A DNA stretch of 64,000 bases. Source: Gallibacterium genomosp. 1. GTDB taxonomy: Bacteria > Pseudomonadota > Gammaproteobacteria > Enterobacterales > Pasteurellaceae. The notes under the pieces were generated by a model. It was given only the letters and a program-made list of their open reading frames with translations, had not been told where the DNA came from and ran no database searches. The position numbers were made by a program, and so were the translations under genes. Location of the stretch: positions 1 to 64,000 of the forward strand of contig NZ_JPXX01000007.1 in the NCBI RefSeq assembly GCF_000771875.1, in the 5' to 3' direction. Below, in pieces: positions 1 through 64,000 of the stretch. Within the stretch, counting starts at the first letter, position 1. Each line of letters begins with the position of its first letter.

Positions 1-250
1 TTTCCAAACCAATATTTACCGCTAATTTATCTTCTGCATCAATTAATTGTTGTGCTTTATCCGAACTTTTACTTTTTGCATAATCAACAGCTTCATCAAT
101 TAACGAAGCATATTGTGGTAGTTGGGAGGCACTTAATACTAATGATGGATTGGTGGTTGCATCTTGTGGTTGGTATTTTTTGATTGCTTCAATATCACCG
201 GTATCGGCAACAACCACTGTCATTTTGCGTAGAGCTTCAAGTTGTGACAT
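1..250 (-). CDS. talB: Transaldolase, N-terminal part (cut by window edge)
   Basis: Only the first 83 residues are present; the gene runs off the left edge. Transaldolase moves a dihydroxyacetone unit between sugar phosphates in the non-oxidative pentose phosphate pathway, in the cytoplasm. The visible part has the family's opening pattern: a TVVVADTGD segment near residue 11, then QDATTNPSL near residue 28 and [10 protein letters not shown] near residue 72, all typical of TalB. The ATG is preceded by an AAGGAGT-like ribosome site. The catalytic lysine lies beyond the edge and cannot be checked. TalB rather than TalA is chosen from the overall pattern. Confidence 0.93.
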
Positions 251-393
251 AAAATTTACTCCTTAATTTTATTTGAAAAGTGCTGGCATAGTACCACAGA
301 AACAATTACTCTGAGTAGTACGTTTTCTATTATTGCGATTTACGATATTTAATATTAGCGTAACCGCCTGTTTCAAGACTGAAAACATTACTC

Positions 394-1857
394 TTAAAGA
401 CCTAATTGTTGCCAAATCTCATCAATTCGTTTCACGACATTCGGATCTTTTTTAATAGGACGCCCCCACTCCCGTTGAGTTTCTCCCTGCCATTTATTGG
501 TTGCATCAATTCCCATTTTGGAGCCTAACCCCGCTACTGGTGAAGCAAAATCAAGATAATCTATCGGGGTATTTTCCACTAATGTAACATCCCGTGCTGG
601 ATCGCATCTGGTTGTAATTGCCCAAATTACATCTTTCCAATCGCGTGCATTAACATCATCATCACAAACCACTACAAATTTAGTATACATAAACTGCCGT
701 AAGAATGACCAAACTCCCATCATTACACGTTTAGCGTGGCCAGCATACTGCTTTTTGATCGTCACTACCGCTAAACGATAAGAACACCCTTCCGGTGGTA
801 AGTAAAAATCAACAATTTCCGGAAATTGCTTCTGCAAAATAGGAATAAAAACCTCATTCAATGACTCCCCCAGTACCGCTGGCTCATCCGGTGGACGACC
901 AGTATAAGTCGAATGATAAATCGGGTCTTTACGCATTGTTAGATGAGTGACGGTAAATACCGGAAAGTGTTCCTGCTCATTGTAATAACCGGTGTGATCG
1001 CCATAAGGTCCTTCTAATGCAGTTTCATTCGGATCAATATATCCCTCCAGCACAATTTCCGCACCAGCAGGAATCTCCAAATCACAGCTTAATGCTTTCG
1101 ACACTTCTGTTTTATTACCACGAAGCAAGCCTGCAAAGGCGTACTCAGAAAGCGTATCCGGAATAGGTGTTACTGCACTTAAAATAGTTGCCGGATCAGC
1201 GCCCAACGCTACAACAACTGGGAATTTCTCGTCTGGATGGACTTCTTTCCATTCCTGAAAATCTAAAGCACCACCACGATGCGATAGCCAACGCATAATT
1301 AATTTATTTTTTCCAATCAGTTGTTGACGATAAATACCGATATTTTGCCGTTTTTTATAAGGCCCTTTTGTAACTGTCAATCCCCAAGTAATTAAAGGGG
1401 CTACATCATCCGGCCAACAGTGCATAATCGGTAAACGGTATAAATCCACCTGATCTCCACTTAAAACAACATCCTGACATTCCGGTTTACTGATCGTTTT
1501 TGTCGGCATATTTAACACAGGGCGAAATTGTGTAATGCTGCTGAACAGATCTTTTATCCCTTTTGGCGGCTCGGGTTCTTTCAAAAATGCCAACAGCTTG
1601 CCCACTTCCCGCAATGTGCTGACATCTTCTTGCCCCATTCCCAATGCAACCCGTTTCGGCGTACCGAACAAATTACATAACACAGGCATATCAAATCCTT
1701 TCGCATTTTCAAACAACAATGCCGGCCCACCTTTACGCAAAGTACGATCCGCAATTTCTGTCATTTCCAGATACGGATCAACTTCAACCGTAATGCGTTT
1801 AAGCTCCCCCTGTTGTTCCAGCAATGTAATAAATTCACGTAAATTTTTATATTTCAC
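394..1857 (-). CDS. ubiD: 3-octaprenyl-4-hydroxybenzoate carboxy-lyase UbiD
   Basis: UbiD decarboxylates the polyprenyl-4-hydroxybenzoate intermediate of ubiquinone synthesis and uses prenylated FMN made by UbiX. The 487 residues match the family length. Visible motifs include [17 protein letters not shown] near residue 38 and the conserved acidic segment [13 protein letters not shown] near residue 284, which carries catalytic glutamates. The start is GTG, supported by an AAGGGG ribosome site about 7 bases upstream and by a natural N-terminus (MKYKNLREF). It is the last gene of a hinT-uppP-ubiD run with 13-base gaps. No UbiX gene is in the window. Confidence 0.96.
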
Positions 1858-1870
1858 CCTCTGCCCCTTA

Positions 1871-2677
1871 TTAAGCCAACACGATCCAAGCCAATAAAAT
1901 CGCTAAGATAAAACGGTATATCGCAAAAGAAACGAATGAGATTTTACCAATTAAATGCAAGAATGTTCGAATAGCAATCATTGCCACTACAAATGCGGTA
2001 ACGAAACCAACCACAAATAACGGTAAATCATCCCACGAAAGAAAAGGAAGGCTTTTATATAAATCTAATGCGGTTGCACCAATCATCATCGGCACAGCTA
2101 AAATAAAAGAATATTCTGCTGCAGCTTTTTTACCTACTCCCATCAACAACCCACCGGAAATAGTCGCTCCGGAACGAGAAAAGCCAGGGAATAATGCCAA
2201 ACACTGGAATAGCCCGATCGCAAATGCCTGACGGTAAGTAATTTGATCCAACTCTTCCGCATATGCCGGTTGCGGACGAAATTTTTCCGCCAAAATCAAT
2301 AAAATACCACCGGCAACCAAAGCACCGATAACATTATGAATATTGAACCAAGATTTGATCGTGGAATGAAATAGTAACCCCAACACCACTGCCGGGATCA
2401 TCCCTAAAATAATATGTATTAAATTTAAGTGAGCTTTGTTCCGATCCACTTTCTCACCGAAATGAATACCGATCAATCCGAACATTTTGCGCCAGTACAC
2501 AAAAATAACTGCCAAAATCGACCCTAATTGAATAATCACTTCAAACGTTGCCGCTTTTTGCCCTTCAAAGCCAAGAAAATGACCGGCAATTATCATATGT
2601 CCAGTTGATGAAACAGGTAAAAATTCGGTTAAGCCTTCAACACAACCTAAAATGAAAGCAATTAATAATTCAGACAT
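1871..2677 (-). CDS. uppP: Undecaprenyl-diphosphatase UppP (BacA)
   Basis: This membrane enzyme dephosphorylates undecaprenyl diphosphate, recycling the lipid carrier for peptidoglycan and other envelope polymers; extra copies give bacitracin resistance in other species. The 268 residues are mostly hydrophobic helices. The two signatures are present: [14 protein letters not shown] from residue 14, with the paired glutamates E14 and E18, and PGFSRSGAT near residue 164. It lies 13 bases after hinT and 13 before ubiD, so the three are probably co-transcribed. The upstream step of the same lipid pathway, uppS, lies elsewhere in this window. Confidence 0.97.
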
Positions 2678-2690
2678 TCAAAACTCCTGC

Positions 2691-3038
2691 TTACGGCAAC
2701 ATTTTGCCAAGCTGTTTACCACCAACCAAATGCATATGTAAATGAAACACTTCCTGTCCGCCGTGTTTATTACAATTCACAATGAGGCGATAACCATCCT
2801 CATCAATACCTTGTTCTTTTGCAATTTTTGCAGCAATGACAAACAGATGCCCTAAAACTTGTTCATCTTCCGCTGTTACATCGTTGACAGTTGGGATGAT
2901 TTTATTCGGAATAATCAAAATATGTGTCGGTGCTTGCGGAGCAATATCGCGGAATGCCGTAACTAAATCATCCTGATAGACGATATCTGCCGGAATTTCT
3001 TTACGGATAATTTTGCTAAAGATAGTTTCTGTTGCCAT
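2691..3038 (-). CDS. hinT: HIT-family purine nucleoside phosphoramidase HinT
   Basis: A small cytoplasmic nucleotide hydrolase of the histidine triad family, which cleaves adenosine phosphoramidates and aminoacyl-adenylates. Length, 115 residues, is typical. The catalytic triad is visible near the end as HLHMHLVGG, with histidines at 99, 101 and 103. The N-terminus has the usual [19 protein letters not shown] pattern. It is the first gene of the leftward hinT-uppP-ubiD run; its start codon faces the focA promoter region, so the two transcripts diverge. Confidence 0.96.
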
Positions 3039-3194
3039 AACTTTTCTCCTTAAAAATAACTAATAATATGAAGGTTAAAATAACTCGTCTATTATAAAGG
3101 CTTTTTTATAGTTATGCTTGTAAAAGAGAAGAAAACTTCTTTACATTGTTTTAAAACAACTTTTTAACAATATTTCAATAACTTAATTTGAAAT

Positions 3195-3208
3195 TTGATC
3201 TGTATCAA
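3195..3208. promoter_or_regulatory. FNR box in the focA-pflB promoter
   Basis: The sequence TTGAT-CTGT-ATCAA is an exact match to the FNR consensus TTGAT-N4-ATCAA. A TAAACA hexamer at 3232-3237 would serve as a -10 element with the box centred near -41.5, the usual activating position. FNR control of focA-pfl is well known in enterobacteria; that it applies here is inference from the perfect site and position. Confidence 0.82.
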
Positions 3209-3324
3209 CGATACCTCAAAACGGTAATTTCTAAACACTGAATTTGCTATTTATTCCCACTAAAACTTCCTATAATTAGCAAAATTTTTGAAAATATAAA
3301 ATTTTTTTGAAGGAAATCGTGTTT

Positions 3325-4167
3325 ATGAAAGATGCGACAACTATTGCACTGAATCCGGCACAGATGACAGATCTGGCGGAAGATGTTGCCGCTTATAAAG
3401 CACAGAAAAAACCTTTTCTCTCTTTTGCCTCCGGTATTTCCGCCGGTGCCTGTATTGCACTTGCCTTTGTGTTTTATACAACAACACAAACCGGATTAAC
3501 TAATGCTTCGTGGGGATTGGCTAAACTCGTTGGCGGTTTGGTTTTCTCTCTTGGTGTCATTATGGTAGTGATTTTGGGAACAGAACTTTTTACCTCCTCC
3601 ACACTAACCGCCACCGCTAAAGCTTCCGGTAGAATTACTGCTGTACAAATGCTACGCAACTGGGTTGTTGTTTATTTTGGCAATTTCGTAGGCAGTTTAA
3701 TCATTGTGGCGTTAATCTGGTTCGCTGGGCAAACAATGGCCGTGGAAGGTCAATGGGGATTAACTATTCTGAAAACTGCACAACATAAAATTCACCATTC
3801 TTGGTTAGAGGCTTTTTGCTTAGGTATTTTATGTAATATTATGGTTTGTGTCGCCATTTGGATGGCTTATTCCGGACGGACGGTAACCGATAAAGCATTA
3901 ATTATGATTTTACCGATTGGGATGTTCGTTGCTTCAGGTTTTGAACACTGTGTAGCAAATATGTTTATGATTCCAATGGGTATTTTGACAGCACATTATA
4001 GTGATGCTTCATTTTGGCAACAATTGGGAATTGATGCTTCACAGTTTGCCGATTTAGATTTCTACCATTTTATTGTGAAGAATTTAATTCCTGTCACATT
4101 AGGTAACATTATTGGTGGTGCGGTTTGTATTGGCTTATTCCATCGCTTTTTAGCCAAAGCGCACTAA
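3325..4167 (+). CDS. focA: Formate transporter FocA
   Basis: FocA is a pentameric formate channel of the FNT family in the inner membrane. It exports or re-imports formate made by pyruvate formate-lyase. The 280-residue protein has six hydrophobic segments and family features such as the FEHCVANMF motif near residue 206. An upstream TTG at 3307 also opens this frame, but the AAGGA ribosome site at 3310-3314 fits the ATG at 3325, so I use that. pflB follows after 40 bases, and the perfect FNR box upstream points to anaerobic induction of both genes. Confidence 0.95.
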
Positions 4168-4207
4168 AGCATTTATTTTTATTCATTATTCAATTAAGGA
4201 AATGATT

Positions 4208-6520
4208 ATGACTCAATTAACAGAACAACAACAATTAGCTTGGTCAGGTTTCCAAGCTGGTGATTGGCAAGAAAACGTCAATGTACGTGATTTTATTCAA
4301 CGTAACTACACTCCATATGAAGGTGATGAATCTTTCTTAGCTGGTGCTACTGCTGCTACCACCAAACTTTGGAATAAAGTTATGGAAGGTATTAAAGAGG
4401 AAAACCGCACTCACGAACCTCTTGATTTTGATACAGACATTCCTTCAACAATCATTTCTCACCCAGCAGGATATATCGAGAAAGAATTAGAACAGATCGT
4501 TGGATTACAAACTGATGCTCCTTTAAAACGTGCCATTATTCCTTTTGGTGGGATCAAAATGGTTGAAGGATCTTGTAAAGTTTATGGTCGAGAATTAGAT
4601 CCTAAAGTAAAAAAAATCTTTACTGAATACCGTAAAACACATAACCAAGGAGTATTTGATGTCTACACACCAGATATTCTACGTTGTCGTAAATCAGGTG
4701 TATTAACCGGCTTACCAGATGCTTATGGACGTGGACGTATCATCGGAGATTATCGCCGTGTTGCCCTTTATGGTATTGATTTCTTAATGGCTGATAAATA
4801 TAAACAATTCTCTTCACTTCAACCACGCTTAGAAAGCGGTGAAGATCTTGAAATGACCATCCAATTACGTGAAGAAATTGCTGAACAACATCGCGCATTG
4901 GGTCAAATCAAACAAATGGCTGCCAGTTATGGTTACGATATTTCCGGACCGGCAAAAAATGCTAAAGAAGCTGTACAATGGACTTACTTCGGTTACCTTG
5001 CTGCAGTTAAATCACAAAACGGTGCAGCGATGTCATTTGGTCGTGTCTCTTCATTCTTAGATATTTATATTGAGCGTGACTTAAAAGAAGGCACTTTGAC
5101 TGAAGAACAAGCTCAAGAGTTGATCGATCATCTTGTTATGAAATTACGTATGGTACGTTTCTTACGTACTCCTGAATACGATCAATTATTCTCAGGGGAC
5201 CCAATTTGGGCAACAGAATCTCTTGGTGGTATGGGTTTAGATGGACGTACTTTAGTAACTAAAAATACATTCCGTTTCTTAAATACTCTTTACACTATGG
5301 GACCATCACCTGAACCAAATATGACAATTCTTTGGTCTGAAAAATTACCGGATAACTTTAAACGTTTCTGTGCAAAAGTTTCTATTGATACCTCTTCTGT
5401 TCAATATGAAAACGATGATTTAATGCGTCCAGATTTCAATAGTGATGATTATGCTATTGCTTGCTGTGTGAGTCCAATGGTTGTTGGTAAACAAATGCAG
5501 TTCTTCGGTGCAAGAGCAAACCTAGCCAAAACAATGCTTTACTCTATCAATGGTGGTATTGATGAGAAAAACGGTATGCAAGTTGGTCCGAAAACAGAGC
5601 CAATCAAAACTGAATATCTTGACTACGATGATGTTATGACCCGTATGGATAGCTTTATGGATTGGTTGGCAAAACAATATGTTACTGCCTTGAACATCAT
5701 CCACTATATGCACGATAAATACAGTTATGAAGCTGCATTAATGGCATTACACGATCGTGATGTTTATCGCACAATGGCTTGCGGTATCGCCGGATTATCC
5801 GTTGCGGCAGACTCACTTTCTGCTATCAAATATGCAAAAGTTAAACCTATCCGTGGCGACATCAAAGATAAAGACGGTAATGTTGTGGCTAAAGATATTG
5901 CTATCGACTTTGAAATTGAAGGTGAATATCCACAATTCGGTAACAACGACAGCCGTGTAGATGAAATCGCTTGCGACTTGGTTGAACGCTTTATGAAGAA
6001 AATTCAAAAACTTAAAACTTACCGCAATGCAGTGCCTACTCAATCTGTATTGACCATTACTTCCAACGTGGTTTACGGTAAGAAAACCGGTAATACTCCG
6101 GACGGTCGTCGTGCCGGCGCACCATTCGGACCAGGTGCAAACCCAATGCACGGTCGTGACCAAAAAGGAGCGGTAGCTTCATTAACTTCTGTGGCTAAAT
6201 TGCCATTCGCTTATGCGAAAGACGGTATCTCTTATACCTTCTCAATCGTACCAAATGCGTTAGGTAAAGATTACGAAGCACAAAAACGTAATTTAGCAGG
6301 CTTAATGGACGGTTATTTCCACCACGAAGCGACCATTGAAGGCGGACAACACTTGAACGTGAACGTAATGAACCGTGAAATGTTGTTAGATGCAATGGAA
6401 AATCCGGAAAAATATCCACAATTAACCATTCGCGTTTCCGGTTATGCAGTGCGTTTTAACTCTTTAACTAAAGAGCAACAACAAGACGTTATTACTCGTA
6501 CTTTCACACAAACTATGTAA
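4208..6520 (+). CDS. pflB: Pyruvate formate-lyase PflB
   Basis: This glycyl-radical enzyme splits pyruvate with CoA into acetyl-CoA and formate under anaerobic conditions. The 770 residues match the family. The catalytic cysteine pair is at residues 419-420 in AIACCVSPM, and the radical glycine is G745 in RVSGYAVRF near the end. The ATG at 4208 has AAGGA seven bases upstream; an ATG at 4202 is only one base from it and is less likely. A strong terminator follows. The activating enzyme gene pflA, often next to pflB, is not here and must lie elsewhere. Confidence 0.97.
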
Positions 6521-6540
6521 TTAATAACTATTGATTAAAA

Positions 6541-6566
6541 AACTGCCTTTCGGGGCAGTTTTTTTA
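6541..6566 (+). terminator. Rho-independent terminator of focA-pflB
   Basis: An AACTGCC / GGCAGTT stem with a six-base loop is followed by a run of T residues, about 20 bases after the pflB stop codon. Confidence 0.9.
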
Positions 6567-6715
6567 TATCTTTTATTCAAAAATTAAACATATTTCAAAA
6601 ATATCCGGTTTATTTATATCTCATTTAACTTTTCTTATTTTTCTTAAAAAAAACTAGCCTTTTTTTTGCCTTGCTTGCTACACTGACTAACAATTCAAAC
6701 ATAACAACAAAATAG

Positions 6716-8065
<1,350 letters not shown>

Positions 8066-8093
8066 CCCTTTTCCACAATTCCTTTTATCTCTT

Positions 8094-8123
8094 GAAGATG
8101 GGTATTTCCCATCTTCTTTTTTT
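8094..8123 (+). terminator. Rho-independent terminator of gdhA
   Basis: GAAGATGGG and CCCATCTTC form a 9-base-pair stem with a short loop, followed by seven T residues. Confidence 0.92.
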
Positions 8124-8260
8124 ATCATTCTAATTATTCCTTCTTCAAAAAAGATCAACATTATTCAATATTATTTTAAATGCAGATTTCTTATAACATT
8201 TCCAATTACCATCATATTTTTATCCCTTTTAGTTATAAAAAATAATAAAAAGTGCTAAAT

Positions 8261-8276
8261 AGCCATCTAGCCGTAT
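8261..8276. promoter_or_regulatory. Possible MetJ operator (two tandem Met boxes)
   Basis: AGCCATCT and AGCCGTAT stand head to tail; each matches the 8-base Met box AGACGTCT at six positions. MetJ binds two or more adjacent boxes, so the tandem arrangement matters more than each match. A TATAAT hexamer at 8290-8295 places the boxes over the expected -35 region, as for a repressor site. Downstream is a decayed amino-acid transporter, so the ancestral operon may have carried methionine or cystine. Found by eye, with no score. Confidence 0.5.
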
Positions 8277-8328
8277 AGAAATAAATTTATATAATGCCTT
8301 TATGTTTTAGTTTAAATGGACTCTGAAA

Positions 8329-8631
8329 ATGGATTGGCAATACGTTGTTAATGCAATTCCAAAATTTATTGATGCAACCTTACTCACGCTTTATTTAGCG
8401 GGAGCCGGTATCCTTTTCTCGCTCATCATCGGCATTATCTGTGCAGTACTGCTGGTGTATCCGATACGAGTTTTATCTCGCATCACTAAAGCTTATATTG
8501 AAATCTCTTGCAAGATTGTTTACCACGAAATGACTTTCACTCGTCAAGTTTCAGACCACATTATTTTTATGGATCAAAGCAATATTATTGAATAGAACAC
8601 TCCAGAACAATTTTTAAGAAGTCGGTAAAAT
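8329..8631 (+). pseudogene. Collapsed amino-acid ABC transporter: permease N-terminus joined to ATPase C-terminus
   Basis: The first 62 or so codons encode the start of a polar amino-acid ABC permease (MDWQYVVNAIPKFIDATLLTLY, with one membrane helix, ending at AYIEIS). The reading then jumps in frame to the end of the partner ATPase: a form of the H-loop (IVYHEMTFTRQVSD) and the IIFMDQ strand. A stop codon at 8593-8595 interrupts this, and the ATPase-like frame continues as NTPEQFL. About two thirds of the permease and most of the ATPase, including both Walker motifs, are missing. It cannot make a working transporter. An 88-residue product is possible but probably meaningless. Confidence 0.8.
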
Positions 8632-8633
8632 AG

Positions 8634-9055
8634 ATTCCGTCATCACAGATATTCAGCAATTAACTGATAAAACATTATTAGTTAATAAGGGCACTACCGC
8701 CGATGCCTTCTTCACAAAAAATTATCCTAATATCAAATTATTGAAATTTGAACAAAATACAGAAACCTTTGATGCCTTAAAAGATGGGCGTGGCGACGCA
8801 TTAGCACACGACAACACACTATTATTCGCGTGGACAAAAAATAATCCAGGCTATACCGTTGGTGTGCGTAGCTTGGGCGAACAAGAGTTCATCGCTCCGG
8901 CAGTACAAAAAAATCAACCTGAATTATTAAAATGGTTAAATGATGAAATCGTAAAACTAACTAAAGAGGGTAAAATTAAAGCCGCTTACGAAAAAACACT
9001 ACATCCAGTTTACGGCGATACCATCAGCGAATCTGATATTTTGGTGGATTATTAG
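8634..9055 (+). pseudogene. Amino-acid ABC transporter substrate-binding protein, C-terminal remnant
   Basis: This frame holds the second half of a periplasmic polar amino-acid binding protein. It starts around VITDIQQL, has the conserved TLLVNKGTTADAFF strand and the RGDALAHDNTLLFAW segment that closes the ligand site, and ends with a normal C-terminus. The signal peptide and first lobe are gone and there is no good start codon; the first internal ATG, at 8741, would give 104 residues. A stop lies just before the fragment in this frame. It follows the permease/ATPase remnant directly, so a second deletion removed the ATPase end and the binding-protein start. Confidence 0.82.
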
Positions 9056-9065
9056 TAATAGACAA

Positions 9066-9093
9066 AAAAGGTAAAGGCTTATCCTTTACCTTT
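9066..9093. terminator. Hairpin between the transporter remnant and the lipoprotein gene
   Basis: AAAGGTAAAGG and CCTTTACCTTT pair around a five-base loop between two convergent units. The A-rich left flank (read from the other strand) suits termination of leftward transcription; the right flank is a weaker T run. It may serve both directions. Confidence 0.7.
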
Positions 9094-9106
9094 CATAACT
9101 TCTCAT

Positions 9107-9505
9107 CTACCAGCGATACCAATATCTGTGAGGCCAACGTGGGCCTAAATCGTATGGAGGAAAATCATCATAATAAAATTGCCGCTCAATCTCCATCTGT
9201 CGGATTTGTTGCTGAGCCATATAATTTTGTAATGCCAATTTATAACAAGATTGGAACATTGGATCATTCACCCGCTTAGTATATTCCGCTTTGAATGCTT
9301 TCTGCTCTTTTTCTGTTAAGCCAATATCCTGATCAAACTGACGCTTCATTAAATATGCCGTTTCTTCATCACACTGTTTTGCCAAAGCAACCTGTAGCGC
9401 CTGCTGCTGCCGAATTTGAGCCTCCTCTCTAGCTCGCTGTTGCTCCGGTGTCAAAGCACAAGCGGTTAGGAGGACAACAAGACCCATAATTAATATTCGT
9501 TTCAT
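9107..9505 (-). CDS. Small predicted lipoprotein of unknown function
   Basis: The 132-residue product starts with a short signal peptide and a lipobox (LTAC, cysteine at 16), so it is probably a lipid-anchored envelope protein. The middle (residues 20-60) is rich in Q, E, A and R and probably helical, with conserved-looking cysteines at about 45 and 86. The tail is rich in aromatic residues and proline (ending WPHRYWYRW). I do not recognise the family. The codons of the lipobox contain ACCGCTTGT, the complement of one Pasteurellaceae DNA-uptake core. It sits in the decayed region but is itself intact. Confidence 0.72.
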   Translation of the reverse strand: MKRILIMGLVVLLTACALTPEQQRAREEAQIRQQQALQVALAKQCDEETAYLMKRQFDQDIGLTEKEQKAFKAEYTKRVNDPMFQSCYKLALQNYMAQQQIRQMEIERQFYYDDFPPYDLGPRWPHRYWYRW

Positions 9506-9514
9506 AATCTCACC

Positions 9515-9814
9515 TTATATCTTCACAAGATTCTGTAAGATTAGAATACTACCAATAACGATTAAAAAACAGTAAATGATTTTATGATAATTAATATTAT
9601 ATTTATGCATCAATTGGTATCCGAATAATCCAAGTAGTAATCCTATAATAAATGCAGGAAACATACTTACTATGTGAGAAAAGACCTCTCCTGTTAGCAA
9701 ATCTTTATTCCAAAATCCTATAATTGCACCTATCATTTGCAGCATAAACAATGGCTCACTATTTTTGAAAAACAAGTCAAAGCGTGTGAAGCAAAAATTC
9801 AAGAAGAGGATCAA
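9515..9814 (-). pseudogene. Possible TauE/SafE-type permease, C-terminal fragment
   Basis: The frame encodes 99 residues with two or three hydrophobic stretches. The part from MLQMIGAIIGFW onward, ending with FPAFIIGLLLGLFGYQ and a last helix (IIYCFLIVIGSILILQNL), resembles the last third of TauE/SafE anion permeases, including the P-x(4)-GLLLG pattern. The first 23 residues do not look like the family and overlap an opposite-strand coding tail, so the junction is probably near 9745. It lacks the first half and any obvious promoter. It could instead be a small independent membrane protein. Confidence 0.5.
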
Positions 9815-9820
9815 GCTGCA
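9741..9820 (+). pseudogene. C-terminal tail of an unidentified rightward gene
   Basis: One plus-strand frame reads a charged helical tail (WLTIFEKQVKACEAKIQEED) and ends in a double stop, with a terminator about 35 bases further on. No start or upstream domain remains. It overlaps the unlikely N-terminal part of the opposing permease fragment. I read it as what is left of a gene whose start was deleted. I cannot name the protein; the evidence is only the coding-like character and the matching terminator. Confidence 0.35.
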
Positions 9821-9854
9821 TTAAAATAATAAAAAACAACCTCCTACTACTTGC

Positions 9855-9883
9855 CCCATAATATATGAATATGGGGCTTTTTA
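9855..9883 (+). terminator. Rho-independent terminator after the rightward gene remnant
   Basis: GCCCCATA and TATGGGGC pair around a nine-base loop and are followed by TTTTTAT. Nothing intact upstream on this strand uses it, which supports the view that a rightward gene once ended here. Confidence 0.8.
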
Positions 9884-9935
9884 TGCTTTGAATATTTTTT
9901 TCTTATATGTTGTAGTTAGGTTATATATTCAAGAC

Positions 9936-9960
9936 AAAAAACCGCATCTAGTCGATGCGG
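9936..9960 (-). terminator. Rho-independent terminator of mglBAC
   Basis: On the minus strand CCGCATC and GATGCGG pair around five bases and are followed by six T residues, 27 bases past the mglC stop. Confidence 0.9.
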
Positions 9961-9986
9961 CTTTATTATAACTTGTGGAAGAAAGA

Positions 9987-10997
9987 CTATTTCTTCTTCG
10001 CATATTTCAAAGAATCTATTGCTACCGCAAGGATAATGATGGTACCTTTGATAATATATTGCCAATATGGGTTTACGCCGATGTAGGTTAAACCATAGTT
10101 GATAACAGTGAAGATGATTACACCGGTGATTACGCCGATAACTGTACCAACCCCGCCGGCAAAAGATACACCACCAACCACGCAAGCGGCGATAGCATCC
10201 AATTCATACATAAAGCCGAGGTTATTAGTCGCACTACCGATACGACCACCTTCCAACATTCCGGCAAAACCGTAAAATGCACCGGCAAGTACATAAACGA
10301 AAATTAAGTTACGCGCAACGTTTACACCGGACACGCGCGCCGCTTCCGGATTACCGCCGATCGCAAACATATTTTTACCAAAGCGTGTTTTATTCCACAC
10401 GACCCAGACAAAAAATGCAGCGATTGCAGCATAAATGGTGATGTAGGAGAGTCTGAAATCGCCAAGTTGGAAGAAACCTTGGGTAAATTCAGAGAAAGAT
10501 TTGCTGAAACCGGCGATCGGAGAAGAGCCAACCGCATCATAGTAAAGTGAGTTTGCACCATAGACGATAATCATCGTTCCTAAAGTCGCAATAAACGGTG
10601 TTACATTCAGATAGGCGACGATTAAGCCGTTAATCATTCCGATAACTGCACCGATAGCACAAACAATTAAAATCACAACAGGAATTGGCATTTCGGCAAG
10701 ATCAGGGAACACACGATTAGTATTATCCAACGCTTGTAACATTGTTGCGGAAACCACCGCTGCCAATCCAACCTGACGACCGGCGGATAAATCCGTACCT
10801 TGTGTAATCAAAATACCTGCCATCCCCAATGCAATAATTAAACGCACGGATGATTGTGTCAAAATATTACTGAAGTTCAGTAAACTTAAAAAGGTATCAT
10901 CTTGTGAAACGATCACCCCTAACAAGATTAAAAGAACAAAATAAATCGCATTTTGTTTCATAAAATCAAGTGATTTTTTTTGTTGAATACCAGCCAT
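9987..10997 (-). CDS. mglC: Galactose/methyl-galactoside ABC transporter permease MglC
   Basis: MglC is the inner-membrane channel of the high-affinity galactose importer. The 336-residue protein has about ten hydrophobic segments and the permease signature around TPFIATLGTMIIVYG (near 133) and IAACVVGGVSFAGGVGTVIG (near 270). It is the third gene of mglBAC, 20 bases after mglA, and ends at a strong terminator. The 5-methyl-galactoside assignment over ribose or xylose permeases rests on the MglB and MglA partners and on the adjacent galS and galTKM. Confidence 0.96.
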   Translation of the reverse strand: MAGIQQKKSLDFMKQNAIYFVLLILLGVIVSQDDTFLSLLNFSNILTQSSVRLIIALGMAGILITQGTDLSAGRQVGLAAVVSATMLQALDNTNRVFPDLAEMPIPVVILIVCAIGAVIGMINGLIVAYLNVTPFIATLGTMIIVYGANSLYYDAVGSSPIAGFSKSFSEFTQGFFQLGDFRLSYITIYAAIAAFFVWVVWNKTRFGKNMFAIGGNPEAARVSGVNVARNLIFVYVLAGAFYGFAGMLEGGRIGSATNNLGFMYELDAIAACVVGGVSFAGGVGTVIGVITGVIIFTVINYGLTYIGVNPYWQYIIKGTIIILAVAIDSLKYAKKK

Positions 10998-11017
10998 AAT
11001 TCAATCCTTTTATCAAC

Positions 11018-12538
11018 TTATAAATATTTTGCTGCAAGTTGCAAAATCTGTTCTTGCGAGGTTTTTGCCGTTTCGACAATCCCTGCTACCCGACCATTAC
11101 TCATCACTAAAATTCTATCCGTTACTCCGAGCAACTCCGGCATTTCGGAAGAGATCATAATGATACCTTTATCTTTCTCTGCTAATTGCATCATTAATTG
11201 GTAAATTTCAAATTTCGCACCGACATCAATACCGCGTGTCGGTTCATCCATCATTAGAATTTCCGGTTGTGTTAATAACCAGCGCCCGATAATCACTTTT
11301 TGTTGATTACCGCCTGATAATGAACCGATATTGGTACGATGTGATGGTGTTTTCACATTCATCGAATCAATTACCCATTGTGTATCGCTTTTCATCTTTG
11401 CGGTGCTGAGAAGACCTAATTTACCTAGATACGATTTCATATTAGAAATCAATGAGTTAAATTCGATACTTAAATTAGCATAAATCCCTGTTGAACGGCG
11501 TTCTTCTGTGATTAAGGCAAAACCGTTATTAATCGCCTCCAATGCACTTTTATTGCGCATCTCTTTGCCGTGCAGTTTGATCGTTCCGCGCGCTCTTTCA
11601 CGAATACCAAAAATAGTTTCAACAATATCAGTTCGTTTTGCGCCCACCAAACCGGCAATACCTAAAATTTCACCTTTACGAAGTTCAAAACTGATATCTT
11701 GGATAGACGGTTGATTTTTTGCCGTTAGGTGTTCAACAGTAAGAATGGTTTCTTTCGGCACATTGCGTTTTTCAGGGAAACGCTGGGTTAATTCGCGACC
11801 AACCATCATCGTTACTAATTGATCCATATTAGTATCTTTAATTTTGACGGTATTGACCCATTTTCCATCACGTAAAATGGTCACTTCATCACAAATCTTA
11901 AAAATTTCATCCATTTTGTGAGAAATATAGATAATGCCGCAACCACGATCTTTTAGTTTGGCAATAATTTTGAACAGATGCTCCACCTCTTTTTCAGACA
12001 ATGATGAGGTCGGTTCATCCATAATAACGATTTTGGCGTTATAGGAGAAAGCTTTTGCAATTTCAATCATTTGCATCTGTGAAACAGATAAATTGGCAAC
12101 TTTCTCTTTCGGATCAATATCAATATCCAATTCATCAAAAATCGCTTTTGTATCACGATACATTTTCCCGTGATCCACTAAAAAACCATTCAACGGATAA
12201 CGCCCCAACCAGAGGTTATCCATTACACTTCTTTGACGAACGAGATTCAATTCTTGGTGTACCATCGAAATCCCATTTTCAAGGGCTTCTTTTGAGGTAC
12301 GGAAATTAACGTCTTTGCCTAAATAGAGAATTTCACCTTCATCTTTCGCGTAAATTCCAAATAGGCACTTTAATAATGTGGATTTTCCCGCACCATTCTC
12401 GCCCATTAATGCGTGAACGGAATGTGCGTGAACTGTTAAATTGGCGTGGTCAAGTGCTTTCACACCGGGAAATGATTTGCTGACATTTTTCATTTCTAGC
12501 AGCACTTGACTGCTATTTGTTTCGGCTTGTACTACCAT
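11018..12538 (-). CDS. mglA: Galactose/methyl-galactoside ABC transporter ATPase MglA
   Basis: MglA is the energy-coupling subunit with two fused ABC domains. The first has Walker [10 protein letters not shown] near residue 44 and Walker [11 protein letters not shown]. The second has a degenerate Walker A (GLVGAKRTD), normal for sugar ABC ATPases, plus the LSGGNQQK signature near residue 400. I choose the ATG at 12538, giving 506 residues, the usual family length; an upstream TTG at 12550 is in frame but lies on the likely ribosome site. It follows mglB by 58 bases. Confidence 0.96.
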
Positions 12539-12596
12539 ATTCAACCCCAAAGCAGGAAAGAGGGGGATTGCTCCCCCACGATCTGGTAATCAGATA

Positions 12597-13589
12597 TTAT
12601 TTTAAGAAATCACTTAAATTTTCTTGATCGACACCTACATAAGGAATACGAACAACGCGTTTTTCTAATTTCCATTGTGTTCCCTCTGTCGCTTCTTTGC
12701 CTTTCGCTAAGTTGCTGGACAAATCAACAACTGCTTGAGCTTGACCAACACCATCATTCAAGACAGTGCCGGCAATTTCACCTTTCTTGATAAGTTGAAG
12801 CACTTCAGGCAATGCATCCACACCATAAATCGGTAATTTTTTACCGTGTGCTTTGGTTGCTTCTAATGCGCCCATCGCCATACCATCATTGTTGGAGATG
12901 ATCACTTCGATATCGTTAGCTTTTGAACTGGACAACCAAGCATCAGTTTTATCTTTCGCCATTGCGGCATCCCACATACCAGTATCCAAGAAGAGTTGTT
13001 CGGTTGAAATACCTTTTGCATTTAATTCTTCAACCACATATTTTGTACGAGCCTCCGCATCAGGATGTCCCGGTTCACCTTTTAATAAGGCAAATTGGAT
13101 TTTACCATCTTTATTTAAATCCCATTCCGGATGTGCATTCCACTGTTTTGCAATCAAATCACCTTGGATAATACCTGATTCTTTTGGATCAGTTCCTACA
13201 TAGTAGGCCGCATCATAACTGTCAATTGCTTTTTGACCAGGATCTTTATTGAAGAAAACAATCGGCACATTCAAGCCTTTCGCTTTATTAATCACTGTTG
13301 GAGCAGCAGACGGATCAACCAAGTTAATTGCCAATGCTTTTACACCTTTAGAAAGTAAAACATCAATTTGATCGTTTTGAATAGATTGTGCATTCTGTGA
13401 GTCATTCATCAATAATTTAATGCCTTCCACTTTTTCAGCATCTTTATTGATTTCTTTACGCATCAAAGACATAAAATTATCGTCATATTTGTAAATAGTT
13501 ACACCGATACGAACATCTTTTGCCTGCGCCATAGTGCTTAATCCTAAGCCTAATGATAATGCAATCGCACTAAGTACAATTTTCTTCAT
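12597..13589 (-). CDS. mglB: D-galactose/D-glucose-binding periplasmic protein MglB
   Basis: MglB captures galactose and glucose in the periplasm for MglAC and can feed chemotaxis in motile species. Of 330 residues, the first 23 form a signal peptide ending AQA. An EF-hand-like calcium loop (DLNKDGKIQ) is visible near residue 157, a hallmark of this family. The ATG at 13589 has AGGAGA eight bases upstream; an ATG at 13598 directly abuts that site and is unlikely. It is the first gene of mglBAC, behind a CRP site. Confidence 0.96.
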
Positions 13590-13726
13590 AATACACATCT
13601 CCTATTAAATTTACTGGAAATTCATAATCTTAAGAGCAGCTCACTCTTTATTTATACAGTCAAAACTATCGTTATCAACTGTCGGTTATCTTTCCATACC
13701 GCTATTGCAGAAATATAACTTCAAAT

Positions 13727-13732
13727 AGCATA
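13727..13732 (-). promoter_or_regulatory. Likely -10 element of the mglBAC promoter
   Basis: On the minus strand this reads TATGCT, preceded by TG one base away. Its centre lies 32 bases from the centre of the CRP site, which would place CRP near -41.5. No good -35 hexamer is seen, as expected for a CRP-dependent class II promoter. Confidence 0.55.
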
Positions 13733-13753
13733 CAGATTTTTTTTAATATTTGA

Positions 13754-13769
13754 TGTGATCGGTTTCACA
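13754..13769. promoter_or_regulatory. CRP site in front of mglBAC
   Basis: TGTGA-TCGGTT-TCACA matches both CRP half-sites exactly with the 6-base spacer. The core also resembles a GalR/GalS operator (CG between GTG and CAC arms), so it may be bound by both. Catabolite control of mgl is established in E. coli; here it is inferred from the site. Confidence 0.8.
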
Positions 13770-13794
13770 AAAATGTAACTTAATTACAATTTTT

Positions 13795-14799
13795 TTATTT
13801 TATACATCTTTCAACAGAAAAACGCCTTACCAAAGTTGGATTAAATTGTATCGGTTCCGGCAGTTCAATATCATTATTAGCTAAACTTAATGCTAACTTA
13901 CCAGCATAATTTGCCATTAAATCAATAGGATAACGTATGGTGGTTAATTTAGGAATTAAATGATTAGCTATCGGCATATCATCAAAACCAATTAAAGAAA
14001 AATCTTTAGGCACAATAATACCGTTTTCACTCAATACCGACATTGCACCTGCTGCCATTGAATCGTTATAGGCAACAACTGCAGTTAAATCACTGTTATA
14101 ACTTAATAAATTAATCATTGCCTCCTCTCCTCCTTCAAAATTCGGTGAGCTTTTTGTAATAGCCAATTCTTTGATAGGAATTTTATATTTTTTCAATGTA
14201 TTTAAGTAACCTTGTAGTCTATCAGTTTCATCGTGTATCGGATGATTAGAACCGATGTAACCAATACAACGATGTCCACTCCGAATTAATGTTTCAGTAG
14301 CGATTTCTGTTCCTTTGACATTGTCTAAACCTATACAACGGTTCTCGAATCCAGGAACAATACGATTAATAATTACCATTCCTTTAATCGCCGTTAAATA
14401 TGAAGACAACTCCTCATCTGATAAGGCTTTTGCGTGTATCACCAAGCAGGTGCAACGTTTTCGTAGCAGGTTATCAATCGCTTTGCGCTCTTTATCCGCA
14501 TTGTGGTATCCCATACCAATCAAAATATTTTTCTGATAACTTTCCGCCACTTGATCTATAGATTTCACTAAAATAGCAAAAAACGGATCTGTTACATCTG
14601 TTACAACAACACCAATAGTATCTACAGCGTGTGATGCTAAGGCCTGAGCATTTGCATTCGGTTGATAGTTTAATTCTGCAACTGCTTGTAATACTTTATT
14701 TTTTGCTTTTTCGCTAATACTTGGATGATCATTGAGTACACGAGAAACCGTTGCAACTGAGACCCCAGCTACTTTAGCTACATCGCGAATTGTTACCAT
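13795..14799 (-). CDS. galS: LacI-family repressor, GalS/GalR type
   Basis: The 334-residue protein begins with a LacI-type helix-turn-helix ([20 protein letters not shown]) and hinge helix (PNANAQALA), then a periplasmic-binding-like sugar domain with DVTDPFFA and GHRCIGYIG. It lies between mglBAC, same strand, and galTKM, opposite strand, so galactose is the likely inducer. GalS versus GalR cannot be settled from sequence alone; mglB adjacency favours GalS. A palindromic operator-like site lies in the shared gap with galT, suggesting control of galTKM and of itself. Confidence 0.9.
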
Positions 14800-14885
14800 A
14801 TTTTTATCCTATACCAATCTTTGTTACATTATTTTCGTAAATAATAACGCTAAATAGATACATCGTACTAAAAATATGTTCTTTT

Positions 14886-14901
14886 TGTGATCTGGATAAC
14901 A
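14886..14901. promoter_or_regulatory. Possible CRP site between galS and galT
   Basis: TGTGA-TCTGGA-TAACA has one perfect CRP half-site and a right half with three of five matches. It lies about 90 bases before galT. Weak alone, but plausible for a divergent galactose promoter region. Confidence 0.45.
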
Positions 14902-14939
14902 GTTTATTGCGAAAATAATTGGTATCTTACGCATTAAAT

Positions 14940-14953
14940 TGTAACCGTTTACA
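14940..14953. promoter_or_regulatory. GalR/GalS-type operator before galTKM
   Basis: TGTAACCGTTTACA is a near-perfect palindrome with a central CG, the pattern bound by LacI-family galactose repressors. It ends about 20 bases before the galT start and about 140 bases from the galS start. Confidence 0.7.
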
Positions 14954-14974
14954 TTTGATAGCAAGGAATACTTT

Positions 14975-16018
14975 ATGAGCGAAATTTTTGATCCTACAGA
15001 ACATCCACATCGCCGTTATAATCCATTAAAAGGCGAATATGTGCTGGTTTCACCACATCGAGCAAAACGCCCTTGGCAAGGTCAACAGGAAAAAGCAACA
15101 GATGAACAAAAACCAAGTTACGATCCAAGCTGTTATCTTTGTCCGGGAAACAGACGCATCACGGGTGAACAAAATCCGCAATATACCCAACCTTTTGTCT
15201 TCAAAAATGATTTTTCAGCACTATTGAATGAAACACCAGCACCACCAATAAGTACTAATCCATTATTTCAATTTAGCCAAGCAACCGGTGAAAGTCGTGT
15301 AGTTTGTTTCTCTCCAGATCACAGCAAAACCTTACCGCTGTTGACTGAACAAGAAATTTTTCAGGTTATTCAAGTGTGGCAACAACAACTTAAAGAATTA
15401 GGGAAAACCTATCCGTGGGTACAGATTTTTGAAAACAAAGGGGCAGCAATGGGTTGTTCCAATCCTCATCCACACGGCCAAATTTGGGCAAACAGTTTTT
15501 TACCGAATGAAATCGCACGTGAAGATCAGATGCAACGTCAATATTTTCAGCAGCATCATTCTGTGTTATTAGTCGATTACGCAAAACAGGAATTAGAACG
15601 GAAAGAACGAATTGTTGTTGAAACCGAGCATTGGCTTGCAGTCGTACCGTTTTGGGCAGTTTGGCCATTTGAAACACTGCTCTTGCCTAAAGCTCACGTA
15701 GCTCGAATGACGGAATTAAACGACTCACAAAGCCGTGATTTGTCCACTGCTTTAAAACAATTAACAACAAAATATGACAATCTTTTTATGACCTCTTTCC
15801 CTTATTCAATGGGCTTTCACGGTGCGCCATTCACTAATCAAGATCAGCAACATTGGCAATTACACGCCCATTTTTACCCACCACTGTTGCGTTCAGCAAC
15901 AGTGCGTAAATTTATGGTTGGTTACGAAATGCTAGCTGAATCACAACGTGATTTAACCGCAGAACAGGCAGCCGCTCGACTAGCCGCATTATCCACCACC
16001 CATTACAGCCAAATTTGA
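14975..16018 (+). CDS. galT: Galactose-1-phosphate uridylyltransferase
   Basis: GalT exchanges galactose-1-phosphate and UDP-glucose for UDP-galactose and glucose-1-phosphate (Leloir pathway). The 347 residues are full length. The active-site motif NPHPHGQIW is near residue 163, and a zinc-binding CYLCPGN is near residue 53. An AAGGA ribosome site sits before the ATG. It heads galT-galK-galM; galE, needed to recycle UDP-galactose, is not in the window. Confidence 0.97.
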
Positions 16019-16031
16019 TTGAGAGGAATTT

Positions 16032-17186
16032 ATGCAACCTATTGAAATTGCCAAAAAAGTATTTATTGAACGTTTTACCACTCAACCGACATTGCAAGTT
16101 TATGCACCCGGTAGAGTAAATTTAATCGGTGAACATACTGACTACAATGATGGTTTCGTTATGCCTTGTGCCATTAATTACGGCACTTCAATTTGTGGGA
16201 AACCACGAGATGATCATCATTTTAATGTTTATGCCGCTGATTTAGATGAACAGGATCAATTTTCATTGTTGCAAGAAATTAAACCGAGTGAACGGAAATG
16301 GTGTAATTATGTTCGAGGCGTTGTCTATTTTATTCAGCAAGCCTGCCCTAATTTTACACAAGGAGCAGATATTGTAATTAGCGGTAATGTTCCTCTTTCG
16401 TCAGGATTAAGCTCGTCCGCCGCATTGGAAGTAGCAACCGGCAAATTCTGCCAACAACTAGGAAATCTACCAGTAACTAATACACAGCTCGCCTTAATTG
16501 GTCAAAAAGCAGAAAATATTTTTGTCGGTTGTCAATGCGGTAATATGGATCAGCTTATTTCTGCCTTAGGACAACAACACCACGCAATGATGATTGATTG
16601 TCGTAGTTTAGAGACAATTCCAACACCGATTCCGGATAACTTAGCCATTATGATTATAAATTCTCACGTCAAACACGATCTGGTTGATGGTGAATATAAT
16701 ACACGCCGTCAGCAATGTGAAACCGCAGCTAAGTTTTTTGGTGTAAAGGCATTAAGAGATGTGAGTATGGCACATTTTAATGCTTACGGAAAAGAGTTGG
16801 AACAACATGCCCCGTTAGCTTATAAACGAGCTAAACATATTGTTACCGAAAATGCTAGAGTATTGGAAGCAGTTGAAGCTCTAAAACAGAACAATATCAA
16901 ATATTTAGGTGAATTAATGGCTCAATCACACCAATCTATGCGTGATGATTTTGAAATTACCGTACCAGAAATTGATTATTTAGTGGAATTAGCTCAACTA
17001 GCTATAGGCAATAGCGGCGGTGCAAGAATGACAGGTGGCGGTTTTGGAGGTTGTATTGTCGCCATTGCGCCATTTGAAAAAGTGGAGTCTGTGCGTAAGA
17101 TAATCGCCGAAAACTATCAAAAACAGACAGGCTTAAAAGAAGATTTCTATGTTTGTACCGCTTCACAAGGGGTTCATTTATGCTAA
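16032..17186 (+). CDS. galK: Galactokinase
   Basis: GalK phosphorylates alpha-D-galactose with ATP. The 384-residue GHMP kinase shows the galactokinase signature [16 protein letters not shown] near residue 27, the ATP loop [13 protein letters not shown] near residue 122, and the C-terminal [13 protein letters not shown] motif near residue 330. It begins 13 bases after galT with a GAGAGGA ribosome site and overlaps the galM start by 7 bases, implying translational coupling. Confidence 0.97.
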
Positions 17187-18205
17187 CTGCAACAAAAATT
17201 ATCGCCGCAGATAACTTGCCCTATCAATTGGTGACACTCACAAACAAAAACGGAATGCAAGTGCAATTAACCGATTGGGGCGCAACCATTTTATCCATTT
17301 TAGTGCCAGTAAAAGGCAAACTTCGTGAAACAGTTTGTAGCTGCCCTCTTTCGAAGTTAGCAGAAAACCAAGCGTTTTTAGGGGCTACTATCGGACGTTT
17401 CGCTAATCGTATCAATCAAGGTCAATTCCGCTTGGCAGCAAAAACACAAAAAATAGTGAAAAATCAAGATAATAAGCACACGCTTCATGGCGGTGTAGGC
17501 TTTGACAAACGCCGTTGGAAAATTGAACTCATCTCCACACAAACAGCAATTTTATCTCTGTTTTCTGCGGATGGCGATCAAGGCTTTAGCGGTAATTTAC
17601 AGATTACTCTAAAATATCGCTTAACTGATGATAATGCATTATTCATTGATTTCTTAGCAAAATGTGATCAAGACACCGCATTAAATTTAACAAATCATAG
17701 TTATTTTAATCTTGATGAAGGCGTTACTGATGCTCGTCAACATCAATTACAACTGTTTGCCGATTACTATTTGCCGGTCAACGCAGAGGGTATTCCAAAT
17801 CGTCCATTGACCGCAGTTGAGGCAACACATTTCGATTTTAGAAAAGAAAAAGTCATCGCTACCGACTTTTTAAAAGATGCCGATCAGAAAGCTGTTGGTG
17901 GCTACGATCACGCTTTTCTGTTGCAAGGTAAAAATAGTCAACTAAAACCTGCAGCCAAATTAACCTCATCATCTGGTGATTTGACATTACTGCTTTCCAC
18001 TACTCATAATGCAATTCAGTTTTATAGTAGCAATTTCCTTGCTGGCACCCCAAGCCACACTGGAAAATATCAAAATTATCAAGCCATTGCGTTAGAGCCT
18101 GAAGCATTACCAGACACTCCAAATCATCCGGAATGGTATCAGTATGGAGGAATCCAAAAAGCGCTTCAACCTTATTATCAACAAATCGTTTATCAATTTA
18201 TTTAG
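17180..18205 (+). CDS. galM: Aldose 1-epimerase (galactose mutarotase)
   Basis: GalM interconverts alpha and beta galactose so that GalK receives its substrate. The 341-residue product shows [10 protein letters not shown] (near 72), the HTLHGG motif with a catalytic histidine near 99, and the NHSYFNL histidine near 173. The ATG at 17180 shares seven bases with the end of galK and has AAGGGG upstream; an in-frame TTG at 17153 is less likely. The operon ends at a terminator shared with the convergent thrC. Confidence 0.95.
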
Positions 18206-18213
18206 CACAAAAA

Positions 18214-18241
18214 AAGGTGGTCAATAAAAAATGACCACCTT
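18214..18241. terminator. Bidirectional terminator between galM and thrC
   Basis: AAGGTGGTCA and TGACCACCTT form a 10-base-pair stem. A residues on the left and T residues on the right let it act for galTKM and for the leftward thr operon. Confidence 0.88.
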
Positions 18242-18257
18242 GTATTTTTCTTATTTA

Positions 18258-19550
18258 TCAATTATTTAATAAATCATTATCCAACAAAAACGCTTTCAAC
18301 TTATCAAAATCTGCCGGCATTGTGATTGATAATAATGGTAAGGCGTTATGTTTAGCCAATGCTTCCGGTAATGCCACTTCAGTCTCTAAAATTCGTTCAA
18401 CACTTTCTTTAAATTTTGCTGGATGTGCCGTACAAAGGAAAATACCGGTTTCTTCCGGTTGTAAATCCTGTTTAAGCACTCGATAAGCAATAGCACCGTG
18501 TGGTTCACAGAGGTATCCGTTAGCAAACATATCCTTCAATGTTTGCTCAGTTTCATTGTCAGTTACACTATCGGAATGCAAGTCATTCAATGACCAATTT
18601 TTACGACGGAATAACTCCTCAACGCGTGGCCAGTTATTTGGACGGCTAACATCCATTGCATTGGATAATGTCGCCACTGTAGCGTTCGGTTGCCATTGAT
18701 GAGAACGCAAATAACGTGGTACGGTATCGTTAGCATTAGTTGCAGCGATAAAACGCTTAATAGGTAAACCTATAGCTTTTGCAATTAATCCCGCAGTTAA
18801 ATTCCCAAAATTACCGCTTGGTACAGAGATCACCACATTTTGACGTTGCGCTTTCGGTAATTGTGCAACCGCTTCAAAATAGTAACAAATTTGTGCCAAT
18901 AAACGACTAATATTAATTGAATTAGCTGAATTTAGACCAATTGCCTTACGCAGTTCCTGATCATCAAAGGCCTGTTTGACTAGAGCTTGACAAGCATCAA
19001 AATCGCCTTCAATGGCGATAGTACGAATATTGCCACCCAAGGTGCAAAATAATTTTTCTTGCAACACACTGATTTTACCTTTCGGATAAAGAATTACTAC
19101 ATCAATATTTTCCAATCCATAAAATGCGTGTGCCACCGCCGCACCAGTATCGCCTGAAGTTGCTGTCAAAATAGTAATTTTTCCATCTTTACGAACAGTT
19201 GCTAATGCTTGAGCCATAAAGCGTCCACCGAAATCCTTAAAAGCCAATGTCGGACCGTGAAACAACTCCAATGCATAAATATGATCTTCAACTTTGACTA
19301 AAGGTGCCGAAAAGGTAAACGCTTTTGCTACCATATTTGCTAACTGTTCAGCACTAATTTCATCACCAATTATAGCAGATAAAATTCGTTGACTACGCTC
19401 TACCAAAGGCAGTGCTAATAATTCTTCAACATTCTCAAAATACGGCAATGTTTCTGGGAAAAATAAACCTTGATCTTTTCCTAATCCTTGACGCACTGCC
19501 TGTGAAAAATTGACTTTCTCTTCCGGATGTTTGATGTTGTATAAATTCAT
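18258..19550 (-). CDS. thrC: Threonine synthase
   Basis: ThrC converts O-phosphohomoserine to threonine, the last step of the pathway, using pyridoxal phosphate. The 430 residues match the enterobacterial form. The PLP lysine is in GPTLAFKDFGGRF near residue 106, followed by TATSGDTGAAVAHAF near 129 and the phosphate-binding SVPSGNFGNL near 245. It is the third gene of thrABC, 18 bases after thrB, and ends at a terminator shared with galM. Confidence 0.97.
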   Translation of the reverse strand: MNLYNIKHPEEKVNFSQAVRQGLGKDQGLFFPETLPYFENVEELLALPLVERSQRILSAIIGDEISAEQLANMVAKAFTFSAPLVKVEDHIYALELFHGPTLAFKDFGGRFMAQALATVRKDGKITILTATSGDTGAAVAHAFYGLENIDVVILYPKGKISVLQEKLFCTLGGNIRTIAIEGDFDACQALVKQAFDDQELRKAIGLNSANSINISRLLAQICYYFEAVAQLPKAQRQNVVISVPSGNFGNLTAGLIAKAIGLPIKRFIAATNANDTVPRYLRSHQWQPNATVATLSNAMDVSRPNNWPRVEELFRRKNWSLNDLHSDSVTDNETEQTLKDMFANGYLCEPHGAIAYRVLKQDLQPEETGIFLCTAHPAKFKESVERILETEVALPEALAKHNALPLLSITMPADFDKLKAFLLDNDLLNN

Positions 19551-19568
19551 TCTTTTTCCTTTTATTCC

Positions 19569-20513
19569 TTAACTAAGTTGTCTTGCACCTTGGTTGTCGA
19601 CCTGACAAATATGCACAAAACCTTCATTATTTTGTAAATAGTGTTTTTCTAAATAATCCGCCACTTTATTTGCGGTGGTTAAATCCGGTGCAATAGCGAA
19701 CATTGTTGGCCCTGAACCTGAAATACCTGTTGCCAACGCCCCAAGATCCTGTGTTGCCTGTTTCACTTCTGCAAAATTTGGTAATAATTGCTGGCGATAA
19801 GGCTCTGCAATGACATCTTTCATCATAATGGCGGCTAAATTTTCTTGATGAGTATGACAAGCGTGTACGAATCCCCCTAAATGTCTGCCGTGAGCAATCA
19901 CATCTTGACGAGTATAACTTTTCGGCAAAATAGCTCTCGCTTCTGCAGTGGAAACTTTAATTCCCGGATAAGCCAAAACCCAATACCAATGATCAAAAAA
20001 TGGTAAACGCTGACAAATTGACCCTAGCGACTGCACCATAAACTGCACGCCCCCCATAAAACAAGGAGCAACATTATCGTAGTGAATTGAACCGGAGATT
20101 CTGCCTTCCAATTCCCCCATCATCTCTAACAATTCCATATCAGAAAACGGTTCTTGGTGGAATTGATTTAATGCCACCAATGTAGCCACAATTGAACAGG
20201 CACTTGAACCCAATCCTGAACCTATCGGCATATTTTTTTCCAAGGTTAAACGTAATGGCTTTAATGTATGATTGCGTAGTTTCAAACGTTCACTAAACAA
20301 CACATAAGCCTGATAGACAATATTTTTCTGTGGCTCTTTCGGCAATTTACGCACAAAATAACCGACACTTTCAAATTCAAATTGGTTTACACAATCCTCA
20401 ATTTGAATAATATCACCCAACAATGAACCATCAATCGGTGAAATTGCTGCCCCTAAAGTATCAAATCCAACACTAATATTGGCACTTGAAGCCGGCGCAT
20501 AAATTCGTAACAT
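19569..20513 (-). CDS. thrB: Homoserine kinase
   Basis: ThrB phosphorylates homoserine with ATP. This GHMP kinase of 314 residues has the ATP loop [12 protein letters not shown] near residue 91 and the C-terminal [11 protein letters not shown] near residue 258. An upstream TTG is in frame at 20519, but the ATG at 20513, with an AGG ribosome site, gives the standard N-terminus [14 protein letters not shown]. It follows thrA by 15 bases. Confidence 0.96.
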
Positions 20514-20528
20514 AATCAATCCTCTTTA

Positions 20529-22976
20529 TTAACGGCGTAAAGTCCGCAAAATATCTGCAAAAATTCCGGCGGCAGTCACATTATTTCCTGCACCATAACC
20601 CCGTAATAATAAAGGAATTGGTGAATAATAACGAGTATAAAATGCTAATGCATTTTCACCATTTTTCACTTTATAGAGTGGATCTTCCGCATCTACCGCT
20701 TTGATCGCCACTTTGCACTTACCGTGATTGATTTCACCGACATAACGCAACACTTTGCCTGTTGCCTGTGCCGCTTGCACTCGTTTTGCAAACTCTTCAT
20801 CCAATTCAGGCAACATTGTCATAAATTCAGCGGTTGATTTACCTTCAGCAAAGCCTTTCGGCAACACACCTTCCACTTCAATATCTTTAAGTTCCAATTC
20901 CAAACCGGTTTCACGTGCTAAAATCAATAATTTACGTGCCACATCCTGCCCAGAAAGATCATCACGAGGATCAGGCTCGGTAAACCCTTTTTCTTTAGCT
21001 AAACGTGTCACTTCAGATAATGATTTTCCTTGTTCCAGTTCACCGAAAATAAAGGAAAGCGAACCAGATAAAATGCCGTCAAACAACTCAACTTCGTCAC
21101 CTGCCGCTAATAAATTTTGCAAATTTTCAATCACCGGCAAACCAGCACCAACGTTCGTGTCATAAAGGAAAAGACGTTGATTAACCAAGGCAGTATCACG
21201 CAATTTATGATAATACGCCAAACTTGAGGTATTCGCTTTTTTATTAGGTGTCACCACGTGGAAACCAGCATTTAAGAAAGTTAAATAACTATCGGCAATC
21301 TCTTGATTGGAAGTACAGTCTACAAAAATCGGATTCAGAACGTGTTGATCTTCCACCGCATCAATAAAACGATGTAAAGAGAAATGTTCATTGGAATTTT
21401 CCAATTTTTCACGCCAATCAGTTAAATCCAAACCATCAACATTCAATAAAAGACGCTTTGAATTGGCTATTCCGCAAACACGAATAGCAATATTTTTTTC
21501 AGCTAAAAACTGTTGTTGATGAGCGATTTGATCCAATAACTCACCGCCAACCCCACCTGTTCCGACCAAAAAAATACGCAATGATTGTTGACTATTAAAC
21601 AACGCACGATGTGTTGCTTTTACTCCTTCTATTGCTTTTGATTGTGGCACTACAGTTGAAATAGAACGTTCAGACGACCCTTGAGCAATCGCAACAATGT
21701 TGACATTCGCCTGTGCTAATGCAGTAAAGAATTTTGCAGCTATACCACGACTTTTACGCATTCCGTCCCCAACAACAGAGATAATTGCCAAATTATCCAA
21801 AATTTCAATTTCATCTAAAGCACCAGAAGACAATTCATTAGCAAAAGCACGTTTTAAGGCACTCTTCGCTTTAGTAGCAGATTTTTGTGGTACACAAAAA
21901 CTAATACTATATTCTGATGAAGACTGGGTAATTAAAATAACAGAAATGCCAGCTCTTGACATTGTGTCAAAAACACGTGCTGCCATACCAACCATTCCTT
22001 GCATTCCCGGTCCGGAAACATTAAACATTACCACGTCATTCAAGTTGGTAATACCTTTCACCTGCAAGGTTTCAGAATGTACATTGCCATCAATCAATGT
22101 GCCTGCCGCACTTGGATTACCGGTATTTTTAATCAAACAAGGAATATTAAATTGTGCAATCGGTGCAATAGTCCGTGGGTGAATAACTTTCGCACCGAAA
22201 TAGGAAAGCTCCATCGCTTCCTGATAAGACATTGTTTCTAATAATTTTGCATCCGGTACTAAACGAGGATCACAAGTGTAAACACCATCCACATCAGTCC
22301 AGATTTCACAACAATCTGCATGTAGACAAGCGGCTAAAACCGCTGCGGAATAATCCGAACCGTTGCGACCTAACACCATTAATTCGCCTTTATCATTACC
22401 GGCGGTAAATCCTGCCATTAGCACCACACTCTGTTTTGGAATTGACGGTGCATTAATTCGTTTAGTGGATTCCTCAATATCAACAGAAGACTCTAAATAT
22501 TCCCCTTGTGCTAATAATTGTTTTACTGGATCAATCACATATACTTGGTAACCTTGCGCTTCAAACCAAGCTGCCATCATCGCAATTGACAGTTTTTCAC
22601 CACGAGAAATGATTGAAGCATTAATATTATCTGGGCATTGAGATTGAGGAGAAAATTGGGAGAGGGCAGATTCTATTTGGTCAAATTCCTTTTGGACAAC
22701 TTTTCTTAATTTATCATCATCAAATTTTGCATTTTTTTGCTTCAAACCACTCAAAATATTCTCAAAAATTTGCTTTGCTTCTTTGAAATCCTGTTGTTTA
22801 TCCTCACCTTTATTTGTCTTATCAACCAATGCCACCAAGTAGTTGGTGATCTTCGCTGGGGCAGAAAGTACCGCTGCTGCCTGATCTTTTAAATGTGCTT
22901 GCAGAATAAGCTCACCCGCTTGAGAAAAACGTTCCGGATTTGCCAATGATGTTCCGCCAAATTTTAATACTCGCAT
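20529..22976 (-). CDS. thrA: Bifunctional aspartokinase I/homoserine dehydrogenase I
   Basis: ThrA does the first and third steps from aspartate towards threonine. The 815-residue fusion has an aspartokinase domain starting with KFGGTSLA at residue 5, two ACT regulatory segments near 310-460, and a homoserine dehydrogenase domain with the NAD(P) loop GTGGVGG near residue 477. Feedback inhibition by threonine is the family rule and is inferred here. It follows a threonine/isoleucine leader peptide and an attenuator, so expression should rise when those charged tRNAs run low. Confidence 0.97.
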
Positions 22977-23025
22977 GATGTTGTCCTCTTTATTGTATTT
23001 TGAAAATTATCTAAACCATTACCCA

Positions 23026-23058
23026 TAAAAAAACCCGCATTTTTTAAGATGCGGGTTT
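23026..23058 (-). terminator. thr operon attenuator
   Basis: On the minus strand AAACCCGCAT and ATGCGGGTTT pair around an eight-base loop, followed by a run of T residues, about 50 bases before thrA. The last codons of the leader peptide contain GCGGGTT, which can pair with the AACCCGC left arm instead. That gives the usual switch between terminator and antiterminator, set by ribosome position on the leader. Confidence 0.9.
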
Positions 23059-23079
23059 AACAATCCTGTTTTTTGAGTG

Positions 23080-23145
23080 CTAACCCGCCCCACTAATAAT
23101 AATGGTCATCATAATGTGGGTCATCGTAATAACAGTCATTGTCAT
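23080..23145 (-). CDS. thrL: thr operon leader peptide
   Basis: A 21-residue open frame starts MTMTVITMTHIMMT and ends III-SGAG. It holds five threonine and five isoleucine codons, the regulatory amino acids of the thr operon. It sits 22 bases upstream of the attenuator stem and about 100 bases before thrA. The ribosome site is weak (AAAGA). The density of control codons, the placement and the competing RNA pairing make this a confident call although the gene is very short. Confidence 0.93.
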   Translation of the reverse strand: MTMTVITMTHIMMTIIISGAG

Positions 23146-23282
23146 GGAAATCTTTATAGCTCATTTTGAATTTCAATAGTGATAATAAGTACCTAAATTC
23201 ATTCCACTTGTCAAATAAATTTATGAGAATAATTGAAATTTTTTCTATAATAAAAACCGTTTTAGACATTTAGGAGATAAAA

Positions 23283-23972
23283 ATGAATATTGAACAAAAT
23301 TTAGTGCATATTCGCCAACAAATCGAAGATTGTCATCCTACTCAAAAAGTAATGCTTTTAGCGGTCAGCAAAACTAAACCTTTTTCTGACATCCTCAAAG
23401 CTTATTATGCCGGACAATATCAATTTGGCGAAAATTATGTGCAGGAAGGTGTAGAAAAAATTCAACTGGCACAACAACAAAATATCAACGATATTACCTG
23501 GCATCTTATCGGTCCATTACAATCCAATAAAACGCGTATTGTGGCAGAACATTTTGATTGGGTACAAACAATTGATCGCGTAAAAATTGCCGAACGTCTA
23601 AGCCAACAACGCCCTGATCACCTCCAACCGTTGCAAGTGTTGATCCAAATTAATATCAGTGATGAAAATTCAAAATCCGGTATTGCACCGCAACAAATGG
23701 AAGAGCTAGCACAACAAATTATTAAATTACCAAAATTACAACTACGCGGACTTATGGCGATTCCAGCTCCAACAGAAGACATTAACCAACAAATTACCAT
23801 TTTCAATCAAATGAAATCACTTTTACAACAACTACAACAATGCTTCCCTCAACAAAAAATCGATACATTATCAATGGGAATGACAGACGATATGAGAACA
23901 GCAATTGCTTGTGGTTCTACGATGGTACGCATCGGCACTGCTATTTTTGGTAAACGAAATTACTCAATTTAA
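23283..23972 (+). CDS. yggS: YggS-type pyridoxal phosphate homeostasis protein
   Basis: The protein binds pyridoxal phosphate and helps keep free PLP and amino-acid pools balanced; it has no confirmed enzyme activity. The 229 residues form an alanine-racemase-like barrel. The PLP lysine is in LLAVSKTKP near residue 31, followed by FGENYVQEG near residue 50, WHLIGPLQSNK near 79 and SMGMTDDM near residue 200. It is transcribed away from the thr operon, with a small DUF305 gene next on the same strand after 79 bases. Confidence 0.95.
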   Translation: MNIEQNLVHIRQQIEDCHPTQKVMLLAVSKTKPFSDILKAYYAGQYQFGENYVQEGVEKIQLAQQQNINDITWHLIGPLQSNKTRIVAEHFDWVQTIDRVKIAERLSQQRPDHLQPLQVLIQINISDENSKSGIAPQQMEELAQQIIKLPKLQLRGLMAIPAPTEDINQQITIFNQMKSLLQQLQQCFPQQKIDTLSMGMTDDMRTAIACGSTMVRIGTAIFGKRNYSI

Positions 23973-24051
23973 GGTATTTTGATTCCAGTTAGGGAAAGGC
24001 TTATGCTGACAACTGTTTTGATTTTTTATTAACTTAAGCAAAGGAGTAATA

Positions 24052-24393
24052 ATGAAAAAACTACTATCAGCGATTGCTATTTTTGCATTTGCCTCTTATG
24101 CCTATGCCGAAATGTCCCATTCCCACCAGATGTCAGCAGCAAATGAAGCTTATATGCAATCTATGGGCGCAATGCACGATTCAATGATGAAAGGCATTGC
24201 CCATCAAGATCCAGACGTTGCATTCGCTGCCGGAATGTTGCCACACCATCAAGGTGCAGTAGCAATGGCGGAAGTCGAATTGAAATATGGTAAAGATCCA
24301 GAACTAAGACAACTTGCTGAAAATATTATTAAAGCCCAACAAGCAGAAATTAAATTTATGCAACAATGGTTGGAAAAACACGGCGAGAAATAG
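24052..24393 (+). CDS. Secreted DUF305 protein, His/Met-rich
   Basis: The 113-residue product has a cleavable signal peptide (ending AYA, about residue 19). The mature part opens with a methionine- and histidine-rich stretch (MSHSHQM, SMGAMHDSMM), then has the DUF305 core MLPHHQGAVAMAEVEL near residue 63 and a helical end. DUF305 is a ferritin-like four-helix domain often found near copper genes. A metal role is possible, but no copper ATPase or oxidase is nearby. It has a good AAGGAG ribosome site, is 79 bases after yggS and is followed by a hairpin. Confidence 0.88.
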   Translation: MKKLLSAIAIFAFASYAYAEMSHSHQMSAANEAYMQSMGAMHDSMMKGIAHQDPDVAFAAGMLPHHQGAVAMAEVELKYGKDPELRQLAENIIKAQQAEIKFMQQWLEKHGEK

Positions 24394-24415
24394 AAAGCTC
24401 CCAATAATAGAAAAA

Positions 24416-24453
24416 GTGTTGGTCTTAATTATTTTGGTAATTATTACCAACAC
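24416..24453. terminator. Imperfect inverted repeat after the DUF305 gene
   Basis: GTGTTGGT and TAATTA pair with TAATTA and ACCAACAC around a six-base loop, with two unpaired bases on each side of the stem. It is 23 bases past the stop codon. The right flank has only a short T-rich tract and the left flank is five A residues, so it may work better leftward. Confidence 0.65.
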
Positions 24454-24470
24454 TCTTGTCCACTATGCCT

Positions 24471-24520
24471 AAAAAAGTCCGCATCTTAATCAGTTAGAAA
24501 ACTAACTTTTTGGATACGGA
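24471..24520 (-). terminator. Terminator of the recJ-dsbA-like-mtn run
   Basis: On the minus strand TCCGTATC and GATGCGGA pair (one mismatch), enclosing a smaller AGTTAG/CTAACT hairpin, and a six-base T run follows. It begins about 30 bases past the mtn stop codon. Confidence 0.75.
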
Positions 24521-24551
24521 TTCTTTTTTGTTCTGTTTTATTTTCAGTGAT

Positions 24552-25244
24552 TTACGCTAACTTTTCCAACACTGCCAACACAATCTTGGATGATTGTTTG
24601 ACCGCTATCGGTAAAAACTCATCAAAAGAGATATGTGATTCTTTATCTGCCACATCGGAAATGGCGCGAATAACAACAAACGGCACATTAAAAGCGTAAC
24701 AAGTGTGGGCTATCGCTGCTGCTTCCATTTCCACCGCCGCAACTTCAGGGAAATCCTGACGAATTCGAGCAATCATATTGGCACCATTAATAAATTGATC
24801 TCCGGAACAGACTAAACCAATCACAGCATTTTGCACCTGCTCGGTTACCACTGTATTCACAATTTCAATCAATTTCGCATCTGCCGTAAATTTTTCCGGA
24901 CACGCTGGCAACTGCCCCTTAGCATAACCAAAAGCAGTTACATCAGCATCGTGATAGCACACTTTATCAGAAATAATAATATCGCCGATATTTAATTGTG
25001 GATTTAAACCACCTGCCGAACCAGTATTAATAATACAATCCGGTTGGCAAGTTAAAATCAATGCGGTTGTTCCCATTGCTGCTGCGGTTTTACCAATTCC
25101 TGATTGCAGTAATGCCACCTGATGACGACCAATTTCCCCCTCGTAAATTGTACAATTCGCTAATCTATTTATCCGTTTATTTTTCATTAAACTTTGTAAT
25201 ATTTCGACCTCTTGTGCCATTGCACCGACAATACCTAGTTTCAT
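24552..25244 (-). CDS. mtnN: 5'-methylthioadenosine/S-adenosylhomocysteine nucleosidase
   Basis: MtnN (Pfs) removes adenine from methylthioadenosine and S-adenosylhomocysteine. It clears methylation by-products and makes the precursor of autoinducer-2. The 230 residues are full length. The nucleosidase signatures are visible: NTGSAGGLNP near residue 75, EMEAAAIAH near residue 173 with the substrate-binding glutamate, and the catalytic aspartate in RAISDVAD near residue 198. Its ATGA start overlaps the stop of the DsbA-like gene by four bases, so the two are coupled. It ends this leftward run. Confidence 0.96.
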   Translation of the reverse strand: MKLGIVGAMAQEVEILQSLMKNKRINRLANCTIYEGEIGRHQVALLQSGIGKTAAAMGTTALILTCQPDCIINTGSAGGLNPQLNIGDIIISDKVCYHDADVTAFGYAKGQLPACPEKFTADAKLIEIVNTVVTEQVQNAVIGLVCSGDQFINGANMIARIRQDFPEVAAVEMEAAAIAHTCYAFNVPFVVIRAISDVADKESHISFDEFLPIAVKQSSKIVLAVLEKLA

Positions 25245-25909
25245 TTTTTTCCTCGTTGTTCTTGTACAATTTTTGCTGTTAATGAATCCAAAACCGCCAT
25301 CGTGTAATCATCATTATAGAGTGTACTACCAGTTAAAACATAACGCCCATTAACCGAAACAAACGGCAAGGTAAATACCCCATATTTTGATGTCGAATTA
25401 ATAGATTGATTCACTTTAGCGGCAACTAATTCCGAATTAAACACCTCTAAAAAAGTCTCAAGATTAATTTGTTTACGTGTTAACCACTCTTGTAAGAATT
25501 TCCCTCGATGGCGATTATTTCGATTAAACTTTTGTTCCGCCGTATCAAAAATAAATAGATCGGCAAGATCCGGATGTCCCATACTCTCTAGAGAGTAATA
25601 AACCGCTGCCGAAAAATAACCTCCCGGTGTCGCCGCCGGAATCCATTCAATATCAACTTTATCCGGATTCATTCGTTTATATAAACTCAAATTATCCGCC
25701 GCCATTAAACAAATACGACACTCATAGGAAAAGAAAAATTTAATTTTGATCTTATTGTCTGCTGCCGGTTCTTCTTGTATCGGTTGCTTATAGGAAAAAT
25801 AGTCCTTACCATCTTTAAAAATCGGCAACTGTTCTGCGTAACTCACCGTCGCCGATAACGCAAAAAGCAAAAAATAAAAAATTTGCATTGCCAACTTAAT
25901 ACTGTTCAT
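25241..25909 (-). CDS. DsbA-like periplasmic thiol oxidoreductase with a C-R-I-C active site
   Basis: The 222-residue product has a signal peptide (cleavage after SYA, about residue 25) and a thioredoxin-type fold of the DsbA family. The redox pair is at C64 and C67 in SYECRICLMA, where normal DsbA has C-P-H-C. The cis-proline loop is present as FTLPFVSVNG near residue 183. A charged dipeptide change in the CXXC alters redox potential in this family, so it may be less oxidising or substrate-specific. It sits 3 bases after recJ and overlaps mtn. It is not DsbC, which is two genes upstream. Confidence 0.82.
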   Translation of the reverse strand: MNSIKLAMQIFYFLLFALSATVSYAEQLPIFKDGKDYFSYKQPIQEEPAADNKIKIKFFFSYECRICLMAADNLSLYKRMNPDKVDIEWIPAATPGGYFSAAVYYSLESMGHPDLADLFIFDTAEQKFNRNNRHRGKFLQEWLTRKQINLETFLEVFNSELVAAKVNQSINSTSKYGVFTLPFVSVNGRYVLTGSTLYNDDYTMAVLDSLTAKIVQEQRGKK

Positions 25910-25912
25910 TAT

Positions 25913-27643
25913 TTATTCCAATATCTCTATATAATTGACTAATAGTTGCACTTGTCTATTACATCTATACTCATTGATTGAAAGATGATAGACCATCCGT
26001 GCTGTTTTAATCGATAAATCAGGGAACCGTCTAGTATCGACATTAAACTGAATTGCATCAAACAATCCTCCTCCCTGTATCGGTTCCAGCAACATTTTTA
26101 GATGTTTTTCCCCTACAAGTCGTTGCTGTAAGATGCGAAATTCTCCATCAAATTGAGGCTCTGGAAAATGTTGCCCCCACGGACCGGCAAATTGCAACAT
26201 TTCCGCCGTTGTTACATTCATTTGTTGAGCGCCTAATTCACCATCAGTATAAATAACACCTTGTAATGATTTTTCATTCAACCAAGCTTTTGCATACTGG
26301 TTGAACAATCGTTGAAATTCCGGGAAATATCTCTGGTGAATACTCAAACCGGCTGCCATTGCGTGACCGCCGAATTTAATAATGATTTCAGGATGTTGAC
26401 AATGGATATGATCAAGCAGATCACGAATATGCAAACCTTCTATTGAACGTGCAGAACCACGCAAAATGCCCTCATCTTCCTGTGTAAAAATCGCTGTCGG
26501 ACGATGAAATTGATCTTTCATTCTTGCCGCTAAAATGCCTAATACGCCTTGATGCCAATCCGGACGATAAAGCGCAATAGCAAAAGTATCTTCCTGATAG
26601 ATCGGTTTTAACTCACGCAAATAATGCAATGCTTCCTGTTTCATCCCAATTTCTATCTCTTTGCGCGTTTTATTAAGTGTATCCAATTCCAGCGCTAACG
26701 CTCGCGCCTGTTCCATTGTTTCTGATAAAAGTAACTCCACGCCAATCGACATATTATCAATTCTACCGGCAGCATTTAATCGGGGAGCAATAGAAAAACC
26801 TAAATGACTAGAAACTATTTGTGTAATATCAAGATTAGCAACTTCAATTAAAGCACGAATTCCACAATGGCAATGTTGTGTGCGTATTCTTGCCAAGCCT
26901 TGAGAAACAAGAATGCGGTTATTGTGATCCAACGGCACCACATCAGCCACCGTTCCCAATGCGACAAAATCCAATAATTCCGCAAAGTTAGGCTCTTTTT
27001 TATCCGCAAAAAGCCCTTGTTGGCGAAAGGCAGCGCGTAACGCCACCATTAAATAGAAAGTCACCCCCACTCCAGCGAGATATTTGGATGGAAAACCGCA
27101 ATGCACTAAATTAGGATTCACAATAACATCGGCATTTGGTAATTTTTCACCCGGCAAATGGTGATCGGTAACAATCACTTGCACCTGATGTTGTTTTAAA
27201 TAATCAACACCCTCTAGTGAAGAAACGCCGTTATCAACAGTAATCACTAACTGCGCCTGTTTATCTAGCGCATCTTGCGCCACAGAAACACTCAAGCCAT
27301 AACCTTGTTCAAAACGATCCGGCACTAAAAAATCAACTGATTGAAACCCTAACTGACGTAAAGCGAATACCGCAACTGCAATACTGGTTGCACCATCCGC
27401 ATCAAAATCACCGACAATCACAATCCGCTTTTGTTGATGATAGGATTCAATCAATAATTCAGTTGCTTGCTCCAAATGCGTCAATAAAGAGGGCGGCAAC
27501 ATATATTTCAAGGCATAATTTAGTTCCGCTTCAGATGCTATGCCTCGACTGCGATAAATGCGATCCAATAACGGATCTGCATTCACTTGAACTCCGTTTG
27601 CAACTTCTCTCCGTTGAATAATTTTTACAGCCTGATCGTTCAT
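25913..27643 (-). CDS. recJ: Single-stranded-DNA-specific 5'-3' exonuclease RecJ
   Basis: RecJ degrades single-stranded DNA 5' to 3' in recombination and mismatch repair. The 576 residues match the E. coli length. The DHH phosphoesterase motifs are visible: VGDFDADGATS near residue 77, VITVDNGVSS near residue 133, the DHH itself in VTDHHLPGE near residue 159, and the later GGHAMAAGLS near residue 418. The dsbC-recJ order is shared with enterobacteria. It starts 51 bases after dsbC and is followed closely by the DsbA-like gene. Confidence 0.97.
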   Translation of the reverse strand: MNDQAVKIIQRREVANGVQVNADPLLDRIYRSRGIASEAELNYALKYMLPPSLLTHLEQATELLIESYHQQKRIVIVGDFDADGATSIAVAVFALRQLGFQSVDFLVPDRFEQGYGLSVSVAQDALDKQAQLVITVDNGVSSLEGVDYLKQHQVQVIVTDHHLPGEKLPNADVIVNPNLVHCGFPSKYLAGVGVTFYLMVALRAAFRQQGLFADKKEPNFAELLDFVALGTVADVVPLDHNNRILVSQGLARIRTQHCHCGIRALIEVANLDITQIVSSHLGFSIAPRLNAAGRIDNMSIGVELLLSETMEQARALALELDTLNKTRKEIEIGMKQEALHYLRELKPIYQEDTFAIALYRPDWHQGVLGILAARMKDQFHRPTAIFTQEDEGILRGSARSIEGLHIRDLLDHIHCQHPEIIIKFGGHAMAAGLSIHQRYFPEFQRLFNQYAKAWLNEKSLQGVIYTDGELGAQQMNVTTAEMLQFAGPWGQHFPEPQFDGEFRILQQRLVGEKHLKMLLEPIQGGGLFDAIQFNVDTRRFPDLSIKTARMVYHLSINEYRCNRQVQLLVNYIEILE

Positions 27644-27694
27644 ACTATTTTTACTGCTCTATCTACTACAATTCTGCTTTTAAGCCTTCAAGTA

Positions 27695-28378
27695 TTACTC
27701 TTGTAAAATTTTTAACAACTCTTGCGGAGGCACATAACCTCCCAACAATTCACCACTAGGCAAAATGATACTCGGTGTGCCACGCACGCCATATTGTAAA
27801 CCTAATTGGTAATGTTTGCTGACGATATTCGGCGTTTTCATTTTGGTCGGCAAATTACCTTTTTCAGCTTCATTCAAAGCATATGATGGATCTTTATCCG
27901 TCCAAATACTTTCCATTTGCTGAGCAGCTTGGCTAGATAATCCACCTCTTGGGAAAGCTAAATAACGTACGGTAATGCCCAAATCATTATATTGTTTCAG
28001 CTGTTCGTGCAGAATATGGCAATAATGGCAGGTAATATCCATAAATACCGTAACAACATATTTTTCATTTTTTGCTGGATAAACAATCATCTCATTTTTT
28101 AAATTTTCTACTTGTGCCACTAATAATTTATTAGAAAGATTAATCGCACTGCTATCGGTTAATTGATATAAATTACCTTGCAATACATATTTGCCATCTT
28201 CAGAAACATATAAAATGCCTTGATCGGTAACTGCCGCTTTCAAGCCATTTAATGGCGAATCTTGAACTTCCACTTTTTCAACGCCCAATTTCTTTAATTG
28301 CGCAATAATTTTCGCGTTATCGGCGAAAACTGTGGTCACCATAGAAAGTGCCAATAATGCTAATAGCTGTTTTTTCAT
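27695..28378 (-). CDS. dsbC: Thiol:disulfide isomerase DsbC
   Basis: DsbC reshuffles wrong disulfide bonds in the periplasm and is kept reduced by DsbD, whose gene starts near the right end of this window. The 227-residue product has a 20-residue signal peptide (ending VFA), an N-terminal dimerisation domain and a thioredoxin domain. The active site is C-H-Y-C in DITCHYCHILHEQ, where E. coli has C-G-Y-C. The cis-proline is in RGTPSIILPSG near the end. It is 3 bases after rnhB. Confidence 0.95.
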   Translation of the reverse strand: MKKQLLALLALSMVTTVFADNAKIIAQLKKLGVEKVEVQDSPLNGLKAAVTDQGILYVSEDGKYVLQGNLYQLTDSSAINLSNKLLVAQVENLKNEMIVYPAKNEKYVVTVFMDITCHYCHILHEQLKQYNDLGITVRYLAFPRGGLSSQAAQQMESIWTDKDPSYALNEAEKGNLPTKMKTPNIVSKHYQLGLQYGVRGTPSIILPSGELLGGYVPPQELLKILQE

Positions 28379-28381
28379 AAT

Positions 28382-28975
28382 TTATCCTTTTATATATTTT
28401 TTTACTGGTGCAAAACTTTGTCGATGTTCAGCCAAAATGCCATATTTTTCAATCGATTCCAAATGCAATTTGGTCGGATAACCTTTGTGACGATCAAAGC
28501 CGTATTGCGGATATTTTTGATGCAATAATAACATTTCCTGATCTCGTGCAACTTTTGCCAAAATGGATGCCGCACTGATTTCCGCTACTAAACTATCTCC
28601 TTTTACCACTGCTTGTGCTGCTATCTTTAACGCTGATGGAATTCTGTTACCGTCAATCAAGACAAAATCCGGTTGAATGTGTAATCCTTGTACTGCACGG
28701 CACATCGCCAACATTGTTGCTTGTAAAATATTAATCCGATCAATCTCTGTTGCTTCTGCTCTACCCAAACTCCACGCTAACGCTTTTTCTTTTATCTCTT
28801 CAGCAAGTAACAGACGTTTTTTTTCAGACAATTTTTTAGAATCGGCTAAACCGGCTATCGGTCTTTCTGGATCTAAAATCACTGCTGCTGTTACCACTGC
28901 ACCGACTAATGGACCTCGACCGACCTCATCCACGCCGGCAATCAGTTTTGCATTCGGATAGACAAAATCGGTCAT
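28382..28975 (-). CDS. rnhB: Ribonuclease HII
   Basis: RNase HII cuts RNA in RNA-DNA hybrids and removes misincorporated ribonucleotides. The 197 residues carry the DEVGRG signature in [16 protein letters not shown] near residue 14, a later catalytic aspartate in LIDGNRIP near 108, and a third in KVARDQEM near 142. It overlaps lpxB by four bases, the conserved lpxB-rnhB arrangement. In E. coli dnaE comes next; here dsbC does instead. Confidence 0.97.
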
Positions 28976-30162
28976 ACTTCAATATTTCCTTCTAAAATAT
29001 CGCTTACCGCTTCTGCCGCTAATTTATCCGCATCTTGTTGGATAGATCGATGCAAATCGGTAAACGTTTGCCGTAATTCAACACAATAACGGCGATCCTG
29101 TTCACTTTCAGAAAAGTAGATTGTCAATTTTTCTGCCAATAATGTCGGCTCACATTGTTCTTGAATCATCTCCGGCACCAACATTTTATTCGCTAAAATA
29201 TTCGGCAAGGAAATATAATTGGTTTTGACTAGTCGTTTTGCTAACCAATAAGTGCTGCCTTTCATTTTATAGCCAACTACCATCGGTGATTTACATAACA
29301 TTGCTTCCAATGCTGCCGTGCCGGATGCCAATAATGTCGCTTCCGCCGCAATCATCGCCTGCTTAGCGTGTCCATTTAATAAAATCATTTCCAGATCCGG
29401 TGCAGTCTGCTGCAAAATTTGCTCAAACTGTTGACGACGTTTCTCGTTCGCCAACGGTACTAATAATTTGATATCTGGATATTGTTGTTTAAGCAAAATA
29501 GCGGTTTTAATAAAAGTTTCCGCCAAAAAAGCAACTTCATTATGGCGACTACCAACTAAAATCGATAAATAACGTTGCTGCGGATCAATTTGTAAAAACT
29601 GGCAAGCTTCTAATCGATCAGGTTTCAATGGTAAGGCATCCGCCAAAGTATGCCCTATAAAACGGCAAGGCACTTGATGTTTATCATAAAACGCCTTTTC
29701 AAACGGCATAAAAACCAACATCATATTTACTGCCTTAGCAATTTTATGAATTCTATTTTGTCGCCACGCCCATACTGACGGACTCACATAATGCAAGGTT
29801 TTAATGCCGTTCTGCTTAAGTTTTAATTCAACATCAATATTAAAATCCGGCGCATCAATCCCGATAAAAACATCTGGTTTTAAGTTTAATAATTGTTCAA
29901 TCAGTGAGTGGCGTATTTTTAACAAACGAGGTAAATGTTTCACTACTTCCATTAACCCCATAACACTCAACTCTTCCATATCAAAAAGCGACTCAAAACC
30001 TTGCTGTTGCATTTTAGTGCCACCGATACCGATAAATTTCGCTTGCGGATAACGAATTTTTAAGGCTTGAATTAATCCTGCACCTAATGTGTCACCGGAC
30101 ACCTCTCCAGCAACAATCGCAATAGTAGGTGCATAATTCGCACTAAGCTGAAGATCCTGCAT
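28972..30162 (-). CDS. lpxB: Lipid-A-disaccharide synthase
   Basis: LpxB is a family GT19 glycosyltransferase that joins lipid X and UDP-diacylglucosamine to form the disaccharide core of lipid A at the inner face of the cytoplasmic membrane. The 396-residue protein shows [13 protein letters not shown] near residue 18, IDAPDFN near residue 103, SPSVWAW near residue 127 and LVGSRHNEV near residue 198. It normally follows lpxA directly, but here a 235-base gap with a hairpin separates them, so it may have its own promoter. Confidence 0.97.
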
Positions 30163-30397
30163 TCTCTTTCTCCTTATTCAACACGTTTGCTGTTTCAATC
30201 TCTTAATTTATAGAAAATCAGATAAAATGTTCTCTATAAATTCTTTGATCTTGAAGGGGCACAATGCTCCCAAATTAAATACATTCTGCCACCGTAAATG
30301 GTGAAGTTATAGCTGCTAACAAGTTTTGATAAATAAACCGCACTTTATTGGTATATAAAGTACGGTTTAGATTCAATTAATAATATAAATACAACAA
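30163..30397. other. Gap splitting lpxA from lpxB
   Basis: No convincing coding frame is seen on either strand. The stretch contains a GGGGCAC/GTGCTCCC-like short symmetry near 30258 and the large hairpin at 30334-30369. It probably holds an lpxB promoter, but I could not identify hexamers with confidence. Confidence 0.5.
30334..30369. terminator. Hairpin after lpxA carrying a DNA-uptake-like core
   Basis: TAAACCGCACTTTAT pairs with ATATAAAGTACGGTTTA around a short loop, 29 bases past the lpxA stop. The left arm contains ACCGCACTT, the complement of the Haemophilus uptake core AAGTGCGGT; the right arm has the same core with one change. Paired uptake cores acting as terminators are known in this family. 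The T tract after it on the minus strand is weak (TTTATTTA), so termination may be partial. Confidence 0.6.
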
Positions 30398-31186
30398 TTA
30401 ACGAATAATGCCACGTGTTGAACGTTTAAAGAAATCAATAAAGAAACTGATTGAGGACTCAGTTGAAGCAATCTGCTCAATTTCCGGCATAATCTCTTCT
30501 AAAGTTTTATCACTACGATAGATCAATTTATAAACACTACGAATAACGTGTAGTGTCGACTTATCAAAACCACGCCGTTTCAATCCTTCAATATTGATAC
30601 CGAATGGACGAGCGTGATTTCCTTGTGCCATCACATATGGTGGCACATCCTGACTTACCATTGAACCACCACCCAACATTACATGCGCACCAACAATAAC
30701 AAATTGATGGATAGCTGACATTCCGCCTACGATGACGAAATCATCTAATTGAACGTGTCCTGCTAATGTTGCATTATTAGCCAAAATACAGTTATTTTTA
30801 ATTTGACAATCGTGTGCAATATGCGCATTCACCATAAATAGATTATTATCACCAATTTTGGTGATTCCACCGCCTTGCACTGTGCCTCGATGGATTGTAA
30901 CGTGTTCACGGATACGGTTATTATTACCAATAACCGTTTCTGTCGCTTCACCAGCATATTTCAAATCCTGATTAATTTCACCAATAGTAGCAAATTGGAA
31001 AATATGGTTGTTTTCACCAATTTTCGTTTTGCCTTTTACTACAATGTGTGAATTTAATATAGTATTCGCTCCGATTTCGACTGTTTTCTCTACAATACAA
31101 AACGGGCCGATCACCACGTTTTCGGCGATCTTCGCCCCCTCTTCGACAATAGCTGTCGAATGAATCTTGGCACTTGGATGGATCAT
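30398..31186 (-). CDS. lpxA: UDP-N-acetylglucosamine acyltransferase LpxA
   Basis: LpxA adds the first 3-hydroxyacyl chain to UDP-GlcNAc, the opening step of lipid A synthesis. The 262 residues equal the E. coli length. Repeated hexapeptides of a left-handed beta helix run from [16 protein letters not shown] onward, and the catalytic histidine is in [11 protein letters not shown] near residue 122. An upstream in-frame start at 31207 exists inside fabZ, but the ATG at 31186 has a strong GAGGAGT site. The start is one base past the fabZ stop. Confidence 0.97.
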
Positions 31187-31187
31187 A

Positions 31188-31643
31188 TTACACTCCTCGT
31201 CTGGCACACATCAAATCAGCTTCGCACACCAATTGACCATCAATTGTTGCCACACCTTTAAAACGCATTACACCACGTCTTTCTCGTTCAAATTCAATCG
31301 TTAACAGCAATTGATCTCCCGGGAACACTGGTTTTTTAAAACGAGCATTATCAATCGCTGCAAAATAATAAAGCTCATTTTCAGAAAGTTGTGTCGTTTT
31401 AAATGCCAATACACCGGCTGCCTGTGCTAATGCTTCAAGAATTAATACTCCAGGGAAAATCGGTTTCTGAGGGAAATGACCGGTAAAACAAGGCTCGTTA
31501 ACGCTTACATTTTTGATCGCTTTAATCCATTTTCCTTCTTCAAAATCCAGCACTCGATCAACCAACAAAAATGGGTAACGGTGTGGCAAAAGTTGCATAA
31601 TTTCATCAATATCGACTATTCGTGGTTCTCGTTCGGTTGTCAC
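31188..31643 (-). CDS. fabZ: 3-hydroxyacyl-[acyl-carrier-protein] dehydratase FabZ
   Basis: FabZ removes water from 3-hydroxyacyl-ACP in fatty-acid elongation; it competes with LpxA and LpxD for the same acyl substrate. The 151-residue hot-dog protein has the active-site histidine in [11 protein letters not shown] near residue 21 and the acidic residue in EALAQAAG near residue 77, with [11 protein letters not shown] before it. The start is GTG, with AAGGGG about 8 bases upstream and a normal N-terminus. It lies in the lpxD-fabZ-lpxA run. Confidence 0.97.
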
Positions 31644-31667
31644 TGTAGTTGCCCCTTAAAAATAGAG

Positions 31668-32702
31668 TTAATTGTTGATATTCTTAATTTGTTTTTCTAA
31701 CGCTTTCAAACGCTTATTCATATCGTTAATGCCCAATGTTAAAGCTGCGGTCTTACGCCACTCCTTATTAGTTTGTAACGGAATGCCTGAAGAATAGACG
31801 CCTGGTTTGGTGATCGGACGCATCACCATCCCCATACCAGTAATGGTAACACCATCACAAATTTCCATATGACCGTTAATTACGCTTGCACCACCAATCA
31901 AGCAATAACGCCCAACGTGCAAACTGCCTGCCATAATCACACCTCCGGCAACTGCCGTTCCGGTACCGATATGGGCGTTATGTGCAATTTGGCAAAGGTT
32001 ATCAATAATTACATTATCTTCAATTATGGTGGAATCTAATGCACCACGATCAATACAGGTGCAAGCTCCAATTTCAACACGATTACCGATAATTACGCTA
32101 CCAGTTTGAGGAATTTTAATCCATTTCCCCTTCTCATTTGCATAACCGAATCCATCACTACCGATAACTGCCGAGGATTGAATTAAACAGTCTTCACCGA
32201 TCTCAACATTGTGATAAACCGATACATTTGCCCATAATTTTGTTCTTGCACCAATTTTAGCATTTTTACCAATAAAACATCCGGCACCAATACAAACATC
32301 ATCACCAATGATAGCTCCATCTTCAATTACGGCATTCGCTCCAATGCTGACATTTTTTCCTAATAATGCGCTTGTAGAAATCACTGCGCTTTCTGCAATA
32401 TCGGCAGAAGGTTGCGGTGTAGTATCCATTAATTGTGCCAAAATTGCATAAGCTACATAAGGATCTTTCACAACAATCACATTCTGATCATCAGCGCAAT
32501 AAGGCAAATCGGCTTCGCTAACCAACAACACACCAGCTTGGCTTTGTGCAAGTAAAGGTCGAAACTTAGGATTGGAAATAAAAGTTAACTGTTGTGATGT
32601 CGCACGCTCCAATGGTGCAATACTCTCAACGAAAATATCGGCGTTACCCTTAAGAGTACCGCCGACTTTTTCCGCCAAATCAATTAGACGGTATTGTTGC
32701 AT
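31668..32702 (-). CDS. lpxD: UDP-3-O-(3-hydroxyacyl)glucosamine N-acyltransferase LpxD
   Basis: LpxD adds the second 3-hydroxyacyl chain in lipid A synthesis. The 344-residue protein has an N-terminal uridine-binding domain (up to about 100), then a left-handed beta helix of hexapeptides such as [16 protein letters not shown], and a C-terminal helix. The catalytic histidine is in [13 protein letters not shown] near residue 238. It sits between skp (14 bases) and fabZ (24 bases), the conserved order. Confidence 0.97.
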
Positions 32703-32716
32703 ATTCCAGCGAGCTC

Positions 32717-33244
32717 CTATTTTTTATCTGCTGCCGGTGCAAGTTTAGCCATTACATCTTTAGTAATATTTTTGTTATCTGTAGCAAAAGCAACAGCATT
32801 TGCATCAATCACGAAAGTGTATTTTTTCTCTTTAGCAATTTCATTAATTACTTTTTGAATAGACTCAACAACTTTATTATCCTCTTCTGCACGACGAGCA
32901 TTGATTTTTTGTTGTAATTCACTAGCTTCTTTATCATAGTCAACACGTAATTTGTTGATTTCGTCTTCACGTTTTTTGATATCTGCTTGACGTAAGTTTT
33001 TCGCATCTTTCTGTAATTTTTGGATTTTATCCATAATTACTTTTTCTTTCTTCTGTAATTCCTCTACAGGTGTTTTGAATTCAGCATCCAATTTTTTCAA
33101 TGCCGCTTCACGTTCCGGTGCGTGTTGGAAAATATAAGCAGAATTAATAAATACGATATTTTCCTCTGCATTTGCTGCTGAAGCAAATAATGCACTGCTC
33201 GCCAATGCTAAAGTTAATCCTGCAACTTTTAATGATTTTTTCAT
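32717..33244 (-). CDS. skp: Periplasmic chaperone Skp (OmpH)
   Basis: Skp is a trimeric periplasmic chaperone that holds unfolded outer-membrane proteins on the way to BamA. The 175-residue product has a signal peptide (cleavage after ANA, about residue 26). The mature part begins with a short beta segment ([12 protein letters not shown]), then a long, highly charged, coiled-coil-forming helical pair rich in K, E and Q, then a final strand ([14 protein letters not shown]). Its place between bamA and lpxD is conserved. Confidence 0.95.
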
Positions 33245-33320
33245 AAAAAACTCCTAACGATTTTTAAATTATTGAGTATATTAGAGAACTTATCCTTTAA
33301 TAAGTTCCCTTTTTAATGAT

Positions 33321-35729
33321 TTAGAATGAACCACCAATACTAAATTGGAACTGTTCAATATCATCACCATCATATTTTTTAATAGGTTTTGCATAAGAGA
33401 ATACCAATGGCCCAATCGGTGATTGCCATTGAAACGAAATCCCTGCTGATGCTCTAATTCGGCTTGGATCGCTATAATCTGGAATACCTTGTGTTGATAA
33501 TGACTTATCCCAATGTGTATCCCAAACGCTTGCCGCGTCTACGAATAACGAAGTTCTTACTGAAGTTTGATTCTTATCGCTAACAAACGGTGTCGGCATA
33601 ATCAACTCAACACTTGCGGTTCCCATTACATTACCACCAACCACATCGTCATCAATACCATCTTTATAACAATTAAAGTCTGTATTAACTTTGTTTCCTA
33701 CTACCGGCTTACATATATTGGTATCGATATACAATGCATTTGGACCTACAGAACCATAAGAAAATCCTCGCAATGAGCCTATACCACCAGCAGTATAATA
33801 TTGATAAAACGGTAATTTCTTACCACCAAAACCATTAGCATAGTTAATGCCTGCTCGTCCGGAAATTACCCACGAATTATCTCGATTTAATGGATAATAG
33901 CCAACAATATTGGCATTCAATTTATAATATTTGTTATCAGAACCCGGAATACTCACTCTACCACCGATAGTTGCTTTCACCCCTTGAGTCGGGAAGAAAC
34001 CACGATTCAAGCTGTTGTAAACCCAACCTAAGCTAAAATCAAAATCATCATTGGAGAATTCCCAAGAATCCGCTTTGATAGAGTCAAGATAAAGCGCACG
34101 ATGATATTCAGGATCGATATCTTTTAATTTATTATGTGCGTAACTTAAACCAAGATAGTAAGAGTTATTTTCATTAACAGGAAAACCTAAAGTAGCATCT
34201 ACACCATAAGAGGTTTTTGAGTAGGATGCTTGGTCATCATTTTTCGAGTTATCATATTTATCGTAGAAAACACTTCCGCCAAGACTGACACCATCTTTAG
34301 TAAAATAAGGCTCGTTATAACCTAATGCGATACTCATACCATAATCATTTTTTGTACCTGATAAACTAGCCGATGCCCCTGTTCCCAAGAAATTATCCTG
34401 TTTCACGCTAGCGTTATAACTTAAACCGCTTTCAGTACCGTAACCAATACCGAAGTTGATACTTCCGGTATTCCGCTCTTTTACATTATAGATGACATCC
34501 ATTTGATCATTAGTGCCATTAACCATTTCTGTGCTGCTTTCAACCGTTTCAAAGAAACCAGTACGCTCTAAACGTAATTTACCTTGTTGAATTGCAGAAA
34601 GTGAATACAATGCACCTTCCTGTTGACGCATTTCTTGACGCAATGTTTTATCTGCACTGGCATCATTTCCTTTAAATATGATATTTCGCACATAATAACG
34701 ACGACCTGCATCCACTACATAAGTCAAATTCACTTTATGATTAGCTTCATCAAATTCCGGTACTAAATTCACTTGAGCTGCGGCATAACTATGATTACCT
34801 AAAATATTCTTAATGCCGTCTTCCACATCTTTAGCGTTATCGCCGTTAAACAACTCACCAACATAGATTTTTTTCAACAACGGCTGCATTTCATCTGATA
34901 AACCGGCAGTATCACCGACAATACGAACACCGCTCACTTCATATTTATCGCCTTCGGAAACGTCAATGGTAATGTTGATGTCTTTCTTGTCTTCGCTAAC
35001 ATCAGTTTTCACATCGATAATATTGAATTTCGGATAACCGTGATTGAGATAAAAAGTTTTTAATGCTTGTAAATCTTTTTGGAATTTTTGTTGATCTAAC
35101 TTACTGCTGGCAAAGAAATTCCACCAAGACACATCTGGCTGAATTTCCATCTGCTCTAATAAAGTAGAACTATCAAAAGATTTATTTCCTTCAAATTTGA
35201 TCTGTTTCACCAATGCACGATCACCTTCTACAATCTCTAACTTCACATTAGCTTGATTACCGTTGACGGTATCGACATTAAAATGCACTTTGGCATTATA
35301 AAAACCAATAGAATGATAATAATTAACCAGTTCCGTGCTGAATGCGTCCATTTTTTCACGATTCAATAGACTACCTTGTTTAATATTATTAGCATCTAAA
35401 TTTTGTTGTAATGCGTCTTTTGGAATCGAATCATTGCCAGAAATTTCAAGGCTACTGATCGTAGCCCGTTGAGTTACGTTAACGACTAGTGTATTCCCTT
35501 CCTGTGAAGCTTGTACATTAGCAAAAGAACCATTCAAATATAAAGTCCGCACAACATTCGCAATATCTCGATCTGTAATAGTTTGCCCTACTTTAACCGG
35601 CAATTGTGCCATAACGGCAGGCTTATTATCCGCCGCTACGCCATCAATACGGATATCTTTTACTACAAACGGTGCAGCAAACGTTGTTGTGCTGCTGAAT
35701 AATAAAGTGGTTAATAAAAGTTTTTTCAT
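33321..35729 (-). CDS. bamA: Outer membrane protein assembly factor BamA
   Basis: BamA inserts beta-barrel proteins into the outer membrane. The 802-residue protein has a 19-residue signal peptide (ending TFA), five POTRA repeats (about 20-420) beginning with FVVKDIRIDGV, and a 16-strand barrel. The barrel shows the family LRGF motif near residue 650 (IGSLRGFSYGS) and ends FQFSIGGSF with the usual terminal phenylalanine. It lies between rseP and skp as in enterobacteria. Confidence 0.97.
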   Translation of the reverse strand: MKKLLLTTLLFSSTTTFAAPFVVKDIRIDGVAADNKPAVMAQLPVKVGQTITDRDIANVVRTLYLNGSFANVQASQEGNTLVVNVTQRATISSLEISGNDSIPKDALQQNLDANNIKQGSLLNREKMDAFSTELVNYYHSIGFYNAKVHFNVDTVNGNQANVKLEIVEGDRALVKQIKFEGNKSFDSSTLLEQMEIQPDVSWWNFFASSKLDQQKFQKDLQALKTFYLNHGYPKFNIIDVKTDVSEDKKDINITIDVSEGDKYEVSGVRIVGDTAGLSDEMQPLLKKIYVGELFNGDNAKDVEDGIKNILGNHSYAAAQVNLVPEFDEANHKVNLTYVVDAGRRYYVRNIIFKGNDASADKTLRQEMRQQEGALYSLSAIQQGKLRLERTGFFETVESSTEMVNGTNDQMDVIYNVKERNTGSINFGIGYGTESGLSYNASVKQDNFLGTGASASLSGTKNDYGMSIALGYNEPYFTKDGVSLGGSVFYDKYDNSKNDDQASYSKTSYGVDATLGFPVNENNSYYLGLSYAHNKLKDIDPEYHRALYLDSIKADSWEFSNDDFDFSLGWVYNSLNRGFFPTQGVKATIGGRVSIPGSDNKYYKLNANIVGYYPLNRDNSWVISGRAGINYANGFGGKKLPFYQYYTAGGIGSLRGFSYGSVGPNALYIDTNICKPVVGNKVNTDFNCYKDGIDDDVVGGNVMGTASVELIMPTPFVSDKNQTSVRTSLFVDAASVWDTHWDKSLSTQGIPDYSDPSRIRASAGISFQWQSPIGPLVFSYAKPIKKYDGDDIEQFQFSIGGSF

Positions 35730-35783
35730 ATTGCTTAATCCTGTTGTTCGAATAACAGTAAAATCTCATTTTTTACGGTTGTA

Positions 35784-37124
35784 TTATAAACGCATTATAT
35801 CATTAAATAATACAAAAACCGTGAGCCATAATAGTAATGCAATCCCAATTCGGTATGCAATATTCTGTATTTTTTCCGATACTGGTCGTTTAGTGATTCC
35901 TTCTATTAATAAAAACACTATTTGACCACCATCTAAAACTGGCAATGGAAACAAATTCATCATTCCTAAGTTTACACTGATCAATGCCATAAAACGTAAG
36001 AAATAGGTAAAACCATTTTCCGATGATATACCCGCTCCTTGTGCAATCGAAATTGGCCCTCCTAAGCTGTTTAGACCAACCTCACCAGTAAAAAGTTTAC
36101 CAATAATTTTTAGTGTCGCCCACGACAACTGCTCTACCATTTGCCACGAATGTGAAAATGCGGAAAGCGGATCATACTGCTGCGTTTCAATATATTTTGC
36201 ATCAACTTGATGTACTGTTGGCATCACACCGATATAAGGCTTTCCTTTTTCGTTTAATTCAGGTTGAATCTTAACTATTTGTGCTTGACCATTTCTTTGA
36301 ATTGTCAATTCAAAAGGCTGTAATTTATATTGTTGAATTGCTTCAACAAACTGTCGCCAATTCACTTTCTGTCCATTAATTGCCACTATCTGATCACCAA
36401 CTTTCAAGCCACTTTTTTGTGCCGGAGAATTTTCTGATATTTTAGCAATCACATTTTCAATTTTTGTTGCTTTCGGCTCAATTCCCAATGCCGTCATTGC
36501 CGATTGTTCACTTGGATCAAAATGCCAGTTTTCCAAGTGCAACACTTTATTCACAGAATTATCTGATGTGGTATCCCGTAAAGAAATAGTTACGGAAGGT
36601 TCCCCCATTTTCGCAGCTAACACTAGATTAACATCTTCCCAGTTATGAATAGCCTGCTGATCAATAGCTGTAATCTGATAATCTTTTGGCAATTTTGCCT
36701 GTGCTGCAATAGAGTCAGGACGGATATTATCAATAATAGGACGCAAAGTAGGAATGCCAATCAGATATACGATCCAAAAAGCGAACAGTGCAAATAAAAA
36801 ATTCGCTAATGGTCCAGCGGCATAAATCAGCAGGCGATTACGTACAGGTTGATAATTAAATGCCTTTTGACGCAATTCCGGTGCAACAGTTTCATTGCTC
36901 TCATCCAACATTTTGACATAGCCACCGAGAGGAATAAGAGAAATAGCAAACTCAGTACCATATTTATCCGTCTTGCGCCACAACACTTTACCGAAACCGA
37001 TGGAAAAACGCTGCACCATTACACCACAACGCCTAGCCACCCAAAAGTGTCCAAACTCGTGTACAAACACAAGAATGGCAATAACAACAATAAACGATAA
37101 CGTTGTCCACAAAAACGATGGCAT
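35784..37124 (-). CDS. rseP: Site-2 intramembrane zinc protease RseP
   Basis: RseP cleaves the anti-sigma factor RseA within the membrane and so releases sigma E under envelope stress; it also clears leftover signal peptides. The 446-residue protein has HEXXH in VFVHEFGHFWVA near residue 22, two PDZ domains (about 130-310) with SPAQKSGLKVGDQI, and the third zinc ligand in NLFPLPVLDGGQ near residue 393. It starts 8 bases after cdsA ends. RseA itself is not in the window. Confidence 0.96.
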   Translation of the reverse strand: MPSFLWTTLSFIVVIAILVFVHEFGHFWVARRCGVMVQRFSIGFGKVLWRKTDKYGTEFAISLIPLGGYVKMLDESNETVAPELRQKAFNYQPVRNRLLIYAAGPLANFLFALFAFWIVYLIGIPTLRPIIDNIRPDSIAAQAKLPKDYQITAIDQQAIHNWEDVNLVLAAKMGEPSVTISLRDTTSDNSVNKVLHLENWHFDPSEQSAMTALGIEPKATKIENVIAKISENSPAQKSGLKVGDQIVAINGQKVNWRQFVEAIQQYKLQPFELTIQRNGQAQIVKIQPELNEKGKPYIGVMPTVHQVDAKYIETQQYDPLSAFSHSWQMVEQLSWATLKIIGKLFTGEVGLNSLGGPISIAQGAGISSENGFTYFLRFMALISVNLGMMNLFPLPVLDGGQIVFLLIEGITKRPVSEKIQNIAYRIGIALLLWLTVFVLFNDIMRL

Positions 37125-37132
37125 AACAATCC

Positions 37133-37999
37133 TTAATTTAAAACAAAGAAAAAGGCACTGAATACCGGCAATGCGGCAGTCAAGCTGTCAATACGATCCA
37201 TAATTCCACCGTGTCCCGGAATTAATTGGCTGCTGTCTTTAATACCGCAATGACGTTTAAACATACTCTCACTCAAATCACCAAGAATAGAAACAAACAC
37301 GGTTAGCACCGACAAGGCAATTAATTGAAAGAATGAAAGATTGCTTTGCTGATAAAACGGTGCAATGCTTAAGAAAATACAAGCCACCACTGCTGACAAC
37401 AATACACCGCCAATCGCACCTTGCCAGGTTTTACCCGGAGAAACTTTCGGTGCTAATTTATGTTTACCGAATTTTCTACCGGCAAAATAGGCACCGGTAT
37501 CCGCCGCCCAAACCAATAAAAATACATAAAGCAACAATACAATGCCTTGATACGGATTACTGTTGTAATGATAAAAACGTAATGCCATCAAACTCAAAAA
37601 GAAAGGAACGAGCGTAAAAAAGGCAAATAACAGCTGTGCAATGCTTGAATTTCCCCAAAATGCTGTACTTTTCGGATAACTCAACACCAAGCAAAAAGCA
37701 ATAATCCACCATACCAATGAAGAAACAATCAATAATTCAGACATATTATTCAGAATATTACCAACTGAAATATAATCGCTATTAGCATAAAGGAATAAAT
37801 AAAGAAATGCCGCAGCAATCGTGGCAATAATCAGGCGAACAATCGGTTGTTTAATATTAGCAAATTGCGTCCATTCCCACACTGCCAAAGTAACCAACAA
37901 TGCTACAGTACAAGCAAACAGCAATGGAGGAAAAACAAATAATACAATGAAAACAATGGCAACTAATACCAATGCAGACAAAATTCGAGCTTTTAACAA
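37133..37999 (-). CDS. cdsA: Phosphatidate cytidylyltransferase CdsA
   Basis: CdsA makes CDP-diacylglycerol, the precursor of all membrane phospholipids. The 288 residues hold about eight membrane segments and the full signature near the end: SMFKRHCGIKDSSQLIPGHG followed by GIMDR. The start is TTG: AGGAGT lies six bases upstream, the resulting N-terminus (MLKARILSA) matches the family's MLKxRxxxA pattern, and no ATG is available nearby. It is 9 bases from uppS. Confidence 0.95.
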   Translation of the reverse strand: MLKARILSALVLVAIVFIVLFVFPPLLFACTVALLVTLAVWEWTQFANIKQPIVRLIIATIAAAFLYLFLYANSDYISVGNILNNMSELLIVSSLVWWIIAFCLVLSYPKSTAFWGNSSIAQLLFAFFTLVPFFLSLMALRFYHYNSNPYQGIVLLLYVFLLVWAADTGAYFAGRKFGKHKLAPKVSPGKTWQGAIGGVLLSAVVACIFLSIAPFYQQSNLSFFQLIALSVLTVFVSILGDLSESMFKRHCGIKDSSQLIPGHGGIMDRIDSLTAALPVFSAFFFVLN

Positions 38000-38008
38000 A
38001 ATAGACTC

Positions 38009-38734
38009 CTATGATCCTTTTGAAAGGGCTCCGAACCGGCGCTCCCGTTGTTGATAAAAATATAATGCTTGTTCAAACTCTTGCTCTGAAAAATCTGGCC
38101 ATAAAACTTCTGTAAAATAGAATTCAGCATAAGCCGCTTGCCACAGCAAAAAATTACTGATTCGTTGTTCACCGCTGGTACGGATCAAAAGATCAACCAT
38201 CGGTTGATTTTCGGTTGTTAAATAATTTGAAAACAGAGATTCATCCACATTTTCCAACTCAATAACGCCACGCTGAACTTCATAACACATATGTTTTGCT
38301 GCCTGTAAAATATCCCATCTGCCGCCATAATTAGCAGCAATATTTAGCGTTAATTGGGTGTTATTTTGTGTGAGCTGTTCCGCATAATGAATTCGTTTTT
38401 GTAATCCTTCACTGAATCGGGAAATATCGCCAAGAATATTTAATCGAATATTATTCTTATGCAATTTATTCACTTCCAGATCAAGCATTCTAATAAAAAG
38501 ATCCATTAGTGCATTCACTTCATTCTCTGGCCTCTGCCAATTTTCACTGCTGAATGCATAAAGTGTTAAATATTTGATACCGGTTTGTGCCGCATAATAA
38601 ACTGCACGTTTAACTGCTTGCGCACCATTTCGATGCCCAAAAACGCGCAATTTACCTTTTTGTTTTGCCCAGCGACCATTGCCATCCATAATGATAGCAA
38701 CGTGCTGAGGAATTTTTTCCGGATCTAACGACAT
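38009..38734 (-). CDS. uppS: Undecaprenyl diphosphate synthase UppS
   Basis: UppS (IspU) extends farnesyl diphosphate with eight isoprene units in cis to make the C55 carrier lipid. The 241 residues carry the signature IIMDGNGRWAKQKG near residue 14 and the later RTSGEQRISNFLLWQAAYAE pattern near residue 195. It stands between dxr, which starts the isoprenoid pathway, and cdsA. UppP in this window recycles its product. Confidence 0.97.
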   Translation of the reverse strand: MSLDPEKIPQHVAIIMDGNGRWAKQKGKLRVFGHRNGAQAVKRAVYYAAQTGIKYLTLYAFSSENWQRPENEVNALMDLFIRMLDLEVNKLHKNNIRLNILGDISRFSEGLQKRIHYAEQLTQNNTQLTLNIAANYGGRWDILQAAKHMCYEVQRGVIELENVDESLFSNYLTTENQPMVDLLIRTSGEQRISNFLLWQAAYAEFYFTEVLWPDFSEQEFEQALYFYQQRERRFGALSKGS

Positions 38735-38790
38735 TTTTCACCAAATAGACTAATTAAAATCGAGCGACAATATACCACGTGAACTATAGA

Positions 38791-39978
38791 TTAAAAACTT
38801 AAAATACGATCATTAGCAACTTCTCTGGCGATTTTATCAACATCTAACACATCATCTACTGAATTAATTGCTTGTGAAGGAATTTTTTCGATAACAAATC
38901 GATTGATTTCGGCAATTTGAGTAAATTTAAGTCTTTGTTGTAGAAATGCCTCAACCGCTACCTCATTTGCGGCATTCATTGCTGTTGTTGCATATTGTCC
39001 AGCAGCAAATGCTTCAATCGCTAACTTTAAATTAGGATAACGTTGAAAATCCGCTTCCATAAAAGTTAACTCAGAAATTTTGGTAAAATCTAATGGTGCT
39101 ACCCCGGAAACAATCCGTTTCGGGTAAGACATCGCTTCAGCAATAGGTGTCCGCATATCTGGAGTACCCATTTGTGCAATAACACTACCGTCAATATAAC
39201 GTACCATTGAATGAATAATTGATTGCGGATGAATAATAATTTCCATCTGTTCCGCACTCGCATTAAATAACCAACGAGCCTCAATATATTCCAGCCCTTT
39301 ATTCATCATTGTGGCAGAATCAACAGAGATTTTTGCTCCCATAGACCAATTAGGATGCGCAATAGCCTGTGCTGGAGTAATAGTTTCAAACTCATCCAAC
39401 GGTTTAGTTCTGAATGGTCCGCCGGAACCGGTTAGCACAATTTTACTAATACCTAAGCGTTGTAATTCACAAAAACCGATATTTTGTTGTGCTTCCACTG
39501 GTAATGATTGAAATATCGCATTATGTTCACTGTCCACCGGCAATAATGTTGCACCATATTGTTTTACTGCATTGAGAAAAACCTGTCCGCAAGTTACTAA
39601 AGATTCTTTGTTTGCCAACAAAATACGTTTGCCTGCTTTAATTGCCGACAAAGTCGGTAATAATCCTGCCGCACCAACAATTGCCGCCATTACCATATCT
39701 GCTTTTTCGTGTGCCGCCAATTCACAAATCGCTTCTTCGCCCGCCAATACTTCTGTCGCACAACCTTGTCGTTTTAATTTTTCCGCTACCTGTTTAGCAG
39801 CATCATGGTTTGCTAAAGCAACAAAAAGCGGTTCAAATTCTAAACATTGCTCTGTGATCAGCTCAACATTACTATTGGCAACTAACGCAAAAACCTGATA
39901 ATCCTTATTTTGTTTAATGACAGAGAGTGTACTTTTCCCGATTGAGCCGGTAGAACCTAAGATAACGATATTTTTCAT
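38791..39978 (-). CDS. dxr: 1-deoxy-D-xylulose 5-phosphate reductoisomerase
   Basis: Dxr (IspC) makes methylerythritol phosphate, the committed step of the non-mevalonate isoprenoid pathway, and is the target of fosmidomycin. The 395-residue protein begins with the NADPH loop [12 protein letters not shown] and shows LANKESLV near 122, the metal-binding [10 protein letters not shown] near residue 148 and the [15 protein letters not shown] segment near residue 224. It lies 56 bases upstream of uppS and follows frr after a terminator. Confidence 0.97.
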
Positions 39979-40100
39979 AATGTTAGATTGATCTGTTAAT
40001 AGACGTATTTCAATATTGGATAAGCGCTGTAATATTAATCTTATTAGCCAAGTTTAGGAACAATTCCAATCCCTATTTACATATCTGCTAAAATTTTAAT

Positions 40101-40130
40101 AAAAAATAACTGGTACGAGCCGCACCAGTT
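40101..40130 (-). terminator. Rho-independent terminator of frr
   Basis: On the minus strand AACTGGT and ACCAGTT pair around nine bases, followed by an A and a run of T residues, 15 bases past the frr stop codon. Confidence 0.85.
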
Positions 40131-40144
40131 ACTTCATATTGCAA

Positions 40145-40702
40145 TTAGAAATCCATTAATTCTTTTTCTTTTTCTGCTAATGCTTCATCAACTTTCTTCA
40201 CATAAAGATCTGTTAATTTTTGGATTTCATCCTGTGCCTTACGTTCATCATTTTCACTGATTTCTTTTTCTTTCAATAATGCTTTAATTTTATCATTTGC
40301 ATCACGACGAATATTACGAACTGCAACGCGCCCTTGTTCCGCTTCAGCTCGAACAATTTTAGTTAAATCACGACGACGCTCTTCTGTTAATGGTGGGAGT
40401 GGAACACGAATTATAGTACCTGCAGATGCTGGATTTAATCCCAAATCTGATGCCATAATCGCTTTTTCTACAGCAGAAATAAGGCTACGGTCAAATACAG
40501 TGATAGCAAGTGTACGAGCATCTTCAGCCACTACATTCGCTACCTGACGCAAAGGTGTTGCTGCACCATAGTACTCAACGTGAATACCATCCAATAAACT
40601 TGGATGAGCGCGTCCGGTACGAATTTTTGAAATTTGATTTTTTAACGCTTCAACACTTTTTTCCATACGTTGTTGCGCTTCATCTTTAATTGTTTTAATC
40701 AC
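40145..40702 (-). CDS. frr: Ribosome recycling factor
   Basis: Frr works with EF-G to split post-termination ribosomes. The 185-residue protein has the family core [21 protein letters not shown] near residue 27 (RTGRAxPxLLD) and the [14 protein letters not shown] helix near residue 108. The start is GTG, with AAGGAA five bases upstream, and gives the expected length and N-terminus. It stands between pyrH and dxr as in E. coli, with its own terminator downstream. Confidence 0.96.
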
Positions 40703-40748
40703 ACTATGTTCCTTTTATTTTGAATGAAATGACAATTTCTGATGTTTT

Positions 40749-40799
40749 ATTTGCAAAATAATCCATAAGGGTTTACTGCCTTATGGATTTTGTGCAAAT
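40749..40799. terminator. Long imperfect hairpin between pyrH and frr
   Basis: Arms at 40749-40770 and 40779-40799 pair over about 20 positions, with a perfect inner core AATCCATAAGG/CCTTATGGATT and an eight-base loop. It lies about 100 bases past the pyrH stop. On the minus strand a short T-rich tract (ATTTTG) follows the inner stem, so it can act as a terminator. It might also be a processing or stability element. Confidence 0.6.
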
Positions 40800-40900
40800 A
40801 TGAATCCAGTTTTTACTCTTTCAATCCTATTCCCGCCATATAGCGGTTGCCAATTTAGAGGATTGCTTGAATTGTAACGAATGCAAAACGATTTTTAAAT

Positions 40901-41629
40901 CTATTTTTTGTCTGTAATTAATGTACCTTCCGGTTCACCGAGGATAACGCGACGCAATGCGCCCGGTTTATTCATATTAAATACACGAATCGGCATTCCG
41001 TGATCACGTGCCAATGTAAAGGCTGCCAAATCCATCACTTTTAACTCTTTTTCCAACACTTCCTGATAAGTCAATGTAGAATAAAGTTTAGCATTCGGAT
41101 TGGTAGCCGGATCACAATCATAAACCCCGTCTACTTTGGTCGCTTTCAATACCACATCCGCTTCAATTTCTATACCACGAAGACAAGCTGCTGAATCAGT
41201 GGTAAAGAACGGATTTCCTGTCCCTGCTGAAAAAATAACAACTTGTCCCTGTCTTAATAAACGAATCGCTTGCGCCCAGCTATAAGTATCACACACACCG
41301 TTTAATGGAAACGCCGACATCAATTTTGCATTTACATCGGCACGATGTAAGGAATCGCGCATCGCTAAACCATTCATTACAGTCGCCAACATTCCCATAT
41401 GGTCACCAACAACACGGTTCATACCCGCTTTAGCCAATTTTGCACCACGGAATAAATTCCCCCCACCTAATACAACCGCTACTTGCACACCTAACTCAAG
41501 CAAATCTTTAATCTCCATTGCCATACGGTCAAGAATAGAAGGATCAATACCAAAACCCTCTTCTCCTTGCAAAGCTTCGCCACTTAATTTAAGCAAAATA
41601 CGGTTATAAATCGGTTTTAATTGACTCAT
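40901..41629 (-). CDS. pyrH: Uridylate kinase
   Basis: PyrH phosphorylates UMP to UDP; the bacterial form is a hexamer regulated by GTP and UTP. The 242 residues show [13 protein letters not shown] near residue 11, [11 protein letters not shown] near residue 53 and the later [16 protein letters not shown] near residue 135. I use the ATG at 41629 with AGGAAAG upstream; an in-frame start at 41653 adds eight residues not seen in the family. It follows tsf after a terminator and precedes frr. Confidence 0.96.
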
Positions 41630-41718
41630 TGTGCTTTCCTTTTTTATTTCCAAATAAATTATTTATCATTCTTTTTAATATCACTATAATTTCAAAAATA
41701 CTAAATAATTTATTTATA

Positions 41719-41744
41719 AAAAAAGCGAGTTTCCTCGCTTTTTT
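41719..41744. terminator. Symmetric terminator of tsf
   Basis: GCGAG and CTCGC pair around a four-base loop with A residues on one side and T residues on the other, just past the tsf stop codon. The T run lies on the correct side for leftward transcription and the element is symmetric. Confidence 0.87.
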
Positions 41745-41754
41745 CACTCATTAA

Positions 41755-42603
41755 TTAGGCTTTTGACATCGCTGCAACTTCTGCTGCGAAATCAGATTCA
41801 ACCTTCTCAATACCTTCACCTACTTCTAAACGAATGAAGCTAGATACTGTCGCACCTTTTTCTTTTAATAATTCACCAACAGTTTTTGATGGATCCATTA
41901 CAAATGGTTGACCTGTTAAAGACACTTCGCCGGTAAATTTCTTCATACGGCCTTCTACCATTTTTTCTGCAATTTCACGAGGTTTACCAGATTGCATTGC
42001 AATATCAACCTGAATTTGACGTTCGTGAGCAACAACATCTGCTGGAACATCAGAAGGATTTACATATTCAGGACGACTTGCTGCAATGTGCATTGCGATA
42101 TGTTTCATTAGTTCTTCATCCGCATTGCTTGCTGCAACCAATACACCGATTTTCGCTCCATGTAAGTATGAACCGACAGCATCGCCACTGATTGCGGAAA
42201 CACGACGAATATTCATATTTTCACCGATCTTCGCCACTAATGCCGTACGTTCATCTTCAAAGTGAGCTTTTAATACATCAATATCTGTTACTTTATTTTC
42301 TAACGCATAATCAGCAACTTTGTTTGCCAATGCCAAGAATCCTGAATCTTTTGCTACGAAGTCTGTTTCGCAATTCATTTCAACAGCAACACCATAACCA
42401 TCTTTAATACGAACGATGATTACACCTTCAGCAGCAACACGACCTGCTTTTTTAGCTGCTTTTGCTTGACCTGATTTACGCATATTGTCGATTGCTAATT
42501 CGATATCGCCGTTTGCTTCAACAAGTGCTTTTTTACACTCCATCATACCAGCGCCGGTACGTTCACGTAATTCTTTTACTAATGATGCTGTAATTTCAGC
42601 CAT
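41755..42603 (-). CDS. tsf: Elongation factor Ts
   Basis: EF-Ts reloads EF-Tu with GTP. The 282-residue product has the N-terminal UBA-like module with [22 protein letters not shown] near residue 12, and the EF-Tu contact region ETDFVAKD near residue 79 (C-E-T-D-F-V). It follows rpsB, with a 117-base spacer that holds a hairpin, and is followed by a strong terminator. Confidence 0.97.
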
Positions 42604-42634
42604 TTTTAAATCCTCTCTGTCTACTCGACTTATA

Positions 42635-42661
42635 AAACAGGGAACTTAAAAAAGTCCCCTG
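42635..42661 (-). terminator. Hairpin between rpsB and tsf (partial terminator)
   Basis: On the minus strand CAGGGGACTT and AAGTTCCCTG pair (one mismatch) and four T residues follow. It lies in the spacer between the two genes, where E. coli also has an intercistronic terminator that lets part of the transcripts pass into tsf. Partial read-through here is inferred. Confidence 0.7.
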
Positions 42662-42720
42662 CTAACCAGTTAATTTACTGCGGTTAATAAGGGATTTAAC
42701 CTTATTATATCCCGATACAA

Positions 42721-43470
42721 TTATTCAGCTTTAGCTTCGGCGTCTGCAGCTAATTCTTCAAAAGCTTCTTCAGCTACTGCACCTTGAGCCTGAGCCTTAC
42801 CTTCTTTAACAGCTTCTGCCGCTGCAGTTAAGTAAAGTTGAATCGCTCTTACTGCGTCATCGTTACCTGGGATCACGTAATCAACGCCATCCGGATCAGA
42901 GTTAGTATCAACAATAGCAAATACAGGAATACCAAGGTTATTTGCTTCTTTAATTGCAATATGTTCGTGGTCTGCTGCGATAACGAATAATGCATCAGGT
43001 AAACCACCCATATCTTTGATACCGCCAAGACTTAACTCTAATTTTTCCATCTCACGAGTACGCATTAACGCTTCTTTTTTGGTTAATTTATCAAATGTAC
43101 CGTCTTGAGATTGAGTTTCTAAATCTTTTAAGCGTTTGATTGATTGACGTACTGTTTTCCAGTTAGTCAACATACCACCTAACCAACGGTGGTTTACATA
43201 GAATTGTTGGCAATCTAATGCTGCTGCTTGCACCGGATCGGTTGCTGCACGTTTTGTACCAACGAAAAGAATTTTACCGTTATTTTGTGCAATACGTTTT
43301 AATTCTTCTAACGCTGCATTAAACATAGGTAAAGTTTTCTCTAAGTTGATGATATGAACACCATTACGAGGTCCAAAAATGAAAGGTTTCATTTTTGGAT
43401 TCCAATAACGAGTTTGGTGACCGAAATGAACGCCAGCTTGTAGCATCTCACGCATTGTAACTTGTGCCAT
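42721..43470 (-). CDS. rpsB: 30S ribosomal protein S2
   Basis: S2 binds late to the 30S subunit near S1. The 249-residue protein starts [20 protein letters not shown] and contains [18 protein letters not shown] and RWLGGMLTN, all family signatures. The tail after about 225 is rich in A and E, as in other gamma-proteobacteria. I use the ATG at 43470, with AAGGAA upstream; the longer frame from 43506 lies within the leader. A structured leader upstream suggests feedback by S2. Confidence 0.97.
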
Positions 43471-43503
43471 AATTTTTTCCTTATTCAATTGGGGTTTAGC
43501 CTC

Positions 43504-43559
43504 CACATATCCCTAAACAACCGACCGTTTGGCACCCCGATTGCTAGTGTCGATATGTG
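43504..43559 (-). promoter_or_regulatory. Structured rpsB leader (S2 autoregulation type)
   Basis: The minus-strand leader has a closing stem of CACATATC and GATATGTG enclosing a G-rich segment (ATCGGGGTGCC) and an AAACGGTCGGTT hairpin-like element. Gamma-proteobacterial rpsB leaders with conserved structure bind S2 and repress rpsB-tsf. The stem, placement and conserved-looking core support the same here. I could not compare it with the published RNA family. Confidence 0.6.
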
Positions 43560-43610
43560 TGTGAATTAAAATTAAACCTTTCAAATTTTTACGACAGAAA
43601 GGCGGTGCGT

Positions 43611-43640
43611 TTTATACCACAAAATACAGTAAAAAACCAA
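43611..43640 (-). promoter_or_regulatory. Probable rpsB-tsf promoter
   Basis: On the minus strand TTGGTT and TATAAA stand 18 bases apart, followed by GC-rich bases (CGCACCGCC), like the discriminator of ribosomal promoters. The predicted start near 43604 gives a leader of about 135 bases that contains the structured element. Confidence 0.55.
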
Positions 43641-43671
43641 TATTATTCGGAAATATTTTATGTATTAATCA

Positions 43672-45042
43672 TTAAAATCCATCCAACACCTGCAAAGCAT
43701 CACTTAATTTTTTAACTGAAAAAACTTGCATATTTTCAATTGTGTTTTTAGGTCGATTAGCAAATGGCACTATTGCTCTGCGAAAACCGTGCTTAGCTGC
43801 TTCACTGATACGTTCCTGTCCACTTGGAACAGGGCGAATTTCTCCTGCCAAACCAACTTCACCAAACACCACCAAATCACGAGGAAGAGAGCGATTACGA
43901 AAACTAGAGATTAACGCTAATAATAATGCCAAATCCGCACTGGTTTCTGTCACCTTCACGCCACCAACAACATTGACAAAAATATCCTGATCTGCCATTT
44001 GTAAACCACCGTGTCGATGAAGCACTGCTAATAATAATGCTACACGGTTATGATCCAATCCAACCGCCACACGTCGAGGATTTGCCAACAAAGAATGATC
44101 TACTAATGCCTGAATTTCCACTAAAAGAGGTCGAGTTCCCTCCCATAATACCACTACGGAACTGCCCGGCGTTTGTTCTTCACCACGGCTTAGGAAAATA
44201 GCTGATGGATTTTTAACCTCTTTTAATCCCTGTTCTGTCATTCCAAATACACCCAGTTCATTTACTGCACCGAAACGATTTTTTTGGCTGCGAAGTGTAC
44301 GAAAACGAGAATCTGCTTCTCCTTCTAATAAAATTGAACAGTCGATACAATGTTCCAACACTTTCGGCCCAGCTAATGTACCGTCCTTTGTCACGTGACC
44401 TACCATAATAATCGCCACCTGATTCATTTTGGCATAACGCGTTAAATAAGAGGCGCATTCCCTAACTTGAGAAACACTTCCCGGTGAAGATTGAATGTCT
44501 GCCAGATGCATTACCTGAATAGAATCAATTACCATTATTTTCGGTTTTATCTGATCAGCTGTGATACAAATTTGCTCGACCGAAGTTTCTGATAACATTT
44601 GTAAATTATCCATCGGTAAATTCAGGCGTTTCGCCCTCATTGCCACTTGCTGTAATGATTCCTCACCCGTAACATAGAGAGTCGGCATTGATTGTGCTAA
44701 ACCGCACATCACTTGTAATAACAATGTACTTTTACCAGCTCCCGGATGTCCACCAATTAAAATTGCACTGCCCGGCACAATGCCACCACCTAAGACACGA
44801 TCAAACTCATTAAAACCGCTACTGAAGCGAGGTAATTCCGACAAACTAATATCAGACAATTTTTGTACTTTACTGCCACTTGCTCCGGCATAACCACTAA
44901 AGCGATCATTCTTATTATTTGTGGATGCAATCCTTACTTCTGTTATCGTATTCCACGCGTGGCAAGCACTGCATTGCCCCTGCCAACGAGCATATTCCGC
45001 ACCACAATCATTACATACATAAGCTGTTTTTACTTTTGCCAT
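43672..45042 (-). CDS. radA: DNA repair protein RadA (Sms)
   Basis: RadA is a RecA-like ATPase that drives branch migration during recombination and, in competent bacteria, uptake-DNA integration. The 456 residues show a four-cysteine zinc finger (CNDCG and CSAC, residues 10-31), Walker A GGHPGAGKST near residue 98, the RadA motif KNRFG near residue 254, and a Lon-protease-like C-terminal domain. The upstream CYTH gene ends 2 bases before its start. A gap with the rpsB promoter separates it from rpsB. Confidence 0.97.
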   Translation of the reverse strand: MAKVKTAYVCNDCGAEYARWQGQCSACHAWNTITEVRIASTNNKNDRFSGYAGASGSKVQKLSDISLSELPRFSSGFNEFDRVLGGGIVPGSAILIGGHPGAGKSTLLLQVMCGLAQSMPTLYVTGEESLQQVAMRAKRLNLPMDNLQMLSETSVEQICITADQIKPKIMVIDSIQVMHLADIQSSPGSVSQVRECASYLTRYAKMNQVAIIMVGHVTKDGTLAGPKVLEHCIDCSILLEGEADSRFRTLRSQKNRFGAVNELGVFGMTEQGLKEVKNPSAIFLSRGEEQTPGSSVVVLWEGTRPLLVEIQALVDHSLLANPRRVAVGLDHNRVALLLAVLHRHGGLQMADQDIFVNVVGGVKVTETSADLALLLALISSFRNRSLPRDLVVFGEVGLAGEIRPVPSGQERISEAAKHGFRRAIVPFANRPKNTIENMQVFSVKKLSDALQVLDGF

Positions 45043-45044
45043 AC

Positions 45045-46079
45045 TTATTTCAATGTCATTTTTAATAGATTAATCATTTTTTGTAGATATCTTCCTTGAG
45101 AAGTTAATTCCACCAGCCGTTTCAATACGATGTGATTATCCTGCTGCTCCACGTGTTGAGCAATAATTTTTCGGATTTGTTGATATACAAATAAGTTTAT
45201 TTCAATCATTTCTGTCGCATCTTCTTTGTCTAAAAATTGTGCAAACAACGCTTCTTGCTCACAACTATGTTGATAAAGCGTGAAAAATAATCCAATTAAT
45301 GCTGTTGTTTCCATTTGATTTTCTGATATGAGATCGAGATCGAGTTTTTCTAAATTTTTTAATAATTTCAGTTCATATTGAAATAATGCCTTTAATTGTT
45401 GCTGTGGTGATTGAAATACCTGTTCAAGAAATTGTCGCCATTCATCGATTGTCATTAGTGTAGCTTTTGGAGTTATTCCAGCTAGTCGATAACCTCTTTC
45501 TGCTTTACTAATCTGCCCTAATCTCATTCCATCTAAAAAAAGAAAATGCTGCACAAAATTCAGTACATCCTCTACATTTCCGGATTTTAATTCAAATTCA
45601 ACCTCACAAATCGGCGCTTTCGCATTATTCGCCTTAATTTCCCCTTGATCGATAGCAATTTCCAATTGTGTACCATTACCAGTTTCCAGTAAATAATATT
45701 CCCGCAGAAAATCAGTATAAAAAATAGGTTGGAGTGAACGTTGCAATTCCTCATAAGGACGAGCTAATGTCAATTCAGAAAATTGACTAAATAACTTCAA
45801 GTCCGGCTGCCGTTGCGATAAACGAACATTATATTCCGGACGCATATGCAATCCACCTTGTGCTGTACCGGCTGTTTTTAAGGTCATCGTATAAACACTA
45901 TCTTCATTACGAACTCGTAACCCCATTTTTTGTTGTGAAAAAAAATTGTCTTCTGTATCAAAATAACAATTTTGACTAGCGGTCTGATAATGTTTTAATA
46001 AACGAAAATGACTCAATTCTTGCTTTAAACCATTGATAACTTCTTGATTTGTCGTTAATTTCAATTCTATTTCTTGCAT
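45045..46079 (-). CDS. CYTH-domain protein (YgiF-like inorganic triphosphatase)
   Basis: The N-terminal 200 residues form a CYTH domain: EIELKL at the start (the ExExK motif), then LRVRNEDSVYTMTLKTAG near residue 53, and CEVEFELKSG near 164. YgiF-type enzymes hydrolyse inorganic triphosphate with a metal. The C-terminal part (200-344) is helical, like a CHAD domain, but shows few histidines and no clear CHAD pattern, so it is diverged. I use the ATG giving MQEIELKL; the frame extends upstream to 46139. It is 2 bases from radA. A triphosphatase role is inferred. Confidence 0.8.
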   Translation of the reverse strand: MQEIELKLTTNQEVINGLKQELSHFRLLKHYQTASQNCYFDTEDNFFSQQKMGLRVRNEDSVYTMTLKTAGTAQGGLHMRPEYNVRLSQRQPDLKLFSQFSELTLARPYEELQRSLQPIFYTDFLREYYLLETGNGTQLEIAIDQGEIKANNAKAPICEVEFELKSGNVEDVLNFVQHFLFLDGMRLGQISKAERGYRLAGITPKATLMTIDEWRQFLEQVFQSPQQQLKALFQYELKLLKNLEKLDLDLISENQMETTALIGLFFTLYQHSCEQEALFAQFLDKEDATEMIEINLFVYQQIRKIIAQHVEQQDNHIVLKRLVELTSQGRYLQKMINLLKMTLK

Positions 46080-46239
46080 TTTTTCGATTCCCTTACTTAA
46101 TTTTATCAATTTCGTTACTTTAACAAATTTTGCTATCACTGTATAAAATAAAATCTTGTCAGTAGGAAATAGTCTATTGTAAAATTCGCGCAGCTTTTAT
46201 CTGGCATTACAGCCAACAAACCCAATTAAGGAGATGTCT

Positions 46240-46920
46240 ATGGCAATCAATAATATTCTTGGTCTATTTGCCCAATCCCCCCTTAAACCATTACAAAAGC
46301 ATTCCACTAAAGTTAATGAAGCATGTGCAATGTTAGTTCCCTTCTTTGAAGCCTGTTATGCCAATGATTGGGATACTGCACAGCAAATTCGTAATAAAAT
46401 TTCAGAATTAGAAAAGCAAGCTGATTTATTAAAACGTGAAATTCGTTTAAAACTGCCTCGTGGTATTTTTATGCCTGTCGAACGTGGTGATTTGCTGGAA
46501 TTAGTCACACAACTGGATAAATTGGCGAACTATGCAAAAGATATTTCAGGTCGTGTAATTGGTCGAAAATTACACGTTCCAGAACAAATTCAAACTGAAT
46601 TTTTAGCTTATGTGCGCCGTAGTTTGGATTCCAGTGATCAAGCTCGTCGAGTAATTGATGAAATGGATCAACTGCTTGAAACCGGTTTCAGAGGACGTGA
46701 AGTAAATTTCGTAAACGATATGATCAATGAATTGGATAAAATTGAAGATGATACCGATCATATGCAGATTGTTCTACGTCGCACCCTTCTTGATCTAGAG
46801 GCTTCTTATAATCCAATTGATATGATGTTCTTATACAAAATTATCGAGTGGGTCGGAGTATTGGCAGATCAAGCACAGCGTGTTGGTTCTCGCATTGAAT
46901 TAATGTTAGCGCGTTCATAA
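46240..46920 (+). CDS. DUF47/PhoU-like phosphate transport regulator
   Basis: The 226-residue product is an all-helical PhoU-related protein of the DUF47 (TIGR00153) family, thought to control or couple to Pit-type phosphate carriers. The family segment KLPRGIFMPVERGDLLELVTQLDKLANYAKDI is recognisable around residues 75-105, and acidic E/D patches typical of metal binding occur throughout. The ATG at 46240 has AAGGAG six bases before it; the ATG at 46234 abuts that site. pit follows after 34 bases, which supports the role. Confidence 0.88.
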   Translation: MAINNILGLFAQSPLKPLQKHSTKVNEACAMLVPFFEACYANDWDTAQQIRNKISELEKQADLLKREIRLKLPRGIFMPVERGDLLELVTQLDKLANYAKDISGRVIGRKLHVPEQIQTEFLAYVRRSLDSSDQARRVIDEMDQLLETGFRGREVNFVNDMINELDKIEDDTDHMQIVLRRTLLDLEASYNPIDMMFLYKIIEWVGVLADQAQRVGSRIELMLARS

Positions 46921-46954
46921 TGCAATAACGCGACTTTAATAATTAGGGTTCATT

Positions 46955-48214
46955 ATGGAAACATTATCTAATTACAGCACTCTGCTAGTTATCTTGACTG
47001 CCGTCTTTGGCTTTTTAATGGCATTTGGAATTGGAGCCAATGATGTTTCAAATGCTATGGGAACTTCTGTCGGCTCAAAGGCAATTACACCACGTCAAGC
47101 AATTATAATTGCAATTATTTTTGAAGGTGCCGGTGCTTATTTAGCCGGTGGTGAAGTAGCGGAAACCATTAAAGATGGTATTATCGATCCAACACTCTTT
47201 ATTCATCAACCGGATATTCTGGTGTTAGGAATGATGGGTGCTTTGCTCTCTGCCGGTTTCTGGTTAGTGTTGGCTTCACGCTTGGGTTGGCCTGTTTCCA
47301 CCACACACACTATTATCGGTGCGATTGTCGGTTTCGCCTGCGTAACCATAGGCAGTGATGCTGTAGAATGGAGCAGTCTATTAGGTATTTTCGGTAGCTG
47401 GATTATTACCCCTTTTATCGCAGGTATTATCGCTTATCTCATTTTCGTCAGCACGCAAAAATTGATTTTTGATACCGACAGCCCATTATTAAATGCAAAA
47501 CAGTTTGCACCGTTTTATATGGGTTTAACCATTTTTATCATTTCATTAGTTACCATTAAAAAAGGCTTAAAACATATTGGCTTACATCTCTCTAATGGAG
47601 AAACTTTCCTTATTTCATTAGCACTTAGTGTTATCGCCATTATCGGTTGTTTTATCTACTTACGCAGTCAATCTTTTGAAAAGAAAGCCAGTGCCGGCTT
47701 CGGTGCGGTAGAAAAAGTATTCCGTATCTTAATGTTATTAACCGCCTGCTCTATGGCATTCGCTCACGGTTCAAATGATGTTGCCAACGCAATTGGTCCA
47801 CTCTCTGCTGTCGTTTCCATTATTGATCACGGAGGCGTTATTGCCGGCAAAACGACAATGGCGTGGTGGGTATTACCATTAGGTGCGTTGGGTATTATCG
47901 CTGGTTTGGCAGTGATGGGGCAACGTGTAATGGAAACCATCGGTACAGGTATTACCGATTTAACACCAAGTCGTGGTTTCGCTGCACAGTTTGCAACAGC
48001 AACCACCGTTATTTTAGCATCCGGCACCGGTTTACCAATTTCCACAACACAAACCTTAGTCGGAGCAGTTTTAGGAGTTGGTTTTGCTCGTGGTATCGCA
48101 GCATTAAACCTAACCGTTATCCGCAATATTATCTCTTCGTGGATTATTACATTGCCTGCCGGAGCAGTTTTCTCTATTATAATTTTCTATATCCTTAAAG
48201 CGATATTATTGTAA
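46955..48214 (+). CDS. pit: Low-affinity inorganic phosphate transporter (PiT family)
   Basis: This inner-membrane carrier moves phosphate, probably as a metal-phosphate complex with protons. The 419-residue protein has ten or so helices and the two duplicated PiT signatures: GANDVSNAMGTSVGSKAI near residue 27 and AHGSNDVANAIGPL near residue 270. The paired STTHT and STTQT motifs are also present. It forms a unit with the upstream DUF47 gene. A hairpin follows. Confidence 0.95.
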   Translation: METLSNYSTLLVILTAVFGFLMAFGIGANDVSNAMGTSVGSKAITPRQAIIIAIIFEGAGAYLAGGEVAETIKDGIIDPTLFIHQPDILVLGMMGALLSAGFWLVLASRLGWPVSTTHTIIGAIVGFACVTIGSDAVEWSSLLGIFGSWIITPFIAGIIAYLIFVSTQKLIFDTDSPLLNAKQFAPFYMGLTIFIISLVTIKKGLKHIGLHLSNGETFLISLALSVIAIIGCFIYLRSQSFEKKASAGFGAVEKVFRILMLLTACSMAFAHGSNDVANAIGPLSAVVSIIDHGGVIAGKTTMAWWVLPLGALGIIAGLAVMGQRVMETIGTGITDLTPSRGFAAQFATATTVILASGTGLPISTTQTLVGAVLGVGFARGIAALNLTVIRNIISSWIITLPAGAVFSIIIFYILKAILL

Positions 48215-48232
48215 AATAATCTCCATAATTGA

Positions 48233-48261
48233 GGCTAAATATACTAATTAAATATTTAGCC
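48233..48261 (+). terminator. Hairpin after pit
   Basis: GGCTAAATAT and ATATTTAGCC form a 10-base-pair stem with a nine-base loop, about 20 bases after the stop codon. The T tract beyond it is interrupted (ACTTTCTTGTTTT), so strength is uncertain. Confidence 0.65.
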
Positions 48262-48415
48262 ACTTTCTTGTTTTATTACTATTGCTTCAATACACAGAGC
48301 AACACATAAAGTATTACACGATAAATTACCCTGATTGGGAAGGATTATGACTTTCCCAAATTAATTAAATTACACCACTATGAGCGACGTGATTTCAACC
48401 ATTTAGGAGTTATTG

Positions 48416-49021
48416 ATGAAGAAAATTATCTCTCTACTTCTCATCTTACTTGCTTTTTTAGGCATCGGTTTCAGTGCAAATGCAGAAACTCAATATGTAT
48501 CAGAAAATTTGAATACCTATTTGCGTAAAGGAGCAGGTGATCAATTCAAACTCGTCGGTACAATTAAATCAGGTGAAGCCGTCACTATTTTAAATAAAAA
48601 AGATAAATACACTCAAATCAGGGATAGCCGTAATCGTGAAGGTTGGATTTTAACCAGTGAGCTGACGCCGAAGGCAAGTAGTAAAGAACAACTGCCGGTT
48701 TTGCAAAAACAGATTGATGAGTTGACGTTAAGACTGAATCGGATTAATAACGACTGGCAACAACGTACCAACGAAATGCAACGTCGAACTCAACAAGCTG
48801 AAAAACAGAGCAGCGAATTATTAGAGCAGAATTCTCAACTTAATCGACAGGTCGAAATTCTCAAAAATAAGAATAAAGATCTTGAAGCAATGTTAGATTC
48901 TGAGAAACGTGGATTGATTATCCGTTGGTTTATTTACGGCGGTTCTGTGCTTGCTGTCGGTTTAATTTTAGGCCTGATTATTCCTATGATTATTCCGAGA
49001 AGACGTAGAGATCGTTGGTAA
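48416..49021 (+). CDS. ygiM: SH3-domain membrane protein, YgiM/TIGR04211 family
   Basis: The 201-residue product has a signal peptide (about 1-24, ending ANA), a bacterial SH3 domain with TYLRKGAGDQFKLVG and REGWILTSEL (25-80), a coiled coil rich in Q, E and N (95-165), and one C-terminal membrane helix followed by a basic tail (RRRRDRW). Its function is not known; it is an envelope protein. The ATG at 48416 has AGGAGT upstream. Its stop codon overlaps the cca start by one base, as in other gammaproteobacteria. Confidence 0.88.
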   Translation: MKKIISLLLILLAFLGIGFSANAETQYVSENLNTYLRKGAGDQFKLVGTIKSGEAVTILNKKDKYTQIRDSRNREGWILTSELTPKASSKEQLPVLQKQIDELTLRLNRINNDWQQRTNEMQRRTQQAEKQSSELLEQNSQLNRQVEILKNKNKDLEAMLDSEKRGLIIRWFIYGGSVLAVGLILGLIIPMIIPRRRRDRW

Positions 49022-50199
49022 TGACAGAAGAAATTAAAATCTATTTAGTTGGTGGTGCAGTGCGTGACCGTCTTTTAGGATTACCGGTCAAAGATAGAGA
49101 TTGGTTGGTCGTTCACGCTACTCCTGAATGGCTATTACACCAAGGCTATATCCAAGTGGGAAAAGATTTTCCGGTTTTCCTCCACCCACAAACAAAAGAA
49201 GAATATGCCTTAGCGCGTACTGAACACAAAAATGGTCGAGGATATACCGGTTTTTATTGTGATTTCTCCCCTGATATTACGTTAGAACAAGATCTAAAAC
49301 GTCGTGATTTAACCATTAATGCTATTGCTCAAGATACTGACGGCAATTTATATGATCCTTTTCACGGCATTCAGGATCTAAAACAACGTAAATTACGCCA
49401 TATATCTCCGGCTTTTTGCGAAGATCCATTGCGAATTCTACGTGTTGCTCGTTTTGCAGCACGTTTTTATGCATTTAATTTTACTATTGCGCCGGAAACC
49501 ATCGATTTAATGAAGTCTATGGTAAAACAGGGAGAATTAGCTGATCTCACCGTTGAACGAATTTGGCTAGAAACTGAAAAAGCATTATTATCGCCACGTT
49601 GTGATGTCTATTTTTCAATATTACATAAAATAGGTGCCACTTCACTGTTTCCCGAATTTAAACCGCTTTTTCAAAGCAAATGCAAATTACTGACACAAAG
49701 TTTGAAACGGCTCAATCTATTGTTGGAAGATCAAAATGATGATCAAGCACCTCTCTTTCGTTTTGTATTGCTCTGTGCCTTATTAGTCAGTTCAGAAACA
49801 TTATCGGCAATACAGCGAAAACAGTTGATAGAAAAGGTGCAACAATTATGCCAACGTTACAAAATACCTAACCATTACAGCGAATTAGCCAAACTTGCAA
49901 TGCAGTTTATCTTGCCTTTTTCGCAAACAGAACACCTCAGTGCCAACGATGTGATAGATTTGCTTGATCAGTTAGACTGTTGGCGCAAACCGCAGAGATT
50001 GGAACAACTTAATATTTTATATCGTGCTATATTTACCGATTTCGGTTTAGCGCAACAAAAACAGTGGCAACATTGGTATCAACAAGCGAAAAGTGTTGAT
50101 ATTCAACAAATTATTGCAGACGGTTTTCAAAAACAGGCCATCAAAAAAGAGCTATATCGCCGTCGCGTCGCCACCATTTCACAATACTTTAACGGATAA
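49021..50199 (+). CDS. cca: CCA-adding tRNA nucleotidyltransferase with degenerate HD domain
   Basis: The enzyme adds or repairs the CCA end of tRNAs. The nucleotidyltransferase head is intact: GGAVRDRLLGLPVKDRDW at residue 11, with the two catalytic aspartates, and RRDLTINAIAQD near residue 91, then EDPLRILRVARFAARF. The C-terminal half aligns in outline with the E. coli HD phosphohydrolase domain, but the expected HD pair reads CALLVS, and the flanking histidines are missing. So the phosphatase and phosphodiesterase activities should be absent. The 392 residues are slightly shorter than E. coli's 412. The start overlaps the ygiM stop. Confidence 0.93.
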   Translation: MTEEIKIYLVGGAVRDRLLGLPVKDRDWLVVHATPEWLLHQGYIQVGKDFPVFLHPQTKEEYALARTEHKNGRGYTGFYCDFSPDITLEQDLKRRDLTINAIAQDTDGNLYDPFHGIQDLKQRKLRHISPAFCEDPLRILRVARFAARFYAFNFTIAPETIDLMKSMVKQGELADLTVERIWLETEKALLSPRCDVYFSILHKIGATSLFPEFKPLFQSKCKLLTQSLKRLNLLLEDQNDDQAPLFRFVLLCALLVSSETLSAIQRKQLIEKVQQLCQRYKIPNHYSELAKLAMQFILPFSQTEHLSANDVIDLLDQLDCWRKPQRLEQLNILYRAIFTDFGLAQQKQWQHWYQQAKSVDIQQIIADGFQKQAIKKELYRRRVATISQYFNG

Positions 50200-50205
50200 A
50201 ACGCT

Positions 50206-50964
50206 ATGTTAAACAATCTGGAATTAGAATCTATTTTAAATCAATTACTTAACAGCACAAAAATTAATGATTATGCCCCGAACGGTTTGCAGATCGAAGG
50301 TAAATCCGCTATCCGTAAAATCGTTACCGGCGTTACCGCTTCACAAGCTTTAATTGACTATGCCGTCAGTGTTAATGCCGATGCCATTTTGGTTCATCAC
50401 GGCTATTTTTGGAAAAATGAAAATCCGTGTATCCGTGGAATGAAAGGCAAAAGAATTAAAACCCTATTACAAAATGAGATCAATCTTTACGCTTATCATC
50501 TGCCGTTGGATATTCACCCTACCTTAGGCAACAATGCGCAGTTAGCAAACTTATTGGGTATCGAGAATTTGCAGCCGCTGGAAGATGTTCCCAACTCTAT
50601 TCCGATGTGGGGAACATTGCCACAAGCGATAAGCGGAGCTGAATTTGCACAACGCATTAATCAGCTTTTAAAGCGTGAATGTTTGCATTGCGCCAATCAA
50701 CCAGAAAAACCGATTCAAAAAATCGGAATTTGTACCGGTGGCGGTCAAGGTTATATCGATTTAGCGGCAAGCAAAGGTTGCGATGCTTTTATCAGCGGTG
50801 AGGTTTCCGAACAGACCGTGCATTCCGCCAGAGAGCAGGATATTCAGTTTTTTGCCGCCGGTCATCACGCCACCGAACGTTACGGCATTAAAGCATTAGG
50901 TGAATGGCTGCAACAACATTATGCGCTCGAAGTGCTATTTAAAGATATTGATAATCCGGCTTGA
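50206..50964 (+). CDS. ybgI: NIF3-like dinuclear metal protein (YbgI)
   Basis: A cytoplasmic protein of the NIF3/YbgI family with a two-metal site. In E. coli a role in cell-wall or nucleotide handling has been suggested, but the exact reaction is not settled. The 252 residues show the metal-binding pieces ILVHHGYFW near residue 65, YAYHLPLDIHP near residue 98 and the final GHHATERYGIKALG near residue 222. It begins 6 bases after cca, so they are likely co-transcribed. Confidence 0.9.
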   Translation: MLNNLELESILNQLLNSTKINDYAPNGLQIEGKSAIRKIVTGVTASQALIDYAVSVNADAILVHHGYFWKNENPCIRGMKGKRIKTLLQNEINLYAYHLPLDIHPTLGNNAQLANLLGIENLQPLEDVPNSIPMWGTLPQAISGAEFAQRINQLLKRECLHCANQPEKPIQKIGICTGGGQGYIDLAASKGCDAFISGEVSEQTVHSAREQDIQFFAAGHHATERYGIKALGEWLQQHYALEVLFKDIDNPA

Positions 50965-51040
50965 TTCGGTCTGATTTGTTCCAATCTTGATTTCTGATAT
51001 AATCCGCTCGTTTTTTGCAATAATAAAGATAGGAAAAATT

Positions 51041-51829
51041 ATGGGATTTTTAACAAATAAACGTATTTTAATTGCCGGTGTGGCAAGCAATCGTTCTATT
51101 GCTTATGGTATTGCACAGGCAATGCACCGCGAAGGCGCAGAATTAGCATTTACTTATCAAAATGACAAATTAAAAGGTCGTGTTGAAGAGTTTGCTAAAG
51201 AATTAGGTTCTTCTATTGTCATTCCTTGCGATGTTGGTACCGATGAAAGCATTGAAAACTGTTTTACCGAATTACACAAACATTGGGATAAATTTGACGG
51301 TTTTGTACACGCGATCGCATTTGCACCGGGCGATCAACTTGACGGCGATTATGTGAATGCGGTAAATCGTGAAGGTTTCCGTATCGCTCACGACATCAGT
51401 GCCTACAGCTTTGTGGCAATGGCGAAAGCGGCGCGCGCAAATCTCAATCCGGGTGCAGCATTGTTGACGCTCTCTTATTTAGGATCTGAACGCGCTATTC
51501 CTAACTATAACGTAATGGGCTTGGCAAAAGCTTCGCTTGAAGCCAACACTCGCTATATGGCATCTGCGTTAGGTAAAGAAGGCGTGCGTGTTAATGCGAT
51601 TTCTGCCGGTCCAATCCGCACATTAGCGGCTTCCGGTATTAAAAACTTCAAGAAAATGTTGGGTCATTTTGAAAATACAGCACCATTACGTCGTACCGTT
51701 ACCATTGAAGATGTTGGTAACACTGCAGCATTCCTTTGCTCCGACTTGGCAGCAGGTATCACCGGTGAAGTGGTTCACGTTGATGCTGGCTTTAGCACCG
51801 TTGCAATGAGTGAATTGGAACTTGCCTAA
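51041..51829 (+). CDS. fabI: Enoyl-[acyl-carrier-protein] reductase FabI
   Basis: FabI does the last, NADH-dependent reduction in each cycle of fatty-acid elongation and is the triclosan target. The 262 residues equal the E. coli enzyme. The altered Rossmann loop [13 protein letters not shown] is near residue 10, and the catalytic Y-x6-K is in [12 protein letters not shown] near 156. The frame opens further upstream at 50987, but AGGAAAA before the ATG at 51041 and the standard N-terminus [11 protein letters not shown] fix the start. Confidence 0.97.
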
Positions 51830-51849
51830 TTTAACACTTACTGACTTTT

Positions 51850-51882
51850 GCTCCGTTAGAACATAACGGAGCAAATTTTTTT
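51850..51882 (+). terminator. Rho-independent terminator of fabI
   Basis: GCTCCGTTA and TAACGGAGC form a 9-base-pair stem with a five-base loop followed by seven T residues, just past the stop codon and before rnb. Confidence 0.92.
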
Positions 51883-51899
51883 CTTAAACTGGACATTTT

Positions 51900-53876
51900 A
51901 TGCTTCTTGATAATCCTCTTCTTAGCCAACTCAAACAACAAATCCGTGACAGCAAACCGCACGTTGAGGGCGTGGTAAAAGCCACTGATAAGGCTTTCGG
52001 TTTTTTAGAATGTGATAAAAAAAGTTATTTTATTCCGCCGCAAGCAATGAAAAAATTGATGCACGGCGACAAAATTAAAGCATTAATCGACACTGTCGGT
52101 GATAAAGAGCAGGCAGAGCCTGACAGTCTGATTGAACCGATGTTAACCCGTTTTATAGCCAGAGTTCGTTTTAACAAAGAGAATAAATTACAACTTTTGG
52201 TTGATCATCCCAATATTAAATTGGCGATTCCTGCCAATCAGCATAAAAAAGTGAAGGAAACACTGAACGCCGGAGATTGGGTTGTCGCTGAATTAAAAAC
52301 GCACCCATTGCGTGATGATCGTTTTTTCTTTGCGCAAGTTACCCAATTTATCTGTCACGCTGATGACCCGAAAACCGCGTGGTGGGTAACGCTTGCCCGT
52401 CATCAACAACCTCGTACCGCAGTTGCCGGTTTAGCGGAATATCCTTTTGAGGAAACAGCGATCCGTCAAGATCTTACCGATCTGAATTTTGTCACCATTG
52501 ACTCGGAAACCACCGAAGATATGGATGATGCATTAACCATCAAACCGATTCTTGAAAATCAGCAGCAAATTGGCTGGAAACTTAGTGTTGCCGTTGCTGA
52601 TCCGACTGCCTATATTCCACTGAATTCACAAATTGAAGCTGATGCGAAACAACGCTGTTTTACTAACTATCTTCCCGGCTTCAACATTCCAATGTTGCCG
52701 CGCGAATTATCGGACGATCTCTGTTCATTGATGGAAAATGAAAAGCGTCCGGCATTGGTATGTGAGATTGAAACTGATATGCAAGGTGCTGTGATTGCCG
52801 AGCCAATTTTTACTTTGGCGTGGATTCGTTCCAAAGCAAAATTGGCATATGATGCGGTTTCCGATTATTTGGAAAATCGTGAAAACAGCTGGCAACCACA
52901 AAATGAAGTGGTTAAAACACAAATCGATTATTTGCATCAATTCAGTTTGGCTAGAATTGAATGGCGTACTAAAAATGCGATTATGTTTAAAGATCGTCCG
53001 GATTATAACTTCATTCTGGATGAGAACGGTGCTGTAGCGGAAATTCGTGCCGATCATCGCCGTATTGCCAACCGTATTGTTGAAGAGTGTATGATTATTG
53101 CCAACAGTTGCGCTGCTAAATTCTTAGCGCAACACCAAGCAGCAGCCATTTTCAATACGCATAGCGGTTTTGACAGCAAATTCTTAAGTGCCGCCAGTGC
53201 TTTTTTACTTAACCATCTGGCAACCGATGATAATAGCGATCAGCTTACGCCACGTTACGCACCCGAACAATTAGCAACGCTGTCGGGTTATTGTGATATG
53301 CAACACGATTTGGATCGTCTTGGCGCAGAATATCTGGAAGCAAGATTACGCCGCTATCTTACTTTTGCAGAATTTAAAGCAGAAGTCGCACCGCATTTCG
53401 GTTTAGGTTTAGCCGAATATGCAACTTGGACATCACCAATTCGTAAATATTGCGATATGGTCAATCACCGTGCGATAAAAGCGATTCTTCAGCAACAAAC
53501 TCCGGCTAAAGTTGAAGACTCAGTATTGGCGCGCTTGCAGGAAGCACGTAAACAAAATCGGATGGTTGAACGTGATATCGCCGACTGGCTTTATTGCATT
53601 TATCTTGCCGACAAAGTAGCTGAAAAGACAATTTATCCGGCACAAATTATTGATATTATGCGTGGTGGTTTACGAGTACAGCTACTTGAAAACGGTGCGA
53701 CGATCTTTGTTCCTATGTCATTAATTCACAACGAAAAAGAAGAAATTGAAGTTAATAGTGATGATATTGCACTTTATATTAAGGGCGAACGTCGCTATCA
53801 ACTTACCGATAAACTCAATATTCAATTAACTGAAGTGAATTTAGACACCAGAAGTATTATCGGACAACCGGTCTAA
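51900..53876 (+). CDS. rnb: Exoribonuclease II
   Basis: RNase II degrades single-stranded RNA 3' to 5' in the cytoplasm. The 658-residue protein has two N-terminal cold-shock domains (to about 180), the catalytic RNB domain with the aspartate cluster in DSETTEDMDDALTI near residue 200, and a C-terminal S1 domain (about 570-650). The conserved arginine segment WTSPIRKYCDMVNHRAI is near residue 510. It starts soon after the fabI terminator, so it probably has its own promoter there. Confidence 0.97.
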   Translation: MLLDNPLLSQLKQQIRDSKPHVEGVVKATDKAFGFLECDKKSYFIPPQAMKKLMHGDKIKALIDTVGDKEQAEPDSLIEPMLTRFIARVRFNKENKLQLLVDHPNIKLAIPANQHKKVKETLNAGDWVVAELKTHPLRDDRFFFAQVTQFICHADDPKTAWWVTLARHQQPRTAVAGLAEYPFEETAIRQDLTDLNFVTIDSETTEDMDDALTIKPILENQQQIGWKLSVAVADPTAYIPLNSQIEADAKQRCFTNYLPGFNIPMLPRELSDDLCSLMENEKRPALVCEIETDMQGAVIAEPIFTLAWIRSKAKLAYDAVSDYLENRENSWQPQNEVVKTQIDYLHQFSLARIEWRTKNAIMFKDRPDYNFILDENGAVAEIRADHRRIANRIVEECMIIANSCAAKFLAQHQAAAIFNTHSGFDSKFLSAASAFLLNHLATDDNSDQLTPRYAPEQLATLSGYCDMQHDLDRLGAEYLEARLRRYLTFAEFKAEVAPHFGLGLAEYATWTSPIRKYCDMVNHRAIKAILQQQTPAKVEDSVLARLQEARKQNRMVERDIADWLYCIYLADKVAEKTIYPAQIIDIMRGGLRVQLLENGATIFVPMSLIHNEKEEIEVNSDDIALYIKGERRYQLTDKLNIQLTEVNLDTRSIIGQPV

Positions 53877-53881
53877 GCAAC

Positions 53882-53905
53882 TATAATCGACTATATAATC
53901 GACTA
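53882..53905. repeat. Two tandem copies of a 12-base unit
   Basis: TATAATCGACTA occurs twice in direct succession just past the rnb stop codon and before the terminator hairpin. Both copies are identical. It could be a replication-slippage product. Confidence 0.9.
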
Positions 53906-53936
53906 AAAGTATATGTACACAACGTGCATATACTTT
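53906..53936. terminator. Convergent terminator between rnb and yvcK
   Basis: AAAGTATATG and CATATACTTT form a 10-base-pair AT-rich stem around an 11-base loop. It overlaps the last codon of the opposing yvcK gene. Flanking A and T residues suit both directions, though the stem is weak. Confidence 0.7.
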
Positions 53937-54885
53937 ATTCCTCAAACCGTTTCTGTTGAATTCTTACCATTTCCAGCATATCTTCCAATGCCATACTTAA
54001 TAAGGCTCTATCGTGGCGATAACTGATATCATCGGCATTCAATTTGCGGCTTAAAATACAATATTGTCGGCGAAAATCACTTGGTAATGAAAGATCGGCA
54101 TCAGTAATAATGCCATCAATCACTTTACTACCAATATAATTATGAATCCAATCAATGCGTTGTACTAAATTTAATTGTGCTGACGGACTAAGCTCCAAGC
54201 CGAGATTATCAATAAAAATTTTTACTGCCGTACTCTGTTGCAATGCTGTTTTAATTTCCGACAACAACAACGGCGGTATAATGCTGGTAAAGAAACTACC
54301 CGGCCCCAATAGAATAACTTCAGCACGATTAATCGCGGTTACCGCCTCCTCCGTTGCCGCCACATCAGGTTCAATACTTAACTGCAGCGGAATCGCATCC
54401 AGTTTATCTACATTGACTTCACCGACCACTTTTTCACCGTTTGCCAGCTGCGCCGCTAAATGCGCCGGCTGTTCCGACATTGGAATAATAAAAGGCTCAA
54501 CGTGAAGCAGTTCACGGATCAAATTTACGGCATCTAACGGTCTTACCTTAATATTTTCCAATGCTTTTAACATTAAATTGCCTAAATTATGCCCGGCAAG
54601 CTCGCCTTCGCCCTCAAAACGGTATTCAAACAGTTCTGAAGCCGTGGTCGGCGTGGTGATAATCTGATTAAGACAATTACGCAAATCACCCCAAGCAATG
54701 CCGCCGAATTGCAATCGAATACGTCCTGTTGACCCACCGTTATCGGTAGTTGTTACAATTCCGGTCAAACGAGAACGCATAAAACTTAGAGCGGACATTA
54801 CTCTTCCCAAGCCGTGTCCGCCGCCGATCGCAACAATATGTTTTGTTTGATTTAGATTTGGCGTAACAATTGATGAAAACGTCAT
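53935..54885 (-). CDS. yvcK: YvcK/CofD-like gluconeogenesis factor (YbhK)
   Basis: A CofD-superfamily UDP-sugar-binding protein. In Bacillus the homologue is needed for growth on gluconeogenic carbon and for cell shape. The 316 residues show the nucleotide loop VAIGGGHGLGRVMSAL near residue 18, TTDNGGSTGRIR near residue 46, and AGHNLGNLML near residue 97. tdk lies 19 bases upstream on the same strand. Its enzymatic function, if any, is not known. Confidence 0.9.
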   Translation of the reverse strand: MTFSSIVTPNLNQTKHIVAIGGGHGLGRVMSALSFMRSRLTGIVTTTDNGGSTGRIRLQFGGIAWGDLRNCLNQIITTPTTASELFEYRFEGEGELAGHNLGNLMLKALENIKVRPLDAVNLIRELLHVEPFIIPMSEQPAHLAAQLANGEKVVGEVNVDKLDAIPLQLSIEPDVAATEEAVTAINRAEVILLGPGSFFTSIIPPLLLSEIKTALQQSTAVKIFIDNLGLELSPSAQLNLVQRIDWIHNYIGSKVIDGIITDADLSLPSDFRRQYCILSRKLNADDISYRHDRALLSMALEDMLEMVRIQQKRFEE

Positions 54886-54904
54886 AACAAAATCCTGTTA
54901 GAAA

Positions 54905-55483
54905 TTAACAACCCATTTTTTCTTTATAATGACGGCGACAAACTGACAAATAATGATCATTACCACCAATTTGAATCTGATGTCCCTCTTTGATCACTTC
55001 GCCCTGCTCGTTTAAGCGTAATACAAAATTGGCTTTACGACCACAATAACAAATAGTTTTCAGTTCTTCCAGTTGATCCGCCCACGCTAACAAATAACGA
55101 CTTCCCTCAAATAGCTCCGCCTGAAAATCAGTTCTTAAGCCGTAACATAACACTGGAATATTTAATTTATCAACCACTTCACTAAGCTGATAGACTTGAG
55201 CTTTAGTTAAAAACTGAGCCTCATCTACTAAAATACAATCGAGGTGTTGCTGTTGATTAACACTTTCAATTTCTACGAATAAATTCGTTTGGTGCTCAAA
55301 TAGCTGTGCCTTCTCTTCAATTCCGATACGAGAAGTCACTTTACCAACACCATAACGATTATCGATCGCTGCGGTATAAACCAAGGTATTCATTCCCCGT
55401 TCACGATAATTATAAGAAGATTGCAATAAAGTAGTTGATTTTCCTGCATTCATTGAAGAGTAATAAAAATAGAGTTTTGCCAT
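54905..55483 (-). CDS. tdk: Thymidine kinase
   Basis: Tdk salvages thymidine to TMP. The 192 residues are typical of the tetrameric type II enzyme. The P-loop [13 protein letters not shown] is near residue 9, the catalytic glutamate is in LVDEAQFL near residue 87, and the zinc ligands include CYCG near residue 145 and CRRHY near residue 183. It leads a two-gene unit with yvcK and diverges from dapF. Confidence 0.97.
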
Positions 55484-55632
55484 AACTAAAATCCATTATT
55501 TTTTTGCACATTAGTATAGCGTATTAAGCCTCAATAAACAGCTTTACCAATGGATTTGATAATTGATCCGCTTAGACTTTATCAACCGAACTCTCTATAA
55601 TAATCACATTAAATTTTAAGCTAGAGGTAAAT

Positions 55633-56457
55633 ATGCAGTTTTCTAAAATGCACGGCTTAGGCAACGATTTTATGGTCGTTGATGGCATTACACAGAGCGT
55701 CTATTTTTCTGAAGATGTTATCCGTCGTTTAGCAGATCGAAATCGTGGGATTGGTTTTGATCAACTATTACTAGTAGAACCACCTTACGATCCGGAATTA
55801 GATTTCCATTATCGGATTTTCAATGCAGATGGCAGCGAAGTGGAGCAGTGCGGTAACGGTGCCAGATGCTTTGCCCGTTTTGTTCGTCTTAAAGGCTTAA
55901 CCAATAAAAAAGAGATTAATGTCAGTACAGCAAAAGGTAAAATCATTTTAATAGTCAATGATGATGAAACAGTGCGTGTTAATATGGGTGAGCCAATTTG
56001 GGAGCCGGCAAAAGTGCCTTTTATTGCCAACAAATTTGAGAAGAACTACATTTTACGCACCGATATTCAAACTGTACTTTGTGGTGTCGTTTCAATGGGT
56101 AATCCACACTGTGTGTTGCAAGTTGAAGACGTGAAAACCGCCAATGTTGAGCAACTTGGACCTTTGCTTGAACATCACGAACGTTTTCCAGCTCGTGCCA
56201 ATATCAGTTTTATGCAGGTGCTTAACCGTAAACAAATTAAATTACGCGTTTTTGAACGTGGTGCTGGCGAAACTCAGGCTTGCGGAACCGGTGCTTGTGC
56301 GGCGGTGGCGGTCGGTATTATGCAAGGGCTGCTCGACAATCAAGTCGAAGTCGAATTACCGGGAGGAAAACTTACTATTGAATGGCAAGGTGTTGGTTAT
56401 CCACTCTATATGACTGGTGATGCAACTTTTGTTTACGACGGCAATATTCAGCTTTAA
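55633..56457 (+). CDS. dapF: Diaminopimelate epimerase
   Basis: DapF converts LL- to meso-diaminopimelate for lysine and peptidoglycan. The 274 residues match the family. The two catalytic cysteines are in EQCGNGARC near residue 73 and QACGTGACA near residue 217, and the N-terminus has [16 protein letters not shown]. It heads dapF-DUF484-xerC-yigB, the same order as in E. coli. Confidence 0.97.
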
Positions 56458-56466
56458 GGGGAAATT

Positions 56467-57159
56467 ATGAGTGAAATCAATGCTGATTTTGAGCAACAAA
56501 TTCACGATTATTTAAATGATCATTCCGACTTTTTCGCTCGTCATTTGTTATTATTGGATAAAATGCAAATTCCTCATCAACGTAAAGGGATGATTTCCTT
56601 AGTGGAAGCACAATTGGGGCGGCAACGTGAAAAAATCGCAACACTAGAGCAACAGCTCTATCAAATTGGCAATACCGTACAGCAGAATGAAGAGCTTTTT
56701 TTTAGTTTGTTGCCTTTGCAAAAATTACTATTACAAGCAGGTAATTTTACAAAAGCCAATCAAAATCTTAACCAATGGGCAAAAGCATTAGAATTAAAAA
56801 GTGCAAAAATTTTATTACTCAAAGATGTTTGGGAAGAACAAAATGAGATTAAAGCGCAATATTGGATCGATAGAAAAGCTTTTGAAATCATTCGATTAGA
56901 ACGTTTCGGTTTGCAATCTTTTTATCTCGGAAAACTTACTAATCGAGAAAAATCATTGTTATTTTTACCTGAAGAACTGACTGTCGGTTCCGTTGCTCTC
57001 TGTTTATTAAAACAGAATCATCAACCTTATCATTCGGTATTAGTGTTTAGCTCACATAATGAAGATCACTTCTATCGTAGTCAAAAAACTGATTTTTTAG
57101 AAACCATTGTTGATTTAATTGAACCATTAATCGAACAATGGTTAACAAAGAAAGCATAG
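56467..57159 (+). CDS. DUF484 family protein
   Basis: A 230-residue cytoplasmic protein of the DUF484 family. The family start is visible ([12 protein letters not shown] near residue 15, then [16 protein letters not shown] near residue 40), followed by a coiled-coil stretch and a GAF-like domain (about 85-225). No function is established. It is 9 bases after dapF and 2 before xerC, in the conserved cluster, so it is probably co-transcribed with the recombinase. Confidence 0.88.
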
Positions 57160-57161
57160 TT

Positions 57162-58052
57162 ATGTTACAAGATTGGTTAGAAAAATATTGGGATTATCTG
57201 CGTATTGAACGTCAGCTAAGTGCGAAAACGTTGCAAAGTTACCAACAACAAATTGTTGCTTGTGTTGAATTATTAACTAATGAAGGCATTACTGATTGGC
57301 GACAAGTGGACGGGAGCGTGATTAGATTTATCCTGACACAAGGGAAAAAATCAGGTTTGCACGAACATAGTTTGGCGTTACGTCTTTCCAGTCTGCGCGG
57401 TTTCTTTCAATTTTTATTACGCAATCAACAAATTAAGGTCAACCCAACTGATGGAATTTCCGCCCCAAAGGCTGGCAAACGACTACCCAAAAGTATTGAT
57501 GCAGAATCTATTTCTCAATTACTTGATATAAAAAGTAAAGATCCACTTTCACTGCGTGATAAAGCTATTATGGAATTGATGTACAGTTCTGGTTTACGTC
57601 TTTCCGAATTAAGAGGACTCAATTTGGAAGACATTAATTTTAAAGCGAGAGAATTAAAAGTTTTAGGTAAAGGTAACAAAGAGCGTATTTTGCCATTTGG
57701 GCGTTATGCCGCTGGTGCGTTACATCAATGGTTGGAGGTAAGATTACAATTCAATCCTCAAGATAATGCCTTGTTTATCAGCCATTTAGGGCATCGCCTC
57801 ACCAGCTCTGCCATTCAACAACGCCTTGAACAATGGGGCATTAAACAAGGATTAAATGCCCATTTAAATCCGCATAAATTGCGCCACTCTTTCGCCACTC
57901 ATATGTTGGAAGCCAGTTCGGATTTACGCGCCGTGCAAGAGTTGTTAGGACACGAAAACCTCTCCACCACCCAAATTTATACACACCTTAATTTTCAACA
58001 CTTAGCGCAAGTTTATGATTCCGCACATCCTCGTGCAAAACGGAAAAAATAG
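57162..58052 (+). CDS. xerC: Tyrosine recombinase XerC
   Basis: XerC acts with XerD at dif to resolve chromosome dimers. The 296-residue protein has the N-terminal SAM-like domain and a catalytic domain with the R-K-H-R-H-Y set: [11 protein letters not shown] near residue 144, [13 protein letters not shown] near 241, [15 protein letters not shown] near residue 266. The start at 57162 gives the family length; an upstream in-frame start lies inside DUF484. No dif-like site was recognised in this window. Confidence 0.96.
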
Positions 58053-58060
58053 GAATAGTT

Positions 58061-58771
58061 ATGTTGCATTTTTACCGCCAATTACAACCAATTAGAGTGA
58101 TAACTTTCGATTTAGATGACACTTTATACGATAACTATTTTGTGATCAGAGCAGCAGAACAAGCATTTCTTGATTGCCTGCAACAACTGGCATCAATTGA
58201 TATCAATAATTGGCAAAATTATAAACAACAACTTTTTCAACAAGATCCAATTCGCTATGAAGATGTAATTGTATGGCGAGAAACCGCAGCAACACATCTA
58301 CTTCAAGCTCAAGGCATAAAAGACGCTGATATTGAAAACATTATTCAACAAAGTATGCAATTGTTTATCGAATGGCGACATAAAATTAATGTTCCGACAC
58401 AAAATCGTCAATTTTTAACAGAACTTGCCAAACATTACCCTCTCGTTGCCATTAGCAACGGCAATGTTTATCCACCTAAAATTGGCTTGGATCAATTTCA
58501 ACTGATTTTACGTGGTGGTGAACACGGAAGAGCTAAACCCCATCCAGATCTTTTCCAACAAACAGCTCATCATTTTCAATGCTCGATGCAACAAATATTA
58601 CACGTTGGCGATAACCTTGTTACCGATGTTCAAGGAGCAATTGAAAGCGGTTGCCAAGCGGTATGGATTAACAGCCAACAACAATCATTATTTGATTTTC
58701 CAGAAGCGACAACTCTGCCTACACTTTCTGTTAAAAATGTAACCGACCTTACATTTTTGTTTAAAACTTAA
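58061..58771 (+). CDS. yigB: HAD-superfamily phosphatase YigB
   Basis: The 236-residue protein is a haloacid dehalogenase-like hydrolase; E. coli YigB dephosphorylates FMN. The nucleophile motif is VITFDLDDTLYDN near residue 15, the second is LVAISNGN near residue 127, the lysine is in GRAKPHPDLF near residue 150, and the acidic end is HVGDNLVTDVQGA near residue 182. It ends the dapF-DUF484-xerC-yigB cluster, 8 bases after xerC. Confidence 0.92.
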   Translation: MLHFYRQLQPIRVITFDLDDTLYDNYFVIRAAEQAFLDCLQQLASIDINNWQNYKQQLFQQDPIRYEDVIVWRETAATHLLQAQGIKDADIENIIQQSMQLFIEWRHKINVPTQNRQFLTELAKHYPLVAISNGNVYPPKIGLDQFQLILRGGEHGRAKPHPDLFQQTAHHFQCSMQQILHVGDNLVTDVQGAIESGCQAVWINSQQQSLFDFPEATTLPTLSVKNVTDLTFLFKT

Positions 58772-58902
58772 CCTAAAATTGATATTGGTAAACTTTTTTT
58801 GAAATTTTATTAATTTTTTTAAAATTTCTGTTGCGATCTTTTACGCTTTCATTATGATTACCCCAGTTTAGTTATCTTTCCAACAATTTTTATGAGGTTT
58901 TT

Positions 58903-60231
58903 ATGCTATATGCTGAATTTATTCTGTTGCTGTTCTTCCTCTATGTCGGCAGCCGTTTTGGTGGCGTCGGGCTAGGAGTCGTTTCCGGTATCGGTCTTTT
59001 AGTCGAAGTCTTTATTCTACGTATGCCGCCGTCTTCCCCGCCAATTGATGTAATGTTAATTATTATAGCTGTTGTAACCTGTGCTTCCGTGCTTGAAGCC
59101 GCCGGCGGTTTAAAATATATGTTACAGATTGCGGAACGTATTCTTCGCAGTAATCCTAAACGTGTAACTATTCTTGGTCCAATGGTTACCTATTTTATGA
59201 CAGTGATTTTGGGAACGGGGCACGCTGTTTATACTATTATGCCGATTATAGGCGATATTGCCTTGAAAAACGGAATCCGTCCGGAACGTCCTATGGCAGC
59301 GGCATCCGTTTCTTCACAAATTGGAATTACCGCCAGCCCAATTTCCGCAGCAGTAGTTTACTATTTAGGGCAAATCTCAGAACTCCCAGGATTCTCTCAC
59401 ATTACATTATTAACCATCGTATCTATCACTATCCCAGCAACTTTTTGTGGAGTGTTGGCACTTTCACTTTATAGCTTACGCCGTGGTAAAGAGTTAAAAG
59501 ATGATCCAGAATATCAACGTCGTTTGCAAGATCCAGAATGGAGAAAATTAATTCAAAGTACTACCAGTACCAGTTTAAATGAAACATTGCCGGCTTCAGC
59601 AAAAAATTCCGTATTGTTATTCCTTTTTGCCTTAGTTTGTATCGTAATCGTGGCAATGATTCCAGCAATCCGTACTATCGGAGAATCAAAAGCGATTTCA
59701 ATGGGTGTCATCATTCAAATGATGATGCTAGCTTTCGCCGGTGTAATTCTGCTTCTAACTAAAACTGATCCTAAGAAAGTACCAAACGGCGTAGTGTTTA
59801 AATCAGGTATGGTAGCAGCAATTGCTATTTATGGTATCGCGTGGATGAGTGACACCTATTTCACTTATGCAATGCCTTCTTTCAAAGCCGGTATCACCGA
59901 AATGATTCAGGCTTATCCGTGGACATTCGCATTTGCACTCTTCGCTGTATCCGTTGTTATCAACAGCCAAGCTGCAACCGGAAGAATGTTATTACCGGTA
60001 GGTATCGCCATGGGATTGCCAGCTCCGTTATTGGTGGGTTTACTTCCTGCAACCTATGGTTACTTCTTTATCCCTAACTACCCATCAGACATCGCAACCG
60101 TCAATTTTGACGTATCCGGTACAACCAAAATCGGTAAATACTATTTCAACCACAGCTTTATGATGCCGGGTCTAATCGGTGTAGTTGTCGGATGTGTGGT
60201 TGGTATCAGTTTAGCCAATGTATTGATGTAA
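58903..60231 (+). CDS. dcuB: Anaerobic C4-dicarboxylate transporter DcuB
   Basis: DcuB exchanges fumarate or malate for succinate during fumarate respiration. The 442 residues form about 12 hydrophobic segments with family features: the PPIDVMLIIIAVVTCASVLE helix near 46, the ILGTGHAVYTIMPII segment near residue 104 and SSQIGITASPISAAV near residue 140. It stands alone between yigB and a terminator. DcuB is usually FNR-activated; I see only a weak half-site upstream. DcuA is the close alternative. Confidence 0.93.
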   Translation: MLYAEFILLLFFLYVGSRFGGVGLGVVSGIGLLVEVFILRMPPSSPPIDVMLIIIAVVTCASVLEAAGGLKYMLQIAERILRSNPKRVTILGPMVTYFMTVILGTGHAVYTIMPIIGDIALKNGIRPERPMAAASVSSQIGITASPISAAVVYYLGQISELPGFSHITLLTIVSITIPATFCGVLALSLYSLRRGKELKDDPEYQRRLQDPEWRKLIQSTTSTSLNETLPASAKNSVLLFLFALVCIVIVAMIPAIRTIGESKAISMGVIIQMMMLAFAGVILLLTKTDPKKVPNGVVFKSGMVAAIAIYGIAWMSDTYFTYAMPSFKAGITEMIQAYPWTFAFALFAVSVVINSQAATGRMLLPVGIAMGLPAPLLVGLLPATYGYFFIPNYPSDIATVNFDVSGTTKIGKYYFNHSFMMPGLIGVVVGCVVGISLANVLM

Positions 60232-60252
60232 TTCTTCTCTTCTACAAAAATA

Positions 60253-60278
60253 ACAAGACCGCTCTAAGGCGGTCTTGT
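60253..60278. terminator. Rho-independent terminator of dcuB
   Basis: ACAAGACCGC and GCGGTCTTGT form a 10-base-pair stem with a six-base loop, followed by a short T tract, about 20 bases after the stop codon. Confidence 0.85.
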
Positions 60279-60324
60279 TTCGTCTAGCTGTTAAACAATT
60301 AAATTTTGTAAAATACAAAAATCA

Positions 60325-60621
60325 TTAGAACACTTTCTTAAAAGGTTTTACGATCACATCACCGTAAACACCTGCCTCTACATAAGGATCTTGTGCCGCC
60401 CAATTTTGTGCTTCTGCCAAAGAAGAAAATTCAGCAATAACTGTTGAACCAGTAAATCCGGCTGTCCCCGGATTTTCATCATCAATTGCTGGGTTCGGGC
60501 CAGCAGTTAATAAACGTCCTTGTTGTTGCAATGCAGATAAACGAGCGAGATGTTTTTCACGCACTGCTAAACGTTGTTCTAAAGTGTCGGGTAAATCTTG
60601 GGCAAAAATCACATAGTACAT
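60325..60621 (-). CDS. yciI: YciI-like protein
   Basis: A 98-residue ferredoxin-like-fold protein of the YCII family. A histidine-aspartate pair is expected at its pocket; the histidine is in REKHLARL near residue 26 and the aspartate is in [12 protein letters not shown] near residue 78. Its function is not known. It is 2 bases after yciA at the end of the yci cluster. Confidence 0.92.
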
Positions 60622-60623
60622 AA

Positions 60624-61079
60624 TTACTCCTTATCTTGATGTTGTTTAATCATTTGCAATGCCTGTTCCAATTCTACGTTATTTTCTTTCGGAATAGGAT
60701 AAGGCTTGCCGTATTCATCTATTGCAACATAAGTGAATACAGCTTCAGTTACTAAATCACGCTTGGAAACAAAATCTCGAAATGCGTGTTTTACCCACAC
60801 CTCCACTTCTATTTGCAACGAAGTATTACCAACTCGAGTACAGCGTCCGTAACAACATACAATATCACCAACCGACACCGGCTTATGAAATGTAATGTTA
60901 TTAACGTGTACAGTAACCACACGCCGATGTGCAATTTCATTAGCTAAAATCGCACCACCAATATCCATTTGCGACATAATCCAACCGCCGAAAATATCAC
61001 CGTTGGCGTTGGTGTCAGAAGGCATTGCCAATGTTCTTAACAACAAAGTGCCACTTGGCACACGCTCTGTCGTACTCAT
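60624..61079 (-). CDS. yciA: Acyl-CoA thioesterase YciA
   Basis: YciA is a hot-dog-fold thioesterase that hydrolyses short to long acyl-CoAs; the Haemophilus enzyme has been characterised. The 151 residues show the family motif [16 protein letters not shown] near residue 23 with the catalytic aspartate, and [15 protein letters not shown] near residue 72. It overlaps yciB by four bases and is followed by yciI. Confidence 0.95.
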
Positions 61080-61624
61080 TTTTCATCCCTATTTTTTTGT
61101 TGTGCAAGATGCGGATAAATATAAACACCGGTTAATAGTGATGCTGCCAAAGTCAAACCAAAAAAGCCGAAAGATTTAAAATCCACCCAGATATCATCTG
61201 ATAAAAACAGACTGACATAAATATTAATCAACATACATATAATAAAGAAAACTCCCCATCCTAAATTGAGGTTTTCCCATACTTTCTGTGGCAGTTCAAT
61301 TTCCTTGCCTAGCATACTTTTTATCAATAATTTCTTAAAGCCAAACTGGCTAATTAATAAAATCAAAGCAAATAATGCATAAACAATAGTGACTTTCCAT
61401 TTCAAAAATTCAAGATCATTAAAATAGGCTGTCAAACTACCGAAAAAGATGATAGCTATTGCCATAATCCATTGTGATTTCTCAATTTTGCCGTATTTGA
61501 TTTTCAAAATCGCAAATTGAATCATTGTGGCGATAATTAAGGTAATTGCCGCCTCACGCACGCCAAAAAATTTATAAACGGCAAAAAAGAGAATAAGTGG
61601 AATAAATTCTAATAGTTGTTTCAT
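61076..61624 (-). CDS. yciB: Septation protein A (YciB, IspZ)
   Basis: An integral inner-membrane protein of 182 residues with five hydrophobic segments. It opens with [19 protein letters not shown] and has [20 protein letters not shown] near residue 127, typical of the IspZ family. It has been linked with cell-envelope synthesis and division in E. coli and Shigella. It overlaps yciC and yciA by four bases each, so all four yci genes are coupled. Confidence 0.94.
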
Positions 61625-62361
61625 AATGATACTTTTTTCATAAACACACGATAAAAACGATAAGCAAAAATAAGCGAAAACAGATTAATAAAAGCAGTGA
61701 GAATGGTTGAAACCACCACTAAATTTTTGCCTAACAATAAAATTAATTGATTGCTAACCATCATAGGTAGCACATAAACCAAAAAAAGATAACCTAGAAT
61801 AGCTTTCCATTGACGACGTTGATTAATTAATTGATACAATTTACCTAAGCCCTGCTTTTCCGGTTCCAATAAATAGGCAAACGGCAACAGTGCTACTTTA
61901 GTTAAAAAATAACCACTGATAACAAATGAAACAATAGCACTGATCACTAATGTAGTTACATCATTTGAAATGGTTAAAGCACTCAACCCCATAAACATTG
62001 GGAAAAAAGCCAGCAACAAAATAATATTATAGCCGGCAAAACCAAATACTTTTTTTAACGCTTCCCCCAAATAAAGGAACATATCGTTGATACGATTCGT
62101 TAAAATTTGATCGACTGTCAAAATAAACCAAACCGTAAACAACAACGTTAAAAACAAATTGATGAATGCGGCAAAAACAAGTGGTGACGGAATTAATGTC
62201 GGAGTAGACAATAATTTTTCTAAACCACCGTATGAATTCACTATAAGTTGAAACACCAATGAGTTTAAGGCAAATAAAACGATAAAAGTGATCACAATCG
62301 GATAGCGATTGCGAACAAAATAACCACTTTCTTGGAAAATACGAAAAAAGTTGATAGGCAT
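61621..62361 (-). CDS. yciC: YciC family membrane protein
   Basis: The 246 residues form about six membrane segments of the UPF0259 (YciC) family. Family features are [11 protein letters not shown]-like N-terminus (here [12 protein letters not shown]) and the last helices near 190-235. Its function is unknown. It leads the cluster yciC-yciB-yciA-yciI and diverges from dsbD. Confidence 0.88.
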
Positions 62362-62481
62362 TGTTTCCTCTGTCTATTACATAAGTCAAAACAGCAAGAG
62401 TATAGCAACTTCAAGTAAGAAATTCAGCATAAGTATGCTAAACTTCGTGTCTTTAATATTTTAATGTGTGATAGCTGACTT

Positions 62482-64000
62482 ATGATTAAAAAATATTGGC
62501 AATTTTTTTGTATCATTTTCCTTGTTAACCTATTTTCTAGTGCTTATGCAGGTCTATTTGATAAAAAAGCGGAATTTCTTACTGTCGAACAAGCATTTCC
62601 ATTTTCAGTACAGGCACAAGCACAACAAATCATCCTACATTGGGAGATTCAACCCAATTATTATCTCTATAAACATACAATTCAGGTTAAAGGTGAAAAT
62701 ATTGCATTTACACAGCAAATTGAACCAATTGTAGAAAAAAGTCATCAAGATCCCTATTTCGGTAATACACAAGTCTATGAACAGGGCTTAGAAATCAAAT
62801 TGTTACCAAAACAAGGTATTTTCCACGCAGAAGGCAGTTTAGAAGTGAGCTATCAAGGGTGTACCGCAGGTTTATGTTATCCACCACAAACACGACAAAT
62901 ACAGCTTACAGAGCTATTAAACCACGATACATTAAACACAAATACGACAAATAATCAGGAAACATCTCTCACTCAACAGTTATTCCAAAGCAAATATGCT
63001 GCATTTTGGTTTTTTCTACTCGGTATAGGTTTAGCCTTCACCCCTTGTGTATTGCCTATGCTGCCTTTACTATCAGCATTGGTAATTGGGCAAAAACAAC
63101 GTGCTAATACAGCTAAAGCACTATTACTCAGTTTTGTATATGTTCAAGGAATGGCGTTCACTTATGCATTATTAGGATTAGCTGTCGCTGCTGTCGGGCT
63201 TTCCTTACAAGCGTGGTTGCAAAGCCCTTATGTATTGGCTTTCTTTGCGCTTTTATTTATTCTACTTGCCTGCTCTATGTTCGGTTTATTTAATTTACAA
63301 ATCCCCTCTAGCTGGCAAACTAAATTGAATGCATTAAGTCAAAAACAATCTGCTGGTATTTATGGTGGCGTATTTATAATGGGTGCTATTGCTGGTTTAA
63401 TTGCTTCACCCTGCACATCTGCGCCGCTTTCAGCAGCGCTGCTTTATGTCACACAGTCCGGTGATCTACTGACCGGTGCATTAACACTCTATTTATTAGC
63501 CTTAGGAATGGGCGTACCATTAATTGCAATTACCATCTTCGGCAATAAAATTCTACCTAAGTCCGGCGCTTGGCTAGAAAATGTGAAAGTTGCCTTCGGT
63601 TTTGTACTGCTAGCATTGCCGATTATTCTGCTTTCCCGTATTTTACCGACTTATTGGGAACAGATTTTGTGGTCATTATTGGGTATCTCTTCTTTTAGTT
63701 GGTTTATTACTATCGTTGGTAAAAAACATCGTTTTTGGCAGCTTTTTGCTCTTATCGGCATTGTTTTATCTACCACTCCGCTTTACTTCAGTTGGCAACA
63801 ATATTGGCAAAATAGCAATGGTAGTAATAGCGATAAAACCTTTATCACTGTAACTTCACTTAATCAATTACAACAACAATTGCAACAAAATCCTCATCAA
63901 ATCGCAATGGTTGATCTTTATGCTGACTGGTGTGTTGCTTGTAAAGAGTTTGAACATAAAACCTTTAATCAGCCACAAGTACAACAAAAGTTGTCTCAAA
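62482..64000 (+). CDS. dsbD: Thiol:disulfide interchange protein DsbD, cut by window edge
   Basis: DsbD carries electrons from cytoplasmic thioredoxin across the membrane to DsbC and others. The first 506 residues are present. A signal peptide (about 1-24, ending AYA) is followed by the N-terminal alpha domain with the cysteines of GCTAGLCYPP near residue 130. The membrane core beta has the cysteines in AFTPCVLPML near 190 and ASPCTSAPL near residue 312. The C-terminal gamma domain has DWCVACKEFE near 484. The frame is open to the edge. DsbC in this window is its expected partner. Confidence 0.96.
   Translation, partial: MIKKYWQFFCIIFLVNLFSSAYAGLFDKKAEFLTVEQAFPFSVQAQAQQIILHWEIQPNYYLYKHTIQVKGENIAFTQQIEPIVEKSHQDPYFGNTQVYEQGLEIKLLPKQGIFHAEGSLEVSYQGCTAGLCYPPQTRQIQLTELLNHDTLNTNTTNNQETSLTQQLFQSKYAAFWFFLLGIGLAFTPCVLPMLPLLSALVIGQKQRANTAKALLLSFVYVQGMAFTYALLGLAVAAVGLSLQAWLQSPYVLAFFALLFILLACSMFGLFNLQIPSSWQTKLNALSQKQSAGIYGGVFIMGAIAGLIASPCTSAPLSAALLYVTQSGDLLTGALTLYLLALGMGVPLIAITIFGNKILPKSGAWLENVKVAFGFVLLALPIILLSRILPTYWEQILWSLLGISSFSWFITIVGKKHRFWQLFALIGIVLSTTPLYFSWQQYWQNSNGSNSDKTFITVTSLNQLQQQLQQNPHQIAMVDLYADWCVACKEFEHKTFNQPQVQQKLSQ

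Follow-up and report, generated by a model that had tools for sequence, protein, structure and literature searches.

The MetJ operators of Pasteurellaceae (at metN, metF, metX, and metE) share with the site analyzed here two adjacent 8-bp boxes of the AGMCRTCT type at the promoter. Closest to it are the metN operators of relatives (AGCCATATAGCCGTCT), which are nearly identical, and boxes of the AGCC type are also used by relatives in front of metF (AGCCATCTAAACGGCT). The MetJ regulon published for 20 Pasteurellales includes no cysteine importer (PMC3228920), and our literature search returned no report of MetJ controlling a cysteine transporter. MetJ is known to have taxon-specific targets, metX among them (PMC4239095), so that a lineage-specific target at an importer is conceivable.

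We analyzed one stretch of 64,000 nucleotides from Gallibacterium genomosp. 1, hereafter the window, in which such a pair of boxes (8261–8276) stands in the surviving promoter of an ABC importer operon of four genes (permease, permease, ATPase, and binding protein) that was destroyed recently and most likely served L-cysteine. Our preferred interpretation, to which we give very nearly an even chance, is that this promoter combined CysB-type control with an extra MetJ operator. If this is true, MetJ would act on a cysteine importer, a target absent from the published regulon table (PMC3228920), and cysteine uptake would join the MetJ regulon of one lineage.

The lost importer and its substrate

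An intact counterpart is found in a genome of the same genus (G001, locus L007), where the complete four-gene operon lies between the same neighbors on both sides as in the window. Over nearly the full length, its binding protein matches 2YJP (E 1e-108) and 1XT8 (E 1e-96), which are its best matches and which we take to be the cysteine receptors of Neisseria and Campylobacter, respectively. Compared to the L-cysteine importers of these two organisms, the window keeps only permease and ATPase scraps and, of the binding protein, its C-terminal half. In PMC6299482, a passage citing Muller 2005 describes the Campylobacter protein as a cysteine receptor. Since the operon has the make-up of an ABC importer and the nearest matches of its binding protein are L-cysteine receptors, the lost importer was most probably one for L-cysteine. 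None of the equivalog NCBIfam models reaches its cut-off against the importer, and we therefore infer the substrate from receptor homology. In plasmid records, only distant matches to the binding protein occur.

The sequence-only reading had proposed a methionine- or sulfur-amino-acid-specific transporter. The homology to cysteine receptors agrees with a sulfur amino acid, while methionine specificity was rejected because the binding protein falls in SBP_bac_3, with cysteine receptors as its closest matches; metN, found with its own operator elsewhere in the genome, also speaks against methionine.

Tandem MetJ-like boxes in the importer promoter

Box 1 (AGCCATCT, 8261–8268) and box 2 (AGCCGTAT, 8269–8276), read directly on the forward strand of the window, adjoin each other between the gdhA terminator and the first-permease stub. 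Each box agrees with the consensus at six of eight positions, as the two boxes do with each other, so that the tandem Met-box pattern described in the sequence-only reading is indeed present. The claimed overlap with the −35 region of a TATAAT promoter holds as well: with a spacer of 17–18 bp from the predicted −10 element of the importer promoter (TATAAT, 8290–8295, forward strand), the −35 falls at 8266–8272 within the boxes, though no recognizable −35 hexamer is found there. A promoter lacking a good −35 hexamer would be expected if transcription depended on an activator.

Against the doubled consensus AGACGTCT, 8261–8276 matches at 12 of 16 positions. For matches of this quality, a first-order Markov model of the window gives an expectation of 1.03 per 64 kb, and the window contains one; thus, the count lies at chance level and is by itself no evidence for a MetJ site. 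Counting alone would have discarded the site, and it gave way to a matrix built from 42 distinct Pasteurellaceae operators, including metF, metX, and metN operators from relatives. This matrix gives the site 15.3 bits, while the second-best site in the window reaches 8.0. When each of the 42 true operators was left out in turn, five scored below the candidate. The Markov model expects 0.125 sites with at least 15.3 bits per 64 kb, and the sole site at this level in ~446 kb of non-met Pasteurellaceae loci is the G001 copy of the importer promoter. Within 369 kb of the own genome, the top non-met site has 13.7 bits. A genome-wide search used a degenerate pattern, and its ranking, which is incomplete, covers those of the listed matches that were scored; among these, one other non-met site scores higher (17.0 bits), within a 589-aa ORF. 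Because the matrix scores each position independently, it would under-weight a diverged 8-bp tandem duplication. In sum of these scores, the candidate site is above background and at the lower edge of the true-operator range, which is how the Pasteurellaceae matrix called for in the sequence-only reading turned out. The site had been singled out by a reader who could have matched any regulator at any place, and this counts against the MetJ reading.

The genome also encodes MetJ (G000:C3:35369–35659, E 2.4e-52), on whose presence the earlier proposal depended. All seven box pairs with at most three mismatches in this genome sit at methionine genes, forming seven clear operators at six met loci (metE, a second metE-like gene, metX with two, metF, the metJ/metL interval, and metN), and the regulon thus looks to be a working one. 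Each of these operators likewise has only two boxes; they score 16.5–25.1 bits, and the candidate lies below every one of them.

Conservation was assessed within and beyond the genus. Window and G001 do not differ anywhere between 8225 and 8411, a stretch that includes the start codon; within the intergenic region, the proximal 99 bp are unchanged, while the distal part (8066–8229) differs at 10 of 164 positions. Because the entire proximal block is the same, identity to G001 does not test the boxes, and we set it aside as proof of them; the contrast with the distal part points to the whole promoter having been constrained before the loss, with nothing that singles out the boxes. The orthologous permease occurs in 79 of 140 family genomes, and 80 upstream loci were scanned, namely the G001 copy (L008) and 79 others, many of which are near-duplicates owing to the inclusion of duplicate copies of the same genomes. 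None of these 79 loci carries a MetJ-like site (best score 9.0 bits), so that the boxes find no counterpart before intact orthologues outside the genus, an outcome that the sequence-only reading had named as speaking against it. Since sites can be lineage-specific, this lack of conservation lowers the probability of a MetJ operator rather than excluding it. Overall, real MetJ binding at the candidate operator stands at about even odds.

A CysB-type box and the weighing of alternatives

The best-supported control element of the promoter is a putative CysB activator site, TTTAGTTATAAAAAATAATAAAAA, at 8228–8251 on the forward strand, which is absent from the earlier note. For scoring, we used a matrix 24 bp wide whose training set consisted of 30 Pasteurellaceae cysK promoters alone (L282–L311). 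By this measure the box reaches 22.0 bits and the runner-up in the window 11.5; scanning both strands of 369 kb of the own genome, we found no locus above 16 bits other than cysK. The box is shared with cysK, and cysB is present in the genome (G000:C5:89076–90035, 61% identical to E. coli CysB), which together lead us to infer CysB binding at 8228–8251. In detail, the cysK element TTTGGTTATAAAATATAGC is matched by TTTAGTTATAAAAAATA in the window, while, in contrast to the cysK-type box, the window site has no recognizable downstream half. A literature search yielded no usable CysB motif for Pasteurellaceae; the cysK promoters themselves carry a well-conserved TTTGGTTATAAAATATAGC.AATA ~90–110 bp before the start codon, which makes a usable CysB-type motif for the family.

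A GTTATAA.A.ATAG element is common to many importer promoters, and a clear box is missing in some relatives. With the cysK matrix, importer promoters score far above met promoters (Mann–Whitney p = 2e-14, kinship uncorrected). Measured from the first base of the CysB-type box, TATAAT lies 62 bp away in the window, compared to mostly 51–55 bp in those relatives whose importer promoters combine a clear box with an exact TATAAT, and the extra ~10 bp fall where the Met boxes are.

On the preferred interpretation, CysB would activate the operon from 8228–8251 when cysteine is short, which would be the main control and one shared by many relatives; the Met-box pair present in this lineage lies between this site and the −10 element. 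MetJ together with S-adenosylmethionine would occlude the −35 region at 8261–8276 and block RNA polymerase, so that plentiful methionine would reduce the uptake of cysteine, the sulfur donor for methionine. That MetJ in this way captured a CysB-controlled L-cysteine importer in one Pasteurellaceae lineage, so that uptake would answer to cysteine and methionine status alike, is a tentative proposal that we hold at slightly less than an even chance. In that case, a repressor site would have arisen within the spacer of a promoter that depends on an activator, beside the activator box.

Alternatively, the boxes may resemble a MetJ operator by chance, possibly because 8 bp of the spacer were duplicated in tandem and then diverged, and the CysB-type site would be the sole control. 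We regard this as a serious contender, although its probability falls noticeably short of one half. The longer spacer and the agreement of the two boxes at six of eight positions fit a duplication, the consensus match is at chance level, the Markov expectation amounts to a few sites of this score per genome, the other, higher-scoring non-met site sits inside a coding gene, and the 79 other loci lack the site. On the other hand, the 369 kb of own genome contain no equally good non-met site, and a MetJ operator would be expected just where the boxes are, in the core promoter of a sulfur-amino-acid importer. Should the resemblance prove fortuitous, even a good matrix score would be seen to need phylogenetic support.

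The boxes could also form the downstream part of an extended footprint of CysB, a LysR-type regulator, their Met-box look being incidental. Regulators of this type bind long regions (PMC5002191), and a ATTCTTTC-type stretch recurs in this part of the promoter in many relatives. However, AGCCATCTAGCCGTAT is unlike that stretch, and the cysK-type matrix picks up the upstream box only, which leaves this explanation improbable.

Remnants of the operon and its neighbors

Upstream of the promoter, gdhA (glutamate dehydrogenase, 6728–8065, forward strand) is intact, with a 445-aa ORF matching Pfam PF00208 and PF02812. The forward strand then holds a stub of the first permease gene (8329–8508; ~60 of 219 codons), which differs from the intact L007 copy at 8 positions in 180 bp, followed by an ATPase-gene scrap interrupted by an in-frame stop (8514–8618) and the binding-protein gene reduced to its C-terminal half (8635–9055), whose SBP_bac_3 match is below the cut-off. 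The second permease gene is gone from the window, as is the N-terminal half of the binding protein. Compared to L007, the binding-protein scrap differs at 30 of 417 positions; third codon positions account for 29 of these differences, and only one of 138 residues is changed, indicating that the gene was under selection until very recently. Consequently, the importer operon appears to be a recent loss, and its promoter had no time to decay. The sequence-only reading had suggested a control site that outlived its genes; with so recent a loss, an untouched promoter is expected, and the site has hardly outlived them.

The ATPase scrap departs from this picture, being only 79% identical to the L007 gene (22 of 105 bp differ, at all codon positions), while the flanking pieces are 93–96% identical with almost only silent changes. 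Since this scrap looks long decayed and its flanks recent, the locus may be a recombination mosaic of old and recent loss.

Downstream, an intact small lipoprotein-like gene (9107–9505, reverse strand; 132-aa ORF) is the same neighbor as in L007. In a third member of the genus (G003, L337), gdhA directly adjoins this gene with no importer trace between them. The gene following the lipoprotein gene encodes a 248-aa putative membrane protein in L007 (5620–6366), of which the window retains a 99-aa C-terminal remnant (9515–9814, reverse strand), a second decayed gene beside the dead importer.
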